IMG/VR virus record: IMGVR_UViG_3300017967_000077
Location: 1 to 37,190 of that record
Direction: 5' to 3' (one strand)
DNA: 37,190 nucleotides
Source: a virus
Shown: piece by piece, positions 1-37,190 of the stretch
Numbering within the stretch: the stretch's first letter is position 1
Layout of the letters: each line of letters opens with the position of its first letter
Notes under the pieces: generated by a model
What the model was told of the DNA's origin: nothing
What the model saw: only the letters and a program-made list of their open reading frames with translations
Databases searched by the model: none
Program-made: the position numbers and the translations under genes

Positions 1-41
1 TCAATTACCGTAACTTCTACGCCGGGTGATGTAAGTGCCAT
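1..41 (-). CDS. 18: Tail sheath protein gp18, N-terminal fragment (runs off window edge)
   Basis: Only the first 13 codons are inside the window. They read MALTSPGVEVTVI, the conserved opening of T4-like contractile tail sheath proteins (a short leader followed by SPGVEV). The ATG (complement 41-39) has an AGGAG Shine-Dalgarno 8 nt upstream, which supports the start. The gene is transcribed toward the window edge, away from the divergent gene at 181. A late-type box CTAAATA lies at complement 106-112, giving a leader of about 60 nt that contains a 14-bp palindrome. The family forms the contractile outer tube of the myovirus tail. Only the N-terminus is visible, so the identification rests on this motif plus the T4-like setting. 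Confidence 0.7.
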   Translation of the reverse strand, partial: MALTSPGVEVTVI

Positions 42-74
42 TCCTTTATCTCCTGGTAATGTATAAACTCTTTT

Positions 75-104
75 TTCAAAACATTACGTAATGTATGTTA
101 TACT
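75..104 (+). promoter_or_regulatory. Possible sigma70-type extended -10 promoter for the HNH gene
   Basis: TATACT at 99-104 is preceded by TGT (an extended -10 pattern) and lies 18 nt downstream of TTCAAA at 75-80, a 4-of-6 match to the -35 consensus. It would give a leader of about 70 nt for the gene at 181. The spacer contains the perfect palindrome at 81-94. This is an inference from hexamer matching only. Confidence 0.3.
81..94. repeat. 14-bp perfect palindrome in divergent control region
   Basis: ACATTACGTAATGT is a perfect 14-bp inverted repeat between the divergent gp18 and HNH genes. It sits in the spacer of the possible sigma70 promoter on the plus strand and in the 5' leader of the sheath transcript on the minus strand. 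It could be a dimeric operator or a short hairpin in RNA; the sequence alone does not distinguish these. Confidence 0.5.
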
Positions 105-105
105 G

Positions 106-112
106 TATTTAG
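106..112 (-). promoter_or_regulatory. Late promoter box (CTAAATA) for tail sheath gene
   Basis: The minus strand reads CTAAATACAGT, a one-base variant of the T4-type late box ATAAATA. It shares the extension AAATACAGT with the box upstream of the fibre gene starting at 7013. It lies 64 nt upstream of the gp18 ATG. This box is weaker than most others in the window. Confidence 0.45.
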
Positions 113-168
113 TTGTTTCACTCAAAAAAGGCGCTTTAAGACCAATAATATAAAGGGGACAAAAAGGT

Positions 169-175
169 GTAAATA
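169..175 (+). promoter_or_regulatory. Late-type box GTAAATA 5 nt before the HNH gene ATG
   Basis: GTAAATA is followed by TATGC and then the ATG at 181. The 13-mer TAAATATATGCAT here (170-182) recurs exactly at 8250-8262, where it overlaps a perfect TATAAATA box. The 5-nt gap matches other boxes in this window and would give a transcript starting at or next to the ATG. Confidence 0.45.
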
Positions 176-180
176 TATGC

Positions 181-516
181 ATGAGACCGTTATGTAAATG
201 CGGTTTAAGGCCGCGAGCAGTGAATTATAAGAAGAATGGCAAGACCTATTATAGGAGCCTATGCGAAGCCTGCTCAACCAAAGGTGTGTATCACGGGATA
301 CCTAGATGGTATAGAGCCGGTTATAGGACCAAGGATACTTGTGATAAATGCGGTTTTAAATCAAAACACAGTGAAGTTTTTAGGGTATTTCACGTGGATC
401 AAAACCTAGATAATTGTAGGCATGCTAATCTAAAAACAGTTTGCGCAAATTGTAGAACAGTATTAGCCAAAGAAGGTATACGCTGGAAACAAGGAGATTT
501 AGTGCCCGACTATTGA
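181..516 (+). CDS. HNH-type zinc-binding endonuclease, small phage form
   Basis: This is a 111-residue protein with two zinc-ribbon-like cysteine clusters. The first is C5/C7 with C28/C31. The second is C54xxC57 followed by H71-V-D73, N83 and C88xxC91, which resembles an HNH core (HVDxN...NLKxVCxNC). Small HNH proteins of this type are widespread in T4-like phages as free-standing homing endonucleases, or are annotated as endonuclease VII-like. The position between gp18 and gp1, alone in its orientation, suits a mobile nuclease gene. Its last 18 bases overlap the convergent gp1 gene. The ATG at 181 is the only in-frame start that keeps the first cysteine pair. There is no clear Shine-Dalgarno at canonical spacing, but a late-type box ends 5 nt upstream. 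Catalysis has not been shown, and a DNA-binding role without cleavage is possible. Confidence 0.6.
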   Translation: MRPLCKCGLRPRAVNYKKNGKTYYRSLCEACSTKGVYHGIPRWYRAGYRTKDTCDKCGFKSKHSEVFRVFHVDQNLDNCRHANLKTVCANCRTVLAKEGIRWKQGDLVPDY

Positions 517-1116
517 TGCTATTTTTTTATACAGATCGTCAATAGTTGAATCATTTGTTATTTCGTGGTCAAACTCAGTACCTACCCATGCCCATTCCGA
601 AGCATGAATCTTTTTATCTTTCATTTCATTTATGAATAAATTTGAACCGGCATTTGCTTGAACAGCAGCATCATACCATTCAGGTAATTCTCCTCTTTTG
701 ACCCAAATAATCTTGCCACCAAGTTCCTTAATTGCTTTAATTTCGTTAGGAAAACGCACATCACTAACCACTACATTATCTCTACTTTGACGCAGTTTAT
801 TTTCTAAAGAAGCAATCCAAATGTCATCATGAAACGTTCTACGGCATACTTCAGTTCCCCAATACTGTAAAACCCAACGAGGTGTAAGAGTTGGCATTGT
901 TAAGCGTTTTGCCCACCATTCGTCTACCTGTTCTCTCCATTCTCTTGATTCTTTTGTTCTTCCTTCCAGCATGGTTCTATCCCAGCCAAAAACAGCAGCA
1001 ACAGAATCCTTTAGAGAATCTGCGAAACTTTCTCTACGGTACTCATGGAAGTTTACAAGGTAATCAGCAACTGTATCTTTACCGCAGCCGATAAATCCGC
1101 AAACGCCTATAATCAT
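499..1116 (-). CDS. 1: Deoxynucleoside monophosphate kinase (T4 gp1-like)
   Basis: This 205-residue protein would phosphorylate dNMPs to dNDPs for phage DNA synthesis. It opens with MIIGVCGFIGCGKDTVADYL, a P-loop at residues 7-15 of the form seen in T4 gp1 (GxxxxGKDT), followed by the segment SDVRFPNEIKAI typical of the gp1 family. T4 gp1 is 241 residues, so this is a slightly compact version. The ATG at 1116 has an AAGGAGAG Shine-Dalgarno directly upstream. The C-terminal end overlaps the convergent HNH gene by 18 bp. It is the last gene of a minus-strand trio with the 112-aa basic protein and the gp13-like protein. Confidence 0.85.
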   Translation of the reverse strand: MIIGVCGFIGCGKDTVADYLVNFHEYRRESFADSLKDSVAAVFGWDRTMLEGRTKESREWREQVDEWWAKRLTMPTLTPRWVLQYWGTEVCRRTFHDDIWIASLENKLRQSRDNVVVSDVRFPNEIKAIKELGGKIIWVKRGELPEWYDAAVQANAGSNLFINEMKDKKIHASEWAWVGTEFDHEITNDSTIDDLYKKIASIVGH

Positions 1117-1169
1117 ATAACTCTCCTTTAAAGTTATATTATAGCGTCTTTAGATTATATGTCAAGTGT

Positions 1170-1508
1170 TTAATAGAAGGGTTTTGGCTGTCCTGGCTTG
1201 CCTGTATTAAGTTTTCTTGCCAAAACGCTTGCTGTGTTGATTGATTTGGTTCTTTGCTGTCTGCGTGCCTGTGTTGGTGAAGTTCTAGCACGAGTGGTTT
1301 TCATTTTTTGAGCTCTAGCAACATTGTATTGTTGAACGCACTTTGAAGGATGGCTCACTTGCCTACCTGCTCTTGGACCCGTTGAACAGCGGAATCTTAA
1401 TTTAGTTTTTCCACCCTTGGCCGTGCCACTGGTTCTTCCCCATACCATCTTGGCGACTTCATTATAGATTTCTTCGTGTTCTTCTGTGATAAATTCTGAT
1501 GCTTTCAT
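1170..1508 (-). CDS. Small basic conserved phage protein, function unknown
   Basis: This is a 112-residue protein that starts MKASEFITEEHEEIYNEVAK and then becomes strongly basic (many K and R), with a two-cysteine segment (FRCSTGPRAGRQVSHPSKC). I chose the ATG at 1508 because it overlaps the TAA of the upstream gene (TAATG). An extension of five codons (MDYRL) would run back into the gp13-like gene. The acidic N-terminal helix plus basic tail suggests nucleic-acid binding or packing against DNA in the head-neck region, but no domain is recognised. A similar basic protein beside neck genes occurs in other marine T4-like phages, as I recall the family. It is translationally coupled to the gene upstream. 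Confidence 0.75.
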   Translation of the reverse strand: MKASEFITEEHEEIYNEVAKMVWGRTSGTAKGGKTKLRFRCSTGPRAGRQVSHPSKCVQQYNVARAQKMKTTRARTSPTQARRQQRTKSINTASVLARKLNTGKPGQPKPFY

Positions 1509-2266
1509 TAGCCTATAATCCAACTATATCCCTGTCCACCTGCAACTTGTGTTCCAAGTTCCATAGTTAATCTTTCAATGTCGTTGAAACCTTCCTGCTT
1601 GATGCTGGCTCCGTTGAGTGCTGTTCCACCCTGTGGACCTGCAATTGAAGCAAACTTCTCACGTGCCTGTCCTAGCATAACTTTACAGTTAGCAAGTGTA
1701 TAATCTTTAATCCACTGTCCAGCATATACATCTTCTATGATTACATAGTCCGGCTTTTCGTTGTATGCCCAGAGCAATACTTCTTCAGTTCCTCTTGGAC
1801 GTTGCATAATAATTAATTTTTTACTCTGTGGGTTCCAAGTAAAATTAATGAATGATCCAAACATCTTTCCAACAAGTTCTTGGTACTGTGCAAACAATTC
1901 GTATGTTGCCAGTCCGCCCATGTTGGTTGAACTTAACAAATAGGTATTTGTGTAAGCAAGGTTAAATGGTTCGAATACTGTTCCACCTGTTCCGCTACCT
2001 GTTCTGGAACCAACGCTTCTTCTATAAATCTGTCTTATTTGAACTATTTCTTTAGGAAGAATATATTCATTCTGATCCTGCTCTAGAGAAAGCGTGATGT
2101 AACTTTCTTCTACAGAATTGTCTGATCGTTGTCTAAAAACGCCAAGGGCACGCTGAAGTGCTGTTTCGTAGTGTTCGGGGTCAAGTTCAACGTCGATCAT
2201 GCCATCACCTAGCATTAATCTAACGTAGTCGAATACTTGTTGTTTTGCTTTGTCAATTTGGCTCAT
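1508..2266 (-). CDS. Conserved T4-like virion protein, probably neck/connector (gp13-like)
   Basis: This is a 252-residue protein with the segment MIDVELDPEHYETALQRAL followed by FRQRSDNSVEESY and LPKEIVQIRQIYRR. That pattern resembles the helical N-terminus of head-tail connector proteins of the T4 gp13 type and is highly conserved in marine T4-like phages. It is divergent from gp14 by 44 bp, and gp13/gp14 are neighbours in T4, which fits a neck role. I chose the ATG at 2266 (MSQIDKAK). A longer reading from 2305 would add 13 unlikely residues across the promoter. There is no Shine-Dalgarno: the late box GCATAAATA ends 5 nt before the ATG, which predicts a leaderless transcript. Assignment to gp13 specifically is inference. 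Confidence 0.6.
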   Translation of the reverse strand: MSQIDKAKQQVFDYVRLMLGDGMIDVELDPEHYETALQRALGVFRQRSDNSVEESYITLSLEQDQNEYILPKEIVQIRQIYRRSVGSRTGSGTGGTVFEPFNLAYTNTYLLSSTNMGGLATYELFAQYQELVGKMFGSFINFTWNPQSKKLIIMQRPRGTEEVLLWAYNEKPDYVIIEDVYAGQWIKDYTLANCKVMLGQAREKFASIAGPQGGTALNGASIKQEGFNDIERLTMELGTQVAGGQGYSWIIG

Positions 2267-2271
2267 ATAAC

Positions 2272-2278
2272 TATTTAT
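2272..2278 (-). promoter_or_regulatory. Late promoter box (ATAAATA), 5 nt from ATG
   Basis: The minus strand reads GCATAAATA-GTTAT-ATG. This is an exact T4-type late box. T4 late transcripts start a few nt downstream of the box, so the mRNA would begin at or next to the start codon. Confidence 0.7.
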
Positions 2279-2295
2279 GCCTTGTGCTAGAAACG

Positions 2296-2302
2296 GTAAA
2301 TA
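2296..2302 (+). promoter_or_regulatory. Late-type box (GTAAATA) for gp14
   Basis: GTAAATA is followed by 8 nt and the gp14 ATG at 2311. It is back-to-back with the exact box at complement 2272-2278, so both late units would fire from a 44-bp intergenic region. It is a variant in the first base of the box. Confidence 0.45.
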
Positions 2303-2310
2303 CATATGTT

Positions 2311-3639
2311 ATGCCAAGACTAAGTTTATATCGCCCAGAAAAGGGCAACGATTACAAATTCATCGACAGAACTGCATGGGAGATGTTCCAAGTGGGCGGT
2401 ACTGATGTGCTTATGCACAAGTACCTAGGAGCCGTAGCGACTGCAAAAACTGCCACGCCCAGCGAGCCTAGTTATGATACCCTAAGCCCTACAAATATAC
2501 AGGACATGCTGTTTCTCGAAAACAGAGATAGAAAGTACGATCCTGATGTGTATGTTATGCGTGGGGTTTATAACGTACAGGACATAGATTTTAATTTAAG
2601 CCAATTTGGATTATTCTTACAGAATGATACTATTTTTATTACTTTCCACATTAATGATACTGTGGAAAAACTAGGCAGAAAGATTATACCAGGCGATGTT
2701 ATTGAACTACCACATCTAAAGGATGAATATGCACTTAATGATTTAAACTATGCCTTGAAGAGATTTTATGTTGTTGAAGATGTAAATCGTGCTGCTGAAG
2801 GATTTTCCGTAACATGGTATCCACATCTATATCGCGCAAAATGTAAACCACTAGTAGATTCACAGGAGTTCAAGGATATCCTGGATGGAATTGCAGATGC
2901 AGAAAACTTCAAAGGTACATGGAATCCAGATTCTACATATTATCCAGGCGATACGGTTACAGCACCCAATGGCGAGAAGTACACAGTAATTAGAGAAGTG
3001 ACAGGAATTGCTCCGCCAGATACAACCTACTATAAACTTGCAGATACTCTCAAGGACATTATGTCCACATATGAGAAGGAAATGCAAATTACACAGGCTG
3101 TGCTTAATCAAGCAGAAGCAGACGCTCCTCAGAGTGGATACGATACAACTAAACTTTATACATTGCAGAGAGATGAAACAGGCAAGACAGAACTGGTATC
3201 TGCAGATACCACACTGGATGATGCAACACTTGAATCTGTTACTGCTGACACGGTGTTCCAATCTGCCGAAGCCAATGGATACAAAGGATACTTACTTGAA
3301 GATGGAATTCCGCCTAATGGTGCTCCGTTCACACAAGGCATAGCATTCCCAATAGGACCGGCAGAAGGACAATTCCATTTACGAACAGATTACAAACCAA
3401 CAAGATTGTTCCGTTACGCAAAAGGAAGATGGAGCAAGGTAGAGGATGATGTGAGAACAAACATTACTAATCTTGGACCTAGTGATATTGCAGCAGGTGC
3501 TGACTTCGCAGGAAAAGTTGAAAAAGAAAATCTTAAGAGTTCGTTTATTAATAACACAAATGAAACTGTTATCGAGGGAGAAACAGTTAAAGAACGACAG
3601 AGCTTATCCAAGGCTCTTAAACCAGAGGCAGATAATTAA
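2311..3639 (+). CDS. 14: Neck protein gp14, enlarged marine form
   Basis: This 442-residue protein belongs to the neck protein group of marine T4-like phages. Its N-terminal segment MPRLSLYRPEKGNDYKF is followed by FLENRDRKYDPDVYVMRGVY and the FNLSQFGLFLQNDTIF region, which align with gp14 annotations. In T4, gp14 completes the head with gp13 and joins it to the tail; T4 gp14 is 256 residues, so about 185 residues are extra. Residues about 200-235 contain W-x-P-x-S-x-Y-x-P-G-D-x-V, the same carbohydrate-binding-like unit that is repeated in the giant fibre proteins. The start at 2311 is chosen because the longer reading overlaps the divergent gene and its promoter. The stop TAA overlaps the ATG of the next gene (TAATG). 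Confidence 0.7.
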   Translation: MPRLSLYRPEKGNDYKFIDRTAWEMFQVGGTDVLMHKYLGAVATAKTATPSEPSYDTLSPTNIQDMLFLENRDRKYDPDVYVMRGVYNVQDIDFNLSQFGLFLQNDTIFITFHINDTVEKLGRKIIPGDVIELPHLKDEYALNDLNYALKRFYVVEDVNRAAEGFSVTWYPHLYRAKCKPLVDSQEFKDILDGIADAENFKGTWNPDSTYYPGDTVTAPNGEKYTVIREVTGIAPPDTTYYKLADTLKDIMSTYEKEMQITQAVLNQAEADAPQSGYDTTKLYTLQRDETGKTELVSADTTLDDATLESVTADTVFQSAEANGYKGYLLEDGIPPNGAPFTQGIAFPIGPAEGQFHLRTDYKPTRLFRYAKGRWSKVEDDVRTNITNLGPSDIAAGADFAGKVEKENLKSSFINNTNETVIEGETVKERQSLSKALKPEADN

Positions 3640-3818
3640 TGCGTATTGAAGAAATATTCGGCTTTGCAACAACAGCACCGAAGAAAACCACAGTTAAGAA
3701 AAAAGTACGGAAAGACGATGACGAGCCTCTTGCGATTAAGTTACAACAACGTAGAGCCGCTGCCGCAAAAGGTGATAAAACAGCGTTCACACACGATTTT
3801 AAAAAGGCAAATAAATAA
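3639..3818 (+). CDS. Small basic protein between gp14 and gp15, unknown
   Basis: This is a 59-residue protein beginning MRIEEIFGFATTAPKKTTVK and ending with THDFKKANK. Residues 15-45 are rich in Lys, Arg and Asp. It is joined to both neighbours by TAATG overlaps: its ATG shares a base with the gp14 stop, and its TAA shares a base with the gp15 ATG. This tight coupling and the uninterrupted frame make it a real gene despite its size. No domain is recognised. The position between neck and tail-completion genes suggests a small virion or assembly factor. Small genes with a similar MxIxEI opening sit in comparable places in other marine T4-like phages, as far as I recall. Confidence 0.75.
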   Translation: MRIEEIFGFATTAPKKTTVKKKVRKDDDEPLAIKLQQRRAAAAKGDKTAFTHDFKKANK

Positions 3819-5245
3819 TGGATTTTTTCTACGACGGACAGATTAGAAGATATGTAACACAGTTTATGAGAATCTTCATTGGCTTCAAATACGAAGCAGG
3901 TAATGGGGATCAACAATCTGTGCCTGTAATGTACGGTGATCTAACAAGACAGGTTGCAAACATCATTAGAGAAAATTCAGAAAATAAACTTCCTACAGTT
4001 CCTAGAATGGCTTGTTATGTTACAGGTCTTGAAATGGATACTAGCAGACTATCTGATCCCACGTTTATTAGTAAAGTAAACATTAGAGAAAGAGATTATT
4101 ACATTGACGAAACTAGCGGAGAACGAGTGTATACTGGTGCTCCCGGCAAGAGTGTTACAGTCGAAAGACTAATGCCAACACCTTATAAGTTAACAATGAA
4201 GTGTGACATATGGACTTCCAATACTGATCAAAAATTACAATTACTTGAACAAATTTTAGTATTGTTTAATCCAGCACTAGAAATACAAACCACAGACAAC
4301 TACATCGATTGGACTAGTTTAAGTGTTGTTTACATGACAGGTATGAATTTTACTTCCAGATCAATTCCTGCAGGAGTTGATTCAGACATTGATATTTGTT
4401 CGATAGATTTTGAAATTCCTTGTTGGATTAGTCCTCCGGCCAAAGTTAAGAAACTTGGAATTGTTAGAAGCATTATTGCTAACATCTTCAGTGAAGAAGG
4501 TGATGTCGTTAACATTTCATCATTGATTTACAATCAATCAAATTCAAATACTGTATATACAAATGCAAGATATCCTGTATTGCTTTTCAAAGCAAACAAT
4601 GGTCAAGATTATGATTATGAATTAACAATACTCGATCAATATTCAGCAATACAATCCTTAGGCCTAGACGAAAAGGATTATGTTAATGGAAGGAAATTAG
4701 ATTGGAATGCTGTTTTAGCAACCCTAGGAAACTTTACAGCAGGAACTAGTATGATTCATTTTAGACAAGCCGACGGAACGGAAGTATCAGGAACCATAGC
4801 AATTAATCCAGTTGATCCTTTCATTCTCTTGGTGAGCATTGATAGAGATACACTAAAAGAAAATACTTTAATTGTCAGCACACAATATCCAGATGGTAGA
4901 GGAACTATTAATGCTATTGTTGATCCAACAAGATATAATCCTATTGGAAAATTGGGCACTGTTCCTACAGGACACAGATTTCTTGTTTTGGAAGATGTAG
5001 CAGATGATGCCTCGGGTTGGAAAAACTCTGATGCTACAAACACATCTATCAAAGCAAACTCAATAGTAGAATGGGATGGCAGTTCTTGGACTATTATATT
5101 TGATCCTGCAACTGTTATAAGCACAACATATGTTTCTAATTTAACCACAGGTATACAGTACAAATGGGACGGTATACAATGGCTTAAATCTTTCGAAGGC
5201 GAATATGCACCAGGATATTGGAGATTTGATCCAGAAGGCGCATAA
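3818..5245 (+). CDS. 15: Tail sheath stabilizer and completion protein gp15
   Basis: This is a 475-residue protein. Residues 1 to about 235 resemble T4 gp15 in layout: FFYDGQIRRYVTQFMRIF at the start (T4 gp15 has FYNSSFRRY), the PTPYKLTMKCDIWTSN segment, LEQILVLFNP, and WISPPAKVKKLG near the end of the domain. T4 gp15 (272 residues) caps the tail tube and sheath and binds the neck. The extra ~240 residues form a beta-rich C-terminal extension ending in W/Y-rich units (YKWDGIQWLK), a feature of marine members of the family. It is coupled to the 59-aa gene by TAATG. Its stop codon TAA is part of the ATAAGTA box serving the next gene. Confidence 0.75.
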   Translation: MDFFYDGQIRRYVTQFMRIFIGFKYEAGNGDQQSVPVMYGDLTRQVANIIRENSENKLPTVPRMACYVTGLEMDTSRLSDPTFISKVNIRERDYYIDETSGERVYTGAPGKSVTVERLMPTPYKLTMKCDIWTSNTDQKLQLLEQILVLFNPALEIQTTDNYIDWTSLSVVYMTGMNFTSRSIPAGVDSDIDICSIDFEIPCWISPPAKVKKLGIVRSIIANIFSEEGDVVNISSLIYNQSNSNTVYTNARYPVLLFKANNGQDYDYELTILDQYSAIQSLGLDEKDYVNGRKLDWNAVLATLGNFTAGTSMIHFRQADGTEVSGTIAINPVDPFILLVSIDRDTLKENTLIVSTQYPDGRGTINAIVDPTRYNPIGKLGTVPTGHRFLVLEDVADDASGWKNSDATNTSIKANSIVEWDGSSWTIIFDPATVISTTYVSNLTTGIQYKWDGIQWLKSFEGEYAPGYWRFDPEGA

Positions 5246-5248
5246 GTA
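5242..5248 (+). promoter_or_regulatory. Late-type box (ATAAGTA), 5 nt from ATG
   Basis: CATAAGTA-TTCGT-ATG repeats the box-to-start spacing seen at complement 2272 and 14108. The TAA within the box is also the gp15 stop codon. The G at position 5 deviates from ATAAATA, and the same variant occurs at 7028-7034. Confidence 0.45.
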
Positions 5249-5253
5249 TTCGT

Positions 5254-5640
5254 ATGCAAAAACGTGTAGGACTATTATATCTTTCTTTATCAACAAGAAG
5301 AATTCTACTTATATTAGAAAACGATAAGTGGACTGTTCCTACATTCTCAAAAGAAAAATCAGTGATCGAAGACAGTAAGGATGTGCAAAAAAAATTTGCT
5401 GAGGGCAAGATTTTACCTATAGAACTTTATCTTTCCAAGGACAAGGGGTTCGAATATGGAACATACATTTGCCTAGTAAATGAAGAATTTTTAACAAGAA
5501 CTGTAGCAACATATTGTTGGGCTGATTTGGATTATCTCCCCAAGAATGTTCATGTGGGGTTAAAGAGCACATTAAATAATAATTTAATAAGAACTAAAAT
5601 TGAAACAGTATTGGAGTTAGAGGATGCTATCGCTATATAA
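5254..5640 (+). CDS. Nudix-fold-like protein lacking the catalytic box
   Basis: This is a 128-residue protein. Its beginning (GLLYLSLSTRRILLILENDKWTVP, residues 6-29) and its end (WADLDYLPKNVHVGLK, residues 89-104) match the first strands and the C-terminal Trp-Leu-Pro-His segment of Nudix hydrolases found in T4-like phages. The expected Nudix box (G-x5-E-x7-R-E-U-x-E-E) is missing: residues 30-52 have no Gly pair and no REUxEE. If the fold is right, it is a non-catalytic relative, perhaps a structural or regulatory protein. It follows gp15 by 8 nt and overlaps the next gene by 17 bp, so it belongs to the gp14-gp15 unit. The assignment rests on pattern resemblance only. Confidence 0.6.
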   Translation: MQKRVGLLYLSLSTRRILLILENDKWTVPTFSKEKSVIEDSKDVQKKFAEGKILPIELYLSKDKGFEYGTYICLVNEEFLTRTVATYCWADLDYLPKNVHVGLKSTLNNNLIRTKIETVLELEDAIAI

Positions 5641-5908
5641 ATCAGAAAAATTTCAGAATGAAGTTCGTTCCTTTAGAGACAGAATTTCCAAAGTTGACGA
5701 TCTAAGATTAAAAACTAATTTAGAAAATCAACTTAGTAAATTAGAATCTATAGTTAAATCTCTTGACTCACAGTTCGAAGAAATGATTTATAGTAAACAG
5801 ATAGGATCTAATAGTAACGATTCTAGAAGCAAGATATCCGACATACGAAAATTTTTAGATTCTAAATTATTAGACTTTGAAAACGGAAAAAAACTTTCTA
5901 TTAAATAG
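5624..5908 (+). CDS. Coiled-coil small protein, unknown
   Basis: This is a 94-residue, almost entirely helical, charged protein. Residues 7-50 contain heptad-like Leu/Ile spacing (LRLKTNLENQLSKLESIVKSL), consistent with a coiled coil. It starts 17 bp inside the Nudix-like gene in another frame, preceded by GGAG at short range, and is the last gene of the plus-strand block. Its last 8 bases overlap the convergent fibre gene. No domain or family is recognised; chaperone or virion accessory roles are possible but not shown. Confidence 0.65.
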   Translation: MLSLYKSEKFQNEVRSFRDRISKVDDLRLKTNLENQLSKLESIVKSLDSQFEEMIYSKQIGSNSNDSRSKISDIRKFLDSKLLDFENGKKLSIK

Positions 5909-7013
5909 AATTGAAATCTTTGATTGTTATACTACCCACCATGGCAGCATGGTTTTGACATTGATATCTATAGCCTCCTGATATAGCAGAAGGTATTCTC
6001 CAATACAAAGTTCCGGAATCTTTTCCTTGTGCAGCAGCACCAGTAGAAACAGTTCCGTCTGTTGCAACGTGAACTAGTCCTGTGTTGTATGCAACTCCCG
6101 CTCCTGTTTGTATTTCAAAAGGATGTCCTGTGGCATTTAATTTAAAAGCCATAGTAGTTCTATTAATTGCATATATTGTAGGATTACCACCAGCATAATG
6201 ACTATTAAACAGATAAGCACTAGTGCCAGAGTTGGTCACTTCCAAGGTAAACATCGCAGGCATGTATATTTCGTCAATTGTTAATCCTGCAGCAACAGCA
6301 TCTGTTAACAAAGAAAACTCAGGAACACCAGAAACCACTGTGCTGGCAATGGTTATTGTGTCTGTTCCGGCATTGGTTGTAATATTCATTCCAGTGCCAG
6401 CAACAATTGTTAGGGTATCAGTAGTAGAATCTGCTACAATATTATCCTGTCCACCAACTGCTATTGTGTTGAAAGAATTTGTAGATCCTCCAGCGGATGC
6501 AGCAATAGTAATTGTGTTTGTTGCATTATCCGTTGTTATGATAACGTTTGATCCTTGTGCAAAGGTTACACTATCTGACAGTTGTGATGCAGTTACATCA
6601 GACTGACCGCTAACACTAAAGGTAGAAAAACTGTTGTTTGTGTTTGTGACAGTTAAAGCACCTTCATCGTTAGTAGTAGTTGATATTCCATCACCTCCCA
6701 AGATAGAAAGTACTTCTCCTGATTGAAGTATTCTCTGTGTCGAGTCGTCCGCAGCGATAGTAATCTCACTACTTCCTCCTGCCCCACCACCAACACCCGC
6801 AGATGATGCTTTTGCTAAAAAATCAGCATTTGAAACATTATCAAGATCGCTTCTAGCAAGTGTGTGCCCGCCGGTAGTATTCCCATCATATAGCCTTAAG
6901 GAATTGGTATCTCTATCAAAGAATATTTCACCACTGGTTCCAGACTTTCTTCCAAGATAGTCCGTTTCTCTGGGTATTAATCTAACTGCGGTTAAAACTG
7001 GAATTTTCGACAT
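5901..7013 (-). CDS. Fibre/virion protein with C-terminal cupredoxin-like domain
   Basis: This is a 370-residue protein. Residues 1-60 carry a tail-fibre-type head (GEIFFDRDTNSLRLYDG). Residues about 70-85 form a Gly-rich linker. Residues about 105-225 contain three degenerate beta repeats of the form GQxD...TDTLTI...ITTxxxTxTI. The C-terminal ~140 residues look like a cupredoxin: GHPFEI with H297, then YRYQCQNHAAMVGSI with C352, H355 and M358. This His ... Cys-x2-His-x2-Met pattern matches the amicyanin-type type 1 copper site. Similar C-terminal domains occur in marine phage structural proteins, so it may be a stable beta-sandwich tip with or without copper. There is no Shine-Dalgarno, and a perfect late box ends 4 nt upstream of the ATG. 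Confidence 0.7.
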   Translation of the reverse strand: MSKIPVLTAVRLIPRETDYLGRKSGTSGEIFFDRDTNSLRLYDGNTTGGHTLARSDLDNVSNADFLAKASSAGVGGGAGGSSEITIAADDSTQRILQSGEVLSILGGDGISTTTNDEGALTVTNTNNSFSTFSVSGQSDVTASQLSDSVTFAQGSNVIITTDNATNTITIAASAGGSTNSFNTIAVGGQDNIVADSTTDTLTIVAGTGMNITTNAGTDTITIASTVVSGVPEFSLLTDAVAAGLTIDEIYMPAMFTLEVTNSGTSAYLFNSHYAGGNPTIYAINRTTMAFKLNATGHPFEIQTGAGVAYNTGLVHVATDGTVSTGAAAQGKDSGTLYWRIPSAISGGYRYQCQNHAAMVGSITIKDFNSI

Positions 7014-7017
7014 ACTG

Positions 7018-7024
7018 TATTTAT
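7018..7024 (-). promoter_or_regulatory. Late promoter box (ATAAATA), 4 nt from ATG
   Basis: The minus strand reads GCATAAATA-CAGT-ATG. It is an exact box with no room for a ribosome binding site between box and start, so a leaderless mRNA is predicted. Confidence 0.75.
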
Positions 7025-7027
7025 GCG

Positions 7028-7034
7028 ATAAGTA
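7028..7034 (+). promoter_or_regulatory. Possible late-type box (ATAAGTA) for the 83-aa gene
   Basis: ATAAGTA is followed by 8 nt and the ATG at 7043, the same gap as at gp14. It is divergent from the exact box at complement 7018-7024. The box is a variant, so support is modest. Confidence 0.35.
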
Positions 7035-7042
7035 ATAGAGTT

Positions 7043-7294
7043 ATGTTTGACGCGACAAAAGAAATAAACATTAAATTTGAGAACAAATACAACAGCACAT
7101 TTGTTAGAGCTAATCATTGGTTAATTACTGCTAACAAGGAAGACATATATTCTAGCGAAGATCCTGAAAAAGCCTTGGCCGATCTTTGGCAGTCTCATTT
7201 TAATGCTAGGATTATAAAGCAGGACGGAAAGCCCTATAAACTATTGTTTGATAGCCAGGAAGATCTTACCGTGTTTATGCTAAAGTGGGGCTAA
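7043..7294 (+). CDS. Small orphan protein, unknown
   Basis: This is an 83-residue protein beginning MFDATKEINIKFENKYN, with mixed alpha/beta character and three Trp residues, and no signal peptide, membrane segment or recognised motif. It is the only plus-strand gene between two minus-strand genes. Its start is 29 bp from the divergent fibre gene and its last 20 bases overlap the convergent 119-aa gene. The reading frame is clean and the spacing on both sides is compact, which supports a real gene. Function cannot be inferred. Confidence 0.6.
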   Translation: MFDATKEINIKFENKYNSTFVRANHWLITANKEDIYSSEDPEKALADLWQSHFNARIIKQDGKPYKLLFDSQEDLTVFMLKWG

Positions 7295-7634
7295 CTTTCC
7301 AGAGCTTCTTAAGTTCGATTTCCACACCTAATTTTCTAGCTCTGTCATATACTTCGTCAGCAGCATTTTCACCGTAAAAAATTTCGCAGTAATTTTTATC
7401 AAGATATAGGTCGTGTGTGATTATGTACATTTCATACATAGGATTGTGTGCAGCGTAGATTCCGATACTACCAGGAGTGTATGAAATTTGTTCCCATAAA
7501 CTAATATCGTCGATGGAAGGAACTTGCCGATCGTTCCAATCCGTAAACATTGGTCTGTTATTTACTGCTGCTACCTTTACTGCAAGGTCCCAAGGATTGT
7601 TGAATATTTCCTCAGTGTCTTTAAACAGAGACAT
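7275..7634 (-). CDS. Conserved unknown protein, paralogue of the 12504-12890 gene
   Basis: This is a 119-residue protein. Its core IDDISLWEQISYTPGSIGIY and the later CEIFYGENAADEVYDRARKLGVEI correspond segment by segment to IDDVDLWEVIYEDSATFGLY and ETFYGKGALQRVVNRAKSFGVDL in the protein at 12504-12890, so the two are paralogues about 5 kb apart. The family appears in marine T4-like phages without a known role. The ATG at 7634 follows the upstream TAG by one base, implying translational coupling with the 177-aa gene. Its 3' end overlaps the plus-strand 83-aa gene by 20 bp. Confidence 0.7.
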   Translation of the reverse strand: MSLFKDTEEIFNNPWDLAVKVAAVNNRPMFTDWNDRQVPSIDDISLWEQISYTPGSIGIYAAHNPMYEMYIITHDLYLDKNYCEIFYGENAADEVYDRARKLGVEIELKKLWKVSPTLA

Positions 7635-7635
7635 A

Positions 7636-8169
7636 CTAGGTATCTAATTTTGGATTTTTTGCGTCTGGATCTTTATAATCGGTTGCCCAAGCAACATTAT
7701 CAATTTTAACCCATGATGTAGATGCTTCGTCCCATTTATAAAATGTATCTTCGGTTGCAGGAGATGGTGTTGGTGCAACCCATGTATTTCCGTCCCAAGT
7801 CCAACTTGGATAAGGTTGTGCAGGTCTTGATTTTTTATAATCAAATGTTCCTGTGATCCTATCGGATGTATCGTTAATGCTTGCCCAAGTTGTTATTACA
7901 TAATCGGTGTCAGCAACTAGGTCAAGATGCATGTTTGTAACAGGAGTTTTGTCAGTTGTTTCCCATTTTGCACCGTTTGGAGGCCAGGATGTTTCGGCAA
8001 CGACACCCTCTTTATTAGATACAGAAATACCAAATTTTACGTGTGTTACAAAGGTTACTTCAGCATCCGACACAATTATTGCATCTAATCTTTCTGCAAG
8101 ACCATTATCGTTGACTGTTTCAAAAACCCATTTAAGTTTTACTGTATCAAATATTGCTTTGATTATCAT
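7636..8169 (-). CDS. Virion-associated protein with Trp-rich C-terminal units
   Basis: This is a 177-residue protein. The first ~115 residues are beta-rich (DAEVTFVTHVKFGISVSN ... HLDLVADTDYVITTW). The C-terminal third carries W/P repeats (PYPSWTWDGNTWVAP, then FYKWDEASTSWVK) seen in several marine phage tail-associated proteins. No catalytic motif is visible. It starts an operon with the 119-aa gene. The ATG at 8169 has a weak GGAG 10 nt upstream and two tandem late-type boxes about 30-45 nt upstream. A structural or adhesion role is inferred from composition only. Confidence 0.6.
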   Translation of the reverse strand: MIIKAIFDTVKLKWVFETVNDNGLAERLDAIIVSDAEVTFVTHVKFGISVSNKEGVVAETSWPPNGAKWETTDKTPVTNMHLDLVADTDYVITTWASINDTSDRITGTFDYKKSRPAQPYPSWTWDGNTWVAPTPSPATEDTFYKWDEASTSWVKIDNVAWATDYKDPDAKNPKLDT

Positions 8170-8197
8170 GTTTTTTTGGCTCCGTAATATACTCTTT

Positions 8198-8214
8198 TAT
8201 TTATCACTATTTAA
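8198..8214 (-). promoter_or_regulatory. Tandem late boxes (GATAAATA and TTAAATA)
   Basis: The minus strand reads TTAAATA (complement 8208-8214), AGT is the start of the spacer, and GATAAATA follows (complement 8198-8205). The second is one base from TATAAATA and would leave a leader of about 24 nt for the gene starting at 8169. Confidence 0.55.
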
Positions 8215-8247
8215 TGATCAAGATTAAAAGTTATGAGCGAACCAGGC

Positions 8248-8255
8248 TATAAATA
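8248..8255 (+). promoter_or_regulatory. Perfect T4-type late promoter TATAAATA for the oxygenase/halogenase operon
   Basis: TATAAATA is an exact match to the T4 late consensus. It lies 38 nt upstream of the ATG at 8294, followed by an AGGAG ribosome site at 8278-8282. The surrounding TAAATATATGCAT recurs at 170-182. It indicates late expression of the genes 8294-12507. Confidence 0.75.
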
Positions 8256-8293
8256 TATGCATAGTTAATGCGAAGTTAGGAGATTAAGAATAA

Positions 8294-8929
8294 ATGGCTC
8301 AATTCCAGATAGGAGGGTTTTATCCTGGAGAAATAACCCCCGATAGCGTAGTTGGTGGTTGTATCAGCATCTACGAAAAGGCTTGGCCCAACCCATTAGA
8401 AACAATTAAAAATATAGAGGCTGAAGTCGCAAACCCAGATTCAGGTGTTCATTGGACAAAGGCCGAAACTTTTGGAAATGGACCCTTTAGTACACAAAGA
8501 ACAAACATGGTTTTACCTGTTAGCCAACTGGCTACTATGGCTGAAAGCAAGGTTTGTCAGAATATACATAATCAAATGAGAATGAATCTTCTTGCTTCTA
8601 GTGTTCCTTATGCTAGAAGATATGGAATTGAGGAAGAAATGTATCATGAAGATTATCAACTATTAAGATACACTGGTGGACAGGAATACAAAAAACACTA
8701 CGACGGATCAACTGATATCGGAAGGGTTATTTCAGCATTAATATATCTAAACGATGATTACGAAGGCGGAGAACTAGAGTTTCCAAATTACGGAATTACA
8801 ATCAAACCACAGGCAGGAATGATGATACTATTTCCATCAAACTTTGCATATGCACACATTGCACATCCTGTAAGACAAGGCACCAAGTACGGTCTTGTAA
8901 CTTGGATTAGAGATAGAAATAATTTTTAA
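8294..8929 (+). CDS. Fe(II)/2-oxoglutarate oxygenase, prolyl-4-hydroxylase-like
   Basis: This is a 211-residue protein. The double-stranded beta-helix core shows H135-Y-D137 (HYDGSTDIGR), LIYLNDDYEGGELEFP, the second metal His at H188 (AHIAHPV) and a basic residue K198 in GTKYGLVTW that should bind 2-oxoglutarate. This is the P4H/PKHD-type arrangement common in marine T4-like phages. The likely reaction is hydroxylation of a peptide or small-molecule substrate; the substrate is unknown. It is the first gene of a plus-strand operon leading to the halogenase, with an AGGAG site 11 nt upstream of the ATG and a perfect late promoter. All metal ligands are present, so it should be active. Confidence 0.85.
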   Translation: MAQFQIGGFYPGEITPDSVVGGCISIYEKAWPNPLETIKNIEAEVANPDSGVHWTKAETFGNGPFSTQRTNMVLPVSQLATMAESKVCQNIHNQMRMNLLASSVPYARRYGIEEEMYHEDYQLLRYTGGQEYKKHYDGSTDIGRVISALIYLNDDYEGGELEFPNYGITIKPQAGMMILFPSNFAYAHIAHPVRQGTKYGLVTWIRDRNNF

Positions 8930-8931
8930 TA

Positions 8932-9684
8932 ATGTTTAGTTTCTTTTTTAAAAGATCAACGGTTACACTAGATTGCTTTACCAATCTACCATATGTCTAT
9001 GACTTCGCAAAAATAGACAAGGCAGTTAAATTTATTCCCGACTGGTGGAAAAATACTCCTAGAACAATCGAAGGAAAGGAACACGGAACAATTAAAAATT
9101 GTCCTGGATTTATTGATTACTATGCCACGGGTATTGTTATGCCTTCGTGGTTTGAAACTAATATTACAATACATTCGAAAAATGATCCGGAAGAAAGATG
9201 GTATAGTTTTCAGAGTTCAAACAACGATTTTGATGTTTCTAAATCGCATGCACCTTATCAGTTTGAAAACTTTGCAGGATTTGATGGAAAGAATATTAAG
9301 ATCGAAACTCCTTGGGTTCTTAAGACCAAACAGAAAGTAGATTTTTTAGTAACACAACCGACATGGAATCACAGAGATATGCTTACGCATTTTTCTGTAT
9401 TACCGGCCGTTGTAAATTATAAATATCAACACTTTACAAATATTAATATGTTTGTAATCAATAAGGATGAAGAAAGGGTATTAAATATTCCACCGCTAAT
9501 GCCTATGATAATGTTGCATCCTTTGACTGACAAGAAAGTCGAAATAAAAACGCATCTTGTTGACGACAGAGAGTGGAATAGGTTAACGGGTGTGTATAAC
9601 CTAATAATAAGAGATGATGAAGGATACAAGAAGAAAAAAGAAATTTATAAAAAAGTTTCAAAGTGTCCTTTCCATAGGGGGTAA
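8932..9684 (+). CDS. Conserved marine-phage protein of unknown function in oxygenase cluster
   Basis: This is a 250-residue protein beginning MFSFFFKRSTVTLDCFTN, with KFIPDWWKNTPR near residue 40, NCPGFIDYY near 60 and a beta-rich middle (PWVLKTKQKVDFLVTQPTW, then FSVLPAVVNYKYQHFTNINM). It contains no recognised enzyme motif, signal peptide or membrane segment. It starts 2 nt after the oxygenase stop with no clear Shine-Dalgarno, so it is probably translated by coupling. The order of strands resembles the 232-aa protein at 10337, and both sit among oxygenases; a shared fold is possible but unproven. It may be a partner or substrate-handling protein for the neighbouring enzymes. Confidence 0.7.
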   Translation: MFSFFFKRSTVTLDCFTNLPYVYDFAKIDKAVKFIPDWWKNTPRTIEGKEHGTIKNCPGFIDYYATGIVMPSWFETNITIHSKNDPEERWYSFQSSNNDFDVSKSHAPYQFENFAGFDGKNIKIETPWVLKTKQKVDFLVTQPTWNHRDMLTHFSVLPAVVNYKYQHFTNINMFVINKDEERVLNIPPLMPMIMLHPLTDKKVEIKTHLVDDREWNRLTGVYNLIIRDDEGYKKKKEIYKKVSKCPFHRG

Positions 9685-9686
9685 GA

Positions 9687-10322
9687 ATGGAGAATGTAAA
9701 AGAGTTTAAAAACAAAGGATATACTAGAGTTAACGGAGTATTGACAAAAGATATTGTTGATATTGTTACTCAATATGCACTGTTTGACGAATTACAAAAT
9801 TTATCTCCTGAAAAAAATGCAGCAGGTAATAATGCACAGGTTCCTGATGCACATTCTAAATATGCAGATCCTCTAATGGAAACTATTCTTTTACACGTTA
9901 GAACTGCGGTGGAAAAAAATACAGGACTAGAACTATCACCAACTTATTCGTATTTTAGGGTATATAGAAACGGAGATGAACTAATTCCACACAAGGATAG
10001 ACCAGCCTGTGAAATTTCAACAACTATTTGTTTTGGTTATAGTTACGATAATTCCTATAATTGGCCCATTTACATGGAAGGAGAATCAGTTGATTTAAAA
10101 CCTGGAGATATGGTTGCTTATAGAGGATGTGATCTTAAACACTGGAGAGAAAAGTTCATGCCCAAGGAAAAACATTATCATGTGCAAGGATTTTTCCATT
10201 ATGTTGATAAGAACGGACCACATGCTGATTGGAAATTTGATAAGAGAGACAATTTAGGAATTAACAAAAAGATGTTGGATAGAAAATCATACATTATTAG
10301 AACAGAAACAGATTGGTATTAA
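9687..10322 (+). CDS. Fe(II)/2-oxoglutarate oxygenase-type protein
   Basis: This is a 211-residue protein. Residues 88-172 form a recognisable dioxygenase core: YFRVYRNGDELIPHKDRPAC with H102-x-D104, LKPGDMVAYRGCDLKHW with H152 as the distal ligand, and the closing strand HVQGFFHYVD. The usual Arg/Lys that anchors 2-oxoglutarate is not obvious at the expected spacing after H152, so co-substrate binding may differ. A GGGGG-containing Shine-Dalgarno precedes the ATG. It is the third gene of the operon after the P4H-like enzyme and the unknown, and is followed within 15 nt by another unknown. Substrate not predictable. Confidence 0.75.
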   Translation: MENVKEFKNKGYTRVNGVLTKDIVDIVTQYALFDELQNLSPEKNAAGNNAQVPDAHSKYADPLMETILLHVRTAVEKNTGLELSPTYSYFRVYRNGDELIPHKDRPACEISTTICFGYSYDNSYNWPIYMEGESVDLKPGDMVAYRGCDLKHWREKFMPKEKHYHVQGFFHYVDKNGPHADWKFDKRDNLGINKKMLDRKSYIIRTETDWY

Positions 10323-10336
10323 CGAGAGAGAATTTT

Positions 10337-11035
10337 ATGGCAATTACAGTATATTGGGCAAGTTTAGAAAGAGAATGGATGTTAGCAAAAGAACCAGAAT
10401 CTGTTGCTAAATTATTCTATGAAAAAGATATGCACGATACAGATAATCTAAATGCACAATTAAACTATTGTCCATCATTTAATAAGAATCTTAAAAATGT
10501 TTATGCATTAAGATCTATATACGATTATTCATTTAAGATCGATGGGGATAAAGTTTGGTCTCCTGATCGAGATCAAGAGTTTTTTGATATGCATGTAAAT
10601 ATAAGAGATATCAAGAGAAGATTGTTTTCTTTCAAACAGTGTTTTCTATTCTTCACAGAAGAGGATAGCCTACCAGTTACTTTCTATGAGTATCCGTATT
10701 TAGAAGATAATAATATTACAGAACGATGCATGATAGTTGCAGGTCAATTTGATATCGGAAAATGGTTTAGGAATACTGAGTTTGCGTTTTACTTGAAAAA
10801 AGATTATAATGAATTTAAAATCCAACAGGATGAAGTGTTTACGTATCTTAGATTTCATACAGACGAGAAAATTAATTTTAAACAATTTAGACCAACTCAA
10901 CGAATATCAGAATTAATTGCTGATGGATTTGCCTGTAATCAAATATGGCAACCATTAAGAAAATTAGAGAACTACTATAGGATTTTTAAAAACAAAAAAC
11001 TAGCACTAAGAGAAATAAAGGAAAATTTACTATGA
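10337..11035 (+). CDS. Conserved unknown protein next to halogenase
   Basis: This is a 232-residue protein starting MAITVYWASLEREWML. I chose the ATG at 10337 because GAGAGAG lies at normal spacing upstream; a TTG start at 10313 would overlap the previous gene. The middle contains FKQCFLFFTEEDSLPVTFYE and IVAGQFDIGKWFRNTEFAF followed by a DEVFTYLRF strand. No metal-binding or nucleotide-binding motif is seen. Its stop overlaps the halogenase start (ATGA), so the two should be made together, which suggests a functional partnership. The strand order loosely resembles the protein at 8932. Confidence 0.7.
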   Translation: MAITVYWASLEREWMLAKEPESVAKLFYEKDMHDTDNLNAQLNYCPSFNKNLKNVYALRSIYDYSFKIDGDKVWSPDRDQEFFDMHVNIRDIKRRLFSFKQCFLFFTEEDSLPVTFYEYPYLEDNNITERCMIVAGQFDIGKWFRNTEFAFYLKKDYNEFKIQQDEVFTYLRFHTDEKINFKQFRPTQRISELIADGFACNQIWQPLRKLENYYRIFKNKKLALREIKENLL

Positions 11036-12507
11036 AGAGTCCAAAAAGCGTATTAGTTGTAGGAGGAGGAACAGCAGGATTAATTGCTGCAATAATCCTC
11101 AAGAAGGGACTTAGCAATTTAAAAGTAGATGTTGTCCATTCAAAGAACATTGGCATTGTAGGAGTCGGCGAAGGATCTACTGAACACTTTCGCAACTTTA
11201 TGAATTTTGCAGGAATTAATCAACATCAGATTATCAAAGAGTGTGATGCTACATACAAGTCTGGTATTATGTTTACTAATTGGGGTCCTAAAAATTATTT
11301 GCATAGTGTTGGCGAACCTTTCAATAATAAGATGGGTTTGTATCCACACGTATACGCTAGGCAGATTGGAAACAATATCGATTACGTAAATAGTGGTCTT
11401 TTGTGGAATAACAAACTAGAACAATTTTGGCTAAACAATAAAGAAAACCCTCCATTCAATCAATTTCACTTTAACACACATAAACTTAATGATTTCATGA
11501 TCAAGCATGCTAAGAAAACTGGTATTGGAATCTATGAGGATGATATCCAAGATGTTATGTTAAATCAAGATGGAGAAATTGACAAACTAAAAGGTAACAA
11601 TATGGAATACGATTATGATTTCTATATTGACGCCACAGGTTTTAAAAGATTGTTAATGGATAAACTAGGAGGAAAGTGGCAATCCTTTGGTGACGTTTTA
11701 AAAATGAAGGCGGCAATCACATTCCAAACAGAAGACACATCAGAATATAATCTATGGACATTGGCGCATGCAATGGATGCAGGTTGGCTATTTAGAATTC
11801 CTGTCTGGGGTAGGCACGGCAATGGGTACATTTATGATAGCGATTACATTGACAAGGACCAAGCAAAAGCAGAAGTTGAAAAACTTTACGGCAAAGAAAT
11901 TAATATAGGAAAAGAATTTAAGTTTGACCCAGGTCATATTGATCGTGCATGGATTAAGAATTGTGTTGCTATCGGACTTAGCGGAAGTTTTGTTGAGCCG
12001 TTAGAAGCATCATCGATTGGAACTAGCATACAACAAGCATTTATATTGCTTTATAAGATTATCAATTATGATGAAAAGGTTATTGATACCTATAATCATT
12101 CGTTTGTAAAAATTATGGAGAACATAAGAGACTTTCTTGTGTTACATTACATAACACCAAGGCAAGATACTCCCTTTTGGAAAGACTTACAAAATGCTCC
12201 ACTACCCGATAGTCTTGGAAAGAAATTAGAAATTTGGAGGAACAAACTTCCTAATCCAGAAAACTTTAATGATCAAACAGATTATTGCTTGTTTTGGCAC
12301 GATAACTTTACCGTAGTGATGGAAGGTCTTAATTTATTCGATAGAAAAGCAATTTTAAATGAATACATGATGCAGAATCAAGATATCAAGGATGATGCTG
12401 ATCGTGTTATTAAGGAAATTGCTCAGAAAGACGAAACCATGGAAACCATGGGCCATAAAAAGATGATCTCAATAATCAGAGACCATCTTGAATTAAGAGA
12501 CAGTTAA
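11032..12507 (+). CDS. Flavin-dependent halogenase (tryptophan halogenase family)
   Basis: This is a 491-residue protein. The FAD-binding GGGTAG lies at residues 11-16 and GVGEGST at 44-50. K76 in ATYKSGIMFTNW corresponds to the catalytic lysine of PrnA-type halogenases. GNGYIY is at 263-268, and SFVEPLEASSIG at 319-330 carries the second catalytic glutamate region. The family signature WxWxIP is altered to WLFRIP (252-257). Such enzymes use FADH2, O2 and halide to halogenate aromatic substrates. A relative from a cyanophage (VirX1) is known to iodinate diverse substrates. No flavin reductase is encoded in the window, so reduced flavin must come from the host or elsewhere in the phage. It is the last gene of the plus-strand operon and overlaps the convergent gene by 4 bp. 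Confidence 0.88.
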   Translation: MKSPKSVLVVGGGTAGLIAAIILKKGLSNLKVDVVHSKNIGIVGVGEGSTEHFRNFMNFAGINQHQIIKECDATYKSGIMFTNWGPKNYLHSVGEPFNNKMGLYPHVYARQIGNNIDYVNSGLLWNNKLEQFWLNNKENPPFNQFHFNTHKLNDFMIKHAKKTGIGIYEDDIQDVMLNQDGEIDKLKGNNMEYDYDFYIDATGFKRLLMDKLGGKWQSFGDVLKMKAAITFQTEDTSEYNLWTLAHAMDAGWLFRIPVWGRHGNGYIYDSDYIDKDQAKAEVEKLYGKEINIGKEFKFDPGHIDRAWIKNCVAIGLSGSFVEPLEASSIGTSIQQAFILLYKIINYDEKVIDTYNHSFVKIMENIRDFLVLHYITPRQDTPFWKDLQNAPLPDSLGKKLEIWRNKLPNPENFNDQTDYCLFWHDNFTVVMEGLNLFDRKAILNEYMMQNQDIKDDADRVIKEIAQKDETMETMGHKKMISIIRDHLELRDS

Positions 12508-12890
12508 GAATATAACCACATTTTATCGTTATCTACCCAATGCTTGTGCATTGCTAAATCAACACCAAATGATTTGGCTCTATTAACAACTCTTTGTAAT
12601 GCTCCTTTGCCGTAAAATGTTTCTAGTTTAGGTGATTCTCCCTGACGTTCGTTCCATCCGAATCTCATCAAATAAAACTCAGCATACGGAAGCCATGCAG
12701 CGTATAATCCAAATGTTGCACTATCTTCGTAGATAACTTCCCAAAGATCAACATCGTCGATGTTTAATTCTCTGGAATAATCCCAATCCTGTTTTGGTGG
12801 TAATTGTAATTCGTTTGAATCCATCCACTTAGATTCAAAATGTTCTCCGCTGTCTACTACAATATTGTAGGTTGTTTTAAAAAATGGCAT
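12504..12890 (-). CDS. Conserved unknown protein, paralogue of the 7275-7634 gene
   Basis: This is a 128-residue protein starting MPFFKTTYNIVVDSG. I chose the ATG at 12890 because it lies just after the upstream stop; a longer reading from 12938 would run inside the oxygenase gene. The core IDDVDLWEVIYEDSATFGLY and the LETFYGKGALQRVVNRAKSFG segment match the protein at 7275-7634, so the pair is duplicated around the island. Aromatic-rich, acidic, no catalytic motif recognised. It is the third gene of a unit with two oxygenase-type genes. A TTAAATA box lies 5 nt before its ATG and GGAG lies 12 nt before it, so either coupling or an internal leaderless start is possible. Confidence 0.7.
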   Translation of the reverse strand: MPFFKTTYNIVVDSGEHFESKWMDSNELQLPPKQDWDYSRELNIDDVDLWEVIYEDSATFGLYAAWLPYAEFYLMRFGWNERQGESPKLETFYGKGALQRVVNRAKSFGVDLAMHKHWVDNDKMWLYS

Positions 12891-12894
12891 ACTG

Positions 12895-13455
12895 TTATTT
12901 AACTCCTTTTCCGTAGATATCATCGGTATAGATTGCATCTACATTAAATGATATTATTGTCTTTCTATTTACACTTGTATTAGGTAGTGTTTTATGAAGT
13001 ATAAAACTTGGAAATACTACAACGTCACCCTCTTTTACATCTAGTGTTATTTTATTTCCTGTATACGGTTCGATTAGTTGTGTTCTTGGTGAATCGTCTG
13101 GTAATTCAAGATAATAAACATTAGTAAAATTAGCACTATGCGTGTGCCAGCCGTGTTCACTATTTTCTAAATACTGCTGAAACCAAATTTCATTTAGTTT
13201 ATAACTACCAAAGCCTAATTCTCTATACATATCAAGTGCATGTGAAGTTAATGAATTCTTAATATATTTGAACCACGGTCTATCAAAGTTCTGTGAATCA
13301 AACCAATCAGTCTTAGTAATGTTGACTTCAGCAATTTCTACCATAGGAGATTTAAACGGTGCATTGCCTAATAAATCAAGTAGCGTATTTTTTATTTTTT
13401 CGTGTTCAGAAAATTTAGATTTAAGATAAACACATTCTAATTTGTTTTTTATCAT
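12895..13455 (-). CDS. 2OG-Fe(II) oxygenase-like protein (HxH type)
   Basis: This is a 186-residue protein. The core runs IWFQQYLENSEHGWHTHSAN with H104-x-H106, then VYYLELPDD, LDVKEGDVVVFPSFILHKTL with H154, and R164 in NRKTIISFNVD. This matches the 2OG-Fe(II) oxygenase family in which HxH replaces HxD (TIGR02466/PF13759-like), with an Arg for 2-oxoglutarate. The ATG overlaps the stop of the upstream oxygenase gene (ATGA). With the 13452 gene it forms a tandem pair of related enzymes convergent with the halogenase operon. The substrate is unknown; no signal peptide, so cytosolic. Confidence 0.78.
   Translation of the reverse strand: MIKNKLECVYLKSKFSEHEKIKNTLLDLLGNAPFKSPMVEIAEVNITKTDWFDSQNFDRPWFKYIKNSLTSHALDMYRELGFGSYKLNEIWFQQYLENSEHGWHTHSANFTNVYYLELPDDSPRTQLIEPYTGNKITLDVKEGDVVVFPSFILHKTLPNTSVNRKTIISFNVDAIYTDDIYGKGVK
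12896..12902 (-). promoter_or_regulatory. Possible late-type box (TTAAATA), 5 nt from ATG
   Basis: The minus strand reads GTTAAATA-ACAGT-ATG, almost the same as GTTAAATA-ATAGT-ATG at 35967-35973. It overlaps the stop codon of the upstream oxygenase gene. Confidence 0.4.
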
Positions 13456-14102
13456 AGAATAAAATTTCCACTTACACTTATTCTAGTATGATCTGTCCAG
13501 AAAGGTGGAACATAGTGTTTTAATCCTGCAGGAAATATAAGCATTAGATTATCAAAAGGATTGACTTTAAAATAATGATGCATGAACGTGCATATCTTTT
13601 CACCATATTCAAAAACAATACTACCCGCAACTGGTGTATTTGTGTCTGCTTGATTTTCTAAAATTTCTTGCGGAACGCTACAGTATATCACAAATGATAA
13701 AACTCCTTTGTGGTCGTGCGGAGGATTAAAATCGTGTTTCTTATTAAAGTTTACCCAAAGACTTTCTAACTTAATATTTTTGTACTGTTCTACATCCACA
13801 GCACCCTTATACTGCATTCTTATCATATCAAAGAATGTATTAACCTTATCCTTGAGAACAGGTTCCATTTCTGTTTTATACTCGTCGCTGAAGGTATAAC
13901 TTCTTCCATACTTCAAATTACCGGCAAGGTTATGATTAAAATCATCCTTTTCTGATAATTTTTTTGATTCGTCAAGCAAAGATTGGACTATTTCTTGTGT
14001 TAATGTTGTTTGAAATATAGGTGGTCCAAAAGGATATATTACCTTATCGTTTTTGGCATTGGCTGCGTATGCTGAATCTGTGACAAACTGTTTCTGTTCC
14101 AT
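13452..14102 (-). CDS. 2OG-Fe(II) oxygenase family protein (TIGR02466-like)
   Basis: This is a 216-residue protein. Residues 113-140 read LESLWVNFNKKHDFNPPHDH, with H129 and H131 as the HxH metal pair, followed by GVLSFVIYC. Later FDNLMLIFPAGLKHYVPPFW supplies H196, and R207 in HTRISVSGNF should bind 2-oxoglutarate. The pattern (NPPHxH ... FPxxLxHxVxPF ... RxSxSxN) is typical of this family. There is no Shine-Dalgarno: a perfect late box ends 5 nt before the ATG. It is the first gene of a three-gene minus-strand unit (two oxygenases plus the 128-aa paralogue). Target unknown. Confidence 0.8.
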   Translation of the reverse strand: MEQKQFVTDSAYAANAKNDKVIYPFGPPIFQTTLTQEIVQSLLDESKKLSEKDDFNHNLAGNLKYGRSYTFSDEYKTEMEPVLKDKVNTFFDMIRMQYKGAVDVEQYKNIKLESLWVNFNKKHDFNPPHDHKGVLSFVIYCSVPQEILENQADTNTPVAGSIVFEYGEKICTFMHHYFKVNPFDNLMLIFPAGLKHYVPPFWTDHTRISVSGNFIL

Positions 14103-14107
14103 ACAGA

Positions 14108-14114
14108 TATTTAT
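14108..14114 (-). promoter_or_regulatory. Late promoter box (ATAAATA), 5 nt from ATG
   Basis: The minus strand reads CAATAAATA-TCTGT-ATG. Exact box, no ribosome binding site downstream of the expected start point, so a leaderless transcript is predicted for the oxygenase unit 14102-12504. Confidence 0.75.
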
Positions 14115-14145
14115 TGTCAGCCGTTTTTGGATTTAGTTATTGTGA

Positions 14146-15171
14146 TTACAACAAGTATCTTACAACAACGATTCCTGGACCACCAGCAGCACCGTACGAG
14201 TTACCACCTGGATGTGAGTTACCGTGGCTTGGGTTTTCAGCACCACCACCGCCACCACCGCCGGTATTGGTTCCACCCTGACCACCGTTTCCGTTGGTTC
14301 TGTGATCTCCACCTGCGCCTGCGTTGAGTGCGGATCCACCGCCGTTGTTCTGTCCTGCTGGGCCGCCACCGCCACCGCCACCGCCACCTAGGCCGCCAAA
14401 GCCTCCGTGTGGTTGTGGAGCATTGCCTGGATGCCAGCCGCCGCCTGCACCGCCTGCCCAATAATAGTTTGTTCCTGTGATTGAACTCTGTCTTCCGTTA
14501 CCGCCGTAGCCACCACCTGATGGTCCTGAGTTTTGGCCGCCGCCTCCAGCGCCGCCTCCACCTGCACCATGTGGACCCGATGATCCGCCATGTCCGCCAT
14601 AACCTGTACCGGATAAAGGTTGGCCGCCTTGGTTGTTACCACCACCACCACCTAGGTGTGATGCACCACCGCCCGATCCACCTGGGTGTCCTGGACGATA
14701 GTTTCTGTGGTTACCACCACGTCCGCCACCGTTTGCAGTGATTGTTGAAATTGTTGGCCCTGAGAAAGTAGTATTTCCGCCCGTTGTGTTACCGGAAACG
14801 TCATCAGTTCCTGACTGTGCGCCACCGCCACCTCGGCCAATTGTAAAGTCTCCTGCTGGTAGTGCTGCTCCGCCGGTAACGACCATGCCGCCTCCGCCGC
14901 CTCCGCCGCCGTGGCGTCCGCCACCTGCTCCGCCACCACCGATGAATATTCCTTCAATGGTTAGTGCGCCTTTGACTAACCCTAGCATTCCTTGTAGTGC
15001 AGGATCTTTTGCCTTTACGCTAAATGTTCCGTCATCTGTAAACATGTGGATTCTGTATCCACCTGCTGTGTATACTTGATTACCGCCAGTAATCTCAAAT
15101 TTGTCAAGGATACTCTCGCCATCTTTTTTTGGCGTGTCATAGTTTCCTCTAATACTACTAATAAATGGCAT
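14146..15171 (-). CDS. Glycine-rich tail-fibre tip/adhesin-like protein
   Basis: This is a 341-residue protein. Residues 1-85 are a mixed domain with GGYRIHMFTDDGTFSV. From about residue 78 to the end it is dominated by Gly runs interspersed with Asn, His and Ser, ending GAAGGPGIVVVRYLL. This resembles glycine-rich domains of phage receptor-binding adhesins such as T-even gp38, where Gly motifs form a polyglycine-II sandwich. It is at the end of the fibre gene array, a usual place for a tip or receptor-binding protein. A good AGGAG site precedes the ATG and a late box lies about 20 nt upstream. The composition is DNA-biased (CCGCCACC repeats on the plus strand). Role in receptor binding is inferred. 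Confidence 0.7.
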   Translation of the reverse strand: MPFISSIRGNYDTPKKDGESILDKFEITGGNQVYTAGGYRIHMFTDDGTFSVKAKDPALQGMLGLVKGALTIEGIFIGGGGAGGGRHGGGGGGGGMVVTGGAALPAGDFTIGRGGGGAQSGTDDVSGNTTGGNTTFSGPTISTITANGGGRGGNHRNYRPGHPGGSGGGASHLGGGGGNNQGGQPLSGTGYGGHGGSSGPHGAGGGGAGGGGQNSGPSGGGYGGNGRQSSITGTNYYWAGGAGGGWHPGNAPQPHGGFGGLGGGGGGGGGPAGQNNGGGSALNAGAGGDHRTNGNGGQGGTNTGGGGGGGAENPSHGNSHPGGNSYGAAGGPGIVVVRYLL

Positions 15172-15189
15172 TATGTTCTCCTGTATACA

Positions 15190-15196
15190 TATTTAT
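15190..15196 (-). promoter_or_regulatory. Late promoter box (ATAAATA) overlapping upstream stop
   Basis: The minus strand reads GAATAAATATGTATACAGGAG. The box lies upstream of the Gly-rich gene, and its TAA is the stop codon of the 293-aa gene. A Shine-Dalgarno follows, so this unit has a short normal leader. Confidence 0.65.
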
Positions 15197-16074
15197 TCTA
15201 CGCTGTATGTCCCGTTACTATTAAACTGGCTAATTTGATAACCGCCCGCTTGTGATTGAGATCCACCGCTTGCTGCTGTGAGTGGAATGTGATCAACTAC
15301 TATCCAATTATTCGCTGCTCTTTTTCTCACTAATAATTCTTCGTTTGCGAACATTAAGCCTTCTTTGTTTACTGTAACACCTGCTTCTTTTGTTAACGTA
15401 ACGTTTCCTGAACCTGTTCTGTTAATGTGTACCACTGATCCCACAGGAAAGTTTGTTGTTGAATCATTTGGAATAATTACCTGAACGTCCGTTCCGTTGT
15501 TCATGTTAACCACCTTGTCTCTGTCAGACAACGCAATAGTATATGCTGTGGTTTGTGTTACTTCTGTTCTTAATGATCTTACAGTTCCATCTACTAGCAT
15601 TGCATCACAGTTAATTTCACCCGTGCTTGGAGTATATGTTAGTTTAGAACTTGATGTTGATACTTGAAGTAATGTTCCGCTTGTGGCAGTTCCAAAGATT
15701 AGGTATTCTGCTGAACTTCCTGAAGTATCATCTGTAATCTGTGCGCCAGTTGTTACCCAACTTAATGTACCTGATGCATCTGATACCAATGATTGATTTG
15801 CTGCGGTTGCGTCCTGATCCGGTAGTACCCAAGTTAAATCGCCTGTGATTGTTGCCGGTGCTTGAAATCCTACATAGTTGGTGCTGTCAGCATCACCAAA
15901 ACGCAATGCGCTTTGATTTTTCATTAAAGTATGACCATCTAATTCGACTATACCTGTCCCTGTAGGATCAATTGTAATATTCGCATTTTCTTGTGCAGTA
16001 AGAGTAGTATTGGATGCGCTTAATCCACCTAATCCTGATCCTCCTGCTACACCACCATGTACTTTTCTAGCCAT
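15193..16074 (-). CDS. Tail-fibre-type protein ending in a truncated adhesin domain
   Basis: This is a 293-residue, Ser/Thr-rich, beta-structured protein with fibre-type segments (NITIDPTGTGIVELDG, then ALRFGDADSTNYVGFQAP and LTWVLPDQDATAANQSLV). The last 20 residues, AGGYQISQFNSNGTYSVE, align with AGGYRIHMFTDDGTFSVKAK in the next gene (14146-15171), where a glycine-rich domain follows. Here the protein stops at that point, so it appears to be cut at the entrance of a Gly-rich tip domain. It is preceded by AGGAAAG and coupled to the 109-aa gene. A host-interaction or fibre shaft role is inferred from its type. Confidence 0.7.
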   Translation of the reverse strand: MARKVHGGVAGGSGLGGLSASNTTLTAQENANITIDPTGTGIVELDGHTLMKNQSALRFGDADSTNYVGFQAPATITGDLTWVLPDQDATAANQSLVSDASGTLSWVTTGAQITDDTSGSSAEYLIFGTATSGTLLQVSTSSSKLTYTPSTGEINCDAMLVDGTVRSLRTEVTQTTAYTIALSDRDKVVNMNNGTDVQVIIPNDSTTNFPVGSVVHINRTGSGNVTLTKEAGVTVNKEGLMFANEELLVRKRAANNWIVVDHIPLTAASGGSQSQAGGYQISQFNSNGTYSVE

Positions 16075-16094
16075 TTTTTACTTTCCTAATATCA

Positions 16095-16424
16095 TTATGC
16101 TGTAGATGTTTCAATGCCCATACACACTGCTGAAATTCCAGTGTTACTAGCATAAACACTAATAATTTTACCTGCATCCAAAACAATACCCGTTCTTTCT
16201 AAAACACCTTTTCCTGAAAGTGACACATCGTATTCAATGAATTCGGCGTTACTCGGTGCTGAAGGAGGAGTTGTAGTGGTAATTGCAATTCTGCAAGTTA
16301 CTGCTGTTGATCCTCTGTTGAGCAGGTTGACACTCACTACTGAAAAAGTGTCTGCTGGAGCAGTATACAACGCAGTATAAGTCGTTGCTGCCAGATCCTG
16401 TGTTCCTAATCTTCCTGTTGCCAT
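16095..16424 (-). CDS. Small beta-rich virion protein
   Basis: This is a 109-residue protein starting MATGRLGTQDLAATTYTALY, with VNLLNRGSTAVTCRIAI, EYDVSLSGKGVLERTGI and a closing strand. The pattern (MATGRLG...DLAATT...NRGStAvt...ERTGIVL) recurs in small proteins of marine phages near fibre genes, and looks like a single beta-sandwich. GGAG precedes the ATG. It heads the unit 16424-15193 from a late box that overlaps the stop of the giant gene upstream. Decoration of the capsid or fibre base is possible; the exact location in the virion is unknown. Confidence 0.7.
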   Translation of the reverse strand: MATGRLGTQDLAATTYTALYTAPADTFSVVSVNLLNRGSTAVTCRIAITTTTPPSAPSNAEFIEYDVSLSGKGVLERTGIVLDAGKIISVYASNTGISAVCMGIETSTA

Positions 16425-16442
16425 TTATTTGTTCTCCATAGT

Positions 16443-16449
16443 TATTTAT
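16443..16449 (-). promoter_or_regulatory. Late promoter box (ATAAATA) overlapping stop of the giant fibre gene
   Basis: The minus strand reads GACATAAATAACTATGGAG. The TAA in the box (complement 16446-16448) is the stop codon of the 2566-aa gene. GGAG follows before the ATG at 16424. Confidence 0.65.
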
Positions 16450-19400
16450 GTCAAAAAGTAATTAAACGCTAAAGGCATACCAACAACGCCACCCTGGAAG
16501 TTGAATTTACCCTTCATTTCAATTATACCACCAGTTGTGGTAGTAATTTCGTTATTTGCGATGTAGATAAAGCCCGCTGTCACGCTGTTAACGTTCAACG
16601 ATGCACCACCACCACCAATTTGTGAGCTAATATATGCTTTAATTGCTCTTTGTGTTGGAACAATACTATCACTATTTTCAGTAAAGAATGGATCAGTACT
16701 AAATTCAGTAATACTTGCAGATCCGCCACCTAATGTAACTTCACCCAATGTAAGTTCCTGTAGTCCTGAAATATTGAATGCATCAGCGTTCAACGTTGCA
16801 ACACCAGTTGACTGTTCAATACTAAACAAATCGCCAACCCTAAAGTTACCGTCTTGGTCAGTTGATGTAAAGAACACTCTACCGCCGCCACTATCAACAG
16901 TCTCATTAGCCTGTACAGGACTTTGTGTTGGTATTCCTGGATAGTTAGTTTCCGTAAAGTTACCCGTTCCAATATCTAGGAAATCGTGTCCTGTCAATCT
17001 AACCTGAGAGTATCTAATTCTTGTTGTTATTGCTGTGCCGTGTTCTGGCGAATCAAACACACTCATGTCAGGTGATATTTGTAAGAATGCAGTGTACGAA
17101 CCATCATACGCTCCGAGCAGTGTTAATACCTGCACGAGTTTAAACACTCTGTTTGGTAAGTGAGCAAACACCACGTTTGAACCGACTGCTGGAACCTTAG
17201 ATAATCTTCTAACAGCAATGAATGAACCACTTTGATAGAAGTCTGCGTATCCATCGCCTGTGTCAATATCTGCACTTGCTGATATATAACCTGTTCCTCT
17301 ATTTCTAAAGGAAGGATTACCTAATACTCCGTTTGCTAATCTAACACTTGTTGGTGCTTCGTATGTGTTATTAGGATCCGTAATAGTTAATGACGGTGCA
17401 GTTGTATAACCTGAACCTGGTTCATGTATTCTGATAGCAAAGATTTTGTTTTCTGCAACAAATGCTCTCGCAACTGTTGTTGCTCCTGCGCTTGTTTCAC
17501 TTGCTACAGTTCCTGATGTATCATCAATTGAAATAAACTTACCAGTTTGATCAGGATTACCAAACGCAGTTGCTATAAATCCGTTAGCACTTGTGCTTAG
17601 TGTTCTAGAAGTCCATGTAAGACCATCCGGTGATGTAGCACCAGTGTTGTCAGTGTCATTTACTGCAAGGAATACACCCTGTCCATATTCAACGTGGCTC
17701 CAAGTCTTAGTTGCTGGAAGTGTTGTTTCAGTCCAGTTAACACCCTTGTCTAATGAAATTGCTGCCTTGGTTCCTGAAGTGTTTGAAACTGCAACGAATC
17801 TATTGTTACCGTATGTTACAGATTTCCAATTTGAACTTGAAAGGCCTGTTCCCGCTGACCATGTTGTGCCATTATCTAGTGAATATGCAACGTTTGATCC
17901 GCCGCTTGCAATTGCTACCCAATAGCCGCCACCGTAAGCAACGCTTTCCCAAGTTGTAGAAGCAGGCAAGTTTCCGCCAGCAGTCCATGTTGCACCACCA
18001 TTTGTGGTAACAGCAGTTGCATTGCTTCCTGTCTTGATTGCTACCCATTTACTGTCGCCGTATGCAACATCAACCCAGTCGCCTGTGCTAGGTAAATTAC
18101 CACCAGCAGTCCATGTTGCGCCACCGTCTTCTGAGTATGCAGTATCGTCAATTCCTACTCCGCCCGCAATTGCAATAATTCTTGCTGCGTTTGGAGTTGC
18201 CTTACCTACTGTGGATGTAAATGTTCCAGGACCTGTTGCAACAAATGTTGTTCCTGCAACAATCGAACTTGATCCAATAGTTAACCAAGGTGTGTCACCT
18301 GATTCTGTAATTGTGTAGGATCTACCAGTTATAAATGTTCCTGCAAGTTCTTCCGTTGCAATTCTACCACCTGCAATCGATGTCCAAGTAGTTGAAACAG
18401 GTAAAGTTGTTACCGCTGACCATGTTGTGCCATCTTTACTGTAGTTTACAGTATTTCCGCTGGCACTTGGAAGTGCAACAAAGTTTCCGCCTGATCCAAA
18501 TCCTTCTTTATCAAATGCTGTAATAGCACCCGTAACTGAGTTTACACTAGTAACAGTTAATACTAAATTATTTGTTGATGTACCGTTTAACGAAGTACCA
18601 TTAAATGTTAAAGTATCGTTAATTGCATAACCTGTTCCGCCACTATCTAATCTTACTAGATACTTCGATCCTTTCTTGGTAATATCAAATACTGCGCCTG
18701 TTCCAGACCCAGAAGTTGAATCAGCACTAGTGTTTTCAAAACTTTCGTAAACATTGCTGTAAGCAATATCTGCCCAAGTTGTCGAAGTAGCCAACGTTTT
18801 AGCAGTCGTTGTAAACGGAGGTGCTGTAAACGTCAGTCTTGGTTCAATAGTATAAGTTGTAGAAGCATCTGGTGCAGCGATAGTTGTTCCAGGAAGTATG
18901 TGATCAAATCCTGCTGAGCCATCTGATTCTTTTGTTACTGTTGCAACTTTTGTTCCTGAGTTGTAAGTAGCAATATTACCAAATTGTCCAACACCAGTAC
19001 CACCTGTTAGATAAATTCTCATACCAACGTATGCTGTCGAAGTTTCAGAATCAGTAGCAGCAATGGTAATTTGTGTTGTTGTACCACCCTGCGCGGTATT
19101 AGAATTACTTATGTAACCAAATCCACCAAAGTTTCCTTCTGCTTCAGGTGCTGTTGTCGAATCGTCAACATTGTCTAATAGTCTTACGTTATGAACTGCT
19201 CCGTCTCTAAGTTCTTTATCAACTTCCACGGAAGCATTGGCTCCTGCTCCAAATATACCAAACGTTGTTTCAGTGTACTGTTCGCCAGCATTTCCATATT
19301 CAAAAAGTAAAACTTGGTTTGCGCCATCAGTAATCACCGAACCAACAGTTGCTTCGTATTGGAATTTGTTATCAACAATTGCAGTTCCTTCAATTTCAGT

Positions 19401-22400
19401 TGTATCGAATCCTTCTGCAACTGAACCAAAGTCACCGTATGAGTTGTTACCGTTAGTTCCTCTAATTCTACCACCATTGGTTGCTAGGTAACCAACGTGT
19501 GAGTAATATGTAAACACAGACACAAGTTCTGCTCTACCATTATTTTCTACCCATGCACCGATACCGTCACTAATAACCTGTGTAAAGTCGTTTGACACCA
19601 TTGAGTCATTACCGCCGTTATGTAGGTTACCGTCAATCTTTTGACCAATTGCACCGTAACCAAATGTTGTACAGTTTTGAGTGTATGGCGAACGTGCAAT
19701 AATCCAAGTACGGAAATCGTCTGGACCCCAACCTGGATCTAGTGACACATAAGCACCTGCAGAAACTCTCGAAGTTCCGTATGAGTTTTCTGGTAACAAG
19801 TCACCATTCAATCCATTAAGTGTTTGATTTCTAATACCACAACCATTTCTTACATAATAGAAGTCTTCTTCATGGCTTCCTAGTGCTGCGTTAACGTAGT
19901 ATCTTGCAACGTATCTTGATTTGTAGTTAGATACCCATTCAAGGTCCCATTTAATTGCATCAATGTATGTGTCAACATCTCTTAGGCATAATGCTTCGTT
20001 GTAGTACATAGCAACTGTCATGCTACCTGAAGCAGTTGAAAGCGTTAATGATGTTGTTGCATATCTTGTTGTGGCAATTGTAAATGTTGTTGTATTAACA
20101 ACATCTTGAACATAATAAGTTGTATCTGCACTTATACCACCGAACACCGTTCCTGAAAATCTAACTGCTGTATTTCTTTTTAACCAACTTGTATCACTAA
20201 TTGTAATTGTGTTTCCAGAAATTGATGTATTAGTTACTGTGTCTGTAAATTGATCATCAATGTAAGCACTAACTTCTGCTTTCAAGAATGCTCTGTTTTG
20301 TTCTAATTTAAGTTTAGCATAGTATGCCATTCTAGAATCAGTTGCACAAACAGCACCCTCGTTTGATGCACCATAAAATACTGTGTCTAGCATATCCATG
20401 AGTGTTGCAACTCTTGATGCTGCCGTAGCATCGCTGTTCAAGTATGTTGCTGTGTCGCCTGCAATAACACTTGCCAAATACTGGAATGATGCTCTAGTTG
20501 CTGCTTTTTGGTTTAGGTCAAACACATCACTCGCGCTTGATCTTAGATATGAGTTTCCAGCAATAAGTGTTGCAAAGTTAGAATTTAACTGGAAGTCAAA
20601 CATTACTGCTTCCAAAATTAATCTAGTATCTCTTTCACACTTGGCAACGTTGTATGTTAAAGTAGGATATGTTGTAGAAATATAGTTAGTAACTAGCGTT
20701 ACAAGGGCCTCTTGCTGCGCATCTAAGGTCTCTGCAGCGGTGATCAATGCCGTTGTACTACTTACGGAGTCCGTTGCTGCTGGCATGTCAACTTTGTGTG
20801 CAGGAATAGTTAGTCCTGAACCGTTTGATAAAGTAGCAGCACTTCCGCCATAAGTTGTGCTAATTGTTAATTGGTTCGAAGCAGGTATTGATTCAACCCA
20901 ATATGTTAAGTCTTTTGTCATTCCGTTTGAAGTTTCTAAAGGAATGAAAATATCTCCGACTTGTAAACCGTGATCAGTTAGAGTTGTAATTGTATTTGAA
21001 GAAATTGTTGTAATTGTAGAATTTGGTAAATCGGCTCCAGTTGAGTCTCCTCCGACTGCGTTTGTGATTATGTCCAAATGTCCTGTTACAAAATCTCTTG
21101 CTGTTGAATTTGCTACATTACTATTTCTATATTGATTGATTGTTGTATTCTTTTTCGTAATTGCAGTATTGTTTACAATATCAATTAATAGAGTTCTCAA
21201 GAATGCATGAGATTCTAATGTTTCTCCCTTGATGCTGTCTGGAATCAGTGATGAATTTCCTTCACCGTCCCAATATGCCTTAGCAGCATTTAGGGTTTGA
21301 TAGTAACCACCGTAGGTTAAGTCATAAACCAATGCGTCAACAATGTGTCCCACGTCCTCTCTGGTATCTGTTTTACCAAATTTTAGATTAGGATAGTTTT
21401 CAGCAAACCAGGCAATTATTTCTTCCTGCAAGAATTTTTTATTTTCTTGAATTAAGTGTCTTGCATTTCCAAAAGTTACTAGATATGATGAGTTATAACC
21501 AGTTGGATCTGTGTATGTAGCAGTGTGCTTAGTACCAAGTCTGTAATCTACCTGATGTTTCATTACATCAACCAACTTGCTTACTTGGACGCCTGTCACC
21601 GCATCGTCAGCCAATGGCCACGATACATCTTGAGTTGCTGTATTTCCAGTTGTTGGAGTTACAGAAGTTCCGCTTACGATGTCTCTTGCAACACTGCTAA
21701 AGTGAGCAAGTGTTTGAATTGAATAATAAGAGTCCGATATGTCAAGTGGTCTGTCTGTTGCAGACGCTGCTCTTACCTTGGTAGTTCTTAATTCGTCACC
21801 TAGGATACAAGTTTCCGCAGGAACGATGATCGGTAATACTTCTTTGTACTCACCTGCTTTGACGTTAACGATGTTGTTAGGAACAACTCTTTCTGGAATG
21901 GCGCTGTTATCACCTGCTGAAATTGTATCAGTTACAATTGCTAACAATGAAGTAACACTTGCATAGACTCCTGTCTCGGCAACAAGGTCAGCATCTTTAT
22001 ACTGTAATGCAACAGCAGTTGAGTCTGCTCCGCCTGGTGTTTGGTATGCAGTTGTTGGATCTGTTTGATTTAAAACATTTCCGATAATTGTTAATAGATG
22101 ACCATATGCTGCTAAACTCTCGTCTTTTTCTGCAGAAAGATTAGCGTATGGAACATCCTCTGACTCTGCAGAGTATGGTCCGTCACCTAGTGCATCAACA
22201 AACGTCTGTGCTGCGGCTCTCATCTTTAGGTTACCGCCGTGGCCAATATCCCAAATAAGTCTATCAATGATCCAACCAACGTCTCGTTCACACTTGTGTT
22301 CGTCATAATCAAATGCACTTGTAAACGGAGAAATGTTATTAATTACGTTGTATTCAATGAAACTAGTAACTTCTCTTTGTAAGAAAACTCTGTTCATCTC

Positions 22401-24146
22401 AAGCAAGTGTTGAGCATTAGGATTTAAGGCACCCTTTTCAATTTGCTCGCAGGCATATCTAATAGTTGCCCAAGGCATATCCAAAGTAGCACCATGAATT
22501 GGAGCAGGTAAGTCTGTTCCGTTTGGAGCAACATAGTATACATGATCAACTTTTCCTAGCGTTGTCCACTGTGGAATAGTTCCGCTTGATGTTAAAACTT
22601 GTCCTTCAATACCAACCGGTAATCTTGTTGGACCAGCACCCGAATAATAAACTAAATCACCTGTGGTTGTAAGAACATCAACGTCACTACCAATGGATAA
22701 TACATTCCAGTATGTGCCTGAAGTATCCTGATCTGGTCTTGAATTGGCAGCACCGCCACCTTCTGCTCCGATAGATGATCCGTCATCGCCTTCTGCTCTG
22801 TGATTTTGAATACAGATGTAAGCATTAGATCCGTATCTAACAGAATCACCTAAGAAGTATTCTGTGTCGTCAGTCCACTCACCTCTCCAAAGTATACCGC
22901 TGTTTAATCTATCCCAATATACCACGTTTCCAGGTAATGATCCTGCATCAACAGTCATTGTTCCTGAAGCAGTCGTAGGAGTGAATACTGCTCCACCTGG
23001 TGTTTCTGTGATTGTAAATTCTGTTGCACTGACTATCTGTTTAATGTAGTAGTGATTTCCTGATGCCACATTTCCAAAAGTTGAACCTGTAAATTTAACA
23101 GCCCATCCTACAACTAGAGATGATGTATCTGTAACTGTAAAATAATCTGTTCCAGCGTCGGTTGCTGTTACAGTATCAGAAAAATTAGGAGCATCAATTT
23201 TTGCTCTGTATGTATAGCCGTTTAAATTAACAACATCACCAATCTTGTATGAAGTTGCAACATCCCAGTCTGACTGGAATGTCATGTTCTCTGAATATAA
23301 ACTCCAGTCTGTTTGACCTACGGCAGTAGGTGTTGTGTCGTCGTGGATTGTTCTAGCAATGTATTGGTTACCGCCGTAGCGTACAATGTCGCCTGGTTGG
23401 TAAACAGTTACATTACTCCATGTGTTTTCGTATTCAAATCCTTTTACGAACACACTCCAGTATGAAGAAAGATCATTTCCAAAAACTGATGTTGCTGTGT
23501 GTTGTACCGTACAAACATATAAGTTTGCACCTTCCTTAACAACATCATTTACTTTGTATCTAGTTAGAGCTGTCCAGTCACCCTTGTATTCAAACCCTTG
23601 GTTCCATACATCCCAATAACTGCTCTGTCCTTCTAGTCCAGTTGATGCTAGAGTTTCTGATGTGTGTCCTACATTTGCAACGTAGGTAGTACCGCCATAT
23701 CTAACAATATCATTTTTCTTATAGCGTGTAGAAATGGTCCAATTGTTTTTCCATTCAACCCCTTCGCCAAATAGATCCCATTTTGCTTGATCCGCTTCTA
23801 ATCCAGTAGTAGTTTCTGTTCCTGGTGTTCCAGATCCAACGCTAGAGTTTGATGTATGCGGAGTGTTGGCAATGTATAAAAGTCCGCCGTACTTGACAAT
23901 GTCATTTATTTTGTAAACGGTACTTGTTGCCCACTCGTCTTTCCACGATTGGCCATCACTCATTTGGTTCCATTTAGTTGGATTATAGTTTAGATCTGTG
24001 TAAAACTCAGAGTCTGAAACGTGTCCAATTGCACATATGTAAGTGCGGCCACCAAATCTTATAACGTCGTCAACGTAGTATTGAGTGGTTGGAGTCCAAT
24101 CACCCTTCCATACAAATCTGATTCTTCCTAATTTAAATTCTGCCAT
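16446..24146 (-). CDS. Giant tail-fibre-type protein, 2566 residues, with carbohydrate-binding-like and Asp-box repeats
   Basis: This is the largest gene in the window. Residues 1 to about 490 contain seven tandem units of the form W-x(4-5)-Y-x(3)-(D)D-x-V-x-(Y)GG-x-x-Y-x(4)-H (for example WATSTVYKINDIVKYGGLLY), like CBM5/12 chitin-binding modules. Around 530 a beta-helix-type segment starts (YYVAPNGTDLP...PWATIRYA). Residues 570-1420 hold four helical repeats (NRxFLxxE...CxRDVxxIxDxxxxDL). At about 1470 DPGWGPDDF begins a region shared with the 1871-aa paralogue. At 1880-2205 there are about six Asp-box-like units (SxDxGxTW). The C-terminus has GHDFLDIGTGNFTETNYP and IVPTQRAIKAYI. Similar giant fibre proteins occur in marine T4-like phages; glycan recognition on the host is inferred. 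A late box lies 24 nt upstream of the ATG, without a strong Shine-Dalgarno. Confidence 0.8.
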   Translation of the reverse strand: MAEFKLGRIRFVWKGDWTPTTQYYVDDVIRFGGRTYICAIGHVSDSEFYTDLNYNPTKWNQMSDGQSWKDEWATSTVYKINDIVKYGGLLYIANTPHTSNSSVGSGTPGTETTTGLEADQAKWDLFGEGVEWKNNWTISTRYKKNDIVRYGGTTYVANVGHTSETLASTGLEGQSSYWDVWNQGFEYKGDWTALTRYKVNDVVKEGANLYVCTVQHTATSVFGNDLSSYWSVFVKGFEYENTWSNVTVYQPGDIVRYGGNQYIARTIHDDTTPTAVGQTDWSLYSENMTFQSDWDVATSYKIGDVVNLNGYTYRAKIDAPNFSDTVTATDAGTDYFTVTDTSSLVVGWAVKFTGSTFGNVASGNHYYIKQIVSATEFTITETPGGAVFTPTTASGTMTVDAGSLPGNVVYWDRLNSGILWRGEWTDDTEYFLGDSVRYGSNAYICIQNHRAEGDDGSSIGAEGGGAANSRPDQDTSGTYWNVLSIGSDVDVLTTTGDLVYYSGAGPTRLPVGIEGQVLTSSGTIPQWTTLGKVDHVYYVAPNGTDLPAPIHGATLDMPWATIRYACEQIEKGALNPNAQHLLEMNRVFLQREVTSFIEYNVINNISPFTSAFDYDEHKCERDVGWIIDRLIWDIGHGGNLKMRAAAQTFVDALGDGPYSAESEDVPYANLSAEKDESLAAYGHLLTIIGNVLNQTDPTTAYQTPGGADSTAVALQYKDADLVAETGVYASVTSLLAIVTDTISAGDNSAIPERVVPNNIVNVKAGEYKEVLPIIVPAETCILGDELRTTKVRAASATDRPLDISDSYYSIQTLAHFSSVARDIVSGTSVTPTTGNTATQDVSWPLADDAVTGVQVSKLVDVMKHQVDYRLGTKHTATYTDPTGYNSSYLVTFGNARHLIQENKKFLQEEIIAWFAENYPNLKFGKTDTREDVGHIVDALVYDLTYGGYYQTLNAAKAYWDGEGNSSLIPDSIKGETLESHAFLRTLLIDIVNNTAITKKNTTINQYRNSNVANSTARDFVTGHLDIITNAVGGDSTGADLPNSTITTISSNTITTLTDHGLQVGDIFIPLETSNGMTKDLTYWVESIPASNQLTISTTYGGSAATLSNGSGLTIPAHKVDMPAATDSVSSTTALITAAETLDAQQEALVTLVTNYISTTYPTLTYNVAKCERDTRLILEAVMFDFQLNSNFATLIAGNSYLRSSASDVFDLNQKAATRASFQYLASVIAGDTATYLNSDATAASRVATLMDMLDTVFYGASNEGAVCATDSRMAYYAKLKLEQNRAFLKAEVSAYIDDQFTDTVTNTSISGNTITISDTSWLKRNTAVRFSGTVFGGISADTTYYVQDVVNTTTFTIATTRYATTSLTLSTASGSMTVAMYYNEALCLRDVDTYIDAIKWDLEWVSNYKSRYVARYYVNAALGSHEEDFYYVRNGCGIRNQTLNGLNGDLLPENSYGTSRVSAGAYVSLDPGWGPDDFRTWIIARSPYTQNCTTFGYGAIGQKIDGNLHNGGNDSMVSNDFTQVISDGIGAWVENNGRAELVSVFTYYSHVGYLATNGGRIRGTNGNNSYGDFGSVAEGFDTTEIEGTAIVDNKFQYEATVGSVITDGANQVLLFEYGNAGEQYTETTFGIFGAGANASVEVDKELRDGAVHNVRLLDNVDDSTTAPEAEGNFGGFGYISNSNTAQGGTTTQITIAATDSETSTAYVGMRIYLTGGTGVGQFGNIATYNSGTKVATVTKESDGSAGFDHILPGTTIAAPDASTTYTIEPRLTFTAPPFTTTAKTLATSTTWADIAYSNVYESFENTSADSTSGSGTGAVFDITKKGSKYLVRLDSGGTGYAINDTLTFNGTSLNGTSTNNLVLTVTSVNSVTGAITAFDKEGFGSGGNFVALPSASGNTVNYSKDGTTWSAVTTLPVSTTWTSIAGGRIATEELAGTFITGRSYTITESGDTPWLTIGSSSIVAGTTFVATGPGTFTSTVGKATPNAARIIAIAGGVGIDDTAYSEDGGATWTAGGNLPSTGDWVDVAYGDSKWVAIKTGSNATAVTTNGGATWTAGGNLPASTTWESVAYGGGYWVAIASGGSNVAYSLDNGTTWSAGTGLSSSNWKSVTYGNNRFVAVSNTSGTKAAISLDKGVNWTETTLPATKTWSHVEYGQGVFLAVNDTDNTGATSPDGLTWTSRTLSTSANGFIATAFGNPDQTGKFISIDDTSGTVASETSAGATTVARAFVAENKIFAIRIHEPGSGYTTAPSLTITDPNNTYEAPTSVRLANGVLGNPSFRNRGTGYISASADIDTGDGYADFYQSGSFIAVRRLSKVPAVGSNVVFAHLPNRVFKLVQVLTLLGAYDGSYTAFLQISPDMSVFDSPEHGTAITTRIRYSQVRLTGHDFLDIGTGNFTETNYPGIPTQSPVQANETVDSGGGRVFFTSTDQDGNFRVGDLFSIEQSTGVATLNADAFNISGLQELTLGEVTLGGGSASITEFSTDPFFTENSDSIVPTQRAIKAYISSQIGGGGASLNVNSVTAGFIYIANNEITTTTGGIIEMKGKFNFQGGVVGMPLAFNYFLT
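22690..24120 (-). repeat. Seven tandem W-Y-GD carbohydrate-binding-like protein repeats
   Basis: This region encodes the N-terminal repeat array of the 2566-aa protein. Each unit carries W, Y, (G/N)D-x-V and Y-GG followed by Y and a terminal His in most copies. The sixth unit is interrupted by an inserted beta domain (about residues 325-400). Boundaries are approximate. Confidence 0.7.
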
Positions 24147-24169
24147 TGTCGTTTCCGTTTGTTGTGTAG

Positions 24170-24176
24170 TATTTAT
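24170..24176 (-). promoter_or_regulatory. Late promoter box (ATAAATA) for the 2566-aa gene
   Basis: The minus strand reads GGATAAATACTACAC, an exact box in the 51-bp gap between the two giant genes. A leader of about 18 nt without a strong ribosome site is expected (only GGAAA is seen). Confidence 0.7.
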
Positions 24177-24197
24177 CCATGTTGATCATCATCACTC

Positions 24198-27100
24198 CTA
24201 ATCATTAAACGAATCATAGAACATTGTTTGGGCTAACATGCTTCCGCTGATTTGCCCACCCTTAATAAATTCAGCTCTTACCGGTATTTTGATCTCTAAA
24301 CTAGCAACATTGTCCATTAAATTAGGACCAACTTTCACCGTTCCTGCAATGAAACTTGCTGTTAGTAGATCAGAACCACCAACGTTTAATCTATTTTGTA
24401 AATACGCTTTGATTGCCCTCTGCGTAGGAATAACATTATTACTATCCTGAGTAAATGCAGGGTCAGTTGAGAACTCTCTAATAACTGTACCTGATCCACC
24501 CAATCTTACACCGCCAAGTGCAAGTTCTGTTAGACCTCCTAGGTCAAAGAAGTCAGCACTAATTGTAACAATACCCGTAGCCTGTTCTACAGCAAATAAT
24601 TCACCGCAACGGAAGTTACCACTTTGGTCCGTACTTGTGTAGAATACCCTACCACCGTTGGCTTCAACTACTTCATTTTCTGGAGCAGAATTAAATTCGC
24701 CGGTTGAATATATTGTAGGATAATTTGTTTCTGTAAAGTTACCCGTTCCAACATCTAGGAAGTCGTGTCCACTAATTCTAACCTGAGAATATCTTTCTCT
24801 AATTTCTACCTGCGAGGTATGCTCTAGATAATCATCAAGTTTCAATTCTGGACTAATTCTAAATGTGCCTACATAGGTTCCATCAACATTTCTACTTACA
24901 ATTGCTGAGGTAGCGACAGTATAATAATTAACAGTGTCGCCTCTAAATCTAAATTGTGTACCAGGTCCTGGAAGTACATTAAATCCGCTAACAACAACAT
25001 CCTTGCCTTCAGGAATCACATCAGCAAAACCGTCACCCAATATAGTCACCTGCGTAGTACTGGTTCTATAACCAGAGCCTCTGTTGATCCATCCTGGTTG
25101 TGCTAATGCTGCATCACCTAGTCTAATTTCAACGTAGGCAGGATCAGTTACATTAGGATCAGTTAATGTGACAGTTGGATTGGATTTATATCCGCTACCT
25201 GTTTCCCATAATCTAATATGCTGAACGCTTCCACTTTCGACTATTGCTCTGCCAAGAGCTCGGCATCCAGTTTCAACCTTACATGCATGATCAAAGTTAT
25301 CTGCAACAGTAATGAACATCGGTGTGCTGTTTGATTGTTGTGTCGAGTCGCCCAATGATATATCAGGATTACCAAATCCTAAACTTACCCAATAAGATGC
25401 CTGTGACAATAATCTATCCTGCCATAACACCCCATCGTATGATGTTGCACAGAATGCTGACTGTCCAGGTGTTGGATCTGATCCAACATCTCTCGAACCC
25501 GTGTCACCAATAGCAAAGAAAACACCCTGTCCGTATCTAATTTTTTTCCAATAGTGTGCAGTTGATCCATCCTGTGTTGGCATTGTTGCTGCTAACCAAT
25601 CTGTTCCATTGAAACTGTAACTAACATCGCCTGTTGTGGATACCGCTACCCATCTATTATTACCGTAGGCAACGCTGATCCAGTCTCTGGTAGATGAGTC
25701 GTCACTAACATCCATGATGTGTGCTTCCCAGGTCCATGTATCTGTATTGCTGTTATATTCTCCAACTGCTGCAAAGTTACCACTGTTCGCAACTGCAACA
25801 AATTTTCCTTTTCCGTATGCAACATCAATCCACTGATTGAATGTAGAATCTCCTATGTCCGGTAATGTTGTAGCAGTCCATGTTGCGCCGCCATCTGTGC
25901 TGTATGCTGCGGAATCAAGATTGGCTGCAATTGTAAGGAATACGCCATCACCATTTCCTGAATTTGATTTTCCGTAAACTATTCCTGACCAGTTTCTAGA
26001 ATATGGAAGGGTAGAATTACTCCAGTTAATTCCATCTTCTGAGTGTATTGCCTGTGTGCTTAACTGCTTGATTGCAACAAATTTATGTCCACCTGCGGCA
26101 ATCATGTTCCAGTTTCCAGCAGATGGAAGTGTTGCCGTTGTCCAGTTCGTTCCATCTTCTGTGTAGGAATAATTATCTGTTCCAGAAGCCACCGCAACAA
26201 ATCTTCCGCTGGTTGCTGTGCCTTCATATCTAAATCCTGCGATTGTATTTGTACTATCTTCACTAACCTCTGTTACTGTTATAACGATATCATGCTCTCC
26301 GTCAACACCGCCAACATCCGCTCCAGAGATTGTTATTACCTGACCTACTTCGTACAATGCTCCTTCAAATGTCATTGTAACTTCATACGTTCTTCCATTT
26401 TTTACTGCACTAAATGTTGCAGAGATCGGTGTTGATGTTCCTCCGGTAACAGTTCCCTGTAGGCTTGTATAAGTTTCTTTTGTTTCCCCGTATGCAATAT
26501 CTTTCCAATTCAGCGTTTGGCCCATGTTAGGGATTGATGTGTCAAACGGCGGTTCACTAAATGTAACTCTAGGTTCAAATCTATAGGTATTATCAGTGAA
26601 CAGCAACGGTTGCGAAGGAGTTCCAGGAATAACATGATCCCATCCTGGCGTATCGTCTGATTCTTTTCTAACCTGACAAACTTTTGACAGTGTATTGTAT
26701 GCTGTCACATATCCATACTGTCCCGCTCCTTTACCAGAAGTAATAATTAATCTCATTCCTAAAATGTCTGACTCTTCAGCGTCTGTGTTGGATGCCAGTG
26801 TAAGGCTGGTAGTATTTCCTTCCTGTGCGTTGTTACCTAGTAATGTATACCCCAGGCCGCCTTCTGTTGCACCAGTATCGCCAGGAGCGTTTTTAACTAA
26901 TGCTTCAAATACAGCATCATCTCTAATTTCCTCGTGTACCACATTTGCATTAATACCAGAACCAGTAAATGTATAATTTGCGGTTGAATAATTTTGTCCT
27001 GCATTTCTATATTCTAATATTAGAATCTCGTCGTTGACTTCGCCGGCAAATGCTGATTCAATATATGCCTGTCCCGTTCTGTTATCAACTTCTGCATAAA

Positions 27101-29813
27101 CAGGAGTTTCCGTAGGATCGTTGCCGTCAGCAACTGCACCAAAGTTACCATAGGATGAGTTACCATTGGTTGCTCTAATTACTCCGCCCTGTCTTGCAAA
27201 CATACCAATCTGTGCATAGTAGGTAAACACAGACACAAGTTCTGCTCTACCATTGTTTTGTACCCATGCTCCCACGCCATCACTAATGACCTGCGTAAAG
27301 TCATTGGATACTATCGATTTAACTCCACCATTGTGTAATGCGCCGTCAATCTTTTGACCGACACAGTTATCACCAAAAGTGGTAACGTTTTGAATATAAG
27401 GTGATCTATTAACAATCCAGCATTCGCTGTGATCAGGACCAAAGCCCGGATCCAATGAACAGAATGCACCACCCGTTGGTAACTGATATAGTTCGTACAC
27501 ATTAGGTGGATTCAATGTTCCATTTAATCCCTTGACTGTCATGTCCTTGAGTGATGTTGTATCTCTCAAATAGAACATGTCGTCGTTTTGAGAACCTAGA
27601 ATTAAATTTCTATAGTATCTTGCATTTAGCAAGGATCTATAATTTCCAGGATATCTTAAATCAAAAATAAATCCTTCAACAGCATTTCTTAAAAGATATC
27701 TGTATCTTGCTTCGTTAATTGTGTACACGCCAGCATTCTGTAATTTAACATATTGCAGTGCTTCTTCAGCAATAAAGTTTCTGTTTGCTCTTATGATTGT
27801 GTGAGTATTTCTAGCCGCTGGTCCTGTTATTTCATTCGAAAGGGCCGTAGTAGTTACTCCGCTACCAATGCTGTTCAATTCAAAATCTATGTATTGTCCC
27901 ATTTCTGAAATTCTTGTAGAAATATCGGAACCTGCTGTATCGAGTATGTCAGAATCTTCTTCGATAGGTAGTCCTGTAACTGCATCTAAAGTTTCTGGAA
28001 CCACATATACTTTTTCTAAATTATTAAACGTGGTTACTTGATCATATGTGTTTGTTACCGTCTTAGTAATTGGATTTCTGTTAATAATTTCCTGTATGAT
28101 GTCAGATATTCTGTCCAGTGCTTCCTTGTAATAAGAAGTATCAACTGTGGGTAGTTCTAACGCTTTGTTTGGCCATATTGTTGTTGAACGTAATTCGCTA
28201 CCAACTAATGATACATTCTTAGGAATGCTCATTGGTAAAATTTCGTAATAGTTTCCTGGAGCAACTCTAACAGTGTTTAAAACACTGTCTTCTCCTAGTT
28301 CCATTATTCTGTCAAGTGCAAATTTTACTGTTCTGTATGGTTTGTTTGGATCCTTGCCTCTATAAACATCCTCATCATCATCGAGTGCAACTGCAGGATC
28401 AGCACTAACGTACCAAACCTTAGTAATGATTCCTACCCTTCCATAATCAACAGTGTTATCAGGTTGGACTATCAACGAATCAGATGCATTACCTATTGCT
28501 AGGTTTGTAGTTCCTAGCGTTGATCCATCGCCTGCAAGTTCTCTAGATAAACCGTAGGTTAAGATGTCACCAACGTTACTTAAGGCAACATTCGGTCCTG
28601 CTAATAGTACAATGTCCCAATAATAAAAACCCGAACCGTTGTCTCCTGGATAATTGTCATTGCTACTTGTGTGTTGGAAATTACATTTATATGTAGAACC
28701 TCTGTATAAAACTAGATCTCCAATCGCATATGATGAGCCGGATGTCCAACTGTTTCTCCAGTAACTACCTGTAACCACTATTTCCCAGTTTGATGCATCT
28801 AGATAATCTAGTGTTGATCCGTCTGCCGATATATCAGTATCAATTAACGCTCTGTATAGATAGCCGCCTCTGGTTACTATGTCACCCGTTTGATAACTTG
28901 TTCCACTGTTCCATATTCCAGAATATCTAATACCGTTCTGTAACAATGACCAATTCATGTCCGGTTGTGGTTGATCATAAATGCTTGTCGCAGGATTTAT
29001 ATTTTGATGATTAGTGTTAGAAATATAGAGGAAACCTCCATGCTTTACAACATCACCTATTGCATAGAATGCAGAAGGAGACCATTCATTTCTAAAATTA
29101 TAACCCGGAAATTCAACATCAAAATATTGTGGCTGTATATCTTCGTGATTTGAAACATGACCTTCATTAACACGAAGTATGCTTCCACCGTATAATACTA
29201 AATCATTCTTAATGTATCGATAATTTCCTGTCTGGAATGCTCCGGTATAATTAATACCCTCATAAAGAGTTTCCCATAATTCTCCCGTGCTATCATCTTG
29301 TGAATCAGCATTACCAACTTCAGGACCAACCTCCGATGTGTCTGAAGTATGCTCTGCAATACATCTATAAACAAAGCCTCCGTATTTTACAACATCACCG
29401 ATGCCGTATCTAGTTACTGGTTGCCAATTTACTGTCCAATTAAATCCTGTAGTGTATTCGGCCCATTTTTCTGCATTAGCAATAAATGTAAACCCTGAAT
29501 TATGTCCTTGTAAACAAATGTATAATACACCTCCGTAGAGAGCAAGGTCTCCAGGTGCATATGTTATTGATGAATTCCAGTCGCCTCTAAATGCATAACC
29601 GTCGGTCATCTTTAGCCATGCTGGTGTAGGATCAGTATCTCCCGGATTTGCTAGATATGCTTGATCGGTAACAAAGGATGATGACGTATGTTTTCTAACA
29701 CAGACATAAGTTACACCTCCGTATCTTATAACATCATCTTTGTTATAAGCGGTGGCTCCTAACCATGCTCCGCGCCATGTATATCTAATTCGACTTATCT
29801 TAAATTCTGCCAT
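24198..29813 (-). CDS. Giant tail-fibre-type protein, 1871 residues, paralogue of the 2566-residue protein
   Basis: This protein shares the whole architecture of its downstream neighbour. Residues 1 to about 400 hold seven W-Y-GD carbohydrate-binding-like units (first TWRGAWLGATAYNKDDVIRY). A beta-helix start is at about 468 (VWYVSADPAVALDDDED). One helical repeat lies at about 690-740. DPGFGPDHSE begins at about 789. The stretch IVSNDFTQVISDGVGAWVQN follows and is almost the same as in the paralogue. Asp-box-like units occupy about 1200-1475 (YSTDGGATW). The C-terminus has GHDFLDVGTGNFTETNYP and VIPTQRAIKAYL. It is shorter mainly because it has one helical repeat rather than four. It follows the 122-aa gene by 5 nt, so it belongs to the unit starting at 31689. 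Host-glycan binding is inferred from the repeats. Confidence 0.8.
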   Translation of the reverse strand: MAEFKISRIRYTWRGAWLGATAYNKDDVIRYGGVTYVCVRKHTSSSFVTDQAYLANPGDTDPTPAWLKMTDGYAFRGDWNSSITYAPGDLALYGGVLYICLQGHNSGFTFIANAEKWAEYTTGFNWTVNWQPVTRYGIGDVVKYGGFVYRCIAEHTSDTSEVGPEVGNADSQDDSTGELWETLYEGINYTGAFQTGNYRYIKNDLVLYGGSILRVNEGHVSNHEDIQPQYFDVEFPGYNFRNEWSPSAFYAIGDVVKHGGFLYISNTNHQNINPATSIYDQPQPDMNWSLLQNGIRYSGIWNSGTSYQTGDIVTRGGYLYRALIDTDISADGSTLDYLDASNWEIVVTGSYWRNSWTSGSSYAIGDLVLYRGSTYKCNFQHTSSNDNYPGDNGSGFYYWDIVLLAGPNVALSNVGDILTYGLSRELAGDGSTLGTTNLAIGNASDSLIVQPDNTVDYGRVGIITKVWYVSADPAVALDDDEDVYRGKDPNKPYRTVKFALDRIMELGEDSVLNTVRVAPGNYYEILPMSIPKNVSLVGSELRSTTIWPNKALELPTVDTSYYKEALDRISDIIQEIINRNPITKTVTNTYDQVTTFNNLEKVYVVPETLDAVTGLPIEEDSDILDTAGSDISTRISEMGQYIDFELNSIGSGVTTTALSNEITGPAARNTHTIIRANRNFIAEEALQYVKLQNAGVYTINEARYRYLLRNAVEGFIFDLRYPGNYRSLLNARYYRNLILGSQNDDMFYLRDTTSLKDMTVKGLNGTLNPPNVYELYQLPTGGAFCSLDPGFGPDHSECWIVNRSPYIQNVTTFGDNCVGQKIDGALHNGGVKSIVSNDFTQVISDGVGAWVQNNGRAELVSVFTYYAQIGMFARQGGVIRATNGNSSYGNFGAVADGNDPTETPVYAEVDNRTGQAYIESAFAGEVNDEILILEYRNAGQNYSTANYTFTGSGINANVVHEEIRDDAVFEALVKNAPGDTGATEGGLGYTLLGNNAQEGNTTSLTLASNTDAEESDILGMRLIITSGKGAGQYGYVTAYNTLSKVCQVRKESDDTPGWDHVIPGTPSQPLLFTDNTYRFEPRVTFSEPPFDTSIPNMGQTLNWKDIAYGETKETYTSLQGTVTGGTSTPISATFSAVKNGRTYEVTMTFEGALYEVGQVITISGADVGGVDGEHDIVITVTEVSEDSTNTIAGFRYEGTATSGRFVAVASGTDNYSYTEDGTNWTTATLPSAGNWNMIAAGGHKFVAIKQLSTQAIHSEDGINWSNSTLPYSRNWSGIVYGKSNSGNGDGVFLTIAANLDSAAYSTDGGATWTATTLPDIGDSTFNQWIDVAYGKGKFVAVANSGNFAAVGEYNSNTDTWTWEAHIMDVSDDSSTRDWISVAYGNNRWVAVSTTGDVSYSFNGTDWLAATMPTQDGSTAHYWKKIRYGQGVFFAIGDTGSRDVGSDPTPGQSAFCATSYDGVLWQDRLLSQASYWVSLGFGNPDISLGDSTQQSNSTPMFITVADNFDHACKVETGCRALGRAIVESGSVQHIRLWETGSGYKSNPTVTLTDPNVTDPAYVEIRLGDAALAQPGWINRGSGYRTSTTQVTILGDGFADVIPEGKDVVVSGFNVLPGPGTQFRFRGDTVNYYTVATSAIVSRNVDGTYVGTFRISPELKLDDYLEHTSQVEIRERYSQVRISGHDFLDVGTGNFTETNYPTIYSTGEFNSAPENEVVEANGGRVFYTSTDQSGNFRCGELFAVEQATGIVTISADFFDLGGLTELALGGVRLGGSGTVIREFSTDPAFTQDSNNVIPTQRAIKAYLQNRLNVGGSDLLTASFIAGTVKVGPNLMDNVASLEIKIPVRAEFIKGGQISGSMLAQTMFYDSFND
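28600..29800 (-). repeat. Seven tandem W-Y-GD carbohydrate-binding-like protein repeats
   Basis: This region encodes the N-terminal repeat array of the 1871-aa protein, matching the array at 22690-24120 unit for unit in number. Units retain W, Y, GD-x-V and Y-GG-x-x-Y; the fourth is the most divergent. Boundaries are approximate. Confidence 0.7.
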
Positions 29814-29818
29814 GTCTT

Positions 29819-30187
29819 TTATCCGTTACTAGAAGTTCCTGTTGGGTATTCATAATTTTGATTAATTCGTTGTACTAACATTCCCTGCTCATCTACATAA
29901 TATAAAATGCTTCTGTTATCCCATCTATATTGTGTGTAATACATATTATCGTATTCTTTTTCGTGATCGGCTTTGATTCCTTCGAAGTAATCAATTCCTG
30001 GTTCAAAATCTTCAAATGTTTCATTTGGTGGTCCTGGCAAGTTTAAATCAACGCTATCCTTATCAACAATATTATCAACTCTTCTTAGAAAAATTTCACC
30101 GTCGTCGTTTCGTCTAACGAGATATAGATAACGAGGGCTATCGCCTAATGCGTTGTCTGGGTTTTGACCAAAGTAGTACGTACTCAT
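29819..30187 (-). CDS. Conserved small virion-associated protein, unknown
   Basis: This is a 122-residue acidic protein starting MSTYYFGQNPDNALGDSPRY, with YLVRRNDDGEIFLRRVD, a PGPPNETFEDFEPGIDYFEG segment and QYRWDNRSILYYVDEQGML. The same pattern is found in a conserved protein next to fibre genes in marine T4-like phages, as I recall. The ATG overlaps the TAA of the 110-aa gene (TAATG), with GGAG upstream. It immediately precedes the 1871-aa fibre gene, so a role in fibre attachment or assembly is plausible but not shown. Confidence 0.7.
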   Translation of the reverse strand: MSTYYFGQNPDNALGDSPRYLYLVRRNDDGEIFLRRVDNIVDKDSVDLNLPGPPNETFEDFEPGIDYFEGIKADHEKEYDNMYYTQYRWDNRSILYYVDEQGMLVQRINQNYEYPTGTSSNG

Positions 30188-30519
30188 TATGATATCTCCA
30201 CATAACTTACCGTGACGTCAATGCTGTCATCAGTATCTGTTTCTAATCTCAAACCTGCGGTTGCTGGCAGTATTAGCCTTTCACCGTTGGTAATAACTTT
30301 TGCGCTTGAGCCTGGCGGTATTGGTATTTGCCTTGCATAATTTCCTTGCGTTGAATTTTCATCTACTACATATAAATTTGCAATTACCATATCGTAATCA
30401 GAAGTGTTTGATAAGTTACATCCAACAACAGTTGCTCTAACACCTTCACCAATTTGAAGAATGTCTACTGGTGTTGTTCCTACTCCTGTTACTACTTCTT
30501 GTTTAAATACCGTTGGCAT
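30187..30519 (-). CDS. Small beta-rich virion protein
   Basis: This is a 110-residue protein starting MPTVFKQEVVTGVGTTPVDI, with VVGCNLSNTSDYDMVIANLY, a PIPPGSSAKVITNGERLILP loop and a closing DSIDVTVSYVEIS strand. The order resembles the 122-aa protein at 33805: a short lead, N-S/T-rich strand, PAG/PPG loop, G-D/ER-I-x-L and a final VTVS strand, which suggests the two share a beta-sandwich fold. AGGAT lies upstream of the ATG. It is between a fibre protein and the acidic 122-aa protein. Confidence 0.7.
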   Translation of the reverse strand: MPTVFKQEVVTGVGTTPVDILQIGEGVRATVVGCNLSNTSDYDMVIANLYVVDENSTQGNYARQIPIPPGSSAKVITNGERLILPATAGLRLETDTDDSIDVTVSYVEIS

Positions 30520-30523
30520 AATT

Positions 30524-31591
30524 TTATCCTAACATTAATGCAAATGAGGCTGCAATATCATTTGCTACAATTTCTGATACAGCACCAGACGAACCTGCCG
30601 GTGACGCCCATGCTGTTCCGTCCCAAACTTCAATGGCTTTTGAAGTCGTGTTATATCTTGTCATACCTACAACAGCATATGCACTTGGTCTTTGTGCATC
30701 TGTTCCTCTAGGAGGAACAAAACCGTTTGTGGTATCAATTTTAAAATAACCTGTTCCTGTTTGTAAAATTTGTGTAATTGCTCCGTTGGATACGTTTTCA
30801 ATTACGTTATCAGTTATTTTAAAATTTCCTAATCTTACACCGCCGGCTCCATTGCCGTCGATGTATAAATCTAAACCTGTTGTGGTAGTAATCTCGTTAT
30901 CACGGAACATTAAGTCACCAACATCAAGAGTGCTTACTGTTAAGTTGTCGGTAACAACGTTGTTAACAAAAACTTCTTTCCATCTAAAACTTGCACTACC
31001 TAAATTATATGTGTTGTCTGTTTCTGGAATCAAATCACTTTTTATAGCAGCATTAATTTGAATTGTATCTGTTAACGCATCACCTATTGTGATGTTTCCG
31101 CCGATAGTAACATTTCCGTCAGCATCAATGTTTCCTGAAACATATAGGTTTCCGTCAATATTGGTAGAAGCAAATACTTCTAGCGTGCCAGTTCCGTTTG
31201 GTCTTAGTTCTAGTGTTGCATTTGAATTTGTAGTTGAAATCGTATTGCCTTCAACTTCAATATCATCAATTTGTAATCTTGAATGATAGATAACTGGATC
31301 TGCTCCTGATGGAACAAAACTAATGGTATCTAAATCACTTGAAATTGTATTGCCGGTAATGTGTAAGTTACCAACATCTATTTGATTATCTACTGTAAGT
31401 GTTGTAGTTCTTGTAGATCCTGTGACGTGTAAATCAGTTGTTGGAGCAGAGTTGTTTACACCTATGCGAGCATTGCTTACATCAAGATATAAAATGTCAG
31501 GGTCACTCGCTCCATTTCTAAAGGACAACGGTACATTATCACGTACCAAATTTGCCTTCAAGAGCGGCCCAGATATACGACCTATTGCCAT
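30524..31591 (-). CDS. Tail-fibre-type structural protein, paralogue of the 31709 gene
   Basis: This is a 355-residue protein starting MAIGRISGPLLKANLVRDN. I chose the ATG at 31591 (AAGGAG 5 nt upstream) over a GTG two codons earlier because the paralogue at 33112 starts at the equivalent place (MAQLGRIGGPLL). It has beta-repeat stretches (GNLYVSGNIDADGNVTIGGN), a LIPETDNTYNLGSASFRWKE segment and an RPSAYAVVGMTRYNT end motif, and terminates ALMLG. Proteins of this kind are common fibre or baseplate-adjacent proteins in marine T4-like phages. It is the first gene after a 117-bp leader with hairpins and a late box. Confidence 0.75.
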   Translation of the reverse strand: MAIGRISGPLLKANLVRDNVPLSFRNGASDPDILYLDVSNARIGVNNSAPTTDLHVTGSTRTTTLTVDNQIDVGNLHITGNTISSDLDTISFVPSGADPVIYHSRLQIDDIEVEGNTISTTNSNATLELRPNGTGTLEVFASTNIDGNLYVSGNIDADGNVTIGGNITIGDALTDTIQINAAIKSDLIPETDNTYNLGSASFRWKEVFVNNVVTDNLTVSTLDVGDLMFRDNEITTTTGLDLYIDGNGAGGVRLGNFKITDNVIENVSNGAITQILQTGTGYFKIDTTNGFVPPRGTDAQRPSAYAVVGMTRYNTTSKAIEVWDGTAWASPAGSSGAVSEIVANDIAASFALMLG

Positions 31592-31688
31592 CTGCACTCC
31601 TTTTTACACGGGGATCCTGTCCCTCCAACCACCTTACATTGCGGGTTGACCACAGTAAAAGATTAACGTTGGCATACGTTAACACAAG
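31592..31688 (-). promoter_or_regulatory. Structured 5' leader of the 31591 gene
   Basis: This gap of 117 bp (to 31708) has no gene. On the minus strand after the late box, it can form TTAACG-N8-CGTTAA and a GGGA-CAGGA-TCCC hairpin shortly before AAGGAG. It shares AAATACTTGTGT and AACCCGCA with the leader at 35586-35685. Structures were found by eye only. Confidence 0.45.
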
Positions 31689-31695
31689 TATTTAG
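31689..31695 (-). promoter_or_regulatory. Late-type box (CTAAATA) for the unit 31591-24198
   Basis: The minus strand reads GGCTAAATACTTGTGT, nearly the same as GGATAAATACTTGTGT at 35686. It starts the transcription unit that includes the 1871-aa giant gene. Confidence 0.55.
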
Positions 31696-31708
31696 CCAAA
31701 AGGAGAAA

Positions 31709-33112
31709 TTAGCCAAGCATTAGGCTATAAACGTCACCTAGATCTTCCATAAGTTCTATGTCAACTTCCGCACCACCACCTGTGGAAAGTTCATAACCGT
31801 CATCTATCTGTGCGCCTACTGTGATGGTAACATCGTTTGCTGGAGTTGCTCCGCCAGTAAATGCTGTTCCTAGTATAGTTATGATATCGTTTTGGACATA
31901 TCCTTGTCCTTGATTAGTTACTGATATTCCTGCAATTGATCCTGAAGCGATTACGATAGTAAATGTAGCATTTTGTCCGTATCCGTTCGTTGCACCCGAT
32001 AACCCTGTGCGTGTTTGGTTGGAAAGTCCTGCAACATTACCAATTGCTGTTACTACATTAATTTTTCCTGAAAAAGATTCTAGGTATTTTTCATCGGTAT
32101 TCCAGCGAGTATCACCCAATTCAGGGCGTATAGGAGTACCTAAATTTTGTGGTCTGTCAGTATTAGGCCCTGCAGGAATAACAAAACCGTTATCTCCCAT
32201 AAATCTTAAATAACCAATTCCGGTGCTTCTGAATCGTAATGGAGTATCTACTAAATTTGTAATATTGTTAGTTTCCCATTTGGTATTTTCGATATAAACC
32301 ACTCCAGTGTCTGGATTCAATAGGATATCTTCGTTTGATTGCATTCCAAAGATTTGATTATCAACACCATTAAGATGCATCTGATCACTAACATACACAT
32401 TAAGGGGATTAACTCTATCGGCATTTACTAGGTTATCCGTTATATATAATTCGTTCCAGCGTCTTGGACTAGAGTCTAACTGATCTCTACCCAAATCCCA
32501 AAGGTTGTCGTCCCCTGGAATAATTGATTGTGTAAAATCAGGAACGATCTCAACCGTGTCACCTAATCCTGTATCAGGATCATATAATTCATCACCAACA
32601 ATTAAATTTCCTAACTTTGTTAGATTTCCATCTAGTGTGATATTTCCTGTAACTGTTAAATTACCGTAAATGTTAGTTGAAGATGAAACTTCTACAGTGC
32701 CAGTGCCGCTCGGTTTCAACTCAATAGTTTGATTTGATGTGGTTCCTGAAATTGTATTGTCATTGAATTGAAGATCGTCGGATCTCATTCTTTGTAAATT
32801 AATATAACTTCCTGCAGTCTGTGGTAATATGTGAATAGGTCCAACAACAGTAGTAAAAGAACTAGGTGCTACTGCAATAATATTATCAATTTTTGCACGC
32901 TCGTCAACGATCATGTTTGTGGTGCGAGCATCACTGTTAATGTCTAGATCAAAACTAGGTGTGTCATCCTTGATACCAATTCTACCATTGTTAACATCAA
33001 TGTAAAGCAATGATGTTGAATCGTATATCGTGTTAGAAAATTTGATATCTACGCCGTCTCTGCGTAAATTTTGCTCTAGTAACGGTCCGCCAATTCGCCC
33101 CAATTGAGCCAT
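31709..33112 (-). CDS. Tail-fibre-type structural protein, paralogue of the 30524 gene
   Basis: This is a 467-residue protein starting MAQLGRIGGPLLEQNLRRDG. It parallels the 355-aa protein: GRIGxxDxTPSFDLDI near 45, TIELKPSGTGTVEVSSSTNI, GNLTVTGNITLDGNLT, a SIIPGDDNLWDLG stretch, GNTDRPQ/RPELGDTRWNT-type end motif and a terminal SLMLG. The extra length is mostly a C-terminal insert (GLSNQTRTGLSGATNGYGQN to ITVGAQIDDGYEL). AGGAGG precedes the ATG closely, the strongest ribosome site in the array. A fibre or baseplate-peripheral role is inferred from this family. Confidence 0.75.
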   Translation of the reverse strand: MAQLGRIGGPLLEQNLRRDGVDIKFSNTIYDSTSLLYIDVNNGRIGIKDDTPSFDLDINSDARTTNMIVDERAKIDNIIAVAPSSFTTVVGPIHILPQTAGSYINLQRMRSDDLQFNDNTISGTTSNQTIELKPSGTGTVEVSSSTNIYGNLTVTGNITLDGNLTKLGNLIVGDELYDPDTGLGDTVEIVPDFTQSIIPGDDNLWDLGRDQLDSSPRRWNELYITDNLVNADRVNPLNVYVSDQMHLNGVDNQIFGMQSNEDILLNPDTGVVYIENTKWETNNITNLVDTPLRFRSTGIGYLRFMGDNGFVIPAGPNTDRPQNLGTPIRPELGDTRWNTDEKYLESFSGKINVVTAIGNVAGLSNQTRTGLSGATNGYGQNATFTIVIASGSIAGISVTNQGQGYVQNDIITILGTAFTGGATPANDVTITVGAQIDDGYELSTGGGAEVDIELMEDLGDVYSLMLG

Positions 33113-33122
33113 CTGTTACCTC

Positions 33123-33794
33123 CTAGTTTGCAAATCCAAAGAACACTGTTACATATTTTGCTAATGGAACTGCTGATGTAAATGTTAGGTACCATCCTGT
33201 TGGTCTTGCTAGTCCGGTAGGGTCTGCGGCTCCAGCGCCAGTTGCTGTAAAGACTGTTCCAGGATTGCTGTCAGCAGCACCAATTGTTGTAAAGTCTGTT
33301 GAGCCAGTTGCAGTAATAATATATTCAACACCAATGCTAAAACTGCCGGCAGCAACTTCTTGTCCTGTTCCGGTTGATGTTGGATTTTGATTCAGTGTAA
33401 AGTTTGTTGTTGGAATCTGCAAAACATTTTCGACTAGTACCAAAATGTTATTTGCACTTGCTGGTACATTATTTAACGGCCCAAAGATTGTGTCGGATGA
33501 ATCTCCAGGACCAAATGTTTCAATTGAAATTGCAGTTGCACCCGGTGCTCTTACAGTTTCCCAATTGCCACCGACATAGGCTTCAATTTCATTTAGTGTG
33601 GTATTGTATCTTATTGTTCCGTTAGCATCTGTGGGTTGTCTAACGCCAGTTAACTGCGGACGCTGTGCTGTCGTTCCCTTGGGTAACAATACTCCGCCAT
33701 TAAAGTCCATGACTGCTCTACCATAGGTGTTTACCCTAATGGTATTATCGCTAGGACTGTAACGTGATGTGTATTGTGTTTTTAAAAACTTCAT
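33123..33794 (-). CDS. Tail-fibre-type protein with AQRP motif
   Basis: This is a 223-residue protein starting MKFLKTQYTSRYSPSDNTIR. Residues 30-80 read GGVLLPKGTTAQRP then NGTIRYNTTLNEIEAYVGG, a motif shared with C-terminal parts of the two paralogous fibre proteins and common in marine phage fibres. A segment FSIGVEYIITATGSTDFTTI followed by GTVFTATGAG also appears in altered form in the 2566-aa protein. It is probably a fibre or adaptor protein. An AAGGAT ribosome site lies upstream of the ATG, and it starts 10 nt after the 122-aa gene. Confidence 0.7.
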   Translation of the reverse strand: MKFLKTQYTSRYSPSDNTIRVNTYGRAVMDFNGGVLLPKGTTAQRPQLTGVRQPTDANGTIRYNTTLNEIEAYVGGNWETVRAPGATAISIETFGPGDSSDTIFGPLNNVPASANNILVLVENVLQIPTTNFTLNQNPTSTGTGQEVAAGSFSIGVEYIITATGSTDFTTIGAADSNPGTVFTATGAGAADPTGLARPTGWYLTFTSAVPLAKYVTVFFGFAN

Positions 33795-33804
33795 CTATCT
33801 ATCC

Positions 33805-34173
33805 TTATACAGGCAGCGAACTAACAGTAACGGTAATCAAGTTAGCATCGTCAGCCTTTACGTGTATTTCATCTCCACCATCTAGAATAATTTTTTCATC
33901 GCTGAAAAATACAGTTTCACCTGCTGGTATTGCTAAATTTGCTACAATTTGATTTCCAACGACTGGAGTATTACCTTGTTTAACAAGATAGATGTCAACT
34001 TCAGTTCTATTGGCCGTTTCGTCTGTGATAGTTACAGCACCAGTATTACACAGTATAATGTTTGTAACTGCTCTATCCTGTGCTGATACAGCACCACCGA
34101 CTGATGCACCAGTTGTTGAAGCAGTAAAAACTTTTGTTATACTTGTGGTTGTTAGTTGTTGGCTTGTAATCAT
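33805..34173 (-). CDS. Small beta-rich virion protein
   Basis: This is a 122-residue protein starting MITSQQLTTTSITKVFTAST, with VTNIILCNTGAVTITDE, VDIYLVKQGNTP, a NLAIPAGETVFFSDEKIILD stretch and GDEIHVKADDANLITVTVSS. The final half resembles the equivalent region of the 110-aa protein at 30187 (PxGxx...ERLILP... VTVSY). No catalytic motif. AAGGGA precedes the ATG. A virion decoration or connector role is inferred from its position. Confidence 0.7.
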   Translation of the reverse strand: MITSQQLTTTSITKVFTASTTGASVGGAVSAQDRAVTNIILCNTGAVTITDETANRTEVDIYLVKQGNTPVVGNQIVANLAIPAGETVFFSDEKIILDGGDEIHVKADDANLITVTVSSLPV

Positions 34174-34182
34174 CTTTTTCCC

Positions 34183-35166
34183 TTAAAATATCATGCTAAA
34201 CAGCAATGCTTTATTTTTACTTATCAATTCATCGGTGCTGTTATTACTATTTCTGTAAAACAAACCTGTATCACCTATGCTTGGTTCTTTTGCATAAGCA
34301 ATTGTCGATCCTGAAATATATGCAGGATCAACCGAAATTTCTTCTAATTGTAATCCATAATTAGTTCTTAATTTACCCGTACCGTTGGTTTGAAGATATA
34401 TGTTATCGTTGGTGTTATTAACAGTAATGGTTGGATTATTTGGCTCATTTTGATTAAACTCTAATCCTTGCATTAATACCCTGTTGGTATAAAACTGAGT
34501 GTTAAGAGTTCCGTCAACTAACACCGAAACAGCACTCTCACCAAATGTGCTATATCCAGTGTTGGAAGTAAGATATGCCAATGAACCTGCAACTTCCTTA
34601 TCCGTTACAATTACTCTAGTATTGTCGTCAATGATTTGGAATGTTGGATTGTCTCTAATTGAATCGTCAACATATTTTTTGTTTGGAATGTCATCATCGT
34701 CAGTAACTTGGTCTTCGTAATTATTTGTTCCGGCTACCGTAATAACACCTTCTCCGTATCCTATTAATATCAAATCTGGACTGGCAGTATCAGTTGTAAC
34801 TTTTTTTAATCTAAGAGTTGCATCTGAATAGTTAAATGCCGATTCAGGTGATCCTGTTGCTAGATTAAATGAATCGTCATTTTCATCCCAAAAGAACGAA
34901 GCAGGGGAAAGTGATCCTCTATCAATTTGTAAACCAGAATATCTTAGAGATACACCAGCCCCTGTCTCGCCAAAGTTTAATTGTATAATATTGTCTCGAA
35001 CATTTAAGTTCTCTGCTTCTACAGTTAGTGTGTCGCCTTCGACAATCAAGTCTGCGGTAACAATTACTTGTCCGCCACCGGTAGGAGGTCCAACATCAAG
35101 TTTGATGATGCCACCTTCTTTGGTTTTGATGTTATAATCACCGTTGGTTTGTAGAAACTCAGACAT
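34183..35166 (-). CDS. Tail-fibre-type structural protein
   Basis: This is a 327-residue protein starting MSEFLQTNGDYNIKTKEGGI. It has beta-rich segments: TADLIVEGDTLTVEAENLNV, RDNIIQLNFGETGAGVSLR and YSGLQIDRGSLSPASFFWDE, which are typical of fibre-type proteins in marine T4-like phages, then NKKYVDDSI (a pattern like the KAYV-type end motif in phage fibres). The protein ends KNKALLFSMIF. AGGTAA precedes the ATG. It follows the 134-aa gene in the unit starting at 35686. Confidence 0.7.
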   Translation of the reverse strand: MSEFLQTNGDYNIKTKEGGIIKLDVGPPTGGGQVIVTADLIVEGDTLTVEAENLNVRDNIIQLNFGETGAGVSLRYSGLQIDRGSLSPASFFWDENDDSFNLATGSPESAFNYSDATLRLKKVTTDTASPDLILIGYGEGVITVAGTNNYEDQVTDDDDIPNKKYVDDSIRDNPTFQIIDDNTRVIVTDKEVAGSLAYLTSNTGYSTFGESAVSVLVDGTLNTQFYTNRVLMQGLEFNQNEPNNPTITVNNTNDNIYLQTNGTGKLRTNYGLQLEEISVDPAYISGSTIAYAKEPSIGDTGLFYRNSNNSTDELISKNKALLFSMIF

Positions 35167-35180
35167 TATTCAATTACCTA

Positions 35181-35585
35181 TTAACTAATTGCTGTTAAAA
35201 CAATGTAATCTGCAGATGAATCGTTTTCTAGATACCAGTTATACTTGTTTCCAGAAAAGTCAGTTGCAACACGCTTAGTAATTTTAGCAATGTTTACTAG
35301 ATCAGCGTCAAGGTTACCTGTCGTTGAACCTTGCAGTTGCATTTCATATGCAGCACTAGGCGTTCCATTCTTTAGTTTACAAACAATTTGTTTGCCTGCT
35401 GTTGTATCAGCAATGTCGCCAATACGAGCACACAAGAATGAAGAACCTCCACGCTGTTTAATGATTACACCATCAGTTCTGTTTGATCCGCCTTGGTAAA
35501 AATTTACTGTAATACCTGTAGCAGCACCGGCAGGTGTTTTGATTACGTCTACACCATTTACATCTTTTCTAAGTGGTCTTCCCAT
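35181..35585 (-). CDS. Small conserved virion protein
   Basis: This is a 134-residue basic-to-neutral protein starting MGRPLRKDVNGVDVIKTPAG, with GVIIKQRGGSSFLCARIGDI and GKQIVCKLKNGTPSAAYEM. The MGRPLxK opening and IxKQRGxxxF pattern occur in small structural proteins near the capsid genes of marine T4-like phages, as I recall them. Structure is likely beta-rich. Its transcript begins at the 35686 late box and has a leader of ~95 nt with three possible hairpins; AGGAG is upstream of the ATG. Position between fibres and capsid does not decide whether it belongs to head or tail. Confidence 0.7.
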   Translation of the reverse strand: MGRPLRKDVNGVDVIKTPAGAATGITVNFYQGGSNRTDGVIIKQRGGSSFLCARIGDIADTTAGKQIVCKLKNGTPSAAYEMQLQGSTTGNLDADLVNIAKITKRVATDFSGNKYNWYLENDSSADYIVLTAIS

Positions 35586-35685
35586 TTGTTTTCTCCTATG
35601 TTTAGAAGTCCGATGCGGGTTCTAGCCGCTACGGGGTTGGTTCCCCATAAGTCCACCACCTGGGTGGTACACTATCTGACACAAG
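35586..35685 (-). promoter_or_regulatory. Structured 5' leader of the 35585 gene
   Basis: The minus-strand leader after the late box holds three short hairpins: ACCAC-CCAG-GTGGT, GGGG-AACCAA-CCCC and GCGG-CTAGAAC-CCGC, followed by AGGAG and the ATG. It is longer than other leaders in the window and shares AAATACTTGTGT and AACCCGCA with the leader at 31592-31688. By-eye structure only. Confidence 0.45.
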
Positions 35686-35692
35686 TATTTAT
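35686..35692 (-). promoter_or_regulatory. Late promoter box (ATAAATA) overlapping upstream stop
   Basis: The minus strand reads GGATAAATACTTGTG. The TAA in the box (complement 35689-35691) is the stop of the 90-aa gene. It starts the unit 35585-31709. Confidence 0.7.
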
Positions 35693-35961
35693 CCTTTCGA
35701 AAGCAAAGCCATAAGTTCTACCTTGCTTATGGTAGTTAATATGCGATTGATATGATCTAGTTCTTCCTGTGCTTTTTCTAACCAAATCTTTTTTTTGCTT
35801 TGTTTGTATTTGATTAGGTGTTCCATGTGTTGCTTCATGTGTTCTTCAAGAATTGTGTCAAAATTTTTAACATCATGCCTAAACATAGGAAAGTTCCTTT
35901 TCCACCTCTCTAGTTGAGCTCGTAGTTTAGGGAAATCTTCGTATGTTTCAATTTCTTCCAT
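35689..35961 (-). CDS. Small coiled-coil protein next to capsid gene
   Basis: This is a 90-residue, highly charged helical protein starting MEEIETYEDFPKLRAQLERW. The ATG at 35961 is preferred because a TTAAATA box ends 5 nt upstream, while the GTG reading five codons earlier would include the box. Helical heptads run through residues 35-85 (LEEHMKQHMEHLIKYKQSKK), and it ends ISKVELMALLSKG. A protein of this design beside capsid genes exists in other marine T4-like phages, as I recall, with no known role. Assembly or scaffolding functions are possible. Confidence 0.65.
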   Translation of the reverse strand: MEEIETYEDFPKLRAQLERWKRNFPMFRHDVKNFDTILEEHMKQHMEHLIKYKQSKKKIWLEKAQEELDHINRILTTISKVELMALLSKG

Positions 35962-35966
35962 ACTAT

Positions 35967-35973
35967 TATTTAA
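35967..35973 (-). promoter_or_regulatory. Possible late-type box (TTAAATA), 5 nt from ATG
   Basis: The minus strand reads GTTAAATA-ATAGT-ATG, parallel to 12896-12902. The first base differs from ATAAATA, so support is moderate. Lies downstream of the capsid terminator on the minus strand. Confidence 0.45.
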
Positions 35974-36000
35974 CACTAATTTTGATAGATTGTCAAGCCA

Positions 36001-36030
36001 TAAAAAAAGGGCGACCTAAGCCGCCCTTTT
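36001..36030 (-). terminator. Intrinsic terminator after the major capsid gene
   Basis: The minus strand reads AAAGGGCG-GCTTAGGT-CGCCCTTT with a following T-run (CCCTTTTTTTA). The 8-bp stem and the U-tract make it a good rho-independent terminator 26 nt after the capsid stop. It is the only clear one in the window. Confidence 0.88.
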
Positions 36031-36055
36031 CTATACTCGAAAGTATTGTTATTGC

Positions 36056-37156
36056 TTACGCAAAACGTAGGTTCGCTGATGTAACAGCAACTTTACCTAA
36101 GTAGTCTGCCGCATTACCAAGAGATGATGCAGTGTTTGTTAACTCTACATAACCGTATCTTGTCATGAACGAAACTACTGGTTCAAATGTTGCTGGATCA
36201 AGAACCACACCGCTTGACATTAATGGAATGTATGGGCAGTAGAACGCTGCTGCGTCTGATTCTGATGAACCTTTGTAACCAATGATTACATCGTCTGATG
36301 TAGCATAACCGTTTACATACACTTTCATCGCACTGTTTAAAGTTCCCACAAACTTAGTGTTTGTTGGTGCTTCAAAAGTACCTTCAGTTGTTCTTGCGAA
36401 CGCAGAAGTTGTTGCAGATTGTAACAGAGTTAATACTGTTGGTGAAACAACAGCCCAGTTACCTGCACCACGACGTGTACGCTGTGCAATCAAGTTAGCA
36501 ACACGGTTGATTTGAACTGCTAATGCAGCATGTTCATCACCAACGAATGTAGCAGTACCTGACACTGCGCCTTGGTCGTATGTTAAAGCGGCTGTACCAG
36601 CCAATGTGCTTAAAGAACCAATTACTTCTTGATCGATCTCAGCAGTAATCTCTTGTGCAAGAGCTGCCATGATCTCAGCCTCGATGTCAATGCCCTGTTG
36701 AGCTTGTGCATCTTGAGCTGCTTCAAAAGTCCAACGAGCTGACAATTTACGTGTCTTCGCTTCGACTGTTTGTTTCAAGATTTGAATTGATAATCTGTTT
36801 CCAGCAGTACCTTCAAGTGCAGCAGTTGAACCAGGCTTAGTACCAGTAGCGGTATCATTTCCTGAATAACCTTCTGCGATCTTGAATGGTGATAATGCTT
36901 CTTCACCTGCTGTTACTGTAGTACCAGCACTTGGTGCAAAAGCGTCAGCATAACGCACACGCAATGTGTGAATTTGGCCAACTGGTCCAGTCATTGGTTG
37001 AACACCAACAAGTTCGTTTGCGATAACTGTTGGCATTACACGTCTGATTACTGGAAGAATGACGCGGTTTAGTGTTGCGACGTTGCCGGCAGAAGTGGCG
37101 CCTGCTGTAGCACTCTCTGACAAATACTTACGGGTATTTTCCAGAGTCGTTGCCAT
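36056..37156 (-). CDS. 23: Major capsid protein gp23
   Basis: This is a T4-like major capsid protein. From the ATG at 37156 it is 366 residues: MATTLENTRKYLSES, then VIRRVMPTVIANELVGVQPMTGPVGQIHTLR, the conserved MCP segment near residue 35-65 (given here as consecutive short motifs: RRVMPTVIANELVGV and QPMTGPVGQIHTLRVRY), then KLSARWTFEAAQD, IMAALAQEITAEIDQE, RTRRGAGNWAVVSP, YCPYIPLMSSGVV and SFMTRYGYV. T4 gp23 is 521 residues; this short form fits the marine relatives. There is no strong ribosome site, and the frame stays open upstream to the window edge (LEGLQGNKRTV before the Met), so the true start could be earlier. It is closed by a strong terminator, as expected for the most expressed late gene. 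Confidence 0.88.
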   Translation of the reverse strand: MATTLENTRKYLSESATAGATSAGNVATLNRVILPVIRRVMPTVIANELVGVQPMTGPVGQIHTLRVRYADAFAPSAGTTVTAGEEALSPFKIAEGYSGNDTATGTKPGSTAALEGTAGNRLSIQILKQTVEAKTRKLSARWTFEAAQDAQAQQGIDIEAEIMAALAQEITAEIDQEVIGSLSTLAGTAALTYDQGAVSGTATFVGDEHAALAVQINRVANLIAQRTRRGAGNWAVVSPTVLTLLQSATTSAFARTTEGTFEAPTNTKFVGTLNSAMKVYVNGYATSDDVIIGYKGSSESDAAAFYCPYIPLMSSGVVLDPATFEPVVSFMTRYGYVELTNTASSLGNAADYLGKVAVTSANLRFA

Positions 37157-37190
37157 AACAGTACGCTTATTACCTTGAAGACCTTCTAAA

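Follow-up and report, generated by a model that had tools for sequence, protein, structure and literature searches.

A conserved phage module of a halogenase, 2OG-oxygenase-type proteins and predicted dUTPase-fold partners beside fibre genes

The stretch from 8294 to 14102 of the virus record is a real conserved module, in which a flavin-dependent halogenase (FDH) is encoded together with four Fe(II)/2OG oxygenase-type proteins and two homologous proteins, U1 and U2, of predicted dUTPase fold. The window analysed is the whole record of 37,190 bases, and structural genes lie on both sides of the island. Eight genes, rather than the nine counted in the first-pass annotation, form two convergent operons that meet at 12504–12507; small corrections aside, their ORFs, strands and coordinates match the earlier description. 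The plus operon reads P4H-like (start 8294), U1 (8932), OxB (9687), U2 (10337) and FDH (11032), and the minus operon Ox5b (14102), Ox5a (13455) and the small protein S144 (12938).

A profile made from five phage FDHs located 80 environmental viral contigs among at least 579 confirmed matches, and removal of near-duplicates left 60 non-redundant FDH-bearing loci. These carry P4H (45/60), Ox5b (40/60), Ox5a (31/60), OxB (25/60), U2 (21/60) and U1 (17/60). None of these six genes was found in any of 73 capsid-centred control loci from the same phage type. This control samples another region of the genome, and stronger evidence comes from the steep drop in the density of partner genes with distance from the FDH and from reciprocal searches: loci selected by U2 carry U1 in 22 of 53 cases and an FDH in 13, and those selected by OxB carry P4H in 59 of 71 and an FDH in 10. 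Co-occurrence in other phages, proposed as a check in the first-pass annotation, is thus positive in this comparison of 60 FDH loci with 73 capsid loci. Gene order is shuffled among the relatives; the arrangements P4H-U1-OxB-FDH and P4H-OxB-U2-FDH nevertheless recur with overlapping starts and stops (L009, L011, L013, L018, L019, L029, L092 and L168). Three contigs encode a single FDH-OxB protein (L011, 713 aa; L013, 680 aa; L169, 657 aa), the FDHs of the first two being 59% and 33% identical to that of the window, and OxB is fused to P4H in L194/L195, L224 and L231. The FDH-OxB fusions suggest that these two enzymes act together. Two to five FDH ORFs of at least 380 aa are present in 37 of the 117 loci that have such an ORF. 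A fibre-type gene lies in the examined flank of 37 of 56 FDH groups.

To the left of the island are neck protein, tail-sheath-type and baseplate/fibre-connector genes, and to the right fibre genes encoding 109 to 2566 aa. The major capsid protein (gene at 36056–37156) shares 75% identity with its counterpart in Sinorhizobium phage Phosso (469 kb), 69% with that of GAP32 and 68.5% with that of PA5oct; the same kind of jumbo phages ranked first for the neck protein. By these two proteins the phage is placed in the T4 superfamily and excluded as a typical cyanophage, and the record is therefore probably a fragment of a jumbo phage. The earlier label of T4-like thus holds at the level of the superfamily, with jumbo phages rather than cyanophages closest by the capsid protein. 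Directly upstream of Ox5b, on the same strand, sits the gene of a glycine-rich fibre-type protein (14146–15171, minus strand; phrog_2295, E = 1e-36; 37% Gly). Its five Pro-Gly pairs in 341 aa are the densest among the window proteins compared, although the number is small. It is a possible substrate of the enzymes.

Each operon is preceded by an exact late-type box, as had been described: TATAAATA at 8248–8255 (plus strand), 38 nt before the first ATG, and ATAAATA at 14108–14114 (minus strand), 5 nt from the ATG. The number of boxes is not above chance (TATAAATA shows no excess in the window) but their placement is, and placement alone is informative. An ORF starts within 50 nt downstream of eight of the 11 copies of ATAAATA in the window, compared with 0–22% of the copies of 20 words of the same composition (permutations). 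The region upstream of the first gene of the FDH operon was also compared across 42 independent loci. ATAAATA ranks first of 21 words there, in 12 loci against 8 for the runner-up, and TATAAATA ranks first of 56, in 7 loci against 6; this ranking is a modest result. Box placement and gene neighbourhood agree with the description of the operons as late-type and adjoining fibre genes. Late expression, as first proposed, is likely; what stands firm is the placement, the timing being read from these promoter-like words only. Only 5 nt separate the box upstream of Ox5b from its ATG, a closeness that counts against the tailoring reading preferred below; the minus-operon transcript would be nearly leaderless if this box is used.

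FDHs make hypohalous acid, which reaches the substrate via an active-site lysine with a glutamate. The FDH of the island (11032–12507, plus strand; PF04820, E = 4e-95) has the flavin motif GxGxxG as GGGTAG, the catalytic Lys-76 and Glu-325 of EPLEASS. Lys-76 is Lys in 185 and Glu-325 is Glu in 184 of 186 relatives, so the three features named in the first-pass annotation are all present and the two residues near-invariant, and we predict from these intact catalytic residues that the enzyme is active. The canonical WxWxIP reads WLFRIP, with F at the place of the second Trp in 93 of the 186 relatives; variants of this motif are known among FDHs (PMC8407142). The C-terminal Trp4 motif of free-tryptophan halogenases (YYHG...YS or EFxNFW, as defined in PMC8269204) is absent from the window FDH and from all relatives scanned, and identity as a free-tryptophan halogenase was rejected on this ground. 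Together with a resemblance to group C enzymes (PMC8269204), the missing motif points away from free tryptophan and towards an aromatic substrate that is large or unusual.

The P4H-like protein (8294–8929, plus strand; PF13640, E = 1e-17) has the ligands HYD, His-188 and Lys-198, and OxB (9687–10322, plus strand; phrog_2954) has HKD, His-152 and Arg-154. Ox5a (12895–13455, minus strand; PF13759, E = 8e-10) and Ox5b (13452–14102, minus strand; PF13759, E = 4e-12) are 2OG-FeII_Oxy_5 proteins with HxH...H and HxH...H...R, respectively. 2OG hydroxylases use Fe(II), 2OG and O2. The earlier count of two HxD and two HxH oxygenases is thus right, and the metal ligands, which it had found kept in most, are complete in all four and near-invariant in relatives. 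Three of the four pass the Pfam cut-off; OxB has no Pfam match and is assigned by PHROG and its HxD...H...R only, a set that is invariant in 115 of 115 relatives. In the two PF13759 families the first and distal His are kept in all members and the second in 146/148 and 140/140. HxE takes the place of HxD in many FDH-neighbouring members of the P4H family, though not in the copy of the window. The catalytic residues of the island enzymes are kept, as judged from 115 to 186 relatives, and the enzymes look intact, as first thought, activity being a prediction from sequence. The public PHROG/GenBank labels of OxB as a ferrochelatase and of 2OG proteins as 'DNA endonuclease V' are unsupported, the conserved residues being HxD...H...R. 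Searched against the PDB, the OxB profile gave only weak thymidylate synthase matches (E 0.02–0.1), which we treat as chance. In the PDB the P4H-like protein has protein-modifying prolyl hydroxylases as its top matches, with prolyl 4-hydroxylase 3itq at E = 5e-8. It shares the HxD...H...K 2OG domain with the bacterial enzymes (3itq, 5hv0) and differs from them in its phage context, the match covering only its C-terminal 90 residues.

U1 (8932–9684, plus strand; phrog_7084) and U2 (10337–11035, plus strand; phrog_17480) had been noted as two conserved unknowns. Both do recur, and they now appear as one homologous family: no Pfam family covering either was found, hhalign aligns the two at E = 8.5e-7, and some sequences, L165:14147-14908 for example, match the two profiles alike. 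AlphaFold2 models built on alignments of 19 (U1) and 20 (U2) sequences reached a mean pLDDT of 82.6 and 78.9. The best structural matches of each model, independently, are dUTPases, with Z of 10.1 for U1 and 9.8 for U2, which is above the 7–8 expected for unmatched models though not far above; Foldseek matched the U2 model to a dUTPase at E = 3e-4. The best PDB matches of the U1 profile are also dUTPases, over motifs 3–4, at E = 0.016 only. A shared dUTPase (beta-clip) fold is therefore predicted for U1 and U2. Diverged U1 members read GIIDSD...IPAGTPMFQIIPIKRE, a stretch like motifs 3 and 4 of trimeric dUTPases. Where these relatives keep GIIDSD the window U1 has AVVNYKYQH, with loss of the motif-3 Asp, so that dUTPase activity of this eroded copy is unlikely. 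The C-terminal motif 5 was not seen in U1, which ends CPFHRG, and by eye U2 has neither the catalytic motif-3 Asp nor motif 5. Both proteins are also about 100 residues longer than trimeric dUTPases. In 85,000 bacterial and archaeal species genomes U2 has a single match, on a MAG contig, and there is thus no bacterial pathway to serve as a guide.

Our tentative preference is for a late tailoring pathway acting on a substrate that is most likely a virion tail-fibre or adhesin protein encoded next door. The FDH would draw its FADH2 from a host reductase and, with O2 and halide, form hypohalous acid, which would reach the substrate via Lys-76 with Glu-325. The P4H-like, OxB and Ox5 hydroxylases and the FDH would modify a common substrate in turn, and U1 and U2, ordinary dUTPases no longer, would probably have a binding role, for the substrate or for the enzymes. 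Aromatic residues of the fibre or adhesin would be halogenated and Pro and other residues hydroxylated, which may change how the particle adheres or how stable it is. We infer both the common substrate and the late action of the enzymes. The fibre-gene neighbourhood and the late-type boxes suggest virion proteins as the target, and the nearness of the P4H-like protein to the protein-modifying prolyl 4-hydroxylases supports a protein substrate. Location beside fibre genes is itself weak evidence, because T4-like phages gather accessory genes there anyway. The window has no identified flavin reductase, and the late-box test is positional only; both count against this reading. We consider it unlikely, if worth stating, that a dedicated late operon halogenates and hydroxylates the phage's own fibre or adhesin post-translationally, with dUTPase-fold proteins that have lost catalysis handing the substrate to a complex of halogenase and hydroxylases.

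A real possibility is that the island serves to build or decorate a small molecule or surface glycan (a halogenated amino-acid or sugar metabolite, or a capsule decoration); the fibre is slightly preferred over it as substrate, the two being nearly level. Iyer and colleagues proposed such a role for jumbo cyanophages (PMC7824862). Of 56 FDH groups, 22 have a carbamoyltransferase close to the FDH and 19 a HAD phosphatase; many related islands also have a glycosyltransferase-like protein, and these genes suit a glycan or small molecule better than a fibre protein. Against this, no carbamoyltransferase, glycosyltransferase, peptide synthetase or exporter is found among the ORFs and PHROG matches of the 37-kb window. 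It is improbable that these are unlinked accessory genes with separate jobs, such as 2OG turnover, gathered in a hypervariable region by the fibre genes. 2OG oxygenases occur widely, at scattered positions, in T4-like cyanophages, where a 2OG/NtcA role has been proposed (PMC3037559), and gene order does vary between relatives, but the two kinds of fusion, the distance decay, the empty capsid control and the recurrent overlapping operons argue otherwise. Modification of nucleobases or nucleotides, with dUTPase-fold proteins handling nucleotides and the oxygenases and FDH modifying bases, would fit the fold common to U1 and U2 and a weak, below-cut-off Tet_JBP match of the P4H-like protein (E = 0.026), but is very improbable given the loss of the motif-3 Asp in U1, the missing motif 5 and the late, structural placement and boxes.

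The module has published precedents. prnA and multiple 2OG oxygenases have been noted in T4-like cyanophages since 2010 (PMC3037559, PMC2984593), and a halogenase is present in 20 of 153 cyanophage genomes (PMC10452541). The jumbo cyanophage S-SSM6a has a 10-gene cluster with a halogenase, several 2OG oxygenases, carbamoyltransferases and HAD phosphatases, which Iyer et al. (2021) predicted to be a biosynthetic system for a halogenated metabolite or capsule decoration (PMC7824862). The earlier suggestion of a new tailoring system was thus too strong, since such halogenase/multi-2OG clusters are already published (PMC7824862). The island resembles that cluster in its FDH adjoining several 2OG oxygenases and, in some relatives, in the carbamoyltransferase and HAD phosphatase. 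It differs in having OxB, U1, U2 and S144, the FDHs are only 26.5% identical, and the S-SSM6a core (carbamoyltransferase, HAD phosphatase, methylase) has no member among the ORFs of the 37-kb window. VirX1 of cyanophage Syn10 (PDB 6QGM) is a characterised viral FDH (PMC8407142), of the same fold family and likewise without the Trp4 motif (PMC8269204). Within Syn10, the best match to the window FDH has 28% identity over 78% of that query. In contrast to the window FDH, a predicted halogenase, VirX1 is not reported in the literature surveyed as a member of an operon. Simpler versions of the island, with an FDH and 2OG oxygenases near tail or neck genes, occur in Pelagibacter phage HTVC008M and Prochlorococcus phage P-SSM2; HTVC008M has OxB as well. 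Neither U1 nor U2 was found in the stretches of these two phages examined, and in HTVC008M the FDH and most oxygenases lie outside one common operon. A literature search for phage fibre hydroxylation with all terms combined gave nothing. Judged by the literature surveyed, three things are new: a conserved P4H-U1-OxB-U2-FDH module found beyond typical cyanophages, the gene fusions, and the assignment of U1 and U2 to the dUTPase fold. Although one of the known viral halogenases serves in biocatalysis, no natural substrate is named in these sources. The conserved operon and gene fusions show which enzymes work together, the fused FDH-hydroxylase proteins offer expressible material for finding the substrate, and a previously unassigned dUTPase-fold family is gained as a halogenase/hydroxylase partner. 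Should virion proteins be the target, the island would represent a novel way of modifying phage particles.

S144 (12504–12938, minus strand), for which no relatives were found among isolate phages, is a 144-aa ORF; the 128 aa given at first correspond to a reading from an internal ATG at 12890. Its description as a paralogue holds. Across the island, the protein encoded at 7275–7634 (minus strand; para119) matches S144 with 33% identity over 88 aa (E = 1e-14).

The label 'ferrochelatase' is attached to relatives of OxB, the HxD 2OG-oxygenase-type protein (9687-10322), in many phage records, isolate phages included; PHROGs 2954 and 3531, which hold OxB relatives, are also so labelled. The HxD...H...R arrangement of 2OG oxygenases is invariant in these relatives; 'ferrochelatase' is probably a misannotation. 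2OG-oxygenase-type proteins matching PHROGs 274 and 2297 appear under the label 'DNA endonuclease V' both in PHROGs and in S-H38.

The 'minor coat protein' family DUF6445/phrog_1644 neighbours many phage flavin-dependent halogenases (FDHs); one member (L054:4289-5008) and its relatives together span 26 FDH groups. The family resembles 2OG proteins and may represent a further oxygenase or a virion protein. Five halogenase genes within ~20 kb are observed in environmental phage loci L035, L036, L039, L052, L028 and L025.

The fibre-connector proteins (window 5901-7013 and L060:13452-14930) end at the C-terminus in YQCxxHxxMxGxI, which by eye resembles a copper-binding cupredoxin motif; a Pfam search with the window protein gave no match. 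Genes of the S144 small-protein family flank the island on both sides (7275-7634 and 12504-12938). In L013 and L019, as in the window, an S144-family gene is convergent with the FDH gene and overlaps its stop. This bracketing and the recurrent overlap suggest that S144-family genes are cassette-border markers or fibre-assembly helpers.
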